Source: Flavobacteriales bacterium (GTDB taxonomy: Bacteria; Bacteroidota; Bacteroidia; Flavobacteriales; Schleiferiaceae). From it: a stretch of DNA of 64,000 bases. This document shows positions 1-64,000 of this stretch, in pieces; position 1 is the stretch's first letter, and the number at the start of each line of letters is the position of its first letter. The stretch covers positions 2,113,501 to 2,177,500 of the forward strand of contig CP051243.1 in assembly GCA_017795025.1 (NCBI GenBank), read 5' to 3'. The notes under the pieces were generated by a model. That model was not told the origin of the DNA. It searched no databases and saw only the letters and a list, made by a program, of their open reading frames with translations. The translations under genes and the position numbers were made by a program.

Positions 1-8
1 CTAGTTTC

Positions 9-2627
9 ATGTCCCTGAAACACTACTCTATTTTAAGCATGCTTTTCCTGCTCTTTACGGCCTGTGAGGATAAGCTTAAAACCGAAACGCAAATTCAGGA
101 TGTGCTTCCCAGTAATACCGTTTGGCTGGCCGAGGTAAACGATTGGGAAGAACTTCTGGCTAAAAAAAGTCAGTCACGTGTTTACCAGCTCGTATCTGAA
201 TTTGAAGCCTTATCCTCCTTTGAAGCGGATTGGCAGGCGGCCGCCGATCTATGGGCTGGAGACAGCCTAAAACAAAGCCTCCGAGATGGAAAAGTGTTCC
301 TTGCCGAGGTGCGCTCCGGGGCCGATCGATACCATTGGCTGATGATTATGCTTCAGCCTGATCCTTCCGCAGAGAATTTATTTGAAACCCTTAGGTCGCA
401 GACGAACCTCGAACAATTGAATTATGCCGGCAACGATTTACTAGCGGTCAATTTAAGTGAGAACCGTAAGCTCTACTTCCACCATAAAGACGACCTCTAT
501 TTGATGAGTGCCGATCGACTCGCTATCGAATCAGCGCTGCGTCAGCAATCCGGAAAAACAGTACTTCCCGAATTTCAGCGTTTGCAAAAAGTAAGGGAGA
601 GTCGGAACAGTCGGGCCCCAATAAACTTCTATTTCAAATTAGATCAAGCCGAAAATTACTTGATGACCCTAGGTGAGATACCCGCAGCTTTTATGGGGAA
701 TATGGGCGATTGGCTGTCTCTCGATTTAGAAGCCGACTCCAAGGACTTTATCGCCACAGGATTATTAAACCACCCGCAAGATGCCCCTTATTTCCCTCAA
801 GCATTATCGGGTTTACATAGCGAGTCCATTCAGGCTCATAAGCTAATCCCCATCAATTTAGCCTCCTGGGTACATTTAAGCATTGGCAATGTTGCGCAAT
901 ACCAAAGAGCTCAAAATGAATACCTTGAAAAAGCCGGTAAATTATCCGACCACCAAGACTTGCTTGCCAAGCTGCCAAGCGAAGCACCCAGCAAGCTCAC
1001 GGGTATAATCGACTCCGAAATGGGCAGGTTTCAGGCCGGTAGAAGTCAACAAGCAGCATACGAATTTGCCTACTTTAATTTCCGCGATGCCGAACTCTGC
1101 GAGGAAACCCTCGGTACCTTGGCCGACAGTAATTTCATTGAGGGATATCGCGGTCATGTCATTCGGAAGATCGCCCCTTTAAACCTACTGCCGCGAATCT
1201 TTGGTTCTTTATTCGAACCCTTCCATCAACCTTATTACCTCTTACATCAAGATTACGTTCTTTTAGGAAACGACCTTGCGGCCCTGAAAGTAGTGCTCAA
1301 TGATATTCTCGATTCTAAAACCCTCGACCGAAGCGAGTCTTACCTAAAGCTGAGCAAGCAACTTCCTGGAAAGGCCCATGTACAAGTTTTATATGGCATT
1401 CCCGAATGGCTGCCTAACCAAAAGAATTATCTAAACAAGGCCCTTGGTTCCGAACTCGAATCCTTACAAGATAGCCTGCAAAACCTCCGCTGGGGTATTT
1501 TCCAGCTACAGGCCGACCAAGATCGCAGTTTTGTATCGGCCATTATTCGGGAAGAGCGCGCTATTGAAGAAAAAATTGTTCGTCAGTGGTCGGTACAACT
1601 CGAAGGCCAACCAATTGGGGCGCCTCAATTTCTTCGGAACCACCTCAACCAAAAACTCGACATTGCTGTTCAGGATGAAGAGCATCAATTATACCTCATC
1701 TCCCGTAAGGGTGAGCTCTTTTGGAATCGACAGCTCGATGGTCCGATCTTAGGTGACATTCGCCAAATAGATATCTTCCGAAATAACAAACTGCAAATGG
1801 TCTTTAACACCGCCAATAAACTATGGGTTATCGACCGATTAGGCCGCAATGTTGAGGGGTTCCCAGTAGATCTTCCGGCCGAGGCCACCGCTCCGGTTGG
1901 GGTGTTTAATTATGATCAGGCACGCAACTACCGCCTGGTTGTTCCCTGTGGCCCCATGCTTTACAATTATGATGTAGAAGGGAAATCGGTAAAGGGTTGG
2001 AACTTTAAGAAAGCCGCCTCTAATATTGTGAGCGAACCGCAGTTTTTTAGCGTTGCCGGCAAAGACATTATCGTTTGCCTTACGGCAGATGGAAAACTCT
2101 ACCAATTAAATCGTCGCGGGGAAGAGCGCTTTGAAGCTCCCGAAAAAATTGAAGAGCTTAAAACCAGTTTTTACTTAAAGCCCGGGGAAGACCTCAAGAG
2201 CTCTGAGCTGATTGCGGGCTCAAACTCGGGTAAAATGTATGTGATAAATCCGGAAGGAAAGGTCGACGCTGTTTACCTAGACCGTAGCCATCCCGCCGAT
2301 CATTTAATTTACTTCGAAGGCCGATACATTTTTAGCGATGGACCCGAACTCTTTGTAAAGGACGATCGTCTGCCTTTTTCGGTAAGTCTGGAGGATGAAA
2401 TCAGCTTAAAGCCCAAAGCGATGATTCTCAACAATCGCTTTTATGTGGCCGCTTTTTCGGCCGAAGCTGAGGAAATTCGACTCTTTAATGAGGAAGGTAA
2501 TTTGGTGGAAGGCTTCCCGGTATTTGCACAAGGACCCTTTGATATGGGTTCCTTAAACCGCGACAAGAGTTTGAATATCGTAAGCTACAGTAGCGATGGC
2601 ACTTTAATTTGCTACCGCCTACGCTAG
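9..2627 (+). CDS. Large lipoprotein, DUF3352-like N-terminal half and propeller-like C-terminal half
   Basis: An 872-residue protein with a short lipoprotein signal. The lipobox LFTAC ends at about Cys19 and is followed by acidic residues, so export and lipid anchoring are likely. Residues of about 30 to 520 resemble the DUF3352-type periplasmic domain (alternating hydrophobic segments, VFLAEV and LYLMSADR-like motifs). From about 540 onward there are repeated strand-rich units of the type LYLISRKGELFWNRQL and LYQLNRRGEERF, which look like the blades of a WD/PQQ-like beta-propeller. No catalytic motif is visible. The gene starts 9 nt into the window and appears complete. The desaturase gene follows closely on the same strand. 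The function is unknown; an envelope or surface role is inferred from the signal only. Confidence 0.75.
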   Translation: MSLKHYSILSMLFLLFTACEDKLKTETQIQDVLPSNTVWLAEVNDWEELLAKKSQSRVYQLVSEFEALSSFEADWQAAADLWAGDSLKQSLRDGKVFLAEVRSGADRYHWLMIMLQPDPSAENLFETLRSQTNLEQLNYAGNDLLAVNLSENRKLYFHHKDDLYLMSADRLAIESALRQQSGKTVLPEFQRLQKVRESRNSRAPINFYFKLDQAENYLMTLGEIPAAFMGNMGDWLSLDLEADSKDFIATGLLNHPQDAPYFPQALSGLHSESIQAHKLIPINLASWVHLSIGNVAQYQRAQNEYLEKAGKLSDHQDLLAKLPSEAPSKLTGIIDSEMGRFQAGRSQQAAYEFAYFNFRDAELCEETLGTLADSNFIEGYRGHVIRKIAPLNLLPRIFGSLFEPFHQPYYLLHQDYVLLGNDLAALKVVLNDILDSKTLDRSESYLKLSKQLPGKAHVQVLYGIPEWLPNQKNYLNKALGSELESLQDSLQNLRWGIFQLQADQDRSFVSAIIREERAIEEKIVRQWSVQLEGQPIGAPQFLRNHLNQKLDIAVQDEEHQLYLISRKGELFWNRQLDGPILGDIRQIDIFRNNKLQMVFNTANKLWVIDRLGRNVEGFPVDLPAEATAPVGVFNYDQARNYRLVVPCGPMLYNYDVEGKSVKGWNFKKAASNIVSEPQFFSVAGKDIIVCLTADGKLYQLNRRGEERFEAPEKIEELKTSFYLKPGEDLKSSELIAGSNSGKMYVINPEGKVDAVYLDRSHPADHLIYFEGRYIFSDGPELFVKDDRLPFSVSLEDEISLKPKAMILNNRFYVAAFSAEAEEIRLFNEEGNLVEGFPVFAQGPFDMGSLNRDKSLNIVSYSSDGTLICYRLR

Positions 2628-2666
2628 TTTAAATTGCCTCGCAGTTTTGGTACCTTGACCCGAATT

Positions 2667-3503
2667 ATGGCCTATTCGCTCGAAAAAAAATGGGAAGCAC
2701 GTTTGCGTCGGAAGTCATGGCTAATCCCCTTGCTAAGCCTGCTTGCCCTAAGCCTACTTTACAGTGCATGGCTCTTTTGCCTTTGGGCCTTTGAAGCGGG
2801 CTATTGGGGGTTCTTGTTTTTAAGCCCCTTTATTACCCATGCCCAAATGATTATCATGGTGCATGATGGTTCGCATCGCGCTATCACCAAAAGCAAATTC
2901 GATGATTGGATTATGAATCTTGGGGGTGCCTTGTTTTTCATTCCCTTTTACGGAGAACTCTTTCGCTACTTCCACTTCATTCACCATAGCTACACGAATC
3001 AAAGTCTCGACCCACTCTGGCCTCAGGAGAAGGAAAAACTCTTTAACTGGAACCGGCAGCTTTTTGTGCTCAGTGAAATGATCCCCATTCTCTCAACCCT
3101 AATTGCCCTTTTCATGGGTCGATCACAGCGTCGGGAAAAACTAAAACGCCCTCCTTACCGCATTAACTACTTTCGAATAGTAGTAAGTACGATTATCAGT
3201 ATTGCCTTAGCGGCTTGGCTGCAAGCCTCGGCCTGGTTTGTTATCCTTAATCTTTTAGGAGCCAGCTTATTGGCCAAAGTTCGTAATTGGTGCGAGCACA
3301 CCGGTTTTGAGGACAAGGAAAGTAATACCTACTGGTTCCCCTTGGGTATGGGGGTAGGCAATCATGCTGCTCATCACGACCAGCCCCAAATATCATGGTT
3401 AAGCCATATGATTTGCCTTTGGAACAAACCGCGCGATACCCATCCTTTAAAAACGCTGTGGCGGATGTTTATAGATCCCCATTGGAAACATTACAAAGCT
3501 TAA
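2667..3503 (+). CDS. Membrane fatty-acid desaturase family protein
   Basis: An integral-membrane di-iron desaturase/hydroxylase of 278 residues. It carries the His boxes that bind the two irons: HDGSH early, HFIHH in the middle and NHAAHH near the C-terminus, with hydrophobic segments before and between them. Such enzymes insert double bonds or hydroxyls into acyl chains or carotenoids. The exact substrate cannot be read from the sequence. An in-frame TTG at 2634 would add 11 residues, but the ATG at 2667 starts a more typical N-terminus and is preferred. It ends convergently with the CDP-alcohol phosphatidyltransferase gene with a 4-nt stop-codon overlap, and it sits beside several other lipid-type genes. 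Confidence 0.85.
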   Translation: MAYSLEKKWEARLRRKSWLIPLLSLLALSLLYSAWLFCLWAFEAGYWGFLFLSPFITHAQMIIMVHDGSHRAITKSKFDDWIMNLGGALFFIPFYGELFRYFHFIHHSYTNQSLDPLWPQEKEKLFNWNRQLFVLSEMIPILSTLIALFMGRSQRREKLKRPPYRINYFRIVVSTIISIALAAWLQASAWFVILNLLGASLLAKVRNWCEHTGFEDKESNTYWFPLGMGVGNHAAHHDQPQISWLSHMICLWNKPRDTHPLKTLWRMFIDPHWKHYKA

Positions 3504-4066
3504 GTCTTACCCTTTAGCACCCAATAAAGTCCCTTTAAATTAGAGCGTGGTTCTTTTAAGAGGAACTGTAAAATCAGGTGCTCGGTAAAAGCGATGTATC
3601 CCGAAGCCAGCATCACAAAATAAAAGGGGGTCCAAAAACCGAAAGCGAAGAGGGTAAAAAACCAGGTTCCTTGAATATAGCCGCCGATCTTCCAGGAATA
3701 AAGGTGAAAGCTAGGAAAGCGGCCATATCGCACTAGAGGCAAGGTCTCACAAAGCACAAATAAAGCCATGAAAGTAAATAGGCTGGGATAATAAGGGGCT
3801 AAATCGGCCTGCTTAAAAACAAAAATCCCGGTAAAACTTAAGATATAAGTTCCCACATCAGCGAGAGAATCTAAGCGGGCTCCGAACTCTGTTTCTAAAT
3901 TAAAACGTCGCGCAATGAAGCCATCTAAAATATCCGTGACAAGATTGATGCAGAAAAACCAAGTAAATAAGCTTTCCCAGCCTTGGTAAGCAAAGAGTAC
4001 CAAAACCGGAAACATTAAAAGCCGGTAAAGCGAAATTAGGTTAGGGAGATTCCAAACCACTTTCAT
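3500..4066 (-). CDS. CDP-alcohol phosphatidyltransferase family protein
   Basis: An integral-membrane enzyme of 188 residues that joins a CDP-linked lipid to an alcohol with release of CMP (the phosphatidylglycerophosphate, phosphatidylserine and archaetidyl-alcohol synthase superfamily). The signature D-x2-DG-x2-AR-x8-G-x3-D-x3-D is perfect: Asp45, Asp48-Gly49, Ala52-Arg53, Gly62, Asp66 and Asp70. The ATG at 4066 is chosen because the family normally begins with an NLPNLISLYR-like segment. An upstream ATG at 4159 would add a 31-residue hydrophobic leader. The acceptor alcohol cannot be told from the sequence. The nearby CDP-archaeol-synthase-like and UbiA genes raise the possibility of an isoprenoid CDP-lipid as donor, which is inference. 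Confidence 0.88.
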   Translation of the reverse strand: MKVVWNLPNLISLYRLLMFPVLVLFAYQGWESLFTWFFCINLVTDILDGFIARRFNLETEFGARLDSLADVGTYILSFTGIFVFKQADLAPYYPSLFTFMALFVLCETLPLVRYGRFPSFHLYSWKIGGYIQGTWFFTLFAFGFWTPFYFVMLASGYIAFTEHLILQFLLKEPRSNLKGLYWVLKGKT

Positions 4067-4168
4067 AATCTTTTCGAGGTTTAGGTTTATAGCCTTAGCT
4101 TTTCCTAGTATTGCAAGGCAAACAATGGCTAAAAGGTAGCCAAAATACCTTAGGAACAACTAAACCGG

Positions 4169-4741
4169 ATGCTTCAAATGGAATTATACCTCGTCATTTT
4201 TGGTATGCTAATTATTGGCAGCTCTGGGCTTAGTTTACAAATTTTCTTTCGCAACCAAAATTCGGAAGCAAAGCCGACTAGCGAGAACACCTTGTCGTAT
4301 TTCCGCCTTTTAATACCCCTGGGTATGCTCTTGGCCTTTGGGGTTTATTACTTCGATTACGGAAGCTTTACTGCACCTAATTGGACTTTGATCTTAGGCA
4401 TAGGGCTTTATCTTTTAGGCATGCTCCTGCGCTGGTACGCCGTTTGGCGACTTAAGCATTTCTTTACGGTGCAGTTGGCTATTCAAAAAGACCATCGTCT
4501 AATCCATACCGGTTTATTTAAGTATATCCGTCACCCGAGTTACCTCGGCATGCTCACCTATTTTTTAGGTTTGGGGCTCATCATGCACAATTTCCTGAGC
4601 CTGTTCATCATGCTGGTTTTCGCCTGGCTTGCCATTAGGTCTCGAATTAGAGCCGAAGAAAAATTATTGCTACTGCATTTTGGGGAGGAATACCTCCAAT
4701 ATCAAAAGTCGACTAAGCGTCTTATTCCCTTTATTTTTTAA
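4169..4741 (+). CDS. Isoprenylcysteine carboxyl methyltransferase (ICMT)-like membrane protein
   Basis: A 190-residue protein with about five hydrophobic helices. The C-terminal half has the ICMT/PEMT-type SAM-binding pattern: HRLIHTGLFKYIRHPSYLG, then a further helix, then a conserved charged stretch (RIRAEEKLLLLHFGEEYLQY). The RHPxY and EE...F...Y elements are the usual hallmarks. Family members methylate isoprenyl-cysteine, phosphatidylethanolamine or other membrane substrates; bacterial members are mostly uncharacterised. It starts divergently from the CDP-alcohol phosphatidyltransferase and is followed after a single nucleotide by the small protein at 4743, so the two are probably co-transcribed. 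Confidence 0.85.
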   Translation: MLQMELYLVIFGMLIIGSSGLSLQIFFRNQNSEAKPTSENTLSYFRLLIPLGMLLAFGVYYFDYGSFTAPNWTLILGIGLYLLGMLLRWYAVWRLKHFFTVQLAIQKDHRLIHTGLFKYIRHPSYLGMLTYFLGLGLIMHNFLSLFIMLVFAWLAIRSRIRAEEKLLLLHFGEEYLQYQKSTKRLIPFIF

Positions 4742-4742
4742 G

Positions 4743-5273
4743 ATGGAGCAAAAGTTTATTTGGATCCGCATCTGGCATGGCTATCTGCGAAAGCAAAGCG
4801 GCCGGCACCACCCCAAGGAGTTGGGAGGTTTATTTGGTGGCCATGTGGTGATGGAAATCAATGACTTTTGTTATGGCTTTTTTTACCGCGATCGCAAGAG
4901 GATTCATTTGCTCAGCAAAAAACCATTTAATTGCGAGTTTCAAAAGCAAACTGTGGCGGAATGGGAGGACATTGTAAAGGATAAGAAGGAAACAAAAATT
5001 CGGATTCCGCTAAGCGAGATGGAGTTGAACCAGCTTGAAGAATTTTACCAAAAAGCCCTGCAAAACCCTCCTTACGATTACACTATGTTGGGACAACGCT
5101 GTGCTTCTTCCGTTTACTGTTTGCTAAAGGATTTAGCATTAATAAGTGGTGGCCATTATTACTGGAACGCCTTTTACCCTGGAGCTTTACGGCGTCACCT
5201 TCTTCGAGAAGCTAAAAAACAGCATTGGGAAGTAAGGCAAAAGCCTGGGGCCAAAGATCGCCTCTGGGCCTAA
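4743..5273 (+). CDS. Hypothetical protein, possible permuted papain-like (LRAT/NlpC type) fold
   Basis: A 176-residue protein with no signal peptide. The ATG at 4743 lies one nucleotide after the stop of the ICMT-like gene; the frame is open further upstream only through that gene. I do not recognise it with certainty. The layout GGHVVMEI (His at about 34) followed much later by GQRCASSVYCLL (Cys near 120) matches the His-before-Cys order of circularly permuted papain-like proteins such as LRAT and YiiX. Those act as acyltransferases or thiol hydrolases on lipids or peptides. This assignment is inference. The gene ends convergently with the dikinase gene with a 4-nt overlap. Confidence 0.6.
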   Translation: MEQKFIWIRIWHGYLRKQSGRHHPKELGGLFGGHVVMEINDFCYGFFYRDRKRIHLLSKKPFNCEFQKQTVAEWEDIVKDKKETKIRIPLSEMELNQLEEFYQKALQNPPYDYTMLGQRCASSVYCLLKDLALISGGHYYWNAFYPGALRRHLLREAKKQHWEVRQKPGAKDRLWA

Positions 5274-7879
5274 AAAATCACCCGCCCGGCATCCGCATCT
5301 AAAACTACCGTTTGCCCGTTCTTAAGGATCTTAGTGGCATTACTCACTCCCACTAAGGCCGGTATCCCCAATTCGCGCCCCACTATGGCGGTGTGGGAAA
5401 GCACCGATCCTTTTTCACTTATAATCCCCACCGCTTGTGTCATCAGAAACACCCAAGCGGGGTCGGTCATTTTACTGACCAAAATTTTACCCTTAATGTT
5501 CAATTCAAAACTAGGCTCATGGACTACGACTACTTCCGCTTTCACCTTCCCTTTAGATACCCCTAATCCATTAAGGCCCTCGCCATTATCTTCGGTAGTT
5601 GCGGTCGTTCTAAACCGAGGTTCCTCTCCTGCGAGGTAGGAAATTCGGTCGGGTAAATCCAAGCTTTCGAACTCTTCAAACTCCTGCTTTCGATCTTGAA
5701 CTTTCTCCTGCCAAGCTTTATCCGGCTTTCCCACGCAAAAGTGGCCTAAGTCTGCCAAGTCTAAATAAAAAACATCTTGAGCTTGCGACAAATATCCTTC
5801 TGCTTCCATCATCGCTGCCACACGCATAAATACCTGCTTTACCCTGCCGTAGGCGCGCGCCCTGGCAAAGCGCATATTCTCACGATTTTTTAAGCCGTTT
5901 CCAGCCCAAATAGCCAACACTTTAATTAGCCAAAAAGAAGGACTAATTGGCGAAAGACGTTCCCTAATGCGCTTCTGGGCCTTGTGCCGCAACTGTACTT
6001 TCCGTTCAAGATGCGCCGCTTTAGTCATGCTGCTGTTCAACTGACTTTTAATGAGTTGATACACCGCCAGAGGATCTTGTTGTAGGGAGGGAACTTCTAA
6101 CTTCAATTCGGCCAATACGCGGTCGCCATAGTGTTGCCTATGAAACTCAATTTTAGCTTGTAGGCTAGGATAGTTTATGAGCCCCTCGGGAATAGCTTTT
6201 GGTTCGCGTTCAAAAACCCTTTGCAAATGCGGGTCAGTCAAAATGCTATCCTTTATTTCCAGAAGATGTAGTACCGCTTGTTCGGATTCTATTGATTCAA
6301 ATCGACTGCTTAATTCATGAGCAAGAGCTTCGGCATCTTCAAAACCCAAAGACCTAAGGCGGGCTTGTAAAAAGCCGAAAAACTTAAAGGCTAAAAAGTC
6401 GTTGACAATGGTGATTGACCAAATGGAAAACAAGGATTTGATTGCTTCTTGATGGGCGTCCCAAATTTGCTTTCGATCTAAATCGGCCTCGCATAAGGCT
6501 TGCAAATCCGCTTCAATCTTTTTAAACCTTCTAAAGAAAAATCGTACCCTCGCGGGATGACGAAGCAACATCCAAGCAGAAGCACTTGCCATTTTTGCCA
6601 TCGACCATAGGTCGGCTAAGCCACGATTTTGGGCATCCTTTAAACCAACCGCATTTTGCCAGGCTTGGCGCGATTTCTTTGATTTAAAAACCAGGTCAAT
6701 CAGTTCGTACCAATTATCCAAGCGGTAGTAAATGCGTCCTTTATAATGGGCAATCAGTTTTTGAAAAACAGGCTCAAGTTGCTTGGTCTTGGCCCGAGGG
6801 ATCCAAAAATCCTTAGCGCAAGAAGAAAAAACTTGCTGGTAGGCCAAACGGGCCAAGCTAAAGGTAAGCGGACTACTAATACCGGGGTAGCTCTCTACGA
6901 TATTGGTATTGTCCAAAATCTGCACTTTACTAGGATCGAGCCCGCTTATAGGCCGCATCTGCAGCAGCGATAGTTGGCCATTCGCATCAAAGGCAAATTC
7001 AATATCGGCGGGCGCCTTTAGCAGTTCCTCCGCTTTTAAGAGCTCTTTAAAAATGAGGTTTACTTCTTCTCGACTTAAAACCGGACTCCCTTCTTTCGCA
7101 GAGTCTAATTCCCATTTCTCAATGGCCCCAGTTTTCGAGTTATAGTCAAGGTAATGGCGCTTTTTTTCGATGATAGCGCGGTAGCTTTCCTTCTGCCGGT
7201 CAAAGCAAAAGGTATCGGTTTCTACGGCATTAGACACTACCCCTTCCCCTAAACCATAGCCCGCCACAATAAGCGCATCAGCTAAGTTCGCGGTTTGGTC
7301 GGCCGAAAAGGCCACCCCCGATTTATAGGCTGGAACCATTTCTTGAAAAATCACCGCAAAAGAAAAAGGCTCCCTGGCCAATCCCATTTTTTGTCGGTAG
7401 CGCCCAATCCCATAAGAATAAGCCGAAGCAATACACTTCAAAATTGCTTGCTCTCGAGCTTGAGCTTGGACATATAAGAAGCTATCGTATTGCCCGGCAA
7501 AAGAGGCTTGGGCGAGGTCTTCCATACTTCCCGAAGAACGAATGGCCAAACCGGACTTTTCCCCAAAACAATCCTTAAGCTTTTGCTCGATTTCTTGCGA
7601 GAGCTTTGGACTTAGTTGCAGCGATTGAATAGCCTGCTGTAATTCCGCCGCCGCTGGAGCTAAGACCTCCTCCGATTCTTGAGTTAAGGCCGATTCATAG
7701 GCTTTTATCTGATCGTGAAGTGGCGCTAAGATGGCCGAAACACCATCTGCCGAAAGGCAAAAAAAAGCAGGCACATTGAGGCCCGCCTCTCGCATTTTAA
7801 CCAAGTTAAAGGCTTTAGCACCGATCTTATTAATAGCCGCATGGGCTGATCCATATTTTGGCCCCAGTAAATGCGACAT
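5270..7879 (-). CDS. PEP-synthase/rifampicin-phosphotransferase-like ATP-grasp dikinase
   Basis: An 869-residue protein with the three-part layout of the PEP synthase/rifampicin phosphotransferase superfamily. Residues 1 to about 320 form a pyruvate-phosphate-dikinase ATP-grasp domain: NKIGAKAFNLVKM, the AIRSSGSMEDLAQASFAGQ nucleotide loop, GYGLGEGVVSNAV, and DIEFAF...LLQMRPI. A long central domain begins with VESYPGISSPLTFS, an element typical of the RPH and PigC branch. The C-terminal swivelling domain carries the phosphoryl-accepting His in GSVLSHTAIVGRELGIPALVG. All key residues look intact. Length and layout fit RPH-type enzymes better than housekeeping PpsA. The start overlaps the UbiA stop by one base (TAATG), so the two are translationally coupled. 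The acceptor molecule is unknown. Confidence 0.85.
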   Translation of the reverse strand: MSHLLGPKYGSAHAAINKIGAKAFNLVKMREAGLNVPAFFCLSADGVSAILAPLHDQIKAYESALTQESEEVLAPAAAELQQAIQSLQLSPKLSQEIEQKLKDCFGEKSGLAIRSSGSMEDLAQASFAGQYDSFLYVQAQAREQAILKCIASAYSYGIGRYRQKMGLAREPFSFAVIFQEMVPAYKSGVAFSADQTANLADALIVAGYGLGEGVVSNAVETDTFCFDRQKESYRAIIEKKRHYLDYNSKTGAIEKWELDSAKEGSPVLSREEVNLIFKELLKAEELLKAPADIEFAFDANGQLSLLQMRPISGLDPSKVQILDNTNIVESYPGISSPLTFSLARLAYQQVFSSCAKDFWIPRAKTKQLEPVFQKLIAHYKGRIYYRLDNWYELIDLVFKSKKSRQAWQNAVGLKDAQNRGLADLWSMAKMASASAWMLLRHPARVRFFFRRFKKIEADLQALCEADLDRKQIWDAHQEAIKSLFSIWSITIVNDFLAFKFFGFLQARLRSLGFEDAEALAHELSSRFESIESEQAVLHLLEIKDSILTDPHLQRVFEREPKAIPEGLINYPSLQAKIEFHRQHYGDRVLAELKLEVPSLQQDPLAVYQLIKSQLNSSMTKAAHLERKVQLRHKAQKRIRERLSPISPSFWLIKVLAIWAGNGLKNRENMRFARARAYGRVKQVFMRVAAMMEAEGYLSQAQDVFYLDLADLGHFCVGKPDKAWQEKVQDRKQEFEEFESLDLPDRISYLAGEEPRFRTTATTEDNGEGLNGLGVSKGKVKAEVVVVHEPSFELNIKGKILVSKMTDPAWVFLMTQAVGIISEKGSVLSHTAIVGRELGIPALVGVSNATKILKNGQTVVLDADAGRVIF

Positions 7880-8823
7880 TAAAGCGCTAAGCTAAGTTCC
7901 CTTTGCAGAATGATGTGGATCAAGAGGTTGAGAAAGAGCATGGTGGTGAATATCATAGCTCCGTTCTTCAAAATATTATGCTGGTTTATGGGCTTAAAAT
8001 AAAAGCGCAGGTATACCCAGAAAGCATAGAGCATAATGAGGGCGGCAATGGGGTAATACGAAATTCCTAATTGCATGGTGTGGGCCATATAAAAACTCAG
8101 GCCACCAGCTAGGAGGAGTGGACTAAAGGCGATTAAACAAGCCTTTTTTGCACCAAAAATCATGGAGAAAGTTTCGTAATCGGTTTCCTTATCCGCCGAA
8201 CGGATTTTTCGGGACACCTCCCAGGAAGTTACAGGCAAGGCGAAGATGAGAACCAAGATGAATTGGTTCCAACCAAAATCCTCATAATAACCGCCGGCAG
8301 CCATCCCCGTATGCAGGAGGTAAAAGTTAATCATGTAAGGAATAGGCTGATGGGTAGCCATGGTTAGAAAGACCTTCTCGCGGTGAATTTTTTCGGCAAA
8401 GAACCATTGATAGGTACCAAAGAGGTAAATTAAAACCACGGCAAAAACGAGGAGCGTATCGGGTGCCAGCCAAACATTTATGCCAATTAAAACAGCCGTT
8501 GAAAGCATCATCAAGGCTAGGATATCCTTTTTAAGCACCAACTTTCTAGGGGTGGATCGATGCGGGAAGATTTGCTTGTCTAAATCAAAATCCTTGAGGT
8601 CATCGAAGGTTCGCATGAGCAGCATCATAAAAAAGGCCGAAATAATTCCCGCCAGGCCGTAGTAATCAAAAATCAAATCTTGCCCAACCAAGGCTTGCGC
8701 CGAAAAATTTAAACAGAAATAAAGGGCAATGATATAGGGCAGGTAAACCAGCACGGGAAACATTTCGTCGGTGTAAATTTTCCAGCGCTTGAGCATGTAC
8801 TTTGGAGTAGCAGAATCGTTCAT
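7879..8823 (-). CDS. UbiA-superfamily prenyltransferase
   Basis: A 314-residue protein with about eight or nine membrane helices. The first Asp-rich motif reads FDDLKDFDLDK (Asp74, 75, 78, 80, 82) and is followed by the typical PHRSTPRK loop. The second conserved loop, WEVSRKIRSADKETDYETFS (about 201 to 220), is equivalent to the second UbiA motif. UbiA enzymes transfer isoprenyl chains to aromatic rings, heme, or glycerol derivatives (geranylgeranylglyceryl phosphate in archaea). The gene lies between the CDP-archaeol-synthase-like gene (14-nt gap) and the dikinase gene (1-nt overlap). This points away from menaquinone synthesis and towards a lipid or specialised product, although substrate specificity cannot be read from the sequence. 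Confidence 0.85.
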   Translation of the reverse strand: MNDSATPKYMLKRWKIYTDEMFPVLVYLPYIIALYFCLNFSAQALVGQDLIFDYYGLAGIISAFFMMLLMRTFDDLKDFDLDKQIFPHRSTPRKLVLKKDILALMMLSTAVLIGINVWLAPDTLLVFAVVLIYLFGTYQWFFAEKIHREKVFLTMATHQPIPYMINFYLLHTGMAAGGYYEDFGWNQFILVLIFALPVTSWEVSRKIRSADKETDYETFSMIFGAKKACLIAFSPLLLAGGLSFYMAHTMQLGISYYPIAALIMLYAFWVYLRFYFKPINQHNILKNGAMIFTTMLFLNLLIHIILQRELSLAL

Positions 8824-8837
8824 GGTTTGAGTTTAGG

Positions 8838-9362
8838 TTAAACGGCCTTCTTAATTTTTAAGAGAAAAAGAAGGTAGGAAAAGGTATAATGCAATCCTAA
8901 GCTTAAAAGGTAGAGCATAAAAAGATGGCTTAAGGAGAGCGAAAAGAAAAGTCCGAAAAAAATAAGGATGCCAATAATGGAATCCGATTTGTCGATAAAC
9001 AATTGCAGGCGGGGGTACTTCTTCGATTTACCACCTGGTGGAATACCCAGTCTTCTTTTTAGGTAAGAATTCGGAAGTTCGAATAGCAGGTAAAACAGGC
9101 CCAGTCCGATACCCAGTAACCACATTTGAAAGGGCAACTGCCCAAACGGACCAAAGAGCGCGTAAAAAAGCCAACAGAAAAAGCCGCTGGCTAGCGGTAA
9201 GACAACAAAGGCCCGCCAAGTTTTATTGGGCCCAAATGCCTTGGCGGCGATGGGCTTAGCTAAGTTGGGAAACCAATTCCACTTTACCACTAACATGTGT
9301 AATACATTGGCGGCAATCATGGGCAGGACAAGTAAAAAGAGGTCGAGCTCGTAAGGAATCAT
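8838..9362 (-). CDS. CDP-archaeol synthase (CarS)-like membrane protein
   Basis: A 174-residue protein, almost entirely hydrophobic helices, with the conserved loops of the CarS/DUF46 family. FGPNKTWRAF (residues 43 to 52) corresponds to the archaeal GDGKTWRG element. ELPNSYLKRRLG (95 to 106) matches the lipid-facing loop with its KRR triplet. FIDKSDSIIG (122 to 131) is the family's D-x2-D pair. Archaeal CarS activates digeranylgeranylglyceryl phosphate with CTP. The length matches the archaeal family, but the first loop reads NKTWR rather than GKTWR. It is the first gene of a minus-strand trio with UbiA and the dikinase. Bacterial homologues are poorly characterised. Confidence 0.75.
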   Translation of the reverse strand: MIPYELDLFLLVLPMIAANVLHMLVVKWNWFPNLAKPIAAKAFGPNKTWRAFVVLPLASGFFCWLFYALFGPFGQLPFQMWLLGIGLGLFYLLFELPNSYLKRRLGIPPGGKSKKYPRLQLFIDKSDSIIGILIFFGLFFSLSLSHLFMLYLLSLGLHYTFSYLLFLLKIKKAV

Positions 9363-9409
9363 TCGGTTTAATTGGCCTCTTGGAGAAGCATTAAAGCCGA
9401 AGGTAAATA

Positions 9410-10036
9410 TTATTTATCGTGTATCCCTTTACCCTTGAGGATATGGTTTTTCCATTTTGCAATTCGATTAAGGCGGGTGGCTGACTGCTTAGCCCCTTTA
9501 AAGTGAAGGAGGTAGCCTCTTTGTCGGCCCGGACTTAAGGCCGTAAAGGCCGCTTTAAAGCCAGCATCTTCCCTAAAAGCTTGATTAAGCTCTTCGGGAA
9601 AATCCTCTGCATTATCGGACTTGGGAACTTTTAAGCCCTTGCGCTCAATTTCTAAAGCCTCCTCTATAAAGCGGAGGATATCCTCTTCATAATTCCGTAC
9701 CATTTCCGTGGAGGTGAACTTTAAGAGCTTGGCTTCACGCGAATTTGGCCCGGCGAATTCCAAGAGCTCCTTTGGGTCGGGGATTAGGACTCCTTTAAAA
9801 AAACTGAGCGAAAAGAAGTTTTTAAAAGCACTCAGAATCAAGATATTCTTAGACTGAAAAGTGTAGGTGGGCACTCCCCACTTGAGCTCTTCGGTTAATT
9901 CGGTTCCAACTAAAATAGTGCGCAAGGACTTTAGGCCCTCTGCCCATGGGTGCACCTTGCACTGTGGCGTTTGGTAAAGATCGCAGCGACCGCAACCTTC
10001 GCGAAAGTAGGTGTCAACCTTAGGATTTAAAACCAT
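9410..10036 (-). CDS. YdeI/OmdA-family protein with DUF1801-like domain
   Basis: A 208-residue cytoplasmic protein. The N-terminal 110 residues form a DUF1801-like domain (LTEELKWGVPTYTFQSKNILILSAFKNF, FFKGVLIPDP). The C-terminus has the YdeI/OmpD-associated signature (PEELNQAFREDAGFKAAFTALSPGRQRGY and a basic KGAKQSATRLNRI segment). A Cys/His cluster near the N-terminus (CGRCDLYQTPQCKVH) may bind a metal. The family is widespread in Bacteroidota and has been loosely linked to stress or bacteriocin tolerance, but no biochemical function is established. It lies 24 nt downstream of the glucosaminidase gene and 47 nt upstream of the CarS-like gene on the same strand. Confidence 0.8.
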   Translation of the reverse strand: MVLNPKVDTYFREGCGRCDLYQTPQCKVHPWAEGLKSLRTILVGTELTEELKWGVPTYTFQSKNILILSAFKNFFSLSFFKGVLIPDPKELLEFAGPNSREAKLLKFTSTEMVRNYEEDILRFIEEALEIERKGLKVPKSDNAEDFPEELNQAFREDAGFKAAFTALSPGRQRGYLLHFKGAKQSATRLNRIAKWKNHILKGKGIHDK

Positions 10037-10060
10037 GTTTTGGCCATTAATAAAACTAAG

Positions 10061-10945
10061 TTAACGCAATTCCAACCTAGTACCAGGCTTGGGCTGCTCT
10101 CCAACAGGAATATCGTTTCGCTGATAAAGCTTCTCCAGCCGAATGGCAAAACGCTGGGAAATTTGGTACATATCATCACCTACCGCAAAGGTGTAGTAGC
10201 GGTCCTCCCGTGTAGCCCGTCGCTTTTTAGGTTGGAGGTATACAATCTGACCCGCCTTAAGTTGGGCATCATAGCGCAACTCATTGTATTCGAGCAAGTC
10301 CTCGGGGCGCTTATCAAAAAACTCTGCTAGGCTTTCGAAAGTATCCCCGTCTCGGGCCACCACAAAATCAACCTTATTGGCCGACTCTTGCACTAATAAT
10401 TCATTGGGATCCGGAATGGGTTTAGGAGGATTTGTTTTGATAACCGCTCGCACATCATACTTATGTAAATCGTAGCGCTCAATTAAGTCGATCAATAAAT
10501 GGGCATATTTGGGATTGGTGGCATAACCTGCTTTTTTTAAGCCTTTCGCCCAGCCTTTATAGTCACTGGCTTTAAGGTCGAAAAGTTTTGAATAGCGGCC
10601 GCGCTCCTTTAAAAACAGGGAATGATCGCGGAAGCTGTCCTCTGCTTTATCGTACTTGCGAAAGCACTCATCATCCGCATCATCGTCGTGGTATACCTTA
10701 TCACCTTCCCAATCGAGGTGGCATTTAATTCCAAAATGATTATTAGCCTCCCGCGCCAACTTACTTTGCCCGCTACCCGATTCTAAAATTCCTTGAGCCA
10801 GGGTAATGGAAGCGGGAATCCCGTACTCCAACATCTCCGCTTGGGCCACTGCATACCAATCGGCAATGTATTGCTCGGTAACGGTTTGGGCCTTTAAAAA
10901 TGGGAAGGCAAAAAGAAAAACGAAAAGGCTAAAACTATGCTTCAT
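10061..10945 (-). CDS. Secreted GH73 glucosaminidase with two LysM domains
   Basis: A peptidoglycan hydrolase of 294 residues. A signal peptide (MKHSFSLFVFLFAFPFLKA) leads into a FlgJ-type glucosaminidase domain with the family features PASITLAQGILESGSGQSKLA (catalytic Glu in the ILESG element), NNHFGIK, and a KKAGYATNPKYA segment. Two LysM repeats follow, at roughly 185 to 240 and 245 to 294, which should bind N-acetylglucosamine chains. The ATG at 10945 is preferred over a TTG two codons upstream because it gives a standard signal sequence. It overlaps the end of the PLP-enzyme gene by 11 nt. The likely role is periplasmic cell-wall remodelling. Confidence 0.88.
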   Translation of the reverse strand: MKHSFSLFVFLFAFPFLKAQTVTEQYIADWYAVAQAEMLEYGIPASITLAQGILESGSGQSKLAREANNHFGIKCHLDWEGDKVYHDDDADDECFRKYDKAEDSFRDHSLFLKERGRYSKLFDLKASDYKGWAKGLKKAGYATNPKYAHLLIDLIERYDLHKYDVRAVIKTNPPKPIPDPNELLVQESANKVDFVVARDGDTFESLAEFFDKRPEDLLEYNELRYDAQLKAGQIVYLQPKKRRATREDRYYTFAVGDDMYQISQRFAIRLEKLYQRNDIPVGEQPKPGTRLELR

Positions 10946-11891
10946 ATCCAATCAGTTCGTGGCCCTTTGCGGCCAACTTTTGGTTCATTCCGACGATTCC
11001 TTGCAGACCGCCGCTATGCAAAATTAGAATTCGACTGCCCGGTTCAAACTTGCCTGCGTCAATATCTTTCAACAAACCAAACAACAATTTAGCGGTATAA
11101 ATGGGGTCTAACTTTAAGGAATATTTGGCATAGATATCATTCATAAAACGAATGAGTTCGGGACTCACCTTGCCAAAGCCCCCGCCGTGGTATTCGGTTC
11201 GCAATCTCAATTTACGCTTTAATAAATCGCGCGAAACGGGGGTCTTGAGGTAGCGCTGATGATATTCATGCAAGGCCTGGCCAATAGCCGTTTTTAGGAA
11301 ATCCCCTCCCTTCAGTGCTGCGTATACCCAAATTTCGGGCGCTTGAGGGTGGCTGATCAAACCCGCAGCGGTGGTTCCTGTTCCCGCCGCTACCGCCACA
11401 GCAGTGTATTCCTGCTTCAGCTCATCGATAATTTCCTTACAGCCCTTAACCGCAGGAGCTCCCTTCCCGCCCTCGGGCAAAAGGTATAATCCTGGGGTCC
11501 ACATAGAAAGGCTTTCTAAAAACTCAGGGTCTTCTTTAAGGCGATAATCCTTTCGGGAGATGGCTTCCCAATGCATGCCTTGTTGGGTACAATATTTTAA
11601 ACTAGGACTATCACCCGCTTCCTCCCCACGTACTAAGGCCATAGTGGGAATCTTGGCCATCTTCCCCAAGGCCGCCAAAGCGGTGAGATGGTTACTGTAA
11701 GCCCCACCAAAACTGAGAATCTGTTGATAATTACCGCGGTAAAAATCTTGGAGATGATACTTTAACTTCCGCCATTTATTGCCGCTAATCTCGGGGTGAA
11801 TCAGGTCGTCCCTTTTAAGCCACAAGTCACAACCTCTGTAGGCGAATAAAAACGCTTCTTGGCTGTTTTCGGTATTTATATCAATTTCCAT
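10935..11891 (-). CDS. PLP-dependent ACC deaminase / D-cysteine desulfhydrase family enzyme
   Basis: A 318-residue fold-type II PLP enzyme. The substrate and cofactor segment LWLKRDDLIHPEISGNKWRKL contains the PLP lysine (SGNKWRK). SFGGAYSNHLTALA follows, and a Gly/Thr-rich phosphate cup AAGTGTTAAGL appears near 170. This is the 1-aminocyclopropane-1-carboxylate deaminase / D-cysteine desulfhydrase family. Which amino acid it acts on cannot be decided here. It overlaps the AraC gene by one base (TAATG) and the glucosaminidase gene by 11 nt, so it probably lies in one operon with both and could be controlled by that regulator. Confidence 0.87.
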   Translation of the reverse strand: MEIDINTENSQEAFLFAYRGCDLWLKRDDLIHPEISGNKWRKLKYHLQDFYRGNYQQILSFGGAYSNHLTALAALGKMAKIPTMALVRGEEAGDSPSLKYCTQQGMHWEAISRKDYRLKEDPEFLESLSMWTPGLYLLPEGGKGAPAVKGCKEIIDELKQEYTAVAVAAGTGTTAAGLISHPQAPEIWVYAALKGGDFLKTAIGQALHEYHQRYLKTPVSRDLLKRKLRLRTEYHGGGFGKVSPELIRFMNDIYAKYSLKLDPIYTAKLLFGLLKDIDAGKFEPGSRILILHSGGLQGIVGMNQKLAAKGHELIGYEA

Positions 11892-12892
11892 TAAGCACCT
11901 ACGCTCATCACCTGCTTGGGGCTGGCGTTAAAGCGCTTTTTAAAGTTGGCGCTAAAGGTTTGACTACTGGAATAACCCACCTCCAAACACACCTCGCGTA
12001 CACTTAATTTTTGTTCGTTATTGGTGAGTAAATCATAAGCCCGTTGCAATCGCATATCGCGAAGGTAATCGCTAAAGCTTGATTGGAGCTCTTCCCGAAA
12101 ACGTCGCTGCAACCAGCGCGAGCTTACCTGAAATTCATCCGCCACCCGATTAAGACCAATGGGTTTATGCAAATTGGCGCGCATAAAGGCCAGCACTTCA
12201 AATAAGGCATTAGAACTTTTTTGCGATAGGGTCTCATCCTTTTGCAAGCTCATAGGGTTACTCAGCAAAAGCATGGTTTTATTAAGGATTTTTAGAACTA
12301 AGCTCTCGGCTAAAAAGAGATTGTGTACGTCCTGATCGAGCGGTATGATATTAAGCTTATCGAAAAAAGCCCCTAAAAATTCGTCTTCGGGGCCGATGGC
12401 AATCATAGCCTCCTTGTTTAAACGCTCGGAGATACCGGCGCTATTGGGGAATTTCTGGAGGATTCGTTGCAAGACCTGATCATTAAAAGAAATATTTAAA
12501 GTCTCGTACTGACTCTCATCCGAAATCCGCTGATAGGATAAGTCCTCGTTCTGCCGATACACCACCACCGTTGGGGCCTCCAAATGGATGCCTTTGTCGG
12601 CCTCGCCGGTATGAAAAATGAAAGAGCCCGAATACAGAAAACCCACCGTAAAAAGGGGTTCATCGAGTTTCATTTCGAGCTCCACCGAATCCTTAAGCTG
12701 GGCGCGCGTTTTCTTTATGGTATAATGTCCAATTCCCCGAACCGAACTCACGTCGATACGCCCTAAACCAGGTTCCTCAAAAAAGCCGCGATACTCGGCT
12801 AGGAATAAATCATTTGCCGAAGCGAAACGCTCCTGATGCAAGGTATTTTCTTGAAGTACCTTCGAGTACTCCGACCACTGCAGTCTCCTCAT
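11891..12892 (-). CDS. AraC-family transcriptional regulator
   Basis: A 333-residue regulator. The last 100 residues form the AraC double helix-turn-helix: ANLHKPIGLNRVADEFQVSSRWLQRRFREEL (first HTH) and VREVCLEVGYSSSQTFSANFKKRFNASPKQ (second HTH). The N-terminal 200 residues are a ligand- or dimer-type domain without a recognisable signature. A good -7 box lies on the same strand about 50 nt upstream. The gene is divergent from the DUF5522-hutU unit across 174 nt and is translationally coupled to the following PLP-enzyme gene. Control of the downstream minus-strand genes is plausible but inferred. Confidence 0.9.
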   Translation of the reverse strand: MRRLQWSEYSKVLQENTLHQERFASANDLFLAEYRGFFEEPGLGRIDVSSVRGIGHYTIKKTRAQLKDSVELEMKLDEPLFTVGFLYSGSFIFHTGEADKGIHLEAPTVVVYRQNEDLSYQRISDESQYETLNISFNDQVLQRILQKFPNSAGISERLNKEAMIAIGPEDEFLGAFFDKLNIIPLDQDVHNLFLAESLVLKILNKTMLLLSNPMSLQKDETLSQKSSNALFEVLAFMRANLHKPIGLNRVADEFQVSSRWLQRRFREELQSSFSDYLRDMRLQRAYDLLTNNEQKLSVREVCLEVGYSSSQTFSANFKKRFNASPKQVMSVGA

Positions 12893-12942
12893 TAATTGTT
12901 TCCCTTTTAGTCGCCTTCTCCCCCTGACTACCCGAGAAAGCT

Positions 12943-12950
12943 CAAAATTA
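12943..12950 (-). promoter_or_regulatory. Bacteroidota -7 box upstream of the AraC gene
   Basis: Minus-strand TAATTTTG is a perfect match to the Bacteroidota primary-sigma -7 consensus TAnnTTTG. It lies about 50 nt upstream of the AraC start codon. No clear -33 TTTG was found at the usual distance. Confidence 0.5.
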
Positions 12951-13044
12951 CATAATAGAATAATCTATGTACTCATATTCAAGAACAGATACTATCCTAA
13001 ATTATTCTCCGAAGCGGAAATAGGCTTAGCTCATAGAGAGATTG

Positions 13045-13052
13045 TAGTTTTG
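13045..13052 (+). promoter_or_regulatory. Bacteroidota -7 box upstream of the DUF5522-hutU pair
   Basis: TAGTTTTG is a perfect TAnnTTTG match, 14 nt before the ATG of the DUF5522 gene, implying a very short leader. The opposing AraC promoter box lies about 95 nt away, so the 174-nt gap is a divergent promoter region that the AraC protein could control. Confidence 0.55.
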
Positions 13053-13066
13053 CAAAAATTAATTTC

Positions 13067-13225
13067 ATGGCAAATCTCGAGAAGGGTGATTACTATTACT
13101 CCGAAGAGGGTTTTATTGTTTTTACAAAACAGTATCACCTTAAGCGAGGTTATTGCTGTCAGAGCGGCTGTAAACACTGTCCGTACGGATATAATAAAGC
13201 CACCGGAACTTTTAAACGCAAGTAA
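13067..13225 (+). CDS. DUF5522-family small Cys-rich protein
   Basis: A 52-residue protein that is easy to miss. It reads through EEGFIVFTKQYHLKRGYCC and then QSGCKHCPYGYNKATGTFKRK, the signature of the small DUF5522 family found across Bacteroidota. Four cysteines (30, 31, 35, 38) and two histidines suggest a metal site. The function is unknown. A perfect -7 box precedes it, and its stop codon overlaps the hutU start by one base (TAATG). A longer open frame over the same bases (13050-13304) lacks any recognisable protein character and is rejected in favour of this one. Confidence 0.85.
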   Translation: MANLEKGDYYYSEEGFIVFTKQYHLKRGYCCQSGCKHCPYGYNKATGTFKRK

Positions 13226-15237
13226 TGATTACAAGCTCAACAGAATTTCAAAGCGCTGTTCGTCAGGGTATTCCAAACAACTTACCCGCAGCAAAATCTC
13301 GTAATCCAGAAATTAGTCACGCCCCCAAGCGCAAAGACATATTAAGTAAAGAAGAAAAGGAGCTTGCCCTAAAAAATGCCCTTCGGTATTTTCCTAAAGC
13401 CTGGCATGCCGAATTAGCCCCGGAATTTGCGCAGGAACTAAAAGAATTTGGACGCATTTACATGTACCGCTTTATGCCGGATTACGAAATGTATGCGCGA
13501 CCAATCGATGAGTATCCGGCTAGAACTCCTCAAGCTGCCGCCATCATGCTGATGATTCAAAATAATTTGGACCCAGCGGTGGCACAACATCCGGAAGAGC
13601 TCATAACCTACGGTGGCAATGGGGCTGTATTCCAAAACTGGGCCCAGTACCTGCTCTGCATGCAGTATTTAAGTGAAATGACGGAGGAGCAAAGCTTGCA
13701 TATGTACAGCGGTCACCCCATGGGTTTATTCCCCTCCCACCCCGATGCACCGCGGGTTGTAGTAACCAATGGTATGGTGATCCCCAATTACTCCAAACCC
13801 GATGACTGGGAGCGCTTTAACGCTTTAGGCGTGAGTCAATATGGACAAATGACGGCCGGTTCGTATATGTATATCGGACCGCAAGGTATCGTGCACGGTA
13901 CCACCATCACCGTTTTAAACGCCTTGCGAAAAGTGGGAGCCAAGCCTAATAGCGGTGCCTTGTTTGTAACGGCCGGACTTGGAGGTATGAGCGGTGCGCA
14001 GCCTAAAGCTGGAAATATTGCCGGTTGCATTAGCGTTACCGCTGAGGTTAACCCTGCTGCCAGTCGTAAACGCCATGCTCAGGGCTGGGTTGATGAACTT
14101 ATTGACACTATCCCCGCATTGGTTTCGCGCGTAAAAGCCGCTAAAGCCGCGGGCGAAACGGTATCCATCGCCTATGAAGGTAATGTTGTAGAAGTTTGGG
14201 AAGCCTTTGATCAAGAAGGTATCTATGTAGACCTAGGATCCGATCAAACCTCCTTGCACAATCCTTGGGCCGGCGGCTACTACCCCGTACAATTAGGTTT
14301 TGAAGAAGCCAATGAGATGATGGCTAAAGATCCCGAGCAGTTCCACGAGCTCGTGCAAGAAAGTTTACGCCGCCATGCCACAGCGGTAAACAAGCATACC
14401 GCTAAAGGCACCTATTTCTTCGATTACGGAAATGCCTTTTTGCTGGAGGCCAGTCGGGCTGGGGCCGATGTGATGAGCAGCCACCCCAGTATTGGGCGCA
14501 CCTTTAAATACCCTAGCTACGTTCAGGATATTATGGGGCCTATGTGCTTTGATTATGGCTTTGGTCCATTCCGCTGGGTGTGTACCTCGGGAAAAGCAGA
14601 AGATTTGGAAGCGACCGATCAAATTGCTTCGGAGGTATTAACCGAGATGGCCGCGGTGGCACCCGATGAAATTCGCCAGCAAATGGAAGACAATATCCGC
14701 TGGATTAAAGCTGCTGGTGAAAACAAAATGGTGGTGGGCTCGCAAGCCCGAATTCTATACGCGGATAGCGAAGGCCGAATTAAAATCGCCCAAGCCTTTA
14801 ATGAAGCTATTGCCGCTGGAAAAATCGGACCGGTTGTATTAGGCCGGGATCACCACGATGTTAGTGGCACCGACTCCCCTTATCGGGAGACCTCCAATAT
14901 TTATGATGGTTCGCAGTTTACCGCCGATATGGCCATTCAAAATGTGATTGGCGACAGTTTCCGCGGAGCCACTTGGGTGAGTATCCATAATGGCGGTGGC
15001 GTTGGCTGGGGAGAAGTGATAAACGGTGGCTTTGGAATGCTCCTCGACGGAAGTGAGGCCGCTAATCGTCGCTTGGAAAATATGCTTCTTTATGATGTAA
15101 ATAATGGGATTGCCCGTCGCAGTTGGGCCCGCAATGAAGGAGCCGTATTTGCCATAAAACGAGAAATGGAGCGCACTCCAGGCTTAAAAATCACGATTCC
15201 TGAGGAAAGCGATATCGACCTTTCTAATTTGGTTTAG
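13225..15237 (+). CDS. hutU: Urocanate hydratase
   Basis: Urocanase, step two of histidine degradation, converts urocanate to 4-imidazolone-5-propionate using tightly bound NAD+. The 670-residue protein has strongly conserved family blocks: the long N-terminal ITYGGNGAVFQNWAQYLL block, the Rossmann-like FVTAGLGGMSGAQPKAG loop that holds NAD, YVQDIMGPMCFDYGFGPFRWVC, and GRDHHDVSGTDSPYRET near the C-terminus. At about 670 residues it is the longer form of the enzyme. The start overlaps the DUF5522 stop by one base. No hutH, hutI or hutG lies beside it. It ends convergently with the haloperoxidase gene with a 4-nt overlap. Confidence 0.95.
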   Translation: MITSSTEFQSAVRQGIPNNLPAAKSRNPEISHAPKRKDILSKEEKELALKNALRYFPKAWHAELAPEFAQELKEFGRIYMYRFMPDYEMYARPIDEYPARTPQAAAIMLMIQNNLDPAVAQHPEELITYGGNGAVFQNWAQYLLCMQYLSEMTEEQSLHMYSGHPMGLFPSHPDAPRVVVTNGMVIPNYSKPDDWERFNALGVSQYGQMTAGSYMYIGPQGIVHGTTITVLNALRKVGAKPNSGALFVTAGLGGMSGAQPKAGNIAGCISVTAEVNPAASRKRHAQGWVDELIDTIPALVSRVKAAKAAGETVSIAYEGNVVEVWEAFDQEGIYVDLGSDQTSLHNPWAGGYYPVQLGFEEANEMMAKDPEQFHELVQESLRRHATAVNKHTAKGTYFFDYGNAFLLEASRAGADVMSSHPSIGRTFKYPSYVQDIMGPMCFDYGFGPFRWVCTSGKAEDLEATDQIASEVLTEMAAVAPDEIRQQMEDNIRWIKAAGENKMVVGSQARILYADSEGRIKIAQAFNEAIAAGKIGPVVLGRDHHDVSGTDSPYRETSNIYDGSQFTADMAIQNVIGDSFRGATWVSIHNGGGVGWGEVINGGFGMLLDGSEAANRRLENMLLYDVNNGIARRSWARNEGAVFAIKREMERTPGLKITIPEESDIDLSNLV

Positions 15238-17438
15238 TGTATTTGCACTAATTGCCCCCAGCTTTGGTTGGCATCCACCAGGCGAACCATATAAACACCG
15301 GGACTAAGACCCTCGGCAGGTAAGAATAAAAACGCTTCTTTAGTGGTGGCGGGATACACCTTGCGCAGTCGTTCCACCCCGTTTAAATCAAGTAGCTGCA
15401 GCACCACTTCAGAACTAAAGGTATTCTCCAAATAAAAGCCCGTTTCGGCGGTACTTGGGTTGGGATAAACCGGTAATACCTCCTTAGCTAAACCGCGATT
15501 TTTACGCGGCGCCTGCCCCTCAAAGTGCTTTTTCGCGAAGGCAAAAGCATCAATGCCCACTTCCCTACCCATTATCCTTCCGGGGATATCATCAACGGGT
15601 GGGTGGATACCTCCCCAGATTCGAGAAAGACTGCATTGATCAGAAGCATCGGTATACTTAGCCCATTGCAGGGTAATATCCTGACTAGGCCCATCTTCAA
15701 AAACCAAAAACTCCTGCTTAGGCGCGATAAATTCACCCATCCCTCCCGGAAAGTATTCATCACCTGTTAGGCGAGCTAATACCTCGGCCGCAGCCCGGGA
15801 ATAAGTGGAGTGCCCCGAAACATAACCCGCAAAGGGCGGAGTAACAAAAGAGGGACGTTGATAGGGCCACCAATGCTCGGCTAAAATCCAACCCACCCCG
15901 GCCATATCTGTTTCGGGATCATCGATATGCTCTGGCCCACGCCAAGTCCAAAGTTTTATTTTACCCACCAGCTCTACCGAGTCTACCGCCAATGCATCAT
16001 TGGAATCAATAAGCTCGATATAACCCGGCACCAAAGGAATGCCATGTGGGTCAAAATTGGGTAAACTGGGATCTGAGCTTTGTCCCTGATCAGCCATATA
16101 TCGAATCGCAGAAATCGGTCGGATATAATCGTACCAACCCTTACAACCCCAAGCGGTAATTGCCGCATCGTGCATGGCTCCCCCCAAAGCGAAATAGGCC
16201 TTTACATCCCATTCCAAAGGATCAAGTTCCGGCCCCTGACCTTCCATTCGCCGCTCAAGTTCAGGATGATCATTAACATAGTTTAAAATGGTAAACCAGT
16301 GCCCAGGAGGGGTTTCCGAATCGGGGCCATCGGCCCAAAATTCGGCCAATACCCGTGCATAGTCGCCCCTAGCCACCCATTGTGATTGATAGGGCGCTCC
16401 CGTATGTGGATTAAGGGCATAGCCGGTTCCCGGATCACCCCCTCGGTATAAATCATAAAAAGCCCGCATCCCCGCTTCATCAGTCGGGTATTCCTTCACA
16501 TTACCCATGGCCGCCGGAGAAATATCCCAAAGCTCACCATCCGCAGTATCTAGGTGGGCCGACCAAATCGAAACCAAGCTAAAGGCCCATTTGTAATAAT
16601 CGTTTAGCCCTAGTGTAGTATCAAGATAGGGTGGTGGTCCCGGATCGTGAAACACCCACCAATCAAAACGATCGCGGTAATATTCGCTGCGATCTTCAAC
16701 TTTTAAGGAAAAACTGGATACCTGACCCCATTCTGGACTTAAAAAGGGAGGACTAAAGCCCGGACGTACGTGCCCGCCTTGATCCACGAAAGTATCTAGG
16801 GCCAGAGCTTGCCAGCGATTTACACTATCGAGCCTACGATTACCGGGCTTCACGGGCGCAAGTGATCGATTCACTGTCCAGTAAAAGCGGTTTTCGTAAT
16901 CATTTTGCTCGTTCGAACCATCTTGCAATCCAAAGAGGATCATTTGCTCGGCCATGTAATTCCCTAAGGCCGCTGCATTTCCTCCGTAATAATAAGTGTC
17001 AACAAAATTGATATCATAGCCTAAACTCAGCATCAAAGAATCCATTAAGGCTAGGGATTCCTCCGCACCCGGACTATCTTTAAATCGATACCTCAACAAT
17101 CGATAAACGGCGTAGCTCATGGCCTCCTCTTGAGCCGCCTGCTTTTTATTTGTAGCCGGAATGCCGCCAAAATAACAAGGGTAAGCATCCCAAATTTGTC
17201 CCAAGAAAAACAAGGAAGCCTCCTCTTCATACACCGCCCAAGCATCATACATCAAAACCGAAGCGTGGAAAAGATTGCGAGCATGAACCGTAGGTCGGGC
17301 ATAATCACCGCGAATGGCCTCAAGGAGCACTTCATTCCATTGACGCGCCACCGAATGCTGAGCTTGCAAACTGAGGGTGCCAATGAAAATAAGGAGTACT
17401 AAAATTTTGACTATTCGGGACAAGGTAGGGGGCTTCAA
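15234..17438 (-). CDS. Vanadium-dependent haloperoxidase family protein with type IX sorting domain
   Basis: A 734-residue secreted protein of the vanadium haloperoxidase/PAP2 superfamily. A signal peptide ends near LSLQAQ. The C-terminal half has the vanadate pocket: PFAGYVSGHSTYSRAAAEVL (Ser-Gly-His), then SRIWGGIHPPVDD (Arg and His). An upstream KLWTWRGPEHIDD segment may supply the Lys/Arg pair. The last 85 residues, beginning VYPNPS and ending GVYMVRLVDANQSWGQLVQIH, form a type A Por/T9SS sorting domain, so the protein is exported by the system encoded at the end of this window. The oxidised halide is not predictable, and phosphatase-type activity cannot be excluded. Confidence 0.9.
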   Translation of the reverse strand: MKPPTLSRIVKILVLLIFIGTLSLQAQHSVARQWNEVLLEAIRGDYARPTVHARNLFHASVLMYDAWAVYEEEASLFFLGQIWDAYPCYFGGIPATNKKQAAQEEAMSYAVYRLLRYRFKDSPGAEESLALMDSLMLSLGYDINFVDTYYYGGNAAALGNYMAEQMILFGLQDGSNEQNDYENRFYWTVNRSLAPVKPGNRRLDSVNRWQALALDTFVDQGGHVRPGFSPPFLSPEWGQVSSFSLKVEDRSEYYRDRFDWWVFHDPGPPPYLDTTLGLNDYYKWAFSLVSIWSAHLDTADGELWDISPAAMGNVKEYPTDEAGMRAFYDLYRGGDPGTGYALNPHTGAPYQSQWVARGDYARVLAEFWADGPDSETPPGHWFTILNYVNDHPELERRMEGQGPELDPLEWDVKAYFALGGAMHDAAITAWGCKGWYDYIRPISAIRYMADQGQSSDPSLPNFDPHGIPLVPGYIELIDSNDALAVDSVELVGKIKLWTWRGPEHIDDPETDMAGVGWILAEHWWPYQRPSFVTPPFAGYVSGHSTYSRAAAEVLARLTGDEYFPGGMGEFIAPKQEFLVFEDGPSQDITLQWAKYTDASDQCSLSRIWGGIHPPVDDIPGRIMGREVGIDAFAFAKKHFEGQAPRKNRGLAKEVLPVYPNPSTAETGFYLENTFSSEVVLQLLDLNGVERLRKVYPATTKEAFLFLPAEGLSPGVYMVRLVDANQSWGQLVQIH

Positions 17439-17677
17439 TTGCTAACGAAAATAAAACATAGGCCGCGGCTAACCTAATTCCAATAAGGATGCGATACTTT
17501 TTGCTCGGGGCAGATGAAAGACCTGTCCTGCTCGTCCTTTCATGCTAAAAAACTTCGAAGGCCTTCGTGGCTACTTTTCTACAGTTCTACAAAATCGAGG
17601 TCCGAAAGGCCATTTATTTTACAATCAGAGTTTAGGCTTAAGCCTTTATTTGCCCTGTTAACCTTTCCAAAATCCGA

Positions 17678-18331
17678 ATGACTAAAAATGTATTGGTAAT
17701 TGATGATCATCCGGTTGTGCAGTATGGTCTTAAAACCCTCATTTGCGACTCCAAGCTGTTTAAAGAAGTTCATCATTGCGGCAATGGTCGCGAAGGAATC
17801 ATGGCCCTTAATCGAATGGAAAAATCAGGGTCCTATTATCAGCTCCTTATTATAGATGTTAATCTTTCCGACTATGAAGTCACCGCTTTCTTAAAAAAGC
17901 TTCACGCTCAAAGCCCTAAAACCAAAGTGCTGATCTTTTCAGGAGAAAACCCCAAGATTTACATTCGAGCCTTAATTGAATCAGGGATAGATGGCTATAT
18001 CCATAAATCTTCCCCCAAGGAAGAATTACTCTTTGCCGTTTCATCCATCCTACTAGGGAAAAAATATTTTTCTAGTCAACTTTTAGACAGCCTTATAAGT
18101 GGTTCGGACCCCCACTCAAATCAAGCGGGGAAAGAAACCCTTTCGGGTCGAGAAAGCAGTACGCTTAGCATGCTTTTAAAAGGTAAAACCACCTTGGAGA
18201 TCGCGGAAGAACTAGGCATCCACCGCAGCTCCGTTCTCACCTATCGCAAACGTGCTTTTGAAAAAATTGGCGTAACCAACAATTTCGAACTTTACCAATG
18301 GGCTATGACGGAAGGCTTGCTTCACCCTTAA
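17678..18331 (+). CDS. NarL/FixJ-type response regulator (orphan)
   Basis: A 217-residue two-domain regulator. The N-terminal receiver has the acidic pair Asp9-Asp10, the phosphoacceptor Asp60 in LLIIDVNLSD, and a Lys in YIHKSSPKE near 110. The C-terminal LuxR helix-turn-helix reads LSGRESSTLSMLLKGKTTLEIAEELGIHRSSVLTYRKRAFEKIG. No histidine kinase is adjacent, so it must be served by a kinase elsewhere. The 239-nt upstream gap contains a 12-bp perfect palindrome. It converges with the beta-propeller gene across 4 nt. Confidence 0.9.
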   Translation: MTKNVLVIDDHPVVQYGLKTLICDSKLFKEVHHCGNGREGIMALNRMEKSGSYYQLLIIDVNLSDYEVTAFLKKLHAQSPKTKVLIFSGENPKIYIRALIESGIDGYIHKSSPKEELLFAVSSILLGKKYFSSQLLDSLISGSDPHSNQAGKETLSGRESSTLSMLLKGKTTLEIAEELGIHRSSVLTYRKRAFEKIGVTNNFELYQWAMTEGLLHP

Positions 18332-18335
18332 AGGA

Positions 18336-19703
18336 TTAATCCCATTTCCAGCCGGCTAACCAAACGCGCGGGCGCCCTTTGGGTAATTCCTTCTCCTTAA
18401 ACCGAATGGGCAAGCCGCCAAGGTCGTGACCAATGGCCAATACCTCGCCCTTATGGTAAACTAAATCTGTGAGATAGTCAGTGCCCCCACCTCCTCCAAC
18501 TATAAGGTCTTTTACCCGACCACTGCGAGTAGCCTCCACAATAAAAAAATCGGTACTTCCATTGGCGATATAAGAAATTTGAGGCTCACTGTCTCGCCAA
18601 AAACTGCTGCCATATCCATGGCCATAAACTAGGATTCGACCGTGTTTTCCCCAAGCCAAACCAAAGCAATAGGAGGAACGGCCATCCACCCGCTTTAGCC
18701 AATCCAATTCCCCATCACGGTCCAACTCCGCTAAGAAAAGACGCTGAAACTGGGCTCCCGAAATGTAAACCCGATGCCAATAGTCCACCAAGATATCATT
18801 AACCACCACCTGACTACTCGATTCCTCAGGCTCAGTTAATGCCGATTGCAACCAAGTAAGGTTTCCAGTCCCCTCCCATTTTGCAATTAAGGCCTTTTGA
18901 GTATCATGATTTAATTTCAGCTCCTCGTTGCCCATGCTTAATGCTGAGGCATACCAACCACAGACATAGATATTATCCCGCCCATCGAGGCTTAGGCCTA
19001 AAAGGGCCGATCTTCCCGTGGAGTCGCCTGCCCGCAACCAATCGAGTTCCAAGTTGGGATGATACCGCATTAAGAGCCAATTGCGCTTTAACTGAATTTC
19101 TTCGCGATACATATAATTACCGGCTACGATTAATCCCCCTTTCGAATCGAGAGCAATGGCTGCACCATTGGCATGACTAAGCTTATTAAAAAAGGTCGCG
19201 TTTTGGAAAACCCCATCAGTATTGAGCTTTACAATGTATAATCCACGATAAGCCTTAGGAGGAGTAATAATGGTATCCCTTTCCCCATTACTGGAAAGTA
19301 CAACGAGGATACCTCGCCAAAATTCTCCGGTAAAAAAAACGGAGCCATCATCAGACACTACAATATCATTTAACCGACCTTGTCCTTCGGCAAATACTGT
19401 CCAAAGATGCTGCCCCGAACTACTATGCTTTTGTACAAAGGGAATGTTGGGAAAGCTTTCGCGCAGACCAATATCCCCAACTTGGTAATTGGTATCCCCC
19501 ACCATTAAGGCTGTCTGAAAAGTTCCTCCCGAATAGGTGTTTCCCTGTGGGTCTGCAGCCAAGGAGCTGCTCAAGACCCCCATTGTGGGATAGGATTGCA
19601 GCCATGCAGGGTCAATTCGAATATCAGAAGATTCGGGTTTCAAATCTTGCCCGAGCAAGGGCGAAGCCAGCATCAGCAGGCAAAAGAGCTGTTTTAATTG
19701 CAT
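18336..19703 (-). CDS. Secreted beta-propeller-like (SBBP-type) protein
   Basis: A 455-residue exported protein. The ATG at 19703 gives a signal peptide (MQLKQLFCLLMLASPLLGQ); an ATG at 19754 would bury it behind 17 extra residues. The mature part is a series of repeats of the SBBP/beta-propeller kind, each with a strand like GLIVAGNYMY, NIYVCGWYAS or VYISGAQFQR, separated by W-rich strands such as LDWLRAGDS, LTWLQSAL and LDWLKRVDG. No T9SS sorting domain is present. The function is unknown. Confidence 0.75.
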   Translation of the reverse strand: MQLKQLFCLLMLASPLLGQDLKPESSDIRIDPAWLQSYPTMGVLSSSLAADPQGNTYSGGTFQTALMVGDTNYQVGDIGLRESFPNIPFVQKHSSSGQHLWTVFAEGQGRLNDIVVSDDGSVFFTGEFWRGILVVLSSNGERDTIITPPKAYRGLYIVKLNTDGVFQNATFFNKLSHANGAAIALDSKGGLIVAGNYMYREEIQLKRNWLLMRYHPNLELDWLRAGDSTGRSALLGLSLDGRDNIYVCGWYASALSMGNEELKLNHDTQKALIAKWEGTGNLTWLQSALTEPEESSSQVVVNDILVDYWHRVYISGAQFQRLFLAELDRDGELDWLKRVDGRSSYCFGLAWGKHGRILVYGHGYGSSFWRDSEPQISYIANGSTDFFIVEATRSGRVKDLIVGGGGGTDYLTDLVYHKGEVLAIGHDLGGLPIRFKEKELPKGRPRVWLAGWKWD

Positions 19704-19793
19704 GGCTTGAAAGTAATTAATTAAAGCGGAGCCGGCGACTTTGGCGTCCTCCATTTCTCAAAAATTGAGGTTCAGATTGCTTAACTTTCCCCT

Positions 19794-21290
19794 ATGAAGA
19801 ACTGGCCGATAATAACTGGGCTCCTCCTCAGCTTAACTTGCTGTAGCCCCAAGGCAAGCGAACCGAACACCTCATGCCCCGACCTTAGTCTAAATATGGA
19901 CTCCTGCATGAGCCAATTCGAAAGCAATGCCCATCCACTCTGGCCAGTCGATTTTGAAGCCAAGATTCCAGGAAAATTCTTACAAACCGATTATAAAATT
20001 TTAAAGGCCGCTTTAGAAGAAGCCTGTCCAAACCTGTACCGATATAATAGTCAGGAAGAAACAGAAGCCTTTTTCAATTCTCAATTATGTGCCCTTGAGG
20101 ACTCTCTCAGATACCTTGATTTTATTGGGGTCTTGGCTAAAACCTTCAACTTTATGGCCTGTGGACATAGCGCTTGGTCGCATCATCCCGACTTTTACGC
20201 CTATCGGGATACCGGTCTATATCTATTTCCCTTCGACATTTCTTTGGAGGAGCACAAATTGTTCATCAAGCAAAACTACAGCGCCGACCCCTTCTTTAAA
20301 GCAGGTACCGAAATTCGAAAGATAAATGGTATTGATGTTCAAGAACACCTCAAGCAGCTCAAAGCGCACACCTATAAGGATGGGCAAGCTGCCCCAAATA
20401 ATACTGTAGATGTGGCCGCAAGTTTCCGAAATGCATTTGCCAATTTTATCAGTCAAACAGAGGTATACCAAGTTGAAGGCTTCCAAGAAAAGCCCTTTAA
20501 CATTAGTGTTCAAGGTATTCAAAAACGAAGGCTAGCCTCCCTAAAAAGCAGCGGCATTAAAAAGGCTAAGCCCGCTAAGCTATTGCAGTTTAGCTACCTA
20601 GACTCGTCAATGGCAACCTACCGAATAACTTGGTTTCGAAATGAAGGCATTGCGGCGAGAGCGCAAAACTTCAATCATTTCACCGATTCTGTATTTATGG
20701 TACTTCAAGAAAAACCGGTGGATACCCTGGTGATTGATTTAAGAGGAAATGTTGGGGGATGGACCGCTAATGGAGCCAAATTACTCTCATACCTGATCAC
20801 CGAAGAGCAGAGCTATATTGATCAGGTACAGTTTAAAAAGCTAGCAAACTACAGCTTCGAGCCCATCATCAGCCATTATCCCGGAATTTCGGATACCATG
20901 GAATTTAAGGAGCAAGACGGACTGTGGGAATGGCTTAATTACCCCAGTCTACGTATTAAGCCCGCAGAGCTTCATTTTGAAGGTGAAGTAATCATCTTGA
21001 TCGACGAGATGACCCGCTCAGCAGCGGGAATATTCAGTGCGGTAGCTAATAAGAGCATTCAGCCTCTTTTTATTGGAGCCGAGAATGCTTCCGCGCAAGG
21101 GGGCCAAGGAGGAATGATTATGGGCATTACCCTTCCATGCACTGGCGTTCCCGTGTATTTCAGCACGGCTAAGTACACTGTAAAGGTTGGGCCGGAACTT
21201 CGAGAACGCGGAATACAATCTGACTATCCCAACTTAGAGGCCTGGCTTAGCCGCTACCCCCAATCGGCTTTAGCTCATTTGAAAAAGTAA
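19794..21290 (+). CDS. S41-family peptidase-like lipoprotein
   Basis: A 498-residue lipoprotein with a signal ending at LTCC (lipobox Cys at about 17). The C-terminal half is an S41/tail-specific protease fold: VDTLVIDLRGNVGGW, then VIILIDEMTRSAAGIFSAVA (nucleophile Ser in TRSAAG). The segment that in CtpA-type enzymes carries the catalytic Lys (EKTFG) here reads IGAENASAQGG, so the Ser/Lys dyad is not obvious. It may belong to the S41B/tricorn-like group or be inactive. The upstream half has no clear domain. It begins a short plus-strand run that continues with a small membrane protein. Confidence 0.75.
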   Translation: MKNWPIITGLLLSLTCCSPKASEPNTSCPDLSLNMDSCMSQFESNAHPLWPVDFEAKIPGKFLQTDYKILKAALEEACPNLYRYNSQEETEAFFNSQLCALEDSLRYLDFIGVLAKTFNFMACGHSAWSHHPDFYAYRDTGLYLFPFDISLEEHKLFIKQNYSADPFFKAGTEIRKINGIDVQEHLKQLKAHTYKDGQAAPNNTVDVAASFRNAFANFISQTEVYQVEGFQEKPFNISVQGIQKRRLASLKSSGIKKAKPAKLLQFSYLDSSMATYRITWFRNEGIAARAQNFNHFTDSVFMVLQEKPVDTLVIDLRGNVGGWTANGAKLLSYLITEEQSYIDQVQFKKLANYSFEPIISHYPGISDTMEFKEQDGLWEWLNYPSLRIKPAELHFEGEVIILIDEMTRSAAGIFSAVANKSIQPLFIGAENASAQGGQGGMIMGITLPCTGVPVYFSTAKYTVKVGPELRERGIQSDYPNLEAWLSRYPQSALAHLKK

Positions 21291-21300
21291 ATATCGCAGC

Positions 21301-21696
21301 ATGAAAAAAGTACTGAGCATCTTCCTGGCCGGTCTCTGGATAAACCTGTCTGAGTTTCTTCGCAATGAAGTAGTCCTGAAAAGCCACTGGCAGGAGCATT
21401 TTGCCGGCTTAAACCTCAGCTTCCCTTCCGATCCAATAAACGGAATGATATGGGTGATATGGGGATTCCTATTGGCTACTGCCATTTACAGCTTCTCTCA
21501 AAAAATGTCCACAGCACAAACCTTTCTTTGGTCTTGGACAATGGGCTTTCTTATGATGTGGCTCGTTGTAGGCAATTTATTGGTCTTGCCCTTTTCTATT
21601 TTAATTTACGCTATCCCCTTAAGTTTGCTCGAAATTGGCTTAGCCCTATGGATCATTCGGAAATTGGCGCAAAATTCAGCTAAGAATGTCGACTAA
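21301..21696 (+). CDS. Small hypothetical membrane protein
   Basis: A 131-residue protein with about four hydrophobic segments (an N-terminal helix, MIWVIWGFLLATAIY, FLWSWTMGFLMMWLVVG, and IYAIPLSLLEIGLALWII). It starts 10 nt after the S41-like gene and overlaps the next gene by 11 nt, so it is part of a compact transcription unit. I do not recognise the family, and no functional motif is visible. Confidence 0.65.
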   Translation: MKKVLSIFLAGLWINLSEFLRNEVVLKSHWQEHFAGLNLSFPSDPINGMIWVIWGFLLATAIYSFSQKMSTAQTFLWSWTMGFLMMWLVVGNLLVLPFSILIYAIPLSLLEIGLALWIIRKLAQNSAKNVD

Positions 21697-22225
21697 GAAC
21701 TCCGTATTTATCGCCTGCAGTATGGACGGTTTTATTGCCGATGCTGAAGGTAACATTGACTGGCTCCATAAAATACCGGTTCCCGAGGGGGAGGACCTTG
21801 GCTATGCCCAATTTATGGATGGCATTGAGGCCATAGTGATGGGAAGAGTAACTTTTGAAACCGTGCTTTCCTTTGGGATCAAATGGCCTTATGAAAAGCC
21901 GGTTTATGTGCTAAGTACGCAACGAAAGGATATACCAAGGGAGCTCGAGGGGCAAGTTAAAATTCTGCATGGACCTTTAAAAACGGTGCTCAGGCAAATT
22001 CACAGCGAGGGGCATCAAAAACTATATATTGATGGGGGGACCACGATTCAGAACTTCTTGGCCGAAGACCTAATCGATGAGCTGATCATCACCACCATCC
22101 CCATCTTGCTAGGAGCTGGAACCGCCCTCTTTGGTCCCTTAAAAAATCCACTTGATTTCCATGGGGTAGAAAGTAAGGTGTATCAGCAAGCAATCATCCA
22201 AAACAGATATCTGCGCAAGCGCTAA
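21686..22225 (+). CDS. Dihydrofolate-reductase family protein (RibD C-terminal type)
   Basis: A 179-residue NADPH-dependent reductase-fold protein. The N-terminus reads [21 protein letters not shown], typical of the YwjB/YyaP group of RibD C-terminal-like proteins. [13 protein letters not shown] follows, and the C-terminal [38 protein letters not shown] block carries the GG nucleotide loop. These proteins are related to DHFR and riboflavin reductase but are mostly of unknown substrate. The start overlaps the membrane-protein gene by 11 nt. Confidence 0.88.
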
Positions 22226-22244
22226 AAATGCTGACCAGGCCTTT

Positions 22245-23204
22245 ATGAAGCAAGTCTTTAAACAGGAAATCCTCCGAATGACCGGCGCCGAAGATTTCGT
22301 CGAAAAGGAAGTCATTCAGGAATTATGGAGCGGTTACGGAAAAATTAAGCGCTTGAAAATGATTGGTGGAAGCTGGGAATCCATTATCATTAAACTAATT
22401 AGTGCTCCAAAAAGGAATCAACATCCCCGTGGCTGGAACAGTGAAATTGGACATCAGCGAAAGCTTAAATCGTATGAAGTAGAGCGCATTTGGTATGAAA
22501 AGTACAGTGCCCGGTCTCCGGTACGCATCCCTAAATTTTTAGGAGCCACAGAAAGTGAAAATGAAACTTTGCTTCTTTTGGAAGACCTAGACGCGGCAGG
22601 CTATCCCTTACGGAAGAATGGCCTAAATGAGACAGAACTGAAAGCCTGCATCGCCTGGCTGGCAAAGTTCCACGCCCGTTTTTTAGGTCAGCAAACCGAA
22701 GGTCTATGGCCCAAAGGAAGCTATTGGCATTTAGAAACCCGCCCTCAGGAATTAGAGGCCTTAGAGGATAGAGACTTAAAAGCTGCCGCTCCTTTGATCG
22801 ATCAAAAACTGGACTCGGCCCAATATCAAACCTTGATCCATGGAGATGCCAAGCTGGCCAATTTTTGTTTTGCCCCCGATGGTAAAGTTGCGGCCCTCGA
22901 TTTTCAATATGTAGGTGGTGGTTGCGGCATGAAAGATCTCGCTTACTTTGTGGGTAGCTGTTTAACAGAAGAAGAATGTGAGCGCTTGGAAGAGGCTATC
23001 CTAGAGACCTACTTTGAGGTGCTTCAAGCCGCTTTAAAGAAGCCCAATGCCCGTTTGGAAGAAGAGTGGAGAGCCTTATACCCTTTTGCCTGGGCCGATT
23101 TCCATCGCTTTCTAAAAGGCTGGAGTCCGGGTCATTGGAAAATTAACAGTTATAGCGAACGACTTTGCTCCCAGGTGATTAAAAAATTGAATAATGAATC
23201 TTGA
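22245..23204 (+). CDS. Aminoglycoside-phosphotransferase-fold small-molecule kinase
   Basis: A 319-residue kinase of the APH/choline kinase/EcKinase fold. The catalytic loop [13 protein letters not shown] (Asp base and Asn metal ligand) and the metal-binding [10 protein letters not shown] are intact. The N-lobe ends in [13 protein letters not shown], the typical hinge. The substrate is probably an alcohol, amine or sugar rather than an antibiotic. It overlaps the following phosphatase gene by 11 nt, so kinase and phosphatase are likely made together. Confidence 0.85.
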
Positions 23205-24012
23205 GAAACTTTGCGAATCCGCCATGAAAGCCGCCCTTGCCGCCGGAGCGGTAATTCGCTCTTATCAAAATGAGGATATTGAAGTTGAGCATAAAGAAGG
23301 AGGTAGTAATTATGCTTCACAAGTAGTTTCCAAGGTAGATCGTGAAGCGGAGCAAGCGGTTTTAAAGGAGTTAATTCCTAGCTGCGAGAAGTACGATTTG
23401 GGATTACTTTCTGAAGAGACGGAGGACAATGGAGGGCGTTTGGAAAAGGACTTTTTTTGGTGCATCGACCCCTTGGATGGCACCTTATGCTTCTTAAATA
23501 ATTTTCCGGGCTATAGTGTATCTATTGCCTTGGTCTCGAAGTCAGGGGAACCGCTCATAGGCGTAGTTTACGACCCCAGTAGGGATAATCTTTATCATGC
23601 ATTAAAGGGCCAAGGCGCATTTAAAAACCGTAGCCCTTGGCAGGTGAAAGCCAGTAATGATTACTTCACTTATGTGACAGATCACTACCTAGCCAAGACC
23701 CCCCGACGAGATGACATTAAACTTTTCCTAAAGCAAAAGCTAGAAAGTTTAAAGTTAGACAGATACGAGCTAATGGAAGGGGCAGGCTGTGTACTCAATG
23801 GCATCCTGGTTTTAGAAAATGGCCCGGCCTGCATGCTCAAACATCCTAAGGCAGAAAAAGGCGGAGGCAGCATTTGGGACTATGCCGCAACCGCCTGCAT
23901 TTTTAAGGAAATGGGTAAAGTGGTTGAAGGCTTTAATGGGGAGCCATTGGATTTAAATAAAGCAGAAAACACCTTTATGAATCATCAGGGGATGTATTAC
24001 GAAAACGTTTAA
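23194..24012 (+). CDS. Inositol monophosphatase/CysQ-family phosphatase
   Basis: A 272-residue Mg2+-dependent phosphatase of the FIG superfamily. The metal site is visible as [11 protein letters not shown] (Glu), [27 protein letters not shown] (the DPxDGT motif) and a late [17 protein letters not shown] (WDxAA). Substrates in the family include inositol phosphate, 3'-phosphoadenosine 5'-phosphate (CysQ) and sugar bisphosphates; the choice cannot be made here. The start overlaps the kinase gene by 11 nt. A strong terminator follows 58 nt downstream. Confidence 0.88.
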
Positions 24013-24070
24013 TAGTTGCTCAGCCAATCAAAGGCTTGCTAGCCCTTTACATTTAAAGCTGACCTTCCTT

Positions 24071-24102
24071 AAAAACCACCTTCTCCAAGAACGGTGGTTT
24101 TT
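24071..24102 (+). terminator. Rho-independent terminator after the phosphatase gene
   Basis: A perfect 10-bp stem (AAAAACCACC with GGTGGTTTTT) with an inner TTCT/AGAA pairing, followed by a T run. It ends the plus-strand run that starts at the S41-like gene and insulates the dcw operon. Confidence 0.85.
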
Positions 24103-24240
24103 TTTATGCCCTGCAGAGAAGACTTGGACACCAAAATACCAAATAACTGAAATAAAGACCCTTAGCCCGTCTAGCATCACGAATCAGTGGCCGGTGAGTA
24201 ATCAACAATTTCTCTGTTTAGAAGGCAGTTGAAAACTCTC

Positions 24241-24256
24241 CCCCACTTTTACCCAC
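24241..24256 (-). promoter_or_regulatory. Candidate MraZ operator, distal pair
   Basis: On the minus strand this reads TGGGT-N5-TGGGG, two TGGGN repeats 10 bp apart. This is the spacing known for MraZ binding in other bacteria. It lies about 165 nt upstream of mraZ. Nothing else recognisable lies between the terminator and this site. Confidence 0.45.
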
Positions 24257-24360
24257 AACTCAAGTTTTCACTTAAATCATTCTTTTTTAGTATTTTAGAG
24301 CAATTCACCTCAAGTGTTTTTCGTTAACCTTTGCTAAACTTATCCACATTAGGTAAACTA

Positions 24361-24376
24361 GTGGGAAATTGTGGGG
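24361..24376 (+). promoter_or_regulatory. Candidate MraZ operator, proximal pair
   Basis: TGGGA-N5-TGGGG on the plus strand is a second pair of TGGGN repeats with 10-bp period. It ends 10 nt before the -7 box of mraZ and so lies in the core promoter. Binding here would block transcription, as in the known MraZ autoregulation. Confidence 0.55.
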
Positions 24377-24385
24377 CAAAGTTTC

Positions 24386-24393
24386 TATTTTTG
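24386..24393 (+). promoter_or_regulatory. -7 box of the dcw operon promoter
   Basis: TATTTTTG is a perfect TAnnTTTG match 26 nt before the mraZ start codon. It would drive the whole division and cell-wall operon. No canonical -33 TTTG is present at the ideal distance, which fits a promoter dominated by the MraZ-type repeats just upstream. Confidence 0.6.
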
Positions 24394-24418
24394 AAACATT
24401 AAGTGGAGAAAAGCTAAA

Positions 24419-24892
24419 ATGCTGAATCTGATAGGAGTACATGAGTGTAAGATGGATGCGAAAGGTCGCGTGGGGATACCCAGTGGCCTTAAAAAGCAGC
24501 TGCTTCCCCTTCTCGAAAAGGGCTTCGTACTCAAGCGCAGTGTTTTTCAGCCTTGCCTCGAACTCTACCCCATGCAAGAGTGGGAACAAACCATGAGCAA
24601 GGTGAATCGCTTAAACCGCTTCATCAAAAAGAATAATGATTTCATCCGTCGCTTTACCGCCGGGGTTAAACTGGTAGAGGTAGACAATAACGGACGCATA
24701 AACATTTCCAACGACCTCATTGGCTTTGCCAGCTTAAAAAGCGAAATCGTTCTTTCCGCTTCTATGGGCACCATAGAGGTATGGGACAAGGCAGCGTACG
24801 AAGCGGCTATCAACGACGATACCGTAGACTTCAGCGCTTTAGCCGAAGATGTGATGGGCGGCCTTAATGAGGAGGCGGATGGATTATCATAA
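24419..24892 (+). CDS. mraZ: MraZ, division cluster transcription regulator
   Basis: A 157-residue protein with two AbrB/SpoVT-like swapped-hairpin repeats, each with the family signature: KMDAKGRVGIPSGLKKQL at residues 11 to 28 and EVDNNGRINISNDLIGFA in the second half. MraZ forms a ring and represses the dcw promoter by binding TGGGN repeats. Two such repeat pairs lie upstream. It is the first gene of the operon, and its end overlaps rsmH by 14 nt. Confidence 0.95.
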   Translation: MLNLIGVHECKMDAKGRVGIPSGLKKQLLPLLEKGFVLKRSVFQPCLELYPMQEWEQTMSKVNRLNRFIKKNNDFIRRFTAGVKLVEVDNNGRINISNDLIGFASLKSEIVLSASMGTIEVWDKAAYEAAINDDTVDFSALAEDVMGGLNEEADGLS

Positions 24893-25778
24893 GCCCGTTC
24901 TTTTACATGAGAGTGTTGATCTAATGTCGATCCAAGCGGAAGGCACCTATGTAGACCTCACCTTTGGTGGCGGTGGTCATAGTCGCGAAATACTATCCCG
25001 CCTCGGTCCCAATGGAAAGCTCTTTGGTTTCGACCAAGACCCCGATGCCGAAGCGAACGTACCCGAGGACCCCCGCTTCACCTTGATTGCCTCTAATTTC
25101 CGTCACCTCAAGCGCATGCTTCGCTTGCATCAAGTGCGGAAGGTAGATGCCATCCTCGGTGATTTTGGCATTTCCTCGCATCAAATTGATGAAGGGGCAC
25201 GAGGTTTCAGCCTTCGTTATGAGGCAGAGCTCGATATGCGGATGAATCCTGACAAAGCATTTGATGCCAAGGCGGTATTGAATCGCTATTCGGAAAAACA
25301 ATTGAAGGACCTCTTTTTTCGCTACGGGGAAATTCGCTCCGCCGCCGCTTTGAGCCGCGCGATAATTCAAGCTCGTCCGCTTCAAACCACCTTCGACCTG
25401 GTTGCTGTGGCCGAAAAATTTGCCCCCCGAAATAAGAGAGGTCAGTTTTTAGCTCAAGTATTCCAGGCCATTCGGATTGAAGTTAACGAGGAGTTATTGG
25501 TCATTGAAGAAATGCTCCAGCAGGCTCCGGAAGTACTCAAGGATGGTGGTAGACTGGTTTGCATTAGCTACCACAGCCTGGAAGATCGCTTGGTGAAAAA
25601 TTTCTTTCGGACCGGAAATTTTGAAGGGAAGCCCAAAAAGGATTTTTACGGCAATCTGATCCGCCCTCTCGAACCCATAACCCGCAAACCCATCGCTCCT
25701 GAAGCGAATGAGATAAATGAAAACCCACGGGCCCGCAGCGCCAAACTGCGTGCCGCCGAATTACTAAGTAAAGAATGA
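24879..25778 (+). CDS. rsmH: 16S rRNA m4C1402 methyltransferase
   Basis: RsmH (MraW) adds the N4-methyl group to C1402 of 16S rRNA using SAM. The protein of about 299 residues has the start MDYHKPVLLHESVDL, the SAM motif VDLTFGGGGHSREIL, GILGDFGISSHQID-like and RGFSLRYEAELDMRMN segments, and the C-terminal CISYHSLEDRLVKNFF. The ATG at 24879 is preferred because an AGGAGG lies just upstream (24870 to 24875) and it gives the usual N-terminus; an ATG at 24867 also exists. The gene overlaps mraZ by 14 nt and ftsL by 4 nt. Confidence 0.95.
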   Translation: MDYHKPVLLHESVDLMSIQAEGTYVDLTFGGGGHSREILSRLGPNGKLFGFDQDPDAEANVPEDPRFTLIASNFRHLKRMLRLHQVRKVDAILGDFGISSHQIDEGARGFSLRYEAELDMRMNPDKAFDAKAVLNRYSEKQLKDLFFRYGEIRSAAALSRAIIQARPLQTTFDLVAVAEKFAPRNKRGQFLAQVFQAIRIEVNEELLVIEEMLQQAPEVLKDGGRLVCISYHSLEDRLVKNFFRTGNFEGKPKKDFYGNLIRPLEPITRKPIAPEANEINENPRARSAKLRAAELLSKE

Positions 25779-26119
25779 CCGAGCCTAAGCAAAATTTCGG
25801 CAGTCGCCTAAGCACCCTTCTTACCGGAAGGTTCCTCGTGAACCCTAAGGTGATTCAGCAGTGGCCTTTCATTCTTTTCCTCTGCTTACTGGCCCTAATT
25901 ATGACGGCCAGTAGTCACAGCGCTGAACGCAAAGTACATCGTATTGCTGCCCTTCGCTCCGAAATGAAGGAATTGCACTCCCAGTTTATTGACACTCGCT
26001 CCCAACTGATGAGCGAGAGTATGGAAACCGAAATACTTAGCCGCGTAGAAGAAGCCGGATTGAACCTGCGTAAAAGCCCGCAGCCACCGGTAATCATTAA
26101 AACTCAGGAGGACGAATAA
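25775..26119 (+). CDS. ftsL: FtsL-like bitopic cell division protein
   Basis: A 114-residue protein with a cytoplasmic N-terminus, one membrane helix (PFILFLCLLALIMTA, about 31 to 45) and an extracytoplasmic coiled coil with heptad character (KVHRIAALRSEMKELHSQFIDTRSQL). Size, topology and position between rsmH and ftsI match FtsL, which forms the FtsQLB bridge of the divisome. The start overlaps rsmH in an ATGA. Sequence identity in this family is low, so the call rests on topology and context. Confidence 0.85.
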   Translation: MTEPKQNFGSRLSTLLTGRFLVNPKVIQQWPFILFLCLLALIMTASSHSAERKVHRIAALRSEMKELHSQFIDTRSQLMSESMETEILSRVEEAGLNLRKSPQPPVIIKTQEDE

Positions 26120-28084
26120 TTGCAGAATAATCGATCCATACTCAGCAGGGCATTCGTGGTATTCATTCCACTTGGGCTCCTGGCCTTCGCCATATTCGGC
26201 AAACTGATTAGCATTCAGTTTATCGAAGGTCCGGCTTTGCGGGAGCGTGCCGACCGCGAGGTGGTTCGGGAGATGAGTATTGAGGCCGAACGAGGCAATA
26301 TCTATAGCGCCGATGGCAAGCTATTAGCCACTTCCATGCCGGTGTACGATCTGCACTTTGATCCTATTTCGGTGGATGAAGAACTTTTTTACGAGGAACT
26401 AGATGCCTTAAGCAATGCCCTAGCGCGCTTTCCTGGTGGCAGATCTGCTGCCGCTTGGCGCAATTTCCTCGCTTCCGGTCGTAACCAAAAAAACCGCTAC
26501 CTGCTATTAGGGACCAAACTCAGCTACAACCAGCTTCAGAAGCTTAAATCCTACCCCATTTTTAAGGAGGGGCGCTACAAGGGCGGTTTGGTGATCGAAC
26601 AAGAAAATCATCGCAAAATGCCCTTGGGTAAAATTGCCGAACGCACGATTGGCCGCGAACGAAATAACTATGCCACCGGCTTAGAAGGTGCATTTGCCAA
26701 TTACCTACGTGGAAAAGACGGCAAGCGACTGAAGCAAAAGATTGGAAACAACAATTGGAAACCCCTTAACGACCTCAACGAGATTGAGCCCGTAAATGGC
26801 TATGACCTGGTAAGCACCATTGATACGCGCATGCAGGATATTGCTCACCACGCCCTTTTGGAGATGCTTGAGCGCCAAGAGGCCGACCATGGTTGCGCAG
26901 TAGTGATGGAAGTGAAAACGGGCGCCATTAAGGCCATCGCCAATTTGGGACGCACCGATCAAGGGACCTATTTCGAGAAAAGGAATTATGCCGTTTGGGA
27001 GAGTACCGAGCCCGGCTCCACTTTTAAGCTCGCCTCGGTTTTAGCCCTTTTTGAAGATGGTTTTGCCGATACTAACACTCCGGTTGATACCGAAAATGGA
27101 CTTTACGAATATTACGGCAGTAAAATTAAAGACAGTAACGGCAAGGGCTACGGTGAAACCTCCTTAAAGGTGGCTTTCGAAAAGTCCAGCAATGTGGGGA
27201 TTGCTAAAACCGTAATTGCCCATTATGAGCAAAATCCTCAGCGCTTTATCGACCGTCTTTACAGCATTGGCCTCGATAGAAACCTAGGCCTACCCATTAA
27301 AGGAGAAGGCAAGCCCCGAATTCCAAAACCAGAAGATCCCGACTGGAGTGGAATTTCGCTACCCTGGATTTCCTTTGGATACCAAGTGAGCTTTACCCCT
27401 CTGCAAATCTTAAGTCTGTACAATGCGGTAGCTAACGAGGGCCAAATGGTGAAACCCCGCTTTTTAGAGAGCGTGCAGGAACATGGAAGGGATGTAGAGG
27501 TAATGGATACCGAGATTTTAAACCCCGCCATTTGCAGTCCAGAAACCTTAAAAAAACTGCAAACTCTTTTAGAAGGGGTTGTCCAAAATGGCACCGCCCG
27601 TAAAGGCGCTTACTCGGTATGCAGTATGGCCGGAAAAACGGGTACCTGTCAGTTGAACTACTGGAAAGAGGGCACCAAAGAATATCAAGCCTCCTTCGCC
27701 GGCTACTTTCCTACGGAGGAGCCCCTATACTCTTGTATCGTGGTGGTAAACAAGCCTCAATTCGACTATTACGGGTCCAATGTAGCCTTCCCCGTTTTTA
27801 AGGAAATAGCGGAAAGAATTTACCAAAACACCCCTCAGGTGGCCGAACCTTATCAAGGGCAACTACTAGCGCTATTGGACCAAGAACCCAAAGCACCCTC
27901 ATCTACTACCAGCCTCACTAAAATGCCAGATTTAATCGGTGCCAACGGCGATGCTTGGATTAGCTTTTTTGAGAACGCCGGCTATAAAGTAAAGGTAAAA
28001 GGACTGGGGAAAGTGGCATGGCAATACCCCGCGCCGGGCACCGCCATCAATCCGGAACAATTAATCGAACTCAAATTGCAATGA
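26120..28084 (+). CDS. ftsI: Division transpeptidase FtsI (penicillin-binding protein) with PASTA domain
   Basis: A class B penicillin-binding protein of 654 residues that cross-links septal peptidoglycan. An N-terminal membrane anchor (FVVFIPLGLLAFAIFGKLI) leads to a dimerisation region. The transpeptidase has Ser300-x-x-Lys303 (STFK), SSN at 356 to 358 and KTG at 506 to 508. A C-terminal PASTA domain covers about 590 to 654. The start is TTG, directly after the ftsL stop, with a strong AGGAGG 8 nt upstream. It overlaps murE by 4 nt. Confidence 0.95.
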   Translation: MQNNRSILSRAFVVFIPLGLLAFAIFGKLISIQFIEGPALRERADREVVREMSIEAERGNIYSADGKLLATSMPVYDLHFDPISVDEELFYEELDALSNALARFPGGRSAAAWRNFLASGRNQKNRYLLLGTKLSYNQLQKLKSYPIFKEGRYKGGLVIEQENHRKMPLGKIAERTIGRERNNYATGLEGAFANYLRGKDGKRLKQKIGNNNWKPLNDLNEIEPVNGYDLVSTIDTRMQDIAHHALLEMLERQEADHGCAVVMEVKTGAIKAIANLGRTDQGTYFEKRNYAVWESTEPGSTFKLASVLALFEDGFADTNTPVDTENGLYEYYGSKIKDSNGKGYGETSLKVAFEKSSNVGIAKTVIAHYEQNPQRFIDRLYSIGLDRNLGLPIKGEGKPRIPKPEDPDWSGISLPWISFGYQVSFTPLQILSLYNAVANEGQMVKPRFLESVQEHGRDVEVMDTEILNPAICSPETLKKLQTLLEGVVQNGTARKGAYSVCSMAGKTGTCQLNYWKEGTKEYQASFAGYFPTEEPLYSCIVVVNKPQFDYYGSNVAFPVFKEIAERIYQNTPQVAEPYQGQLLALLDQEPKAPSSTTSLTKMPDLIGANGDAWISFFENAGYKVKVKGLGKVAWQYPAPGTAINPEQLIELKLQ

Positions 28085-29544
28085 AGCTATTAAAGGACCT
28101 ATTATACGGCGTTCCCCTTACGGAGCGCATGGGTAGCACCCAAGTGGCGGTTAGCAAAATTTGCTTCGACTCCAGAGAGGTGGTAAAGGATGCCTTATTT
28201 ATCGCGGTAAACGGCACGCAGGTAGATGGACACGACTACATCCCAAAAGCGATTGAATTAGGGGCTGCCGCCGTTGTTTGTGAAGAAATCCCAGAAAACG
28301 CTAATCAAAAGGCAAGCTTTATTGCTGCAAAAGACAGCAGCCTTGCCCTTGCCCTTATTGCCGCCAACTTTTATGATCAACCTTCCGAAAAATTACAATT
28401 GGTAGGCATTACTGGGACCAATGGGAAAACCACCACCGCCACCTTACTTTACGATCTTTTCACTGCCCTCGGCAGTAAAGCAGGCTTACTTTCCACTGTA
28501 AAAGTATGCGTGGGAAAAGAGGAGCATCCGGCTACCCACACCACCCCCGACCCGGTGCAAATCAATCATTACTTAGACTTAATGGTTAAGGCCGGTTGCC
28601 GCTATTGCTTTATGGAAGCGAGCAGTCATGGCATTGTTCAAAATCGTACCGCTGGACTTCATTTTACCGGAGCCGTGTTTACCAATATTAGTCATGACCA
28701 CCTCGACTACCACGGTAATTTCGAAAATTATATAAAGGCGAAAAAGAAGCTGTTTGACGAGCTCCCCAAAAGCGCCTTCATGCTTACCAATGCGGATGAC
28801 CGTCATGGCAACACCATGGCCCTCCACAGCAAGGCGAAGGTTTACCGCTACGCCCTAAAAAACGATGCCGATTATAAAGGTCGCATCTTGGAACACCAGC
28901 TTAATGGGATGCTGGTGCGCCTCGGACAGCAAGAGGTTTGGTCTAAGCTAATTGGCGACTTTAACGCCTACAATCTTTTAGCCATTTACAGCGTCGCCTT
29001 ATTACTGGAGCGCGATGCCCTGCAAGTGGCGACCGCTATTAGTAGCTTAAAATCGGTAGCCGGGAGGTTTCAGTACATCCAAAAAAATGAGCTCACCACT
29101 ATAGTGGATTATGCCCATACCCCCGACGCGCTCGAAAATGTTTTAAAGACCATTGCCAGCATCCGCAGTAAGAATGAAAAAGTAATTACGGTGGTAGGCT
29201 GTGGCGGAAATCGCGATGCAACTAAACGACCAAAAATGGCCGCCATTGCCGCTGAAATGTCGGACCAGGTTATTCTTACTTCCGACAATCCCCGCTTCGA
29301 AGATCCGGATGCCATCATTGATGAAATGGAAACCGGCGTTGAAATGCATCTCAGTCATAAAGTTTTAAAAATCACCGACCGGAAACAAGCCATCCGCACG
29401 GCTATTCAACTGGGTCAAAGTAAAGATCTCATTCTGATAGCCGGCAAAGGCCACGAAACCTATCAGGAAATAAAAGGGGAACGCCATCCTTTCGATGATT
29501 TGGCTATTGCCCGTGAAACCCTCGACCAAAAATACTCCGACTAA
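28081..29544 (+). CDS. murE: UDP-MurNAc-L-Ala-D-Glu:meso-diaminopimelate ligase
   Basis: A Mur ligase of about 487 residues that adds the third amino acid to the cell-wall precursor. The ATP loop [16 protein letters not shown], the carbamylated-lysine region and the C-terminal domain are present. The motif [10 protein letters not shown] contains the DNPR element that marks meso-diaminopimelate specificity. The ATG at 28081 is chosen because it overlaps the ftsI stop in an ATGA and gives the usual MKLLKDLL start; 21 further codons upstream belong to ftsI sequence. It overlaps mraY by one base. Confidence 0.95.
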
Positions 29545-30782
29545 TGCTGTATTACCTCTTTGAATTCCTCAATGAAACCTATGATTTACCCGGGGCTGGT
29601 GTATTCCAATACATCACATTTAGGGCAGCCGCGGCATTAATCAGCTCCTTAATCATCTGCTTACTGTTCGGTAAAAGTCTCATTGGCCTTTTACACCGCA
29701 AACAGGTGGGCGAGAGTATTCGCGATTTAGGTCTAGAAGGTCAGGCGGAAAAAGCAGGAACTCCCACCATGGGCGGACTGATTATTCTAATGGGCATTTT
29801 GGTGCCTACCCTCCTCTTCGCCAAATTGGAAAATGTGTACATCATCATGCTCATCATTACCACCGTATGGATGGGCGCGGTTGGCTTTTTAGACGATTAC
29901 ATTAAGGTCTTTCGTAAAAACAAAAAAGGACTTCCCGGGAAGTTTAAAGTTGTTGGGCAAGTAGGTCTCGGCATTATCATCGGCGGCATGCTGTACTTTA
30001 ATAATAATGTTACTATTAAAGATCGCTTAGCCTCGGCAACCGCCTACGAAACCGAAGAAGGTGCCCGGGTGCAAACTTTGCCGGTTTATGGCGATGAAAC
30101 CAAATCCTTAAAAACCACTATTCCTTTCGTAAAGAACAATGAGTTCGATTATCAAGAACTCATTTCATGGATGGGCGACTGGACCAAGGACTACGGCTGG
30201 TTACTCTTTATCCCCATCGTTATTTTCATAATCACCGCTGTGAGCAATGGCGCCAATCTAACCGACGGCATCGATGGACTAGCCACCGGCACCTCAGCTA
30301 TCATTGGCATCACCTTGGGCATTTTCGCCTACGTTTCGGGTAGCATCATCTTCGCCGACTACCTCAACATTATGTACATCCCTAATACGGGAGAGCTGGT
30401 AGTTTTTATTGCAGCTTTTGTGGGCGCTTGCATTGGCTTCTTATGGTATAATACGCATCCCGCTCAGGTATTTATGGGCGATACGGGCAGCCTTACGCTT
30501 GGCGGCATTATCGCCGTATTTGCGATTGCCATTCGCAAGGAGCTCCTAATCCCCATTATCTGCGGAATCTTCTTGGTAGAGAATCTCTCTGTGATTATTC
30601 AGGTGAGCTACTTTAAAAGGACTAAAAAGAAATACGGCGAAGGTCGACGCATTTTCCTGATGTCGCCCCTCCACCATCATTATCAAAAGAAGGGCTTCCA
30701 CGAAAGTAAAATTGTGACCCGCTTCTGGATTGTGGGGATCTTCCTCGCGGTCTTGTCATTCGTAACCCTAAAGCTGCGCTAG
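29544..30782 (+). CDS. mraY: Phospho-N-acetylmuramoyl-pentapeptide transferase (MraY)
   Basis: An integral-membrane enzyme that makes lipid I from UDP-MurNAc-pentapeptide and undecaprenyl phosphate. Family motifs are clear: [31 protein letters not shown] (the Asp pair), [27 protein letters not shown] and the late [12 protein letters not shown]. The protein has 412 residues, longer than the roughly 360 of proteobacterial MraY, because of an extra loop at about 150 to 220, a common Bacteroidota feature. Its start overlaps the murE stop (TAATG), and it ends in a TAGTG overlap with murD. Confidence 0.95.
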
Positions 30783-32125
30783 TGACCAAGCCTTTAAACA
30801 TAACAGTTTTAGGCGGTGGCGAGAGCGGCCTTGGAGCAGCCAAATTGGCTCAAAAGCTTGGGCATCGGGTATTTCTTAGCGACCGGTCCACGCTAAAGGA
30901 GCCATTCCGCAAAGCCCTGGAGGAGCTCCAGCTTGATTTTGAGGAAGGCCAGCACAGCGAAGACCGGATCCTGAAAAGTGATTTAATCATTAAATCGCCG
31001 GGCATTCCCGAAAAAGCCCCTCTTATTCAAAAAATCCGCAGTCGTAAAATTGAACTGATTTCGGAAGTAGAATTTGCGGCTCAACATTGCCAAGGGACGC
31101 TTATCGCCATTACGGGCACCAACGGCAAAACCACGGTAACCAGCCTGGTGCATCACATTTTACAAAAAGCAGGAAAAAAAGTGGCCTTAGTGGGGAACAT
31201 CGGCAGCAGCTTTGCGGGCAGCCTAGCCGAAGCTCAACACGACTATTACGCCTTAGAGGTAAGCAGCTTTCAGCTCGACGATATCAAAACCTTTAAGCCC
31301 AAGGTAGCCATCTTAACCAATATTACCCCCGATCACCTCGACCGCTACGAAAACTCTGTAGACCGCTATGCCGCGGCCAAGATGCGGATTTTCGAGAATC
31401 AAGGGCCTGAAGATCACTTCATCTATTGTGCAGATGACCCCCTTTCGCTGCACTTCCTAAAAAACTATCCGCGTCAAGCGCAAAGCTATGCACTGAGCCT
31501 CGAACAAAGCGTGGAACAAGGAGCACAATTAGACCCCAAGGGAAAAATACAAATCATCTTAAACCAGCAAATTGATATGGACATCAATGAACTCGCCCTA
31601 CAGGGCAAACACAACACCTACAACAGCATGGCTTCGGGCCTAGCCGGTCGATTATTAAACATTCGCAAGGAAGGCATCCGCGAAAGCCTGGCTTCTTTCG
31701 ACAGCATTGAGCACCGCCTAGAATCGGTTTTACAGATTTATGGCATTGAGTTTATCAACGACTCGAAAGCTACTAATGTGAACTCCACCTGGTACGCCCT
31801 CGAAAGCATGCAAAAGCCCACCATTTGGATTGCCGGTGGGGTAGACAAAGGCAACGATTACAGTCAGCTTTTGAAATTGGCCAAAGAAAAAATTAAAGCC
31901 CTGATTTGCCTAGGCGAAGACAACAGCAAACTCCACGCGGCCTTCGGAGGGGAAATCCCTCTGGTTATCGACGCTGCTGATATGGATGAAGCGGTGCGCA
32001 TGGCTTATAAAATGGGCAACAAAGGAGACGCCGTTCTCTTAAGTCCGGCCTGTGCAAGTTTCGACCTTTTTGAAAATTATGAAGACCGCGGACGTCAATT
32101 TAAGCATGCCGTTCGCCAATTGTAA
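30782..32125 (+). CDS. murD: UDP-MurNAc-L-alanine:D-glutamate ligase
   Basis: MurD adds D-glutamate to the cell-wall precursor. The 447-residue protein has the N-terminal Rossmann loop LGGGESGLGAAKLAQ, the ATP loop [25 protein letters not shown] and the late INDSKATN and LLSPACASFDLF elements. The start codon is GTG, overlapping the mraY stop by one base (TAGTG), so translation should depend on coupling. It ends 3 nt before ftsW. Confidence 0.95.
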   Translation: MTKPLNITVLGGGESGLGAAKLAQKLGHRVFLSDRSTLKEPFRKALEELQLDFEEGQHSEDRILKSDLIIKSPGIPEKAPLIQKIRSRKIELISEVEFAAQHCQGTLIAITGTNGKTTVTSLVHHILQKAGKKVALVGNIGSSFAGSLAEAQHDYYALEVSSFQLDDIKTFKPKVAILTNITPDHLDRYENSVDRYAAAKMRIFENQGPEDHFIYCADDPLSLHFLKNYPRQAQSYALSLEQSVEQGAQLDPKGKIQIILNQQIDMDINELALQGKHNTYNSMASGLAGRLLNIRKEGIRESLASFDSIEHRLESVLQIYGIEFINDSKATNVNSTWYALESMQKPTIWIAGGVDKGNDYSQLLKLAKEKIKALICLGEDNSKLHAAFGGEIPLVIDAADMDEAVRMAYKMGNKGDAVLLSPACASFDLFENYEDRGRQFKHAVRQL

Positions 32126-32128
32126 TCG

Positions 32129-33334
32129 ATGACTCTATTTGGCAAGGAAATAAAGATTGAAGGCGATCGCACCCTTTGGATTTTAAGCGGGATACTCGCG
32201 GCTATTGGCACCTTAACCGTGTACAGCGCCAGCAGTAATCTGGCTTACCAAGGAGGAGGCAGCACCTTTACTGATTTAGCAAAGCACAGTGCTTTTCTAT
32301 TCAGCGGCTTTATTATTGCCTGGACCGTTCATCGTTTGAACTACAAGATTTTTGGAAACTTAGCGCGCCTGCTCATTATTCCCGTAATTCTATTACTGGT
32401 TTACACCCTGGTAAATGGCGTTAACATTTCCAATGCCTCCCGATGGATTCGGCTTCCTTTTGGGCAAACCTTTCAAACTTCCGCTTTAGCGGGTATCGTG
32501 CTGATTGCTTACGTCGCACGCTATCTGGCCGTTCATAGTAGCGAAGACCTGCGCGAGTTCCGCAAACATTTTATTGGTTTAATCTTACCCATCTTGCTGG
32601 TGGTGGGCTTGATTTTACCGGCCAACTTCTCTACGGCGGCGCTCCTTTTTGGGGTGAGTTATTTATTGCTCTTTATCGGCGGCTACCCCATTCGCAACCT
32701 ATTGGCCTTAGCGGGTGCTGGCATTGTGGCCTTGGCGCTATTCATCACCTTGGTATTTAGCTTCCCCAATATTTCCAACCGGGTCGAAACTTGGAAAACC
32801 CGAATCGAAGCCTTTGTAAGTGGAGAGAGTACCGAGAACTATCAGGTTACGAAAGCTAAAATGGCTATTGCCGAAGGACAAGTGGTAGGCAAAGGGTTTG
32901 GGAAGAGTGTAATGAAAAACTTCCTTCCCCAATCCAATTCGGATTTCATTTTTGCGGTGATTGCCGAAGAAATGGGAACCCTTGGCGCTGGACTTACCAT
33001 AGTGGTTTACATCTGGCTCATCTTTCGAATCCTAACCATTGCCAATAAGGCTGCCTCCGACTTTGGCAGTTTATTAAGCTTGGGGCTGGGATTAATCATC
33101 TTGGCGCAAGCCTTGGTAAATCTTAGTGTTGCGGTAAACCTAATCCCGGTTACCGGACAAACCCTACCGCTAGTGAGCAAAGGAGGAACCTCAGTTTGGA
33201 TGACCGCCCTTGCACTGGGGATGATCCTGAGCGTCTCCAACCAACAAAGTAAAACGGAAGATTCCCGTTTGAGCGAAGAACAAGATACCGCAGCCGAAAC
33301 CTCACCAACAAGCCTTAGTCATGAAACAGCTTAA
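32129..33334 (+). CDS. ftsW: Septal peptidoglycan polymerase FtsW (SEDS family)
   Basis: A 401-residue SEDS-family membrane protein with about ten helices that polymerises glycan strands at the septum with FtsI. Family blocks are present, including the TVYSASSNLAY-like start, a LILPANFSTAALLF segment, the loop QSNSDFIFAVIAEEMG and the terminal PVTGQTLPLVSKGGTSVW. The last 40 residues form a hydrophilic Glu/Ser/Thr-rich tail. It overlaps murG by 14 nt. Position within the dcw cluster supports FtsW rather than RodA. Confidence 0.94.
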   Translation: MTLFGKEIKIEGDRTLWILSGILAAIGTLTVYSASSNLAYQGGGSTFTDLAKHSAFLFSGFIIAWTVHRLNYKIFGNLARLLIIPVILLLVYTLVNGVNISNASRWIRLPFGQTFQTSALAGIVLIAYVARYLAVHSSEDLREFRKHFIGLILPILLVVGLILPANFSTAALLFGVSYLLLFIGGYPIRNLLALAGAGIVALALFITLVFSFPNISNRVETWKTRIEAFVSGESTENYQVTKAKMAIAEGQVVGKGFGKSVMKNFLPQSNSDFIFAVIAEEMGTLGAGLTIVVYIWLIFRILTIANKAASDFGSLLSLGLGLIILAQALVNLSVAVNLIPVTGQTLPLVSKGGTSVWMTALALGMILSVSNQQSKTEDSRLSEEQDTAAETSPTSLSHETA

Positions 33335-34424
33335 GATAATGATTAGTGGAGGCGGCACGGGAGGACATATTTTCCCGGCAGTAGCCATTGCCGATGAACT
33401 TAAATCTCGTCATCCCGAGGCCGACTTTCTTTTTGTAGGGGCCCGCGATAAGATGGAGATGGAAAAAGTTCCTCAAGCGGGATACCCCATCGAAGGACTG
33501 TGGATTAGCGGTATTCAGCGGAAACTCAGTTTAGACAATTTGAGCTTTCCCTTCAAGCTTTTAAGCAGCCTCCGAAAGAGTGGGAAGTTGATTCGGAAAT
33601 TTAAACCAGATTTAGTGATTGGCACCGGTGGCTTTGCCAGTGGTCCTTTGCTTTGGGTCGCTGCGCAGAAAGGAATCCCTACGCTTATTCAGGAACAAAA
33701 CTCCTTTCCGGGAATTACCAACCGACTGCTCGCTAAAAAGGTGAATACCATTTGCGTGGCTTATGAAGGTTTGGAAAAATGGTTCCCTAAAGAAAAGATT
33801 GTCTTAAGTGGAAACCCCTTGCGTAAGGGTCTGGAAAAAGCCCTTCCGGCAGATGCTAGCACTAAGGAAAGCTTGAAGCTGCAGCCGCAATGGCCCACTT
33901 TATTGATTTTGGGTGGAAGCTTGGGGGCCGGTCGTATAAATCAATTGATCAGCGAGCTCATTCCAAGCTTAGCAAAAATGGAACTCAACCTAATTTGGCA
34001 GTGTGGCAAGCTCTATTACGATAAGCTTAAAGAGCGTCATCACGATTTACCAGAGCACTTCAAGCTGCAAGCCTTTATCACCAATATGCCTGAGGCCTAC
34101 CAAGCCAGCGATCTCGTAATTAGTCGCGCCGGCGCAAATACCTTAAGTGAATTGGCAGTGGTAGCTAAGGCCACCATATTAATTCCCTCTCCAAATGTGG
34201 CTGAAGATCACCAAACTAAAAATGCCCAGGCCTTAAGTAGCAAGAAGGCCGCGATTCTTTTTAAGGAAGAAGGGGAAGCCAAACAATTATTACAAGAGAT
34301 TGAAAGCCTAGTGAAGCAGTCCGAAAAAAGACGAGCCCTCGAAAACAACATCCGAGCCCTGGCTTTACCACAAGCCTCTTCCACCATTGTGGGCGAAATT
34401 GAAAAACTTATTAGCCATGCTTGA
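33321..34424 (+). CDS. murG: UDP-GlcNAc:lipid I N-acetylglucosamine transferase (MurG)
   Basis: A GT-B glycosyltransferase of 367 residues acting on the inner face of the membrane to make lipid II. It shows the N-terminal MISGGGTGGHIFPAVAIADEL glycine loop, VIGTGGFASGPLLW, LIQEQNSFPGITNRLLA, ILGGSLGAGRIN and the late ISRAGANTLSELAVV UDP-binding segment. It overlaps ftsW by 14 nt and murC by 8 nt. Confidence 0.95.
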   Translation: MKQLKIMISGGGTGGHIFPAVAIADELKSRHPEADFLFVGARDKMEMEKVPQAGYPIEGLWISGIQRKLSLDNLSFPFKLLSSLRKSGKLIRKFKPDLVIGTGGFASGPLLWVAAQKGIPTLIQEQNSFPGITNRLLAKKVNTICVAYEGLEKWFPKEKIVLSGNPLRKGLEKALPADASTKESLKLQPQWPTLLILGGSLGAGRINQLISELIPSLAKMELNLIWQCGKLYYDKLKERHHDLPEHFKLQAFITNMPEAYQASDLVISRAGANTLSELAVVAKATILIPSPNVAEDHQTKNAQALSSKKAAILFKEEGEAKQLLQEIESLVKQSEKRRALENNIRALALPQASSTIVGEIEKLISHA

Positions 34425-35754
34425 TCGTCCGAACATATACCTCCTTGGCATTGGCGGAATTGGCATGAGCGCCTTAGCTCGTTACTTCCAGCAATCCGGA
34501 CGAAAAGTGGCTGGGTATGATCGTTTCCGATCACCACTATGTGAAGAGCTGGAGGCCGAGGGAATGAAAATCCACTATGAGGAATCGCTTAAATCGATCT
34601 CCCCCAATTTGGATCCCGAAAACACCTTGGTTATTTACACCCCAGCTATTCCCGAGGAGCATGCCGAGCTTAGGCACTTTCTTGAAAATAAGTTTACCGT
34701 TTTAAAGCGCGCGAAAGTTTTAGGCTTAATCGCCCAAAAGCACCGCTGCTTAGCCATTGCTGGCACCCATGGAAAAACGACCACCTCGAGTATTTTGGCG
34801 CATTTGTTTCGACATTCATCGGTTGAAATAAGCGCATTTTTAGGGGGCATAACCACCAATTACCAATCGAATTTTTGGGGTAATGATGATACCGATTTAT
34901 TCGTAGCCGAAGCGGATGAATACGATCGAAGCTTCCTAAACCTCAAGCCCAGTGCCGCCGTAATCACCTCCACCGATGCCGATCATCTTGATATTTACGG
35001 AGAAGCCGAGCAGTTGAAACAAACCTTCCTTGAATTCGGAGAAAGCGTAAGCGACTTTTTACTGGTTCATGAGGATTCGGATTTGGAAATCGGTCTTAAG
35101 TATGGATTCTCGAATAAGAACTCCTATTACGCCGAGCAAGTTCGAGTGGAGGACCACCAATTCCATTTCGATATGGTGTACCCCCAGGGTCGGATTACCA
35201 ATATCGCCATGCTCCTACCCGGTAGGCATAATATCGAAAATGCCCTAGCTGCCGGTGCCTTAGCCTTAAAATATGGCCTTTCGGCAGATGAAGTAAAAGC
35301 AGGTTTGGAAAGCTTTAAAGGCGTTAAAAGACGATTTGAATATCACATTAAGCAAAATCATCTGGTTTACATCGATGACTATGCGCATCATCCAAAAGAA
35401 ATTAGCGCCCTGGCCAAATCGGTTCGGGAACTTTACCCGGATCGGAAGATAACGGCCATTTTTCAACCGCACCTCTATTCGCGCACCCGCGATTTTATGG
35501 AGGACTTTGCTGAGAGCCTTTCCACCTTCGATGAGTTAATCCTTTTGGAGCTTTATCCTGCCCGAGAACGTCCGATTGCCGGCATCACCTCGCATAGTTT
35601 ATTGGAAAAGGTACCACTGGAAAACAAGTCTCTCCTCGCTCGACAAGAGATTTTAACCCGCTATACTGAGGAAAAACCCGAAGTTATTCTCACCCTCGGC
35701 GCCGGAGACATTGACCAATTAATACGCCCCTTAAAAGTAGCCTTGCTGAAATGA
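34417..35754 (+). CDS. murC: UDP-N-acetylmuramate:L-alanine ligase
   Basis: MurC attaches the first amino acid of the stem peptide. The 445-residue protein has LLGIGGIGMSALARYFQ, the ATP loop AIAGTHGKTTTSSILAH, a FVAEADEYDRSFL catalytic segment and YIDDYAHHPKEI near 325. The ATG at 34417 overlaps the end of murG and gives a standard N-terminus; an ATG at 34387 lies deeper within murG. It overlaps ftsQ in an ATGA. Confidence 0.95.
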   Translation: MLDRPNIYLLGIGGIGMSALARYFQQSGRKVAGYDRFRSPLCEELEAEGMKIHYEESLKSISPNLDPENTLVIYTPAIPEEHAELRHFLENKFTVLKRAKVLGLIAQKHRCLAIAGTHGKTTTSSILAHLFRHSSVEISAFLGGITTNYQSNFWGNDDTDLFVAEADEYDRSFLNLKPSAAVITSTDADHLDIYGEAEQLKQTFLEFGESVSDFLLVHEDSDLEIGLKYGFSNKNSYYAEQVRVEDHQFHFDMVYPQGRITNIAMLLPGRHNIENALAAGALALKYGLSADEVKAGLESFKGVKRRFEYHIKQNHLVYIDDYAHHPKEISALAKSVRELYPDRKITAIFQPHLYSRTRDFMEDFAESLSTFDELILLELYPARERPIAGITSHSLLEKVPLENKSLLARQEILTRYTEEKPEVILTLGAGDIDQLIRPLKVALLK

Positions 35755-36473
35755 AAGTATGGCAACAAATAGCATTATGGTTAATAGGCATTGGTCTATG
35801 GTTCAGCCTTTTAGGTAGCGCAAGTAGCCGTCAAAAGGACTTGGAGTATCAACACTTCAGCTTAAGCTTTGAAAACCGTGAGGATCGCTCTTTTTTGAAT
35901 TATGCCGAAATGGAAGCCAGCGTTCAATCTGTTTTAGGGGACAGCGTAAATCGCATCTCAGAAATTAACAAGGCGCTGTTAGAAGAAAGCATTGATAATC
36001 ACCCTGCTATCAGGAAAGCCGAGGTATATTCGAAAATAGATGGTAGCTTAAGGATAATGCTATGGCAGCACAATCCATTGGCAAGAGTTATCCAAAAAGA
36101 AGGTTCTTTTTATTTGCTGGAAAATGGGGCTCAAATGCCATTAAGTAGTCACTATTCTGAAAGAGTTCCTTTGGTGAGCGGCGAGCTTAAAGAGGAGCGC
36201 CTAAAGGAGATTGCGGATTTTTGGCTGTGGGTTAAAGAGGATGAATTCTATAAAGATTTCTTTACAGGATTAGAATGCACGGAGGCTAATGAATGGATCT
36301 TATATCCGGCTAAAGGGAACTTTAAAATAATACTGGGAAAACCCATTAAGCTAAAGGAGAAATTGACCAAACTACAGGTCTTTTATTTACGAGCTCCTCG
36401 CTTAGAAAACATAAACAAACTCAAAGAGATTGACCTCCGATTTGATGGTCAACTTATTTGCCGAAAAAACTAA
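35751..36473 (+). CDS. ftsQ: FtsQ-like cell division protein
   Basis: A 240-residue bitopic protein. One N-terminal helix (IALWLIGIGLWFSLLGSA) is followed by an extracytoplasmic region with a POTRA-like part (INKALLEESIDNHPAIRKAEVYSKIDGSLRIMLWQHNPLARV), typical of FtsQ/DivIB. It connects the cytoplasmic ring to FtsW/FtsI through FtsL. Bacteroidota members are divergent, so the call relies on topology and its place between murC and ftsA. The gene starts in an ATGA overlap and ends 3 nt before ftsA. Confidence 0.88.
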   Translation: MKVWQQIALWLIGIGLWFSLLGSASSRQKDLEYQHFSLSFENREDRSFLNYAEMEASVQSVLGDSVNRISEINKALLEESIDNHPAIRKAEVYSKIDGSLRIMLWQHNPLARVIQKEGSFYLLENGAQMPLSSHYSERVPLVSGELKEERLKEIADFWLWVKEDEFYKDFFTGLECTEANEWILYPAKGNFKIILGKPIKLKEKLTKLQVFYLRAPRLENINKLKEIDLRFDGQLICRKN

Positions 36474-36476
36474 AGC

Positions 36477-37874
36477 ATGAACCCGGAAGAAATCGCAGTT
36501 GGATTAGATATCGGAACGACCAAAATCGTTGCCATGATCGGACGCAAGAACGAGTTTGGCAAGGTAGAGATTGTAGGAATAGGCAAGGCACGCTCCCTAG
36601 GCGTTCAACGGGGAGTCGTAACCAATATCGTTAAGACCATCGAGTCTATCAAATTAGCTATTGAAGAAGCGGAAGCACAATCTGGGCTCAGTGTATCTGA
36701 GGTTGTAGTAGGCATTGCCGGGCAACATATACGCAGCACCCAACATAGCGATTACATCAACCGCCAAAACCCGGATGCGGTAATTGAAGATCACGATCTG
36801 CAGGAGCTCATCGATAATGTGCATAATCTGGTGATGCTTCCCGGGGAAGAAATTATTCATGTTTTACCCCAGGAGTACAAAATTGACGGTCAGCCAGATA
36901 TCCGCGAACCTAAGGGCATGTATGGCTCTCGCTTGGAAGCCAATTTCCACATCGTAGTGGGTCAAATTAGCTCCATCAAAAACATTGGTCGTTGCGTTCG
37001 AAGCAGCGAATTAGAAATTGCCGACATCACCCTCGAGCCGCTTGCTTCAGCGGAAGCAGTGCTTTCCCAAGAAGAAAAAGAAGCCGGAGTGGTTTTAGTA
37101 GATATTGGTGGGGGCACAACCGATGTAGCCATTTTTAAAGATGGGATTATCCGTCATACTGCGGTAATCCCCTTTGGTGGCAATGTAATAACCGAAGACA
37201 TTAAGGAAGGCTGCACCATTATCGAGAAGCAAGCCGAGCTATTGAAAATCAAATTTGGCTCTGCATGGCCCGGGGAAAACAAGGAAAACGAAATTGTGAG
37301 TATTCCTGGTTTACGCGGTAGAGAGCCCAAAGAGATTAGCATGAAGATGCTATCTAAGATCATCAATGCTCGCGTAGTGGAGATTATTGAACAGGTTTAT
37401 CTCGAAATTAAAAACTACGGCTACAACGAAAACAAGAAAAAACTTATCGCCGGCATTGTACTTACTGGCGGTGGATCGGAGTTAAAGCATATCAAGCAAT
37501 TGGTGGAGTTTGTTACCGGCATGGATACGCGCATCGGTTACCCCAATGAGCATCTGGCCAGCAACAGCAGTGAAGACCTCTCTTCGCCAATTTATGCCAC
37601 TGCGGTTGGACTTATTTTAAAAGGCCTCGAAACCAAACCTAAGGACCGCCCCTCCGAAGCCGAATTGGCTGCCAATGCTCAGGAAACGGAAAACGTGGAA
37701 GAGCAGGCAGAAACTGATTCTACTGAGGAGAACGAAAATACCACGACGGCCGAAAGCGAAGAAGCTAATGCCGAGCCCGATGAAAACGAAGACGACAAAA
37801 AGAAGCCCTATCGATCAAAAGTATTTGAGAATTGGGCCAATAAATTTCGAAACTTTCTAAACGAAGACCTATAA
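36477..37874 (+). CDS. ftsA: Cell division actin-like protein FtsA
   Basis: A 465-residue actin-fold ATPase that tethers FtsZ to the membrane. Phosphate loops read AVGLDIGTTKIVAMIG at the N-terminus and GVVLVDIGGGTTDVAIF near 205, and IVLTGGGSELKHI forms the adenosine motif. Between the core and the C-terminus lies a Glu/Asn-rich linker of roughly 60 residues. The last residues, VFENWANKFRNFLNEDL, form the amphipathic membrane-targeting helix. It ends 8 nt before ftsZ. Confidence 0.95.
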   Translation: MNPEEIAVGLDIGTTKIVAMIGRKNEFGKVEIVGIGKARSLGVQRGVVTNIVKTIESIKLAIEEAEAQSGLSVSEVVVGIAGQHIRSTQHSDYINRQNPDAVIEDHDLQELIDNVHNLVMLPGEEIIHVLPQEYKIDGQPDIREPKGMYGSRLEANFHIVVGQISSIKNIGRCVRSSELEIADITLEPLASAEAVLSQEEKEAGVVLVDIGGGTTDVAIFKDGIIRHTAVIPFGGNVITEDIKEGCTIIEKQAELLKIKFGSAWPGENKENEIVSIPGLRGREPKEISMKMLSKIINARVVEIIEQVYLEIKNYGYNENKKKLIAGIVLTGGGSELKHIKQLVEFVTGMDTRIGYPNEHLASNSSEDLSSPIYATAVGLILKGLETKPKDRPSEAELAANAQETENVEEQAETDSTEENENTTTAESEEANAEPDENEDDKKKPYRSKVFENWANKFRNFLNEDL

Positions 37875-37882
37875 GCCACAGT

Positions 37883-40015
37883 ATGATGGAGAATACGAAT
37901 CAAGATATGATGCCATTCGACCTACCGAAGAATCGCTCCTCCGTAATTAAAGCGGTTGGCGTTGGTGGTGGCGGTAGCAATGCGGTAAATCACATGTACC
38001 TATCCGGGATTAATGGAGTTGATTTTGTGATTTGTAATACCGATTCGCAAGCCCTAGAAAACAGCCCCATCCCCAATAAAATACAATTAGGAGTTAGCCT
38101 CACCGAAGGCTTAGGTGCCGGAGCTAATCCTAGCGTTGGCGAGGAAGCGGCTAAGGAAAGTATTGAGGAGATTACCAAAGTATTGGAGACCAACACCAAA
38201 ATGGTCTTTATAACCGCAGGTATGGGTGGTGGCACAGGAACAGGTGCTGCGCCAGTAATTGCTAAGGTGGCCAAGGACCTAGGAATCCTAACCGTAGGGA
38301 TTGTAACCAGTCCTTTTGCCTTTGAAGGCAAGATGCGACAGGAACAAGCCGAAAAAGGTATCGAAGCCTTGCGTTCGGTAGTAGACTCCCTCGTGGTTAT
38401 TAATAACAATAAGCTGAGAGAGGTGTATGGTAACCTGGGCTTTAAAGCGGGCTTTGCTAAGGCAGATGAAGTCTTATCTACCGCCGCCCGTGGTATTGCC
38501 GAAGTTATTACCCACCACTACACCACCAATATTGATTTACGCGATGCTAAAACAGTTTTAGCGAATTCGGGCACAGCCATTATGGGTGCTTCGACCGCCA
38601 AAGGCGAGCAGCGTGCTAAAGAAGCTATTAGTGCGGCCTTGGACTCCCCGCTCTTAAACGACAATCATATTCGTGGCGCTAAAAATGTACTCCTACTCAT
38701 TGTTTCCGGTACCCATGAGATTACCATTGATGAGATTGGAGAAGTGAACGACTATATTCAAACCGAGGCCGGTGGAGACGCTAATATCATCATGGGTATT
38801 GGTGAAGATGAAGACCTTGGCGACGAAATCAGTATTACCGTAATTGCCACGGGATTTAATGCCGATCAACAAACTCAAGTAATTGGTAAAGCTCCGGCTA
38901 AAATCGTTCATCCTTTGGAAGACGATCAGGCGATTTCCACTTCCCTTTACGACGCTCCTGTAAAAATGGATGAGGAAGATGACGATCTAATTTTGGAGCA
39001 TGAACTTAATAAGGCTTTAGAGCGCCAAAAGGAAGAAGAGCGTGAACAACAAACCACTCTTTTTGCCGAAGATGATTACGACAAGCCACTGCATCCCGCG
39101 GCACAACCTTTGGCCGATGGTGACCAAGAAGTGGAAGAACCCGCTGAACCCAAAGAGGAAGAAGCGAACTTGGAGGTAGAGGAGCAGCAACCGCGCTTTG
39201 AAGCCACCGAAGAGGAAGAACTTCAAATTGATGATCACCCCATGTTTACCTTGGGAGAGGAAGGAATTGAAAGTCAAGAAAGCCCTGAACTCACCAACGA
39301 ATCGGAAGAAGAACCTCCAGTGGATTCCGAAGCAGAGGCCTCTTCCATGGATTTCAACTTCTTTATGATTGATGCCGAGGAGCAAGCTTCGGTACAAGAA
39401 GCAAAACACGAAGATCCATCTGAGGAATTGGAAAGCCCTCGCTCGTATCAAGAGCCGATTCGCGCAGAGAAAAGAGCGGAAGAGCCAAAAGAGCAAAACC
39501 AGGAGGTTGAGACTAGCTTCGAGGCCGAGGCCCCAGCAAAAGAAGAACGTCGCGTTTATAGTTTAGAAGATTTTCAGGCTTTGGAAGACAAGCTAAATCG
39601 TGGGATCAGCCCAACGGCTAAAAGCAGTACGCCAGAGCCCGAAAAGCCAGAACCCACCGAAGCTGAGCTTAGCGATGAAGATCTAAAATTCGAAGTGAAA
39701 ACCCGTTCGGAGCAGCAAGCACCAAAGGGAAATAGTGGTCGTATCGATCCTATGGAAAGTAGCATCGAAGAAAGCATGCGCTTGCGAGCCGAAGAACGTC
39801 GCGCTAAGCTTAAAGCCTTTAATTATCGCTTTAAGAATAATCCGCATAATTTAACCGAAGCGGATAATGAGCCTGCCTATAAACGACATGGAATCAATAT
39901 TGAGCAGGGCGCCATTTCTAAAGAAGAAAGTCGTGGACGCCTTACGCTAAACGATGGCGAGGATGGCCCTAATCTAAAAAGCAACAATAGTTTTTTGCAC
40001 GATAACGTAGATTAA
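37883..40015 (+). CDS. ftsZ: Cell division GTPase FtsZ with very long acidic linker
   Basis: FtsZ, the tubulin-like GTPase that forms the division ring. The core (about 20 to 345) has VGVGGGGSNAVNHM and the tubulin signature GGGTGTG at 115 to 121. A Glu-rich, low-complexity linker of about 270 residues (roughly 350 to 618) follows. The C-terminus has a conserved basic segment (RAEERRAKLKAFNYRF) and ends NSFLHDNVD, a Bacteroidota-type tail peptide. At 710 residues it is nearly twice the length of proteobacterial FtsZ. It is the last gene of the operon and is followed by a terminator. Confidence 0.96.
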   Translation: MMENTNQDMMPFDLPKNRSSVIKAVGVGGGGSNAVNHMYLSGINGVDFVICNTDSQALENSPIPNKIQLGVSLTEGLGAGANPSVGEEAAKESIEEITKVLETNTKMVFITAGMGGGTGTGAAPVIAKVAKDLGILTVGIVTSPFAFEGKMRQEQAEKGIEALRSVVDSLVVINNNKLREVYGNLGFKAGFAKADEVLSTAARGIAEVITHHYTTNIDLRDAKTVLANSGTAIMGASTAKGEQRAKEAISAALDSPLLNDNHIRGAKNVLLLIVSGTHEITIDEIGEVNDYIQTEAGGDANIIMGIGEDEDLGDEISITVIATGFNADQQTQVIGKAPAKIVHPLEDDQAISTSLYDAPVKMDEEDDDLILEHELNKALERQKEEEREQQTTLFAEDDYDKPLHPAAQPLADGDQEVEEPAEPKEEEANLEVEEQQPRFEATEEEELQIDDHPMFTLGEEGIESQESPELTNESEEEPPVDSEAEASSMDFNFFMIDAEEQASVQEAKHEDPSEELESPRSYQEPIRAEKRAEEPKEQNQEVETSFEAEAPAKEERRVYSLEDFQALEDKLNRGISPTAKSSTPEPEKPEPTEAELSDEDLKFEVKTRSEQQAPKGNSGRIDPMESSIEESMRLRAEERRAKLKAFNYRFKNNPHNLTEADNEPAYKRHGINIEQGAISKEESRGRLTLNDGEDGPNLKSNNSFLHDNVD

Positions 40016-40038
40016 CATTTGAGTCCCCTGTTAGTCCT

Positions 40039-40064
40039 GCCCCGATTTTTAATCGGGGCTTTTT
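40039..40064 (+). terminator. Terminator of the dcw operon
   Basis: A perfect 9-bp stem GCCCCGATT/AATCGGGGC with a TTT loop, followed by a T5 run, 24 nt after the ftsZ stop. Confidence 0.9.
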
Positions 40065-40097
40065 AGTTTTTAGCATCGCTAAACCACGGTCAAGAAT

Positions 40098-40105
40098 TAA
40101 CTTTG
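40098..40105 (+). promoter_or_regulatory. -7 box of the YqeY-like gene
   Basis: TAACTTTG is a perfect TAnnTTTG match 15 nt before the ATG at 40121. Its position shows that the in-frame TTG at 40103 cannot be the start, because it lies inside the promoter box. Confidence 0.6.
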
Positions 40106-40120
40106 TCCAAAAGAGTAAAC

Positions 40121-40573
40121 ATGAGTTTAAGTAAGAATATCGCCGAAGAAATGAAAGCTGCCATGAAAGCGAAAGATAAGGTTCGCTTAGAAAGCTTAAG
40201 AAGCATTAAGTCTGCTATTCTATTAGCACAATCGGAAAAAGGTGCTGGAGCGGAGCTTGATGATGATGCCGAGCTTAAGATTCTTACCCGCTTGCAAAAA
40301 CAACGCAAGGACTCCATGGCCATTTACGAAGAGCAAGGTCGGGAGGATTTAGCTTCTGAAGAACGCGCTCAACTAGCCGTTATTGAAGGCTTTTTACCGA
40401 AAGCCTTAAGTGCGGAGGAACTCGAGGCCTATCTTAAAGATTTAATTGCCGAAGTGGGTGCCAGTGGCCCCCAAGATATGGGTAAGGTGATGGGACGTGC
40501 AAGCAAGGAATTAGCCGGAAAAGCCGATGGTAAAACCATCAGTAGCAAGGTTAAAGAGTTGCTGGCTTCATAA
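40121..40573 (+). CDS. GatB/YqeY domain-containing protein
   Basis: A 150-residue cytoplasmic protein of the YqeY family, related to the C-terminal tRNA-binding domain of GatB. The sequence begins MSLSKNIAEEMKAAMKAKDKVRLESLRSIK and ends in a QDMGKVMGRASKELAGKADG block typical of the family. A role in tRNA-dependent amidation or tRNA binding is often assumed but not established. It lies directly after ftsZ, has its own promoter box, and uses the ATG at 40121 (see the promoter entry). Confidence 0.9.
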   Translation: MSLSKNIAEEMKAAMKAKDKVRLESLRSIKSAILLAQSEKGAGAELDDDAELKILTRLQKQRKDSMAIYEEQGREDLASEERAQLAVIEGFLPKALSAEELEAYLKDLIAEVGASGPQDMGKVMGRASKELAGKADGKTISSKVKELLAS

Positions 40574-40591
40574 TTCGGCTACGATCACATT

Positions 40592-40933
40592 TTATTGATG
40601 CACCTTAATCCAAGTGATGGTATCGGCCTCCCACTTGATTACCAGGGTACGCGTGTGTAGGGGCATCTCTCCCATTTTTTCTTGATTGACTTGGTAGTAC
40701 CAGTGTCCCTCTTGCTGACGATCGGGCTTACCCAATAAGCTTAATATTTGATCCTGATTGCCATTACGTATCGTGTCGTGGTATAAAACCTCCTGATACA
40801 TCGTTATGCGATACGGAAAGGTACCCTCTTCCTCGTGGGTCCACTTCTCGGTAGAGAACTTCTCCTTGGCAACCTCGGTTTCCGAGGCACAAGAACAAAG
40901 TAAAAGGAAGATGAAAAAAATGCTGCTTCTCAA
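40592..40933 (-). CDS. Small lipoprotein, BamE/SmpA-like
   Basis: A 113-residue lipoprotein with a signal ending at LLLCSC. The mature part contains NQDQILSLLGKPDRQQEGHWYYQV, which resembles the BamE/SmpA fold (a helix, then LLGxP, then W-Y-Y). BamE supports outer-membrane protein assembly, but single BamE-like domains are also common in other lipoproteins, so the role is open. It is downstream of the two-component pair with a 33-nt gap. Confidence 0.65.
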   Translation of the reverse strand: MRSSIFFIFLLLCSCASETEVAKEKFSTEKWTHEEEGTFPYRITMYQEVLYHDTIRNGNQDQILSLLGKPDRQQEGHWYYQVNQEKMGEMPLHTRTLVIKWEADTITWIKVHQ

Positions 40934-40966
40934 ATTTGAATTTTAGCTCAAGGTAGTATATCCGGT

Positions 40967-41611
40967 TTAAACCAATCGGTTCTTAAGGGCTAACTGCACG
41001 GCTTCCACTTTATTATGGACTTGCAGTTTTTGGTAGATGTTTTCGATGTGTTTTCTTACCGTTGATGGGCTGATAAATAGGTTTTCGGCAATTTCCTGGT
41101 AATTCCTTCCCGAGGCCAGTTGTTCTAAAATCTGGGTTTCCCTTTTGGTTAGATTGTAATCAATTTGCTCTTCGGGTACTTCCGCTCCCAATCGAATTAA
41201 GCGCAAGGCTTTATGAGCCACTGCGGCCGACATCGGAGCACCGCCTTCCAAAACTTCCTCAATAGCCAAATGAAGTTTTAGGGGTCGTTCATCTTTTAAG
41301 AGGTAGCCATTGGCCCCAGCCATAATAGCTTTCAGGATGTAGTCTTCTTCATCAAACACGGTGCTCATGATAACCTTAATCTGCGGAAAGCGCTTACGTA
41401 CAATCTCCGTAGCTTCAATACCGTCCATTTCCGGCATATTAATGTCCATTAAAATAACATCCAGATTATGGTCCTCTTCAAGGCGGGCTACTAAGTTCTT
41501 ACCATTCGATTCATGCCATTTAACCTTTAAGTTTTCCGCGAGCTCAAGCTTCTCAATTAAAGTTCGAGCCAATCGGTGATTATCCTCGGCAATGGCAATA
41601 TTGATGGTCAT
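40967..41611 (-). CDS. NarL/FixJ-type response regulator paired with the TPR kinase
   Basis: A 214-residue regulator. The receiver domain has the acidic pair Glu9-Asp10, the phosphoacceptor Asp56 in VILMDINMP, and a Lys in YLLKDERP. The C-terminal LuxR domain reads LTKRETQILEQLASGRNYQEIAENLFISPSTVRKHIENIYQKL. It lies 42 nt downstream of the histidine-kinase gene on the same strand, so the two almost certainly form a phosphorelay pair. The targets are not visible. Confidence 0.93.
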   Translation of the reverse strand: MTINIAIAEDNHRLARTLIEKLELAENLKVKWHESNGKNLVARLEEDHNLDVILMDINMPEMDGIEATEIVRKRFPQIKVIMSTVFDEEDYILKAIMAGANGYLLKDERPLKLHLAIEEVLEGGAPMSAAVAHKALRLIRLGAEVPEEQIDYNLTKRETQILEQLASGRNYQEIAENLFISPSTVRKHIENIYQKLQVHNKVEAVQLALKNRLV

Positions 41612-41653
41612 AGCATGTCTTTCTACAAATGTTTGAAGTCTTATCGAGATATA

Positions 41654-43618
41654 CTATACGGCAATTGGCGTATAATGCGGTAACCTTAGTTCAATCCGGG
41701 TGCCCTTACCTAGCTCCGAGTTCAAAGCGAAACTCCCGGAAATTTGTTTCATCCGTGCTTCCATATTGGCAATGCCATACCCTTTCACTTTTGAAGGATC
41801 GGCAATTCCAAGACCATCATCCTCAATAAGAACGGCCAAGTGATCCTTGTCCAGACTAAAACGCAATTCTAGATTTTTAAAATCGGCGTACTTAATGGCA
41901 TTTTGTACGGCCTCCTGACAAACACGAAACAGGTTTATAGTTTGAGCAGGGCCCAGAATTAGACTGCTCTGGCACGAATTTAAAACGCTAATCCTTCGTC
42001 CACTTTGCTCGGAACGTCGCACAAAATCTTGCAATTTAGCCAAGAGCATTTCGAGATTAATCTCGTCGTTATTCATAGCCCAAATGGTTTCCCGAAGTTG
42101 GGCCATGGTATCGCGGGTATGGTCGCTTATCGATTCAAATTGCGTTTTCCGTTGGGCATCAGGTTCTTTAAAAGCAAGGTTATCAATTTGTGAGCTGATG
42201 ATGGTTAATTGTGCCCCGATGTGGTCATGAAGGTCTCGCGAAATCCGATTGCGCTCTTCCTCCACTCGACGCCTACTTTCGGCTTTACTTCGCTCCTCTT
42301 TAAGGGCGGCTTGCGTTTCCAACTGTCTGCGTTTGGCCGCTTGATGATTGTAGAAAAACGCACCAAGAATTAAGAGGAGGATGATTCCTCCAATTAAAAT
42401 ACTCAACCATAAATTTTGACGCCCCACTTTTAATTGTTCTACCGCTAATGCGGCTTTGGCCTCCGCCGTTTCGCGCTCCTTTTTTTCCGTTTCATACAAG
42501 GCTTCCGTCTCGGCTATGGCTTTGGCTTTAGCTTCATCGTAAACCGAATCCTTGTACTGTTGGTATAAGCCGCGGTAGCGATAGGCTTCCTCAAAGTTGT
42601 TTCGATTGGCATAAAAGATCGACATCTTATCAAAGAGGTCAAAGGCCAAAGTTTTATACCCTCGTTCCAATACCAATTCGGAGGCTTGTTTAAACAAATC
42701 TTCTGAGAGGCTTGCTTGGCCCGACTTGGCATACATATCGGCTAGGTTGAGATAGTTTAGAGCCAGGGAGTAGTAATCATCGTTAGCCCGGTTGGTCTCG
42801 ATTGCTTTTTTAAAGAAGGCCTCCCCCTCCGTCCAATTCTCCATACTGGAGTAAGCGCCGGCAATATTGTTGTAGGAGTGACCAATTTCCGCCCGATCGT
42901 CGAGGTCTAAAGCAATATCCAAGGAGCGTTGATAATAGGCCAAGGCCTTTTCATGTCGGCCCAAAGCCTCATTAATAGCGCCGATATTATTATAACCCTG
43001 CTTAGCACTCAGTAAATTTCCCATGGACTCGTGCACCTTTACCGATTGAAGGAAGTAGTCCATAGCCTTATCATACTCACCTTGATAGTAGAAGACCACC
43101 CCAATGTTATTCAACCCTTGCGCCCTGCCCTCTGGATTATCAATCTCCTCCTCAAAGGCCGTGGCCTTGGTAAAACCATCTAAGGCCGCCGGATAATCTC
43201 CTTGCTCCGTATAAATTAAAGCTACATTGTTGTAAAGTTTGGCTAAACCCTTTTTATAATCTCGGGCTTCGGCCTCGGTAATGGCCTCTTCATACTTAGC
43301 CATGGCCTCGGCCGTTTTCCCTTGCCTTTGCCAGATATTTCCTAAAAGGTTGAGCGCCTCTATCCGCAACTCGACGAGCTTATGACGATTACTAATATCT
43401 AGCGCTCGTTGGGTGTAGGGCAAGGCACTGTCGGGCGACTTTATAATCCACTCCTTGGCCAATAATAAGGAGAGTTCCACTTCTGCCTCCTTTTCGCTTG
43501 CCTTACTGAGCTCGGTTTTTAAACTATCAATATTAGATTGAGCCCAAATAAAATGGCCCGACCAGAAGGTCAGGGCCATAATGAGATATAAGTTGTAAAG
43601 TGATCTTTTCACCATCAT
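41654..43618 (-). CDS. TPR-containing sensor histidine kinase (HisKA_3 type)
   Basis: A 654-residue sensor kinase. A signal peptide (FWSGHFIWAQ) is followed by about seven tetratricopeptide repeats in the periplasm (for example LYNNVALIYTEQGDYPAALD and GYNNIGAINEALGRHEKALAYYQRSL), a membrane helix (LWLSILIGGIILLLILGAFFY), a short coiled coil, and the HisKA_3 domain with the phospho-His in ISRDLHDHIGAQL. The HATPase domain ends with EDDGLGIADPSKVKGYGIANMEARM. It is the first gene of a pair with the NarL-type regulator. An inverted repeat covers its ribosome site and start codon. Confidence 0.92.
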   Translation of the reverse strand: MMVKRSLYNLYLIMALTFWSGHFIWAQSNIDSLKTELSKASEKEAEVELSLLLAKEWIIKSPDSALPYTQRALDISNRHKLVELRIEALNLLGNIWQRQGKTAEAMAKYEEAITEAEARDYKKGLAKLYNNVALIYTEQGDYPAALDGFTKATAFEEEIDNPEGRAQGLNNIGVVFYYQGEYDKAMDYFLQSVKVHESMGNLLSAKQGYNNIGAINEALGRHEKALAYYQRSLDIALDLDDRAEIGHSYNNIAGAYSSMENWTEGEAFFKKAIETNRANDDYYSLALNYLNLADMYAKSGQASLSEDLFKQASELVLERGYKTLAFDLFDKMSIFYANRNNFEEAYRYRGLYQQYKDSVYDEAKAKAIAETEALYETEKKERETAEAKAALAVEQLKVGRQNLWLSILIGGIILLLILGAFFYNHQAAKRRQLETQAALKEERSKAESRRRVEEERNRISRDLHDHIGAQLTIISSQIDNLAFKEPDAQRKTQFESISDHTRDTMAQLRETIWAMNNDEINLEMLLAKLQDFVRRSEQSGRRISVLNSCQSSLILGPAQTINLFRVCQEAVQNAIKYADFKNLELRFSLDKDHLAVLIEDDGLGIADPSKVKGYGIANMEARMKQISGSFALNSELGKGTRIELRLPHYTPIAV

Positions 43619-43637
43619 AGCTCCTGTTAGAGCTATG
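43616..43637 (-). promoter_or_regulatory. Inverted repeat over the kinase start codon
   Basis: CATAGCTC-N6-GAGCTATG is a perfect 8-bp inverted repeat whose 3' arm, read on the minus strand, contains the GGAG ribosome site and the first ATG. It could be an mRNA hairpin that hides the start, or a protein-binding site. Confidence 0.4.
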
Positions 43638-43659
43638 AAAATAAGGAATATCCTAAAAT

Positions 43660-44598
43660 CTACTCTTCTAAATAATCGAGAATGAGATCTTTACGTACGG
43701 CAAAGAACTCAGCATACATATCATCTCTAAATTCTTTAAAGCTCGCTAAGGTATTCTGGGCATCTTCTAGGTCATCTTGATCCTTGTATTTAAACTCAAA
43801 TACCTCTGCCATGGGACGAAGTTCTTCATCGATAGCATTATTCACCTCATCAAAGAAAAAGAAGGCTTGATCGTGAAGGTCTTCATAGCCATCAATGGGC
43901 TCTTTTGATTCTAATTCTACCTCGGCCTTTTTGATGGAGCGTCGTAAATCGGTGATAATCGCATTTAGCTCATCCGTTTTACTAGAGTCGATGGCGTTAA
44001 AAAGGCGTTGCAGCTCGGCATCCACTCTAAAGTATTCGAGGGTAACCTCACGAACCATCACAATGATCTCATCTAAACGAAGGAAGCGCTCGGCCATTAC
44101 CGTATCTCTACGAAGATCCACCTGATAAGTTTTGCCGAAATAGTCCTCCGCTTTTTCAATTTTATAGGCGGCATCCAAAACCTTCACTTCGGCGGTGTTA
44201 GCCGCCTCGTAATAGGCCTCTAAATCTTTTAAGGAATTATAGCGATTAGCGGTAAGCTCTTCTGCCGCACCAAAGTCATTTTCATAGGCTTCCAAGTACA
44301 TATCTAAACCGGCTAGGTATTCGCGATGTAAAACATCATCGTCCTTATAGGGCCCCACGCGTTCAATAGCCTTTCGACTATCTTTTAGCTGGTCCACTAC
44401 CATCTGCCGAAATTTATTCACCACACGAGCATCGTCGCCGCGGGCTACCGCTTCCACATAACGAAGGTTTTTAGTTTGAATTCGGCGTGACTGACTGTAA
44501 AACTCACGATAGTAACTGCGAGGATCTTTAAAACGTTGTGCCTCCAAATTAGGAGCGGCAACCAAGGCTAATAAAAGAAGTAACAGTGCTCTTTTCAT
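43660..44598 (-). CDS. Secreted coiled-coil protein of unknown function
   Basis: A 312-residue protein with a signal peptide (MKRALLLLLLALVAAPNLEAQ). The mature part is highly charged and predicted helical, with long Glu/Lys-rich stretches such as LITDLRRSIKKAEVELES-type heptads and many Tyr residues. I do not recognise the family. It lies upstream of the kinase gene on the same strand (41-nt gap) and downstream of the groEL terminator. Co-transcription with the kinase is possible. Confidence 0.65.
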   Translation of the reverse strand: MKRALLLLLLALVAAPNLEAQRFKDPRSYYREFYSQSRRIQTKNLRYVEAVARGDDARVVNKFRQMVVDQLKDSRKAIERVGPYKDDDVLHREYLAGLDMYLEAYENDFGAAEELTANRYNSLKDLEAYYEAANTAEVKVLDAAYKIEKAEDYFGKTYQVDLRRDTVMAERFLRLDEIIVMVREVTLEYFRVDAELQRLFNAIDSSKTDELNAIITDLRRSIKKAEVELESKEPIDGYEDLHDQAFFFFDEVNNAIDEELRPMAEVFEFKYKDQDDLEDAQNTLASFKEFRDDMYAEFFAVRKDLILDYLEE

Positions 44599-44649
44599 AG
44601 GGTAATTTATACTATTCGCAAATATAGGATTCCACAGGTATTATAAATA

Positions 44650-44684
44650 AAAATCCCGACCCTTGAAAAAATCAAGAGTCGGGA
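44650..44684 (-). terminator. groEL terminator
   Basis: An inverted repeat with TCCCGAC outer and CTTGA inner arms, followed on the minus strand by a T-rich run. It lies 30 nt after the groEL stop. Confidence 0.85.
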
Positions 44685-44712
44685 GAATTATATAGAGCTA
44701 TTAATTTCGCTC

Positions 44713-46660
<1,948 letters not shown>

Positions 46661-46791
46661 TTTTGACTACTGTTTAGGTTAAACTTAATTTAAGTACTAA
46701 TTGCCCACCTTTAGTCATAAAATATGCCAGTCGCTAAGTGGCTGCAAAAAGTGGCAATCTGACAGATGAAAGCTATATCAGGTGGTGCAGG

Positions 46792-46807
46792 CTGTCAGGG
46801 CTGACAG
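46792..46807. promoter_or_regulatory. Inverted repeat in the groES/peroxiredoxin divergent region
   Basis: CTGTCAG-GG-CTGACAG, a perfect 7-bp inverted repeat, with a third copy of CTGACAG at 46759-46765. It lies between two divergent stress genes and is not the CIRCE element of HrcA. Confidence 0.45.
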
Positions 46808-46821
46808 GCAAAACCCTACAA

Positions 46822-46854
46822 TTTGGCATTTCGATTTTCAACAATCTACCTTTG
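46822..46854 (+). promoter_or_regulatory. Promoter of the peroxiredoxin gene
   Basis: A -33 TTTG (46822-46825), 21 nt of spacer and a perfect -7 TACCTTTG (46847-46854), the full Bacteroidota housekeeping promoter. It lies 26 nt before the chosen ATG. Confidence 0.7.
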
Positions 46855-46880
46855 CAGAGGTTAAAAGGAAAAACGAGAAT

Positions 46881-47342
46881 ATGACATATCTAAAAGAAGG
46901 CGATCAGGCGCCAGATATTAATAGCGTGGATCAAGATGGAAATCCCATTAAACTAAGCGACTATCAGGGTAAAAAGGTGGTCCTTTACTTCTATCCCAAA
47001 GATGATACTCCGGGCTGCACCGCCGAAGCTTGTAATTTCCGGGATAACTATCAGGATCTTAAAGACCGTGGATTTGAGATTATCGGGGTAAGTGCCGATA
47101 ATGCCCAGAAGCATCAAAAATTTGCTGGGAAGTACGATTTACCTTTCCCCTTAATTCCGGATACGGAAAAAGAAGTAATCAAAGCTTATGGCGTTTGGGG
47201 CTTAAAGAAATTTATGGGACGCGAGTACGATGGCATTCATCGCGAGACCTTCGTAATTGACGAAGAAGGTAAAATTGCCAAGGTTTATCAAAAGGTAAAA
47301 ACCAAGGAAGCGACCGAGCAGATTCTAGCTGATTTCAGCTAG
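46881..47342 (+). CDS. bcp: Thiol peroxidase of the BCP/PrxQ family
   Basis: A 153-residue peroxiredoxin that reduces hydrogen and organic peroxides. The peroxidatic motif FYPKDDTPGCTAEACNFRD has the two cysteines five residues apart, as in the BCP class. The start at 46881 (MTYLKEGDQAPDINS) is chosen because the promoter lies just upstream; an upstream ATG at 46782 lies before the promoter. It is divergent from groES. A bidirectional-looking terminator follows. Confidence 0.93.
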   Translation: MTYLKEGDQAPDINSVDQDGNPIKLSDYQGKKVVLYFYPKDDTPGCTAEACNFRDNYQDLKDRGFEIIGVSADNAQKHQKFAGKYDLPFPLIPDTEKEVIKAYGVWGLKKFMGREYDGIHRETFVIDEEGKIAKVYQKVKTKEATEQILADFS

Positions 47343-47362
47343 GTCCTATTAGTACCAAAAAC

Positions 47363-47395
47363 AAAAAGCCAGCCCCCGAGGAGCTGGCTTTTTTT
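47363..47395 (+). terminator. Terminator after the peroxiredoxin gene
   Basis: An 11-bp stem AAAAAGCCAGC/GCTGGCTTTTT followed by T5. Because both flanks are A/T runs, it can also serve the convergent lipoprotein gene on the minus strand. Confidence 0.88.
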
Positions 47396-47414
47396 ATAAA
47401 CAAAACTTAAAAAT

Positions 47415-47951
47415 TTAGATGCGACGGATGGCGCCTTGGTAGCTAAAGCTGAAGTCGCGATTCATTCCATCTTTACCGGAACCAGTAATGGTATATACAT
47501 TATCCTCGCGTACTACTTCTACAGTTGCACTATTTAGCTCATCGTCACCACTAAGCTCACCATTAGTCACTGGCGCTAAGAAAGAGCTGTAATAGGTACC
47601 TTGGGCTAAGGTAGAATCGGCAGTATAGGTGCCCGCACTTAAATAGGTGCTATCAGCACTAAACAATTCGAAGTAAAGCACATAACCATTACCGCTAATC
47701 GAATCGGGAAGGTTGTCCGAATCATAGTGTACGGTAATACCATCAGTAAACATGAATAAATCAAGGTTCTCCGAATTTACCCCGTAATCAGGGTAGTACT
47801 CCATAAAGCTTTCACCCCATTCGTAACGCGTACCATCTACAACCAATTCCTGTGGAAAGGGCTTAGTGTCATCGTTATCATCTTCTTCTTTCTTACAAGC
47901 AGAAACGGCGAGCATCAGGCTCAAGCCAAGTAATAAATAGGCTTTTTTCAT
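47415..47951 (-). CDS. Small Asp-rich lipoprotein
   Basis: A 178-residue lipoprotein with a signal ending at LAVSAC, followed by KKEEDDNDD. The rest is strand-rich with many Tyr, Asp and Ser residues (for example ADSTYLSAGTYTADS) and ends in FSFSYQGAIRRI. This style is common for surface or periplasmic Bacteroidota lipoproteins. I do not recognise a family. It stands alone between two terminators. Confidence 0.7.
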   Translation of the reverse strand: MKKAYLLLGLSLMLAVSACKKEEDDNDDTKPFPQELVVDGTRYEWGESFMEYYPDYGVNSENLDLFMFTDGITVHYDSDNLPDSISGNGYVLYFELFSADSTYLSAGTYTADSTLAQGTYYSSFLAPVTNGELSGDDELNSATVEVVREDNVYTITGSGKDGMNRDFSFSYQGAIRRI

Positions 47952-47975
47952 TTTTGATTTAATTTAAAAAGGGAC

Positions 47976-48005
47976 AAAAAAAAGCCCCCCGAATTTGGGA
48001 GGCTT
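47976..48005 (-). terminator. secG terminator
   Basis: Minus-strand AAGCCTCCC...GGGGGGCTT stem with a following T run, 19 nt after the secG stop. It ends the miaB-to-secG operon. Confidence 0.8.
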
Positions 48006-48023
48006 AACGTTTAATCTTCAGTA

Positions 48024-48380
48024 TTAATTGTCGTCTCCCCCATCTTGGTCCTCAAAACCGCCAAAGTCGGAAGGACTAATGGCTGGTGCTGCAGGCTGTT
48101 CGACCTCTACCTCATCAATAGAAGAGTCGCGCACTTCTTCCGAAAGCGCATCTGGGGTTAACATAATATTTGCGGCCATCACTAAAACCACTAGAAAGAT
48201 CGCTAAAAACCAGGTTCCACGATCTAAGAAATCGGTTGTCTTTTTCACCCCACCAAAAAGCTGGGTACCACCGCCACCGAAAGAAGAGCTTAAACCGCCT
48301 CCTTTAGGGTTCTGAACCAATACGATGATCACCAATAAAACGCAGGTGAGAATAATTAAGGATGTTAATAAAAGGGTCAT
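48024..48380 (-). CDS. secG: Protein-export membrane protein SecG
   Basis: A 118-residue subunit of the SecYEG channel. Two membrane helices (LLTSLIILTCVLLVIIVLVQ and FLAIFLVVLVMAANIML) flank the family segment NPKGGGLSSSFGGGGTQLFGG. The C-terminus is an acidic tail of about 40 residues. It is the last gene of the operon with lptE and the acidic TPR protein. Confidence 0.95.
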   Translation of the reverse strand: MTLLLTSLIILTCVLLVIIVLVQNPKGGGLSSSFGGGGTQLFGGVKKTTDFLDRGTWFLAIFLVVLVMAANIMLTPDALSEEVRDSSIDEVEVEQPAAPAISPSDFGGFEDQDGGDDN

Positions 48381-48386
48381 GATATT

Positions 48387-51227
48387 TTATTTGCTGTTCT
48401 CCAGTTTCTTAATCTCTGAAATTTGGCTGGCAAAGAAAGAACTTTTTTCGGGATATTTCAACATCAGAATTTCATAGGCCTGAATTGCCTTTTTGTAGTG
48501 TTTCTGACGAATATAAACTTTGGCTAAAGTCTCCGTTACCAGACCGCCTGCCCCCTCCGATTCGGCTTCTTCGGGCGCCGTTTGCTTTGCTTTTGGACTT
48601 AGCGTTTGACTGCGACTTTGCTTTTTAAGCTCCGGAAGTTTCTCAACAAAGGAATCTAAGAGGTCAATTTTCTCGGCAATTTCGGCGCGCGGCTCCTCCG
48701 GTTCGGCTTCCTCCGACTTATTTTCCTCACTATCTTCTTCCGCCCGCGTTTCTTTGGTTTGATCACTGCTAATCCGCTTCAACCAATCCGAAAAACTCAA
48801 ATTACTTTCCACCTCCGCCGTCTCAGGCGATTCTTCTTCCGTCGTAATTGGTTCTTCCTCTTCTGTGGGCGCTGTTTCCTCAATTTCGCTTTCGCTGATG
48901 GTTTCCTGCTCGGGAAGGGACTCTGCTTGTTCATCCGCCTCAACCACTTCCTGGCTTACCGCTTCCGAATCTTCCTCTGGCTCTTTAATTGGTTCTTCTT
49001 CCGATTCTTCTGGGCTGGGCTCTGCTTTTTCGACCGGCGCCTCATCGCTAGACGGGGGCTCGGGTGAGACAACTTCCGCTACTTCTTCTTCCTTCAGCTC
49101 TTTTTCTGCCCTAGGCTCAGGCTCTTCCGTCGTTGCTGCTTCGGGCTCCGGTTTAATGTTTTGCTCGAGGTTTCGTTTACGATCCTCAATCATCTCCTCC
49201 ATCCGCTTCTCGCGAAGGGCATTGATATCATCTTGACTCATCTCCCGGTTTGGACCACTCCGCAATCGGGCCGCTAAGGCTTCAATACGTCGGATTTCCG
49301 CGTCTACCTCATCCTCCTCCGAAATGGGCTCATCTTCCTCTTCCGGCACTTCTTCCTGGAGCTTGTCTTCATCTTTTGGCGCTTCCGTACTGGTTTCAGT
49401 TTCCACTTGCGTAGATGGACTTTCCTCCTCCGCTTCCGAAGGGCTTTCCTCTTTTACCGATGCTGGCCTTTCAGTTTCCGATTCTTCCCGCTCAGGCACT
49501 TCGGCCTCGGGCTCCGGTTCATTAGCTTGGTCTTCCGGACTTGATTCTTCTGAATGGACGGATTCCGTTTCTGATTCCTCTTCCCTGCGGGAAACCAGAC
49601 TTATGGCTGGGCCTTCATATTCTTCTTCATCCGTTTTTTCTTCCTCTACCGATTCCGAAATGGGCTCTTCTTCCTGTTCTTCTAAACGCTCCTCCTGGCT
49701 TTCAATGTCCGAATCTTCGTCGGAGGCCAGTTCAGATTCATCCTCCGCTAAAGTAACCTCCCCTTGAACTTCAACTAAATCTCGATCTTCAGAATCTTCT
49801 CCTTCATTGGGATCAAAATCGAGGTCAAAAAGCTGACCCTCATCTACGGGTAAGTCGGCCATTAAGGCTTCTAGCTGACGGTGCTCTTCCATGAGAGCCG
49901 ACAGTTCCTCCGGGCTTAGTTCATCGCTCTCCTTAAGGCTATCCAAACGATCGCGAATCACGCGAATGCGCGCCGCCAAAGCCAAATCTGACTGGGGATT
50001 CTCTTTCTCTTCTAGGGGAGCGTTCTCCACTTGCCCGGCTTCTTCAGCTGTACTTTCCGCCTCGGGTTCCAGCTCCGACTCCTTAATCTCCTCTTTTTCT
50101 TGGTCAGCCTTCGCATCTTCTTGCTCCGTTTCCGGTGCTAATTCCTCCTCCCATTCTTCTTCATCCATGGAAGATTCTTGAGGGGCTTCTTCTGCCCAAG
50201 GGTCGTCCTCCCTTTCCTCGGATTCGGACTCCTCCTCAAAACTGTATCTCCGGGCAAAGCGTCGGCGGATAAGGGCTTCAATATCAATGGGTGTATCAGC
50301 CCAAGGTTCCGATTCTGCCTCTTCCTTCTCTTCCTCAGGTTCAATCTCACTAGGACTTTCTTCTTCAAAGTCATCGGAAGCAATAGGATCTGCCTCTAAA
50401 GGAGTTTCCGGCTTCGCTTCTTCTTCAGCATCCGATTCAGATACCTGATCCGCTGCGCGCTCCTCCACTTCAGCCTCTAAGTCATTTTGATCTACTACAC
50501 TGGATTCCTGATCTTTAGAAACCTCAGGCGCTTTTACTTCATCTTCAGTTTCCTTGGCTGGAATTTCTTTTTCTTCGGCCGGTTCGCTAGCCGCTTTCGC
50601 TGATTCTGTTTCAAATAGTTTACTGTCGCCCTTACTCTTATTGGCATCAAACTCGGCCCGCAATTGACGATTGCGTTCTAAAATGGCCTTCACCCGTTCT
50701 TGCGGACTTAATCCCTCCAAATTCTCAGGGACAGCCGATGGAAGAGGCTTTTTAGTCAATGGAGCTTCGGGCTCGGTGCTAATTTCTGGTTCTGGATCAG
50801 CCTTAAAGACCTTTTCCTCGGCAGGTTTACTTTCCTCTACAGGAGCAGGGGGTACTTCTTCCGGTGTAGAAGCCGTTTGTGGTTCTTCCTTAATAACTTC
50901 TGGACTGGCCTGCTCAGCTTCCGCAGATGAAATACTTGGTGCCGCAACCGCTTGCTCTACCTCCACCGTTTCCACACCCGAATTCAGGGTACGCGGTTTG
51001 TCCTCAAAGAGCTCAAAAAGCACCGCTCTATTGTTAGTGAGAATGGCGGTTTTGCCGAGCTGCTGATTAAAAAGATGTTCGGAACTGGTTCGCAGCTTTA
51101 AACCATACATCAATTGTATGATTTGGCTGTAAGGATATTTCATAGCCAAGTCCCGCAGATCATCTACCAGATAATCGGCTACATTCTTAGGGTCTTCTAA
51201 TAGCTTATGAAAGTCTTCTGTTCTCAA
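48387..51227 (-). CDS. Hyperacidic TPR-like protein
   Basis: A 946-residue protein. The N-terminal 80 residues are a folded part (FHKLLEDPKNVADYLVDDLRDLAMKYPYSQIIQLMYGL). The C-terminal 55 residues form a TPR unit (LAKVYIRQKHYKKAIQAYEILMLKYP). Between them lie about 750 residues dominated by Glu, Ser, Pro, Asp and Ala in irregular repeats such as EEESPSEAEEESPS. The start is TTG directly after the lptE stop, with AGGAG 8 nt upstream. It sits between lptE and secG. The function is unknown; the folded ends suggest a scaffold with a long flexible acidic spacer. Confidence 0.8.
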   Translation of the reverse strand: MRTEDFHKLLEDPKNVADYLVDDLRDLAMKYPYSQIIQLMYGLKLRTSSEHLFNQQLGKTAILTNNRAVLFELFEDKPRTLNSGVETVEVEQAVAAPSISSAEAEQASPEVIKEEPQTASTPEEVPPAPVEESKPAEEKVFKADPEPEISTEPEAPLTKKPLPSAVPENLEGLSPQERVKAILERNRQLRAEFDANKSKGDSKLFETESAKAASEPAEEKEIPAKETEDEVKAPEVSKDQESSVVDQNDLEAEVEERAADQVSESDAEEEAKPETPLEADPIASDDFEEESPSEIEPEEEKEEAESEPWADTPIDIEALIRRRFARRYSFEEESESEEREDDPWAEEAPQESSMDEEEWEEELAPETEQEDAKADQEKEEIKESELEPEAESTAEEAGQVENAPLEEKENPQSDLALAARIRVIRDRLDSLKESDELSPEELSALMEEHRQLEALMADLPVDEGQLFDLDFDPNEGEDSEDRDLVEVQGEVTLAEDESELASDEDSDIESQEERLEEQEEEPISESVEEEKTDEEEYEGPAISLVSRREEESETESVHSEESSPEDQANEPEPEAEVPEREESETERPASVKEESPSEAEEESPSTQVETETSTEAPKDEDKLQEEVPEEEDEPISEEDEVDAEIRRIEALAARLRSGPNREMSQDDINALREKRMEEMIEDRKRNLEQNIKPEPEAATTEEPEPRAEKELKEEEVAEVVSPEPPSSDEAPVEKAEPSPEESEEEPIKEPEEDSEAVSQEVVEADEQAESLPEQETISESEIEETAPTEEEEPITTEEESPETAEVESNLSFSDWLKRISSDQTKETRAEEDSEENKSEEAEPEEPRAEIAEKIDLLDSFVEKLPELKKQSRSQTLSPKAKQTAPEEAESEGAGGLVTETLAKVYIRQKHYKKAIQAYEILMLKYPEKSSFFASQISEIKKLENSK

Positions 51228-51728
51228 TTACCAATCTCCTATAGCGCGATTCAGGATATTTTCCGAAAGTTCTTGACTTACTTGATCGTGCAATTCGTCT
51301 TCAATGGAATTAATATCCTGGGTCGCGTCAAAGTCTACAAAACGAGTAAAACGCTCTTCAAAACCTTTGTCGGGGTCTAAGGTATTGATAAAGATTACAT
51401 TCACATCAACGGTTAAGCGGTTTTGCGCAACGGTCCCTAAATCGGAAGCCTGCGCATTGATGGGCTCAATTGTGTAGCGAACGATTTCGCCCGAAAACTG
51501 CATATCCCCATTGCGTCGAACCAACTCCAATGGGGTTTGCTGCACGAAGATATCTCTCAACTTCTCAGTAAAAATTTGCGATAGCTGGGGTTTCACCAAG
51601 TCTGCCGTATTGGGGAAGAAATCGATACTTACCGTTTGCGCATCACCAACATCGCCACCCGTAAAGGAATAGCCACCACAGGCCACCATAGCGGCAAACA
51701 GCAGGAGAAAGCTTAGCTTACGAATCAT
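51228..51728 (-). CDS. lptE: LPS-assembly lipoprotein LptE
   Basis: A 166-residue lipoprotein with the lipobox AMVAC followed by GGYSFTGG, the usual LptE start in Bacteroidota. The middle region VKPQLSQIFTEKLRDIFVQQTPLELVRRNGDMQFSGEIVRYTIEP matches the family. LptE plugs LptD in the outer membrane to insert lipopolysaccharide. It overlaps the sigma-54 activator gene in an ATGA and is directly followed by the acidic TPR gene. Confidence 0.92.
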   Translation of the reverse strand: MIRKLSFLLLFAAMVACGGYSFTGGDVGDAQTVSIDFFPNTADLVKPQLSQIFTEKLRDIFVQQTPLELVRRNGDMQFSGEIVRYTIEPINAQASDLGTVAQNRLTVDVNVIFINTLDPDKGFEERFTRFVDFDATQDINSIEDELHDQVSQELSENILNRAIGDW

Positions 51729-52990
51729 AGGTGATACTGTTTAATTTTTCGGTAGAGGGTTCGCTCCGAAATACCCAACTCCTCGGCCGCATCTTTACGC
51801 TTGTTATTATTGCGCTCCAGGGCCCGCTTAATCATCTCCAACTCTTTTTCCTGCAGGGTGATAGGTTCATCTTCCACCACATCATGGAAAGTTTCTGTTG
51901 ATACTTCGGCCTCATCTTCCGTACGATAAACCGGTAAAAAGTTCGCGGTTTCTGCATCCGCTAGCTCGGCCTCGCTCATTTTATTTTGATCTTCCCGATA
52001 GATCCGTCGAATTAGGGAACTGTTATCGCTTTTCCACTCCTCCGAAATCTCATTGTTTTGCATCAATTCGGCGGTCAGCTTTTTTAAATCAGCAATATCC
52101 TTGCGCATATCAAATAGGACCTGATAAAGAATCTCGCGTTCATTGCTGAAATCACCGGGCGTACTTTGGGCCGCAGCGCCTTTATAAAGGGCGGGCACAC
52201 CTCCTCTCCCAGAGTCAGGTAAATAGCCCATTAAGGTTTGGGCCGAAATTGTTCTTTCGGTTTCAATCACGGAAATCTGCTCCGCTAAATTTCGCAATTG
52301 CCTGATATTTCCTGGCCAGTGGTAGTTCCTTAAGACTTCGACCGCTTCAGGCTCCAGGCGTACGGTTGGGGTATGATACTTATCACTGAAATCGGCGGCA
52401 AATTTCCGGAAGATCAAATGAATATCATCCTTGCGTTCGCGCAGGGCCGGCAAATGTATTTCTACGGTATTGAGGCGGTAATAGAGGTCTTCCCTAAAAC
52501 GGCCTTTCTCAACTGCCGACATCATTTCCACATTGGTAGCGGCCACGATGCGTACATCTGTTTTTTGGATGGTAGAAGAACCCACTTTAATAAACTCTCC
52601 CGTTTCTAGCACACGTAAAAGGCGTACTTGGGTAGCCAGAGGCAACTCCCCCACCTCATCTAAAAATATGGTCCCTCCATTGGCCTCTTCAAAATAGCCT
52701 TTGCGGGTTCCAGTTGCTCCGGTAAAGGCCCCTTTCTCGTGACCAAAAAGTTCACTATCAATGGTCCCTTCGGGAATGGCCCCGCAGTTAACCGCGATGT
52801 ATTTATTGTGTTTCCGGTGACTTGAAGAATGGATGATACGTGGAATAGATTCCTTTCCCACCCCACTTTCGCCCGAAACTAATACGGAGATATCGGTCCC
52901 AGCAACTTGCATCGCCTTATTTAAGGCACGTTCTAAACCGGGACTATTCCCAATAATTCCAAAACGCTGCTTAATTTCCTGTAGACTCAT
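51725..52990 (-). CDS. Sigma-54-dependent transcription activator without receiver domain
   Basis: A 421-residue enhancer-binding protein. It starts almost directly with the AAA+ domain: Walker A GESGVGKE near 40, the sigma-54 contact loop GAFTGA near 89 and Walker B GGTIFLDEVGEL. A C-terminal Fis-type helix-turn-helix reads RNNNKRKDAAEELGISERTLYRKIKQYHL. There is no response-regulator or PAS domain in front, so control must come from partners or expression level. It is linked to lptE by an ATGA and to the upstream gene by TAATG. Envelope-stress control is plausible but inferred. Confidence 0.93.
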   Translation of the reverse strand: MSLQEIKQRFGIIGNSPGLERALNKAMQVAGTDISVLVSGESGVGKESIPRIIHSSSHRKHNKYIAVNCGAIPEGTIDSELFGHEKGAFTGATGTRKGYFEEANGGTIFLDEVGELPLATQVRLLRVLETGEFIKVGSSTIQKTDVRIVAATNVEMMSAVEKGRFREDLYYRLNTVEIHLPALRERKDDIHLIFRKFAADFSDKYHTPTVRLEPEAVEVLRNYHWPGNIRQLRNLAEQISVIETERTISAQTLMGYLPDSGRGGVPALYKGAAAQSTPGDFSNEREILYQVLFDMRKDIADLKKLTAELMQNNEISEEWKSDNSSLIRRIYREDQNKMSEAELADAETANFLPVYRTEDEAEVSTETFHDVVEDEPITLQEKELEMIKRALERNNNKRKDAAEELGISERTLYRKIKQYHL

Positions 52991-53394
52991 TACTTCAATC
53001 GATATTTCACCCGGATGCGTTCCTCTTGATAGATACGACCGGCAGTACTCTTATTCACAACCCAAGGTTTAAAGGCCACAATTTCTACTTCGTAGGCCTT
53101 GGGAAAAGCTTGTGGCAACTTCACCCCTCGACGACGGCCACTGGCAAAGCCCTCATAAATCATCTGCCCCTGAGCATCATATAAACGCAACTCGAAACCG
53201 GTTGAAAGGTTCTGAATGCAAACCCCACGTGAGGTATCAGCTACACAGTAATACAGTACACCCTTGGTGCGCACTAAGTCTTGCTCTAACCAAATCGTAA
53301 GGTTATTATCGACCCAACGACCGTTTATTTTTTCTTGGGCACTTAGCTGAAGTGCCATCAGGCTAAAGCAGAGGATTAAAAAAGAGTTCTTCAT
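52990..53394 (-). CDS. Small secreted protein of unknown function
   Basis: A 134-residue protein with a signal peptide (MKNSFLILCFSLMALQLSAQ). The mature part is strand-rich and ends with a basic RIYQEERIRVKYRLK. The ATG at 53394 gives a proper signal; an ATG at 53412 would overlap the end of miaB. Its stop overlaps the sigma-54 activator start by one base. I do not recognise the family. Confidence 0.7.
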   Translation of the reverse strand: MKNSFLILCFSLMALQLSAQEKINGRWVDNNLTIWLEQDLVRTKGVLYYCVADTSRGVCIQNLSTGFELRLYDAQGQMIYEGFASGRRRGVKLPQAFPKAYEVEIVAFKPWVVNKSTAGRIYQEERIRVKYRLK

Positions 53395-53401
53395 AAAGGG
53401 C

Positions 53402-54859
53402 TTAGGCATCAATCATTTCTCCTAGTAGGGTTGCAGCGGTGCAGTCGGTAATCTTCACCTTAACGAAGTCACCCGGCTTTTGCGTACCCTTCTTAGGAAA
53501 TACTACCATGGTGTTTTGGGTATTCCGCCCCTTCCAATCGGAATCGCTCCGTTTCGAATTTCCTTCAATCAAAATCTCTTCCACCCTACCTACGTGCTCG
53601 CGATTGCGCTCCAAAGAGTGCTCCTGCTGTAAGTTGATAATATCGGTTAAGCGACGCTTTTTGGTTTCTTCATCAATGTCATCCTCCATTTTACGGGCGG
53701 CATAGGTATTCGGTCGCTCACTGTAATAGAACATATATCCAAAGTCGTAGCGAACGTAACGCATCAAGCTAAGGGTATCTTGATGGTCCTCCTCTGTTTC
53801 GGTGGGGAAACCAGCAATCATATCGTGGGAAATTCCGCAGTCGGGAATAATCTTACGGATTCGGTCAATTAGGTTGAAATACTCCTCCCGGTTATGACCG
53901 CGATTCATCAGTTTTAGGATGCGACTGCTTCCCGACTGAACGGGTAAGTGAATGTATTTACAAATGTTCTCATGTTTGGCAATGGCATGTAGAACATCAT
54001 CAGTCATATCCTGCGGATTGCTCGTGCTAAAGCGAATGCGCATGCCTGGCACAGCTTCGGCCACTAAGCTTAGAAGATCGGCGAAGTTTACTGCCGTCGC
54101 TTTCGCCGCTTCGGAGGCTTTATCAAAATCCTTCTTTAAGCCACCACCATACCATAAGTAGGAATCCACATTTTGCCCTAAGAGGGTAATTTCCTTAAAG
54201 CCGCGCGCTTCCAATTCTTTGGCTTCCGCCATGATGGTTTCTGGGTTACGACTGCGTTCTCTACCTCGGGTAAAGGGGACTACGCAGAATGTGCACATAT
54301 TATCGCAACCTCGAGTAATAGAAATAAAAGCGGACACCCCATTACTATCAATCCGCACGGGGCTTACATCCGCATAGGTCTCTTCCTTGGAGAGGATCAC
54401 GTTAACAGCCTTCCTTCCGCCATCAACCTTCTCAATTAAGTTTGGAAGATCGCGATACGCATCGGGGCCAACCACCAGGTCGACCAATTTTTCCTCGTCT
54501 AAAAATTTGTCTTTTAAACGCTCTGCCATGCAGCCAAGGACGCCGATTTTCATTTCGGGTCGTTCTTCCTTGAGCTTATTAAAACTATTGAGGCGCTTGC
54601 GAACCGTTTGCTCTGCTTTATCACGAATAGAACAGGTATTTAGGAGCACTAAGTCCGCTTCTTCTACATTGCGGGTAGTACCAAATCCTTCCTTCGCTAA
54701 TATGGAGGCCACGATTTCGGAATCCGAAAAATTCATCTGACATCCGTAACTTTCAATGTATAGCTTTCGGTTGCCGCGTTCGTCGCCGCTTTCTAAGGCT
54801 GTACCTTGTTGGCTCTCGTCCATCAATTTTGCCTCTGTAGCCGTCTCTTTCATCATCAT
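53402..54859 (-). CDS. miaB: tRNA-2-methylthio-N6-dimethylallyladenosine synthase MiaB
   Basis: A radical-SAM methylthiotransferase that modifies A37 of tRNA. The 485-residue protein has the N-terminal UPF0004 cysteine in [15 protein letters not shown], the radical-SAM cluster CDNMCTFC in [17 protein letters not shown], and a C-terminal TRAM domain ([12 protein letters not shown]...[16 protein letters not shown]). The start at 54859 is chosen because an upstream alternative at 54901 lies before the promoter box. Two further ATGs follow in tandem. It heads the operon that ends at secG. Confidence 0.95.
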
Positions 54860-54872
54860 TTTATAAGGTCTG

Positions 54873-54880
54873 CAAAGGTA
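54873..54880 (-). promoter_or_regulatory. -7 box of the miaB-secG operon
   Basis: Minus-strand TACCTTTG with a TTG 18 nt upstream (54899-54901), a good Bacteroidota promoter. It lies 13 nt before the miaB ATG at 54859 and excludes the longer start. Confidence 0.65.
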
Positions 54881-55005
54881 CAAACTTAGGTCGATTGCCA
54901 ATTTGACAGACCTAAAGTTAATAGCAACTTATGGGTGGGGAAAGCTAAAAACGAAAAACATTGATTTATTTTGCGCCTTAATCGCAGGCAAATTTTACCG
55001 AAAGA

Positions 55006-57360
55006 ATGGCAAAGAATTTAGTAATCGTGGAGTCACCGGCCAAGGCCAAAACCATTGAAAAGTTTTTAGGTAAAGACTTTCAAGTGGAGAGCAGCTATGG
55101 CCACATTAGAGACTTGGTGCAGAAGGATATGGGTGTTGATGTAGAGAATAATTTCGCTCCTAAATACGCCATCAGCAGCGATAAAAAAGAGGTTGTAAAA
55201 AAGCTCAAGAAATTAAGTAAAGACGCCGAAATTGTATGGTTAGCATCGGACGAGGACCGCGAAGGAGAAGCCATTGCTTGGCACCTTTATGAGGCCTTGG
55301 ATTTGGCGCCGACCAACACCAATCGAATCACTTTTTCGGAAATCACGAAAAAAGCCATCGAAGGAGCTATTAATAATCCCAGGCGAATAAACACTGATTT
55401 AGTAAATGCCCAGCAAGCACGTAGGGTATTAGATCGTCTGGTTGGTTTTGAACTTTCGCCTGTACTTTGGAAAAAGGTGAAGGCAGGCTTATCTGCGGGA
55501 CGGGTGCAATCGGTAGCGGTGCGTTTAATCGTGGAACGGGAAATGGAAATCCGTGCATTTGAAGCAAAAACCTATTTCCGGGTGGTAGGAGAGTTTTTAA
55601 ATGCGGCTGGCAAAAGCTTTAAAGCCGAATTAAATAAGCGTTTTGATACGGAAAAGGAAGCCCGCGACTTTTTAGAGCGTTGTGCTAAACACTCCTTTAG
55701 CATTAACGACATCGAAACCAAACCTGCAAAAAAATCTCCTGCTCCACCCTTTACCACTTCCACGCTGCAACAGGAGGCTGCGCGAAAACTTTATTTCTCG
55801 GTAAGTCAAACCATGTCGGTAGCCCAAAGACTTTACGAAGCGGGTTTAATTACATACATGCGTACCGATTCGACCAATTTATCGGACGATGCTTTAGCTG
55901 CCGCTAACGGTGAAATTCGTGAGGCTTATGGTGAAGATTACGCCAAAACCCGACGCTTTAGCACTAAAAGTAAAGGAGCGCAAGAGGCGCACGAAGCGAT
56001 TCGTCCGACCTACTTTAACCGCCACAGTGCGGGAGGTAGCGACCAGCAAAAAAGACTATACGACCTCATTTGGAAACGCGCTATTGCTTCCCAGATGAGC
56101 GATGCTCAATTAGAACGCACCGTATTTCATATCGAAGCACCAGGTGAGAAACTTGAATTTGTAGCCCGTGGTGAGGTTATCAAATTTGAAGGATTTCTGA
56201 AAGTTTACCTCGAAGGAACCGACGATGAAGACCTTGAGGAGCAATCCGGAATGCTTCCCGCCAGTAAGAAAGGGGAGACTTTAAGCTATGGCGAACTAAC
56301 GGCCACCCAACGTTTTACCAAGCACCCGGCTCGCTACACCGAAGCCAGCTTAGTTAAGAAGTTGGAGGAACTCGGCATTGGGCGACCTTCTACTTATGCG
56401 CCAACCATCAGTACCATTATCAAGCGCCAATATGTAGAAAAATCGGAGCTCACGGGTACGCAGCGCGATTATGTTCAATTGGCATTAAATGCGGATGGTT
56501 TAAAGGAAGAAAAACTCAGCGAAACCACGGGTGCCGACAAAAACAAGCTCATCCCTACCGATATTGGCTCGGTGGTAAATGGCTTCTTAACCGAGCATTT
56601 CGATCAAATCCTGGATTATAACTTCACCGCTTCAGTGGAAGCTAAGTTTGATCAAATCGCTCAGGGTCAAGAAGAATGGACCAATATGCTGGGCGAGTTT
56701 TATCAAGAATTTCACCCCCACCTAAAAGAGGTAGAAGAGAATTCGGAAAGGGCCACCGGAGAACGCGTACTAGGCGAAGATCCTAAAAGTGGCAAGCCGG
56801 TAATTGCTCGTATTGGTCGGTATGGCCCCATGATTCAAATTGGTGAGGCGGAGGATGAGGAAAAGCCTCGTTTTGCCAGCCTGCGCAAAGGACAGAGTAT
56901 TGATACTATTTCCTTAGAAGAGGCCTTAGAGTTATTCAAATTGCCAAGAGAATTGGGCGAATACCAGGGCGAAAAGGTAAGTGCCAATATTGGCCGCTTT
57001 GGACCGTATGTAAAGTATAAGAATGTATTTGCTTCCATAAAAGCAGCCGATGGTGATGATCCAATGACCATTGAGTTGGATCGCGCTATTACTTTAATCG
57101 AAGCCAAGATTGAGGCGGATAAGAATAAATACATCAAAGTTTTTGATGAGGCCAAGCCAGTGATTGAAGTGTTAAACGGGCGTTATGGTCCTTATCTTAA
57201 ATCCGGGCGAAAGAATTTTAAATTACCAAAGGAAATTGAAGATCCCGCTAGTTTAAGCCGCGAAGAGGCCGAGGCCATAATCGAAGAAGCCGCCAAAAAG
57301 CCAGCTAAAGGTCGTGGCCGAAAAAGCACCAAGAGCACTAAAAAAAGTCCTAAAAAATGA
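55006..57360 (+). CDS. topA: DNA topoisomerase I
   Basis: A type IA topoisomerase of 784 residues that relaxes negative supercoils. It begins MAKNLVIVESPAKAKTIEKFLG (TOPRIM), has WLASDEDREGEAIAWHL (metal-binding Asp residues) and the active-site Tyr in LITYMRTDSTNLS. Instead of Cys4 zinc fingers, the C-terminus carries three GRYGP/GRFGP-type repeats (GRYGPMIQIG, GRFGPYVKY, GRYGPYLKSGRKNFKLP) and a Lys-rich tail. It overlaps the next gene by 4 nt. Confidence 0.96.
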   Translation: MAKNLVIVESPAKAKTIEKFLGKDFQVESSYGHIRDLVQKDMGVDVENNFAPKYAISSDKKEVVKKLKKLSKDAEIVWLASDEDREGEAIAWHLYEALDLAPTNTNRITFSEITKKAIEGAINNPRRINTDLVNAQQARRVLDRLVGFELSPVLWKKVKAGLSAGRVQSVAVRLIVEREMEIRAFEAKTYFRVVGEFLNAAGKSFKAELNKRFDTEKEARDFLERCAKHSFSINDIETKPAKKSPAPPFTTSTLQQEAARKLYFSVSQTMSVAQRLYEAGLITYMRTDSTNLSDDALAAANGEIREAYGEDYAKTRRFSTKSKGAQEAHEAIRPTYFNRHSAGGSDQQKRLYDLIWKRAIASQMSDAQLERTVFHIEAPGEKLEFVARGEVIKFEGFLKVYLEGTDDEDLEEQSGMLPASKKGETLSYGELTATQRFTKHPARYTEASLVKKLEELGIGRPSTYAPTISTIIKRQYVEKSELTGTQRDYVQLALNADGLKEEKLSETTGADKNKLIPTDIGSVVNGFLTEHFDQILDYNFTASVEAKFDQIAQGQEEWTNMLGEFYQEFHPHLKEVEENSERATGERVLGEDPKSGKPVIARIGRYGPMIQIGEAEDEEKPRFASLRKGQSIDTISLEEALELFKLPRELGEYQGEKVSANIGRFGPYVKYKNVFASIKAADGDDPMTIELDRAITLIEAKIEADKNKYIKVFDEAKPVIEVLNGRYGPYLKSGRKNFKLPKEIEDPASLSREEAEAIIEEAAKKPAKGRGRKSTKSTKKSPKK

Positions 57361-58529
57361 TGCTAGAAGATTTCCTGAGTCCCGTAGGAGGAAGTATTAT
57401 CGAATCCTGCTCGGGCGGCAATGAACAGGTTTTTGGAAAGCGCATCGGGATTCATCAGGAAATAGAGGGACTGCCGGAAATTGAAAATTACCGTTTAGCC
57501 ATTATAGGAGTAATGGAAGACCGGGGCAGCGACAATGCCGGAGCCGCTCAAAGTCCCGATCAAGTGCGTAAATACCTCTACAACCTTTACTGGGGAAATT
57601 GGGATGCTCCAGTTTGTGATTTAGGCAACATCTACTCTGGCGAGAAGCTGGCGGATACCCTGGCTGCGATTCGTGAAGTGTGCTTTATTCTGCTCAAGAA
57701 AAATATCGTTCCCATTATAATTGGAGGTAGTCAAGATCTTACCTATGGTAATTATCGCGCCTACGATAGATTGGAACAAACCGTTAATTTGGTTTCCATC
57801 GACTGTCAGTTTGATTTAGGCAAACAGGAAGATAAGTTATCGCATCGATCCTTTTTAAGTCATATTATTCTTCAGAAGCCCTACATCCTCTATAATTACA
57901 GCAATATTGGTTATCAAACCTATTTTGTAAATCAAGAGGAAATTGACCTAATGGAAAGGATGTTCTTCGACATTCACCGCTTAGGCAATTTGCGAAATAA
58001 CATTGCCGAAAGTGAGCCCATTTTAAGAGATGCTGATATAGTAAGCTTCGACCTCTCAGCCCTACGGCAAAGCGAAGCACCCGGAAACACCTTTCACAGC
58101 CCCAATGGCTTCTCGGGCGAAGAAGCTTGTGCCATCGCCAGGTACAGTGGCATTAGTGATAAAGTAAGTTCTTTTGGGATTTACGAATGCAATGCGCTGG
58201 CCGACAAAGAAGGCCGAACAGCGCATTTAGTAGCCCAAATGGTTTGGTACTTTTTAGAGGGTTTCAGCCTCCGAAAAGGAGATTATCCTTTTGCTCGAAA
58301 AGAGGAATATCAACGATTTACGGTACTTATTAACGGAGGGGAGCATGAATTGGTGTTTTATAAAAGTCATTTAAGTGGCCGTTGGTGGATTGAAGTTCCG
58401 GTACGGGAAAGCAGTGGCTTAAGTTCCGAACGACATAAGCTAATCCCTTGTTCACACAAGGATTACGAAGAGTCGATGAAAAACGAAATTCCCGATCGTT
58501 GGTGGCGAGCAATGAAGAAAGCTCTCTAA
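57357..58529 (+). CDS. Arginase-fold protein with degenerate metal site
   Basis: A 390-residue protein of the arginase/formimidoylglutamase family, recognisable from IIGGSQDLTYG (123 to 131), SIDCQFDLG (148 to 155) and SFDLSALRQSEAPG (230 to 243). In active enzymes these carry six manganese ligands (GGxH, DAHxD, DxD). Here the histidines are Gln126 and Gln151 and the last Asp is Ser234, so three of six ligands are lost while Asp149, Asp153 and Asp232 remain. Hydrolysis of guanidino compounds is therefore unlikely. It overlaps topA by 4 nt and precedes the type IX secretion genes. Confidence 0.85.
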   Translation: MMLEDFLSPVGGSIIESCSGGNEQVFGKRIGIHQEIEGLPEIENYRLAIIGVMEDRGSDNAGAAQSPDQVRKYLYNLYWGNWDAPVCDLGNIYSGEKLADTLAAIREVCFILLKKNIVPIIIGGSQDLTYGNYRAYDRLEQTVNLVSIDCQFDLGKQEDKLSHRSFLSHIILQKPYILYNYSNIGYQTYFVNQEEIDLMERMFFDIHRLGNLRNNIAESEPILRDADIVSFDLSALRQSEAPGNTFHSPNGFSGEEACAIARYSGISDKVSSFGIYECNALADKEGRTAHLVAQMVWYFLEGFSLRKGDYPFARKEEYQRFTVLINGGEHELVFYKSHLSGRWWIEVPVRESSGLSSERHKLIPCSHKDYEESMKNEIPDRWWRAMKKAL

Positions 58530-58599
58530 AAATCGAGCGTTCATCAACAAAATCATGTGAAAAATTAACTTCGGCTTAAGGCATATTTGTTCAAAGCTT

Positions 58600-58607
58600 T
58601 ATATTTG
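58600..58607 (+). promoter_or_regulatory. -7 box upstream of porP
   Basis: TATATTTG is a perfect TAnnTTTG match 45 nt before the porP ATG. It is the likely promoter of the porP-gldKLMN unit. Inverted CAAC/GTTG repeats lie between it and the start. Confidence 0.5.
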
Positions 58608-58652
58608 GGATTTCAACAACGTGTTGTCAACAATTAATACTAACCCGATTTG

Positions 58653-59609
58653 ATGAAGAAATTCTACCTCATCATGGTGCTTGCTTTGCCGATTTTGGCT
58701 TTCGGGCAGCAGGACGTGCAGTTCAGCCAATTCATGTTCAATCGCATCTATTACAACCCCGGAGTTACCGGATCAGGAAGTGCTATTTGCATAAACGGTC
58801 TGCATCGTAGTCAATGGGTAGGATTCGACGGAGCCCCCATCACCCAAAACATTAACATTAATGTTCCGATTAAGACCATCGGAGGTGGACTTGGACTCAG
58901 CATCGTAAATGATCAAATTGGCTTCTTCAACAATATTTCCGCTCGCTTAATGTACGGTTACCAATTTCAGCTTCCTACTGGTACTTTAGGAATTGGCGCC
59001 GGAGCAACTTTCCTTAATAACCAATTAAATGGCACTTCCTGGATCCCATCCGACTACGCTAGTCCAACTGGCGGGTTTAATGATCCTAACCTCATTGGTT
59101 TGCAGGAAACCGGTTTTCAAGTGGATGCGGTATTTGGTGTTTATTACGAAAGCCAAGACATCTGGGGAGGTATTTCTACAACCCGCGTGATTGAGAGTAG
59201 CACCCAGTTAGGTTCTACGGTTCAAAATGCAACTACTTTGGTACGTAATGCCCGTCATTATTATTTGATGGGTGGATACAATTGGGCGGTACCCGCAAGT
59301 AATTGGGAATTACGTCCTAGTTTATTACTCAAAATGGCAACAGGATCCACTACATTCGACGTGAATGTGATGGGTGTTTATAATAATAAGTTCTGGGGTG
59401 GCGTTACCTACAGGCTACAGGACGCGGTTGTAGCCGTTATCGGCTGGCAAGCTACTCCTGATTTAAGACTAGGGTACTCATACGATGTAGGGACATCGGC
59501 ACTTTCAACACAGGGAGGCGGTAGCCATGAAATCATGGCGAATTACTGCTTTAAAATAGAAATTCCACCTCCCCCAACGGGAAGTCATAAGAACCCAAGA
59601 TTTTTGTAA
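58653..59609 (+). CDS. porP: PorP/SprF family type IX secretion outer-membrane protein
   Basis: A 318-residue outer-membrane beta-barrel. A signal peptide (MKKFYLIMVLALPILAFG) leads into the family opening QQDVQFSQFMFNRIYYNPGVTGS. Alternating strands with glycine and aromatic girdles follow (for example GLGLSIVNDQIGFFNNISARLMYGYQF), and the protein ends in DLRLGYSYDVGTSALSTQGGGSHEIMANYCF. PorP/SprF proteins link secreted proteins or the PorK-PorN ring to the type IX system. It is directly upstream of gldK, as in the porPKLMN order. The ATG at 58653 is used; a TTG precedes it by one codon. Confidence 0.9.
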   Translation: MKKFYLIMVLALPILAFGQQDVQFSQFMFNRIYYNPGVTGSGSAICINGLHRSQWVGFDGAPITQNININVPIKTIGGGLGLSIVNDQIGFFNNISARLMYGYQFQLPTGTLGIGAGATFLNNQLNGTSWIPSDYASPTGGFNDPNLIGLQETGFQVDAVFGVYYESQDIWGGISTTRVIESSTQLGSTVQNATTLVRNARHYYLMGGYNWAVPASNWELRPSLLLKMATGSTTFDVNVMGVYNNKFWGGVTYRLQDAVVAVIGWQATPDLRLGYSYDVGTSALSTQGGGSHEIMANYCFKIEIPPPPTGSHKNPRFL

Positions 59610-59668
59610 TATAGCAGCCCCTGTTTTTAAAGCAGGTTGTTGATCAACGGAAAACAACGTCAAGAGAC

Positions 59669-61087
59669 ATGAAGAAACTGATTTCCATAGCCTTAAGCTC
59701 CGTGCTTTTGATCAGTTGCAGTAGTAACGACTACGGCGAATTGGTCGGTGTGCAAGATCGTCCGAGCTGGTATCCGGCGCAACCTTACGGAATGGTGTAT
59801 ATTCCTCAAGGTTCTTATAACATGGGAAACTCTGATCAGGATGTGCCTTACAGCATGATCTCTCCCACTAAAACTGTTTCGGTACCTTCTTTTTGGATGG
59901 ATCAAACTGAAATTACGAACAACGAGTATCGTCAGTTCATCCATTGGGTGCGCGACTCCATCGTGCGTTTTCGCTTAGGTGAAGATGGCCTGATTGAGGG
60001 TTATGAGCTCATTGATGCTGCCAACAAAGAAGATCCTACTCCTTTTGATGAGTATGTTTCTTTGAACTATCCAGATAGTATGCAGCGTCATATTAACTGG
60101 GAGCCCATGATTGAGTGGCGTACGGAGAACTATCCAACCTTAGAATACACCGAGATTCTAGAAAGTATCTACTTGCCCCCTGAAGAGCAATTTATGGGAG
60201 ACCGTATGATTGATGCTCGTCAGCTCAATTATGCTTTCTTCTGGATCAACAAGCAAAAAGCGGCGCAGAAATCCAATCGCGTAATGTTCGATCATAATGA
60301 TGCGGACCAAGATGGTGAGTACTTCTCCTACCGTGACTATATCAAGAATAACAAAGAAATATCTGATCGTAGCTCTTTCTTTGAAGGCGGTATTATCAAT
60401 ATTTATCCGGATACACTTTGCTGGATTCATGACTTCACCTACAGCTACAATGATCCGATGCATGATAAATATTTCTGGCACCCCGCCTTTGATGAATATC
60501 CTGTGGTAGGAGTAAACTGGTATCAAGCCCGTGCATTCTGTAACTGGAGAACCAAGTACCGTAACTCTTATTTACGATCTTCTGGTTACTTTACAGAGCA
60601 AGAATTCCGTCTTCCTACTGAAGCGGAATGGGAATATGCTTCCAGAGGTGGAAAAGAACTTACTACTTACCCTTGGGGTGGTCCTTATGCCCTTAACAGT
60701 TCGGGCTGCTACCTTGGAAACTTTAAACCCCTACGCGGTAACTTGGTTGCCGACGGTGGTTTCTACCCTGTAAAAACTACTGCTTATGCGCCTAATGAGT
60801 ACGACTTGTACAACATGGCGGGTAACGTATCCGAATGGACCAACACGGCATTTGATGCAGCAAGTTTCTACTATGTATCGGATATCAGTCCAAACTTTGA
60901 ATACAATGCTAACCCGAGTGATGATCCTACCCTAACCCGCAAAGTAATTCGCGGTGGTAGCTGGAAGGATGTTGCTTACTACATGCAGGTAAGTACGCGC
61001 GATTATGAATATGCCGACACCTCGAAATCCTATGTAGGATTCCGTACGGTTCAAAGCTTCATGGGTCGTGATCTTGCCGACTTTTAA
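59669..61087 (+). CDS. gldK: Gliding motility / type IX secretion lipoprotein GldK
   Basis: A 472-residue lipoprotein (PorK homologue) with a signal ending at LLISC. The mature part is a formylglycine-generating-enzyme-like (SUMF1) domain: VYIPQGSYNMGNSDQD, WMDQTEITNNEYRQFIHW, VVGVNWYQARAFCNWRT, FRLPTEAEWEYASRGG, LYNMAGNVSEWTNTAF and VIRGGSWKDVAYYMQVSTRDYE. Together with GldN it forms the periplasmic ring under the outer membrane. A large insertion (about 105 to 275) sits between the first motifs, as is usual for GldK. Confidence 0.95.
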   Translation: MKKLISIALSSVLLISCSSNDYGELVGVQDRPSWYPAQPYGMVYIPQGSYNMGNSDQDVPYSMISPTKTVSVPSFWMDQTEITNNEYRQFIHWVRDSIVRFRLGEDGLIEGYELIDAANKEDPTPFDEYVSLNYPDSMQRHINWEPMIEWRTENYPTLEYTEILESIYLPPEEQFMGDRMIDARQLNYAFFWINKQKAAQKSNRVMFDHNDADQDGEYFSYRDYIKNNKEISDRSSFFEGGIINIYPDTLCWIHDFTYSYNDPMHDKYFWHPAFDEYPVVGVNWYQARAFCNWRTKYRNSYLRSSGYFTEQEFRLPTEAEWEYASRGGKELTTYPWGGPYALNSSGCYLGNFKPLRGNLVADGGFYPVKTTAYAPNEYDLYNMAGNVSEWTNTAFDAASFYYVSDISPNFEYNANPSDDPTLTRKVIRGGSWKDVAYYMQVSTRDYEYADTSKSYVGFRTVQSFMGRDLADF

Positions 61088-61121
61088 ACCCCTAATCACA
61101 ATTTAATTTTAATTTTTTCCA

Positions 61122-61787
61122 ATGGCGTTAATTGATGTAAACAGCAAGCGTTTTAAGAATTTCATGGCTAAGCTTTACGGCTGGGGAGCCGCAGTAGTAA
61201 TCCTTGGTGCGATGTTTAAGATCCTTCACCTTCCAGGTGCTGATATCATGCTCGTAGTAGGTCTTACCACTGAAGCAGTGATTTTCTTCTTCTCTGCATT
61301 TGAAAAACCAGCTGAGGAGTTGGACTGGACCTTAGTATATCCAGAATTAGCCGGCATGACCGATGAGGAAGAGCAGTACGAATCTCAAAAAGGATTGAGT
61401 GCTACCCAAGAATTAGATCGCATGCTAGAAGACGCCAAAATTGATGGCGAATTAATTGAAAGCCTTGGAAGTGGTTTGCGTCGTTTTGGTGACGCTGCCA
61501 ATAAACTTACCGAAACTAGCGAAGCTGCTGCAGCAACGGGTGCATACAACGAGCAACTTTCTTTAGCTTCTAAAAATATGGAGTCCCTAAATGCACTTTA
61601 TGCCGTGCAATTAGAAAGCTCTGCTAACCACATGGAAGCGCAAAATACTTTGATGGAGAAATTAAATACCTCTATTCAAGATTCAGAGCGCTTAACTGGA
61701 GAAGTGAGCAGCTTAGTGAGCAATATGAGCCAGCTAAACAACATTTACGGCGGAATGCTATCTGCCATGAATGTGAAGAATAATTAA
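61122..61787 (+). CDS. gldL: Type IX secretion motor protein GldL
   Basis: A 221-residue inner-membrane protein (PorL homologue). Two membrane helices near the N-terminus (LYGWGAAVVILGAMFKILHLPGADIMLVVGLTTEAVIFFFSAF) are followed by a long cytoplasmic helical tail. The Lys and Glu between and within the helices (KILHL, TTEAV) form the proton-motive-force site known for GldL. With GldM it makes the rotary motor that drives secretion and gliding. Confidence 0.95.
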   Translation: MALIDVNSKRFKNFMAKLYGWGAAVVILGAMFKILHLPGADIMLVVGLTTEAVIFFFSAFEKPAEELDWTLVYPELAGMTDEEEQYESQKGLSATQELDRMLEDAKIDGELIESLGSGLRRFGDAANKLTETSEAAAATGAYNEQLSLASKNMESLNALYAVQLESSANHMEAQNTLMEKLNTSIQDSERLTGEVSSLVSNMSQLNNIYGGMLSAMNVKNN

Positions 61788-61824
61788 GCTAAGAACTAGA
61801 ATCATAATTCTTAAAAAATAATCC

Positions 61825-63396
61825 ATGGCTGGAGGAAAATTGTCCCCAAGGCAGAAGATGATTAACATGATGTACCTCGTGTTAACAGCGATGCTTGCCC
61901 TTAACGTTTCGAAAGACATTCTTAAAGCGTTGACTAAACTGGAAAACAGTTTATCTGACACTATTGAAACGGTAAACAATAAAAACGCTGATGCATATGA
62001 TGCATTAGAAAGAGCTGCAGCTGAAAAAGCATCTGCCAAACCTTGGAATGAAAAGGCGAAGGAAGTTAAGCAGTTATCGGCTGACATGTTTAACTACATT
62101 GCCGAATTAAAAGATACCTTAATTGGTGTTTCTGGTGGATGGGAAGACCCTGAAACTAAAACGACTCCAAAAGCTTTAGATGCCAAATCTAAACCTTTAA
62201 ATTACCTGGTAACCGAACAAGGTCCTCAAAAAGCAACTGAGCTTAAAAGCAAGATTGAGGAATTCCGCTCTAGAATGATTGCTATTGCTGGTGAAGATGC
62301 TACTATCAAGAGTAATATTGAAAGTGTCTTTAATACAGATAAGCAACAAGAAGGAGACAAAGAGGTTACTTGGGAATTAGCAACCTTTGGCGAATACCCG
62401 CTAGGGGCTATGCTAACCTTCTTAACCGACTACCAGGCACGGGTGCGAAATTCAGAATCAGAAGTTCTTTCTTATCTAATTAAGAAAATTGATGCTGGTA
62501 CGGTTAAGTTTAATGCTGTTAGCGCGCAAGTAATTGCTCCAAGCTCCTACATTACCCAGGGAGATGAATATGAAGCAGAGGTTTTCCTAGCTGCCTATGA
62601 TGATACTCAAGACCCTCAAGTGGAGTTGGTTGATGAAAATGGTAATACCATTCCTGTAGATCGTATTGAAAATGGTCGCGCTTATGTTAAAATTCCTGCG
62701 AATGGAGTTGGACAGAGAACTTGGGGTGGTAAAATTAAAATCCAGCAAACTGATGGTGAGAAAGTATATGATGTACCTCAAACCACCTATACAGTCGCTC
62801 CTCAGAGTGTGGTGATTTCTCCTTCAAAAATGAATGTACTTTACCGCGGTGTAGACAATCCCCTGGAAATTGGTGTACCTGGAGTAGAACCATCTAAGGT
62901 GAGAGTTAATGGGCCGGGGGTTCGTCAAGTAAAACCTGGCGAGTACTCAGCTGATGTGACCAACATTAAAGGAAGTAAGGAAATTACTATCTCAGTATCT
63001 GTAGTCGAAACAGCTGCAGATGGCACAGAAACCACTCGTCCTGCAGGTACAAAAACCTTCCGTATCAAAGGTCTTCCACCTGCAGTGGGTAATATCTACG
63101 GACGTAGCGAAAACCTTTTATTGTCAAAAAGTGCGGTAGCTAATTCCACCGTTAATGCCACATTTGAGGACTTTGTGTTCGACCTAGACCTAGTAGTTAC
63201 GCAGTTCGAACTCGCCATCCCGGGCTCACCTCCCGAGCGTGTAAATGGCAACAAAATTCCTTCTTCCGCAAAAATTAAAATTGAGAAGTTAAAGCCTGGT
63301 CAAACGGTTACCTTCCGTAACATCAAAGCCAAAGCAGTGGGTAATCCACGCGTTAAAGTAGAGCGTGTTGCCTCTATCTCTGTTGACGTAAACTAA
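61825..63396 (+). CDS. gldM: Type IX secretion motor protein GldM
   Basis: A 523-residue protein (PorM homologue). It begins MAGGKLSPRQKMINMMYLVLTAMLALNVSKDIL, with a single inner-membrane helix, followed by a long helical domain and several Ig-like domains (around 230 to 523). It forms the periplasmic shaft that transmits motor rotation to the GldK-GldN ring. It is 37 nt after gldL and 12 nt before gldN. Confidence 0.96.
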   Translation: MAGGKLSPRQKMINMMYLVLTAMLALNVSKDILKALTKLENSLSDTIETVNNKNADAYDALERAAAEKASAKPWNEKAKEVKQLSADMFNYIAELKDTLIGVSGGWEDPETKTTPKALDAKSKPLNYLVTEQGPQKATELKSKIEEFRSRMIAIAGEDATIKSNIESVFNTDKQQEGDKEVTWELATFGEYPLGAMLTFLTDYQARVRNSESEVLSYLIKKIDAGTVKFNAVSAQVIAPSSYITQGDEYEAEVFLAAYDDTQDPQVELVDENGNTIPVDRIENGRAYVKIPANGVGQRTWGGKIKIQQTDGEKVYDVPQTTYTVAPQSVVISPSKMNVLYRGVDNPLEIGVPGVEPSKVRVNGPGVRQVKPGEYSADVTNIKGSKEITISVSVVETAADGTETTRPAGTKTFRIKGLPPAVGNIYGRSENLLLSKSAVANSTVNATFEDFVFDLDLVVTQFELAIPGSPPERVNGNKIPSSAKIKIEKLKPGQTVTFRNIKAKAVGNPRVKVERVASISVDVN

Positions 63397-63408
63397 AAAA
63401 GTATAATC

Positions 63409-64000
63409 ATGAAACGATTGATTTTTTGTCTCGGTCTTGTTGGACTCTATCTGATGCCTCAGTCTGCTGATGCACAGGTAATCAGTCCTTCCGATGACGG
63501 TATCATCCCAGATTCGCCTAAGCATTACCATAACAATATGGTATTCCCTTACCCTTATTTAAGAGAGGCGGATATGTTATGGTCTACCCGTCATTGGGAA
63601 CGCATTGATATGAGACAAAAGATGAACCTGCACCTCTACTATCCGGTACAAGCTATTCCGGATCGTAAGTCTCTTTACGATGTAGTAGTAGATGGTATCC
63701 TTAGCGAAGGAACTATTGTGGAGGTTTTTGCCGATGATCGTTTCGAAATTCCTTTAACCCCTGATCAAGTTCGTGGCTACGTACAAATGGTAGACACCCT
63801 GCGCGATCCTGATGACCCCTCCATCATCCTGCTAGTGGATACCATTAGTATCACTTCCAAGGATGTGAAGTTTTGGGAGGTTAAGTCTGACTGGTATTTC
63901 GATAAGCAACGTGGAGAAATGAAAAACCGCATTCTCGGTATTTCACCGGTTGTTGAAAATCCAAAGACCTTAGATCGCTACAACTTATTCTGGGTATGGT
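63409..64000 (+). CDS. gldN: Type IX secretion ring protein GldN (3' end beyond the window)
   Basis: The start of GldN/PorN, open to the window edge with 197 codons visible. A signal peptide (MKRLIFCLGLVGLYLMPQSADA) is followed by a Pro/Asp-rich stretch and the family segment VFPYPYLREADMLWSTRHWERIDMRQKMN. IWEV-like (FWEVKSDWYFDKQRGEMKNRILGISPV) motifs typical of GldN follow. It pairs with GldK in the periplasmic ring. The gene is incomplete only because the window ends. Confidence 0.95.
   Translation, partial: MKRLIFCLGLVGLYLMPQSADAQVISPSDDGIIPDSPKHYHNNMVFPYPYLREADMLWSTRHWERIDMRQKMNLHLYYPVQAIPDRKSLYDVVVDGILSEGTIVEVFADDRFEIPLTPDQVRGYVQMVDTLRDPDDPSIILLVDTISITSKDVKFWEVKSDWYFDKQRGEMKNRILGISPVVENPKTLDRYNLFWVW

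Follow-up and report, generated by a model that had tools for sequence, protein, structure and literature searches.

Gene content of the locus and its recurrence

The window, the whole stretch of DNA analysed, comprises 64,000 nt of a Flavobacteriales bacterium (assembly GCA_017795025.1, contig CP051243.1, positions 2,113,501-2,177,500 of the forward strand). Seven genes at 2634-9362 (Table 1) recurred as a cluster in two other Bacteroidota records (L094 and L111), in which all seven families were found inside approximately 7 kb; the phosphotransferase of L111 was broken into two ORFs. The original prediction placed a CarS-like ORF 14 nt upstream of a UbiA ORF, and both ORFs and the gap were confirmed. 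A third co-directional gene, absent from that prediction, encodes the phosphotransferase and shares 1 nt with the UbiA gene. The CDP-alcohol transferase gene is separated from the CarS transcription unit by convergent plus-strand genes and lies outside that unit. The 176-aa protein was judged by eye to be presumably permuted-papain-like.

Table 1. Genes of the cluster, in window coordinates
Product	Position	Strand	Remarks
Fatty-acid desaturase-family protein	2634..3503	+	289 aa; family in 10/80 CarS-like loci
CDP-alcohol phosphatidyltransferase	3500..4159	-	219-aa ORF; full DGxxAR(8)GxxxDxxxD motif
ICMT/PEMT-type membrane methyltransferase	4169..4741	+	190 aa; family in 10/80 CarS-like loci
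Conserved protein without Pfam match	4743..5273	+	176 aa; family in 7/80 CarS-like loci
ATP phosphotransferase (RPH-type)	5270..7879	-	869 aa; PPDK_N, central domain, C-terminal swivelling-His domain
UbiA-superfamily transferase, closest NCBIfam model PRK13592	7879..8823	-	314 aa
CarS-like integral-membrane protein	8838..9362	-	174 aa; motifs, fold, profile

Related loci were found by the patterns KTWR and ELPNS, and the best 80 of 372 were analysed, 45 of which were at least 20 kb. Gene families were defined by BLAST clustering and named from the Pfam matches of representatives, except that the phytol-kinase-like, RND and permuted-papain labels were assigned by eye. Of the 80 loci, 75 had a separate CarS ORF; in L105, L107 and L123 it was fused, and in L104 and L126 it was masked during ORF picking. 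The most widely shared partners were a fusion of an HMG-CoA-reductase-like protein with a kinase (51/80), the phosphotransferase (50/80) and the CDP-alcohol transferase (45/80), and some clusters also included acyltransferase and desaturase genes. Among the five partner families counted, nine loci had the CDP-alcohol transferase alone and five had none, many loci being short. A minimal module of HMGR:kinase, CarS and CDP-alcohol transferase was seen in Kordia and a single-contig congener (G059), both without a UbiA of the window type.

CarS-like genes were also found in Photorhabdus and Zooshikella. An order-wide search matched 8 of 296 genomes, seven of them firmly, including the window genome itself, and one weakly (G034, E = 9.7e-4). 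In a phylum-wide search, none of the 394 genomes sampled besides the window's own gave a firm CarS-like match. The other matches from that search (57 of 395 genomes in total) were weak, with a best E-value of 4.9e-7, lay mostly in ORFs of ~270-300 aa and were set aside as probable CdsA. No description of this cluster was found in the open-licence PMC literature, and it may be described elsewhere; the nearest paper, PMC12419801, concerns other gene neighbourhoods in the portion of its text consulted.

The CarS-like protein and the CDP-alcohol transferase

CarS is regarded as the archaeal means of phospholipid activation. The predicted 174-residue protein with NKTWR, KRRLG and D-x2-D loops was borne out, the motifs FGPNKTWR, ELPNS..KRRLG and DKSD all being present. 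The D-x2-D-S motif was retained in 75 of 76 CarS-like ORFs; the conservation of KTWR and ELPNS in this set is partly by construction, as these patterns seeded the scan. In phmmer searches of the PDB, neither the CarS-like nor the UbiA protein, used singly as query, gave a usable match. The profile of the CarS-like family (53 sequences) matched one solved protein only, the CDP-archaeol synthase 5guf (E = 2.8e-6). The predicted structural model also aligned to 5guf, with Z = 13.5 and an rmsd of 2.7 Å over 144 residues, and the runner-up was CdsA (4q2g; Z = 7.3, rmsd 3.7, 133 residues). The window protein scored below the cut-offs of both the Pfam CarS-like family PF01864 (17.2 vs 22 bits) and the CarS equivalog PRK04032 of NCBIfam (34.9 vs 148 bits), and PF01864 was matched by 52 of the 53 family members at E up to 1, the best at 7.6e-16. 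The modelled structure places the window protein in the CarS fold, and the protein is probably a CTP:lipid-phosphate cytidylyltransferase.

The CDP-alcohol phosphatidyltransferase carried the full motif attributed to it, and the distance from the end of its gene to the UbiA gene is 3.7 kb. It scored 77.7 bits against PF01066 (cut-off 22), and its best model was PgsA, at 56.2 bits with a cut-off of 109.1. The transferase and the CarS-like protein form one uninterrupted ORF in three loci, two from Zooshikella and one from Endozoicomonas (L105, L107 and L123), and the CDP-alcohol domain of these ORFs was confirmed by Pfam. Elsewhere, the transferase gene adjoins CarS downstream in 26 of 75 loci and upstream in 12. 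HdN1 has one further CDP-alcohol transferase, fused to an AMP-ligase. The functional link proposed between the CarS-like, UbiA and CDP-alcohol transferase genes was upheld by locus clustering, motifs and gene fusions; the same families recur beside CarS-like genes in records of Bacteroidota, Pseudomonadota and Bdellovibrionota. A CDP-activation step and a headgroup step are likewise supported as predicted functions.

Partner enzymes

RPH and PigC have PPDK_N at the N-terminus and a swivelling-His domain at the C-terminus. Pfam placed PPDK_N first and the swivelling-His domain last in the window phosphotransferase and found no PEP-binding domain in it. The swivelling-His motif was detected by pattern in 48 of 49 long copies, and the 49th has SHGSIV. 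The protein scored 251.6 of 999 bits with the RPH equivalog, 280.5 of 1300 with PigC and 243.9 of 1350 with RedH; the best model, named for PEP synthase, gave 558 of 883 bits. The genes for UbiA and the phosphotransferase are adjacent in two operons of the window genome, the second encoding an HMGR-like protein, UbiA, the phosphotransferase, DUF3419, a phytol-kinase-like protein and GNAT. The phytol-kinase-like protein was considered as a CarS homologue and rejected (profile comparison probability 5.9%).

The HMGR-like ORFs that neighbour CarS in the relatives range from 602 to 991 aa. The kinase motif HxDxNxxN was present in 50 of 51 and DWE in all 51. The catalytic Lys and Asp of the reductase were retained in 51/51, and the Glu and His in 49/51 (two gaps each). 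At the pocket positions that we take to be S684 and H752 in human HMG-CoA reductase, with the residue roles presumed for that enzyme, all 51 have E/D and N, respectively. The three HMGR-like proteins tested all fell under the class I HMGR cut-off. In the window genome no HMGR:kinase fusion was found, only the HMGR part in the second operon; its own class II HMGR is a separate gene that scored above its cut-off.

A secondary metabolite pathway, with a small molecule that is prenylated, CDP-activated or linked by a phosphodiester as its product instead of a bulk membrane lipid, would fit several observations: the phosphotransferase resembles PigC and RedH, albeit below their cut-offs, a UbiA is present, and the distribution is patchy, with matches in 8 of the order's 296 genomes and carriers such as Photorhabdus and Zooshikella. 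This seems unlikely: no PKS or NRPS core was seen by eye among the recurrent families, and the core is common to several phyla and made up of enzymes of the CDP-phospholipid type, accompanied in some clusters by acyltransferase and desaturase partners.

For the UbiA protein, two Asp-rich loops had been predicted. The first was conserved in all 29 clustered UbiA proteins, including that of the window, but the second was altered, with R-K in the family where DGGGP synthase has K-D. The window protein exceeded the Pfam PF01040 cut-off (44.1 vs 34.2 bits) and scored 27.2 bits with the DGGGP-synthase model PRK12882 (cut-off 296); its best NCBIfam model, PRK13592, gave 112.5 of 443 bits. The UbiA genes L028 and L026, located elsewhere in the genome, fit such models better, with 223 and 110 bits on the DGGGPS-named PRK12872.1-1 (cut-off 278). 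In the UbiA tree the window gene stood apart from these DGGGPS-like rows, but weak deep support (82/68) and long branches leave its clade loosely placed. The scores of the window protein lie far under the cut-offs for a DGGGP synthase, the role first suggested for it, but solved DGGGP synthase was the best match both of its structural model (6m31; Z = 20.1, rmsd 3.7, 277 residues) and of the family profile (E = 9.8e-8, followed by chlorophyll synthase at 1.5e-6).

A UbiA of this type was missing from 15 of 29 CarS-like genomes, a count made without L084, in which draft gaps are possible and two entries (G160 and L080) are probably one genome; three of the 15 (L067, L069 and L070) have a small UbiA-like gene, c8, instead, which resembled a distant UbiA relative in profile comparison (94.4%). 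Within the order, four genomes were shared between the seven with the CarS-like gene and the 11 with UbiA (Fisher test, p = 3.5e-5), weak support, as kinship is ignored.

A GGGP synthase was present in the window genome, so the isoprenoid pathway is not contradicted there by the lack of a glycerol-phosphate prenyl synthase. Among 19 CarS-like genomes, seven had a clear GGGPS match, seven had none (including HdN1, the record of which is titled complete, and Polaribacter filamentus) and five had weak, partial or stop-broken matches. Two of these five exceeded the Pfam cut-off, Photorhabdus thracensis (G642) with one in-frame stop and G647 with 47 residues, and G644, G646 and G648 were under it. 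With GGGPS unmatched in seven of these 19 genomes and a UbiA of this type absent from 15 of 29, neither is an obligate partner of the CarS-like gene.

In an archaeal-type ether lipid route, PcrB would make GGGP, UbiA would add the second prenyl chain, the CarS-like protein would form CDP-archaeol and the transferase would attach the headgroup. On this route, CarS would supply the step found missing in Candidatus Cloacimonetes, whose MAGs lack CarS as far as the excerpted text of PMC7852524 indicates. The CarS fold, the GGGPS and two DGGGPS-like UbiA genes elsewhere in the genome (one of these two ~31 kb from PcrB), and the DGGGPS matches of the window UbiA model and profile all point this way. 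The route is nevertheless doubtful: the model scores of the UbiA next to the CarS-like gene are not DGGGPS-like, the PcrB and DGGGPS-like genes of the window genome are distant from CarS, and the partners are absent from many carriers, even allowing for c8. The isoprenoid lipid reading in the original prediction found partial support: the CarS fold and the gene link stood, and the assignment of this UbiA as a DGGGP synthase did not stand by model score.

That the CarS-like protein is a mere second CDP-DAG synthase for normal phosphatidylglycerol or cardiolipin synthesis with coincidental neighbours, as the PgsA-like score of the transferase and the PssA-like character of the genome's only other CDP-alcohol transferase might suggest, is very improbable, since the genome has a separate CdsA-like gene and the neighbours recur across phyla, including families without a known place in PG synthesis.

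Proposed pathway and comparison with known systems

The reading that we favour, and consider fairly likely, is that the block is part of a widespread lipid-assembly cluster in which the CarS-like protein and the CDP-alcohol transferase constitute a pathway parallel to CdsA/PssA. Each reaction, and the order of the steps, was inferred from homology, fold, motifs, gene linkage, gene fusion and phyletic pattern. In the window genome, UbiA and the RPH-type phosphotransferase would jointly build a lipid alcohol and phosphorylate it. The CarS-like enzyme would transfer CMP from CTP to the lipid phosphate, and the CDP-alcohol phosphatidyltransferase would exchange CMP for a polar headgroup, the pair running alongside the ordinary CdsA-like and PssA-like pair of the cell. 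In most relatives, the HMGR-derived reductase:kinase fusion may do the analogous job, converting an acyl-thioester to an alcohol and then to an alcohol phosphate; this protein probably makes the lipid phosphate there. There is no need for the lipid product to be archaeol.

More tentatively, several phyla might use an HMGR-derived reductase, a fused or RPH-type kinase, a CarS homologue and a CDP-alcohol transferase to make a membrane phospholipid based on neither diacylglycerol nor archaeol, the sister operon making a counterpart that lacks phosphate and bears a homoserine-type headgroup. The presence of a CarS-fold enzyme within a conserved lipid cluster of bacteria, in many cases next to a repurposed HMG-CoA reductase, is a pointer to a membrane lipid that has perhaps never been sought, and the cluster offers a short gene list in culturable bacteria for finding it.

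The CarS-like protein shares with CarS (5guf; PF01864) its predicted fold and the K-T, S..KRRLG and D-x2-D motifs. It differs in its identity to 5guf of 20% in the structural alignment, in the E that replaces a D of the CarS motif and in partner genes other than those of the archaeal pathway. Similarly, the window UbiA has the fold of DGGGP synthase (6m31 and 7bpu), its best structural and profile match in the PDB, but is only 14% identical to it, and its family has D in place of the N of the first motif and K in place of one D of the second. The HMGR-like proteins of the relatives belong to the same fold family as class I HMG-CoA reductase and have its catalytic residues (Glu, Lys, Asp and His), but differ from it by fusion to an APH-type kinase, by the changed pocket positions and by their sub-cut-off equivalog scores. 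The phosphotransferase has the terminal domains of rifampicin phosphotransferase, PigC, RedH and PEP synthase, but falls under every equivalog cut-off and has no detected PEP-binding domain.

Among bacterial systems, the available part of PMC7852524 describes Cloacimonetes genomes that are thought capable of making archaeal-type lipids; these resemble the present case in having bacterial GGGPS and UbiA genes within the FCB group, with CarS undetected there. Ubi-297/EboC, as presented in part of PMC9235831, are also bacterial UbiA-type genes of the FCB group, but belong to the ebo cluster, the partner genes of which are different.

Gene arrangement and identity of the CarS-like protein

The genome was a single contig of 3.44 Mb. 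The original prediction placed a CarS-like gene 14 nt upstream of a UbiA gene, with a CDP-alcohol phosphatidyltransferase of perfect motif nearby; both ORFs were present on the minus strand at this spacing, and the full motif was seen. A 176-aa protein encoded at 4743-5273 had no Pfam match, and its family occurred in 7 of 80 CarS-like loci (the best 80 of 372).

Coordinates of the features analysed (C1, genome coordinates; L, locus coordinates; others, window)
Feature	Location	Strand	Remarks
CarS-like	8838-9362	minus	ORF
UbiA	7879-8823	minus	ORF; starts 14 nt after CarS-like
Large phosphotransferase	5270-7879	minus	1-nt overlap with UbiA gene
CDP-alcohol phosphatidyltransferase	3500-4159		full motif
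PcrB/GGGP synthase	G000:C1:3227997-3228659		own genome, away from window cluster
Second operon	G000:C1:1727988-1735623 = L029:3988-11623		HMGR-like, UbiA, RPH-type phosphotransferase, DUF3419, phytol-kinase-like (by eye), GNAT
Fused CDP-alcohol phosphatidyltransferase:CarS-like ORFs	L105:9305-10510; L107:9302-10510; L123:9341-10510

Searched alone, the CarS-like protein gave marginal scores in Pfam and NCBIfam. The family alignment (53 sequences) supplied both a profile and a structure model. The profile matched one PDB protein, CDP-archaeol synthase 5guf (E 2.8e-6), and the model (mean pLDDT 95.1) aligned to 5guf over 144 residues (Z 13.5, rmsd 2.7), the next structural relative being CdsA (Z 7.3, rmsd 3.7, 133 residues). 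Foldseek ranked 5guf top with a probability of 1.00, though E was just 0.14. The family's motif order, K-T, D/E..S..KRRLG and D-x2-D, agreed with 5guf. D-x2-D-S, present in 75/76 CarS-like ORFs, was not among the scan seeds; the seeds were KTWR and ELPNS, and conservation of these two is partly by construction. Judged by model and sequence, the protein thus has the fold and motif layout of CarS.

Recurrent neighbours of CarS-like genes

A scan of named genomes confirmed 372 CarS-like places, of which the best 80 were kept, their genes clustered and maps drawn. Among these 80, HMGR-like proteins (51), phosphotransferases (50) and CDP-alcohol transferases (45) recurred most, followed by UbiA (27), GNAT-like (27), AMP-ligase (20) and c8 (12). 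The c8 proteins (L067, L066, L069 and others) are small and UbiA-like (median 242 aa), lack one Asp of the first loop, and had no Pfam match in the one copy tested; their clusters also hold a methyltransferase, a PlsC-type acyltransferase and a desaturase.

All seven window genes lay within about 7 kb in L094 and L111, and L064 kept the order CarS, UbiA, phosphotransferase start (identity: CarS 66%, UbiA 85%). Photorhabdus, Atopomonas and Agitococcus shared the order UbiA, HMGR:kinase, phosphotransferase, GNAT, AMP-ligase, CDP-alcohol transferase, CarS. Kordia and the congener G059 had a module of just HMGR:kinase, CarS and CDP-alcohol transferase. The CarS-like/CDP-alcohol transferase pair had no adjoining HMGR or UbiA in several small genomes of the Schleiferiaceae/Cryomorphaceae type (L113, L097, L138 and others), where it follows a gene that in L113 codes for a patatin-like phospholipase. 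The CDP-alcohol transferase was carried on the AMP-ligase in HdN1 (L137), and formed a single uninterrupted ORF with CarS in Zooshikella (L105, L107) and Endozoicomonas (L123). Of all signs that the two enzymes act in sequence, this fusion is the strongest.

In the 51 HMGR-likes beside CarS, the catalytic Lys and Asp were kept in all, and Glu and His in 49 (two gaps each). Against reference chains 6hr7 and 8ecg, the position of human S684 was E or D and that of H752 was N in 51/51, and DAMGMN had become GQN in 50/51. R590, D690 and K692 were kept (human numbering for all five residues), so the substrate may still be a related one. Three HMGR-likes, including that of the second operon, stayed below the class I cut-off of 441.8 (302.8, 267.7 and 322.8), and the genome's separate class II HMGR exceeded its own cut-off (280.7 vs 259.95).

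UbiA and archaeal-type lipids

Structure and curated models differed on the window UbiA as a candidate DGGGP synthase. Its model (pLDDT 89.3) fitted DGGGPS best (Z 20.1, rmsd 3.7, 277 residues), as did the family profile (E 9.8e-8), few UbiA folds being available in the PDB; however, curated DGGGPS models matched it very weakly. The nearest curated model was PRK13592, and the Photorhabdus member of the group exceeded the cut-off of PRK05951 (430 vs 239), both models having no assigned function. The genome's six other UbiA genes comprised MenA, CyoE, a DPPR-like gene, a second member of the window group and two DGGGPS-like genes scoring under their model cut-offs (L026, L028). The L026 gene adjoins GHMP kinase and diphosphomevalonate decarboxylase genes. 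The search for a GGGP synthase found PcrB, and for any archaeal-type lipid here, PcrB with L026/L028 are better candidates than the window UbiA.

Of 29 CarS-like genomes, 14 had a member of the UbiA group and 15, the single-contig G059 among them, had none; 3 of these 15 carried c8 in its place. GGGPS was clear in 7 of 19 CarS-like genomes, weak, partial or stop-broken in 5, and unmatched in 7 (HdN1, Zooshikella, Polaribacter filamentus, three Bdellovibrionota and the L094 MAG). A general need for the window-type UbiA or for GGGP is thus not apparent, and this speaks against archaeal-lipid synthesis as the shared function of these clusters. The CarS-like enzyme of this genome may still accept DGGGP.

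A second operon and the proposed pathway

The genome's sole HMGR of the CarS-neighbour type was found unfused in the second operon, with E at the S684 position and H retained at H752. Gene order was kept in four relatives (L158-L161), with an AMP-ligase added in three. Compared with the window cluster, DUF3419 (a Pfam family to which the betaine-lipid enzyme BtaA belongs) and the phytol-kinase-like protein stand in place of CarS and the CDP-alcohol transferase. This points to one shared core fitted with either of two headgroup modules, the second operon possibly being a betaine-type lipid counterpart.

From family chemistry, the most economical chain would run from lipid alcohol to lipid phosphate (by a kinase domain or the RPH-type phosphotransferase), CDP-lipid (CarS-like enzyme) and phospholipid (CDP-alcohol transferase). 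The UbiA and phosphotransferase genes adjoin in both operons, and in this species their products would make, then phosphorylate, the lipid alcohol. The proposed chain would run in parallel with two other genes of the genome, one PssA-like, the other CdsA-like and, by eye, adjoining Psd. No description of the cluster was found among the listed titles and starts of abstracts of open-licence PMC papers, and one could exist elsewhere. The component families are known and their combination appears new; the cluster is provisionally seen as a variant of CDP-alcohol lipid synthesis.
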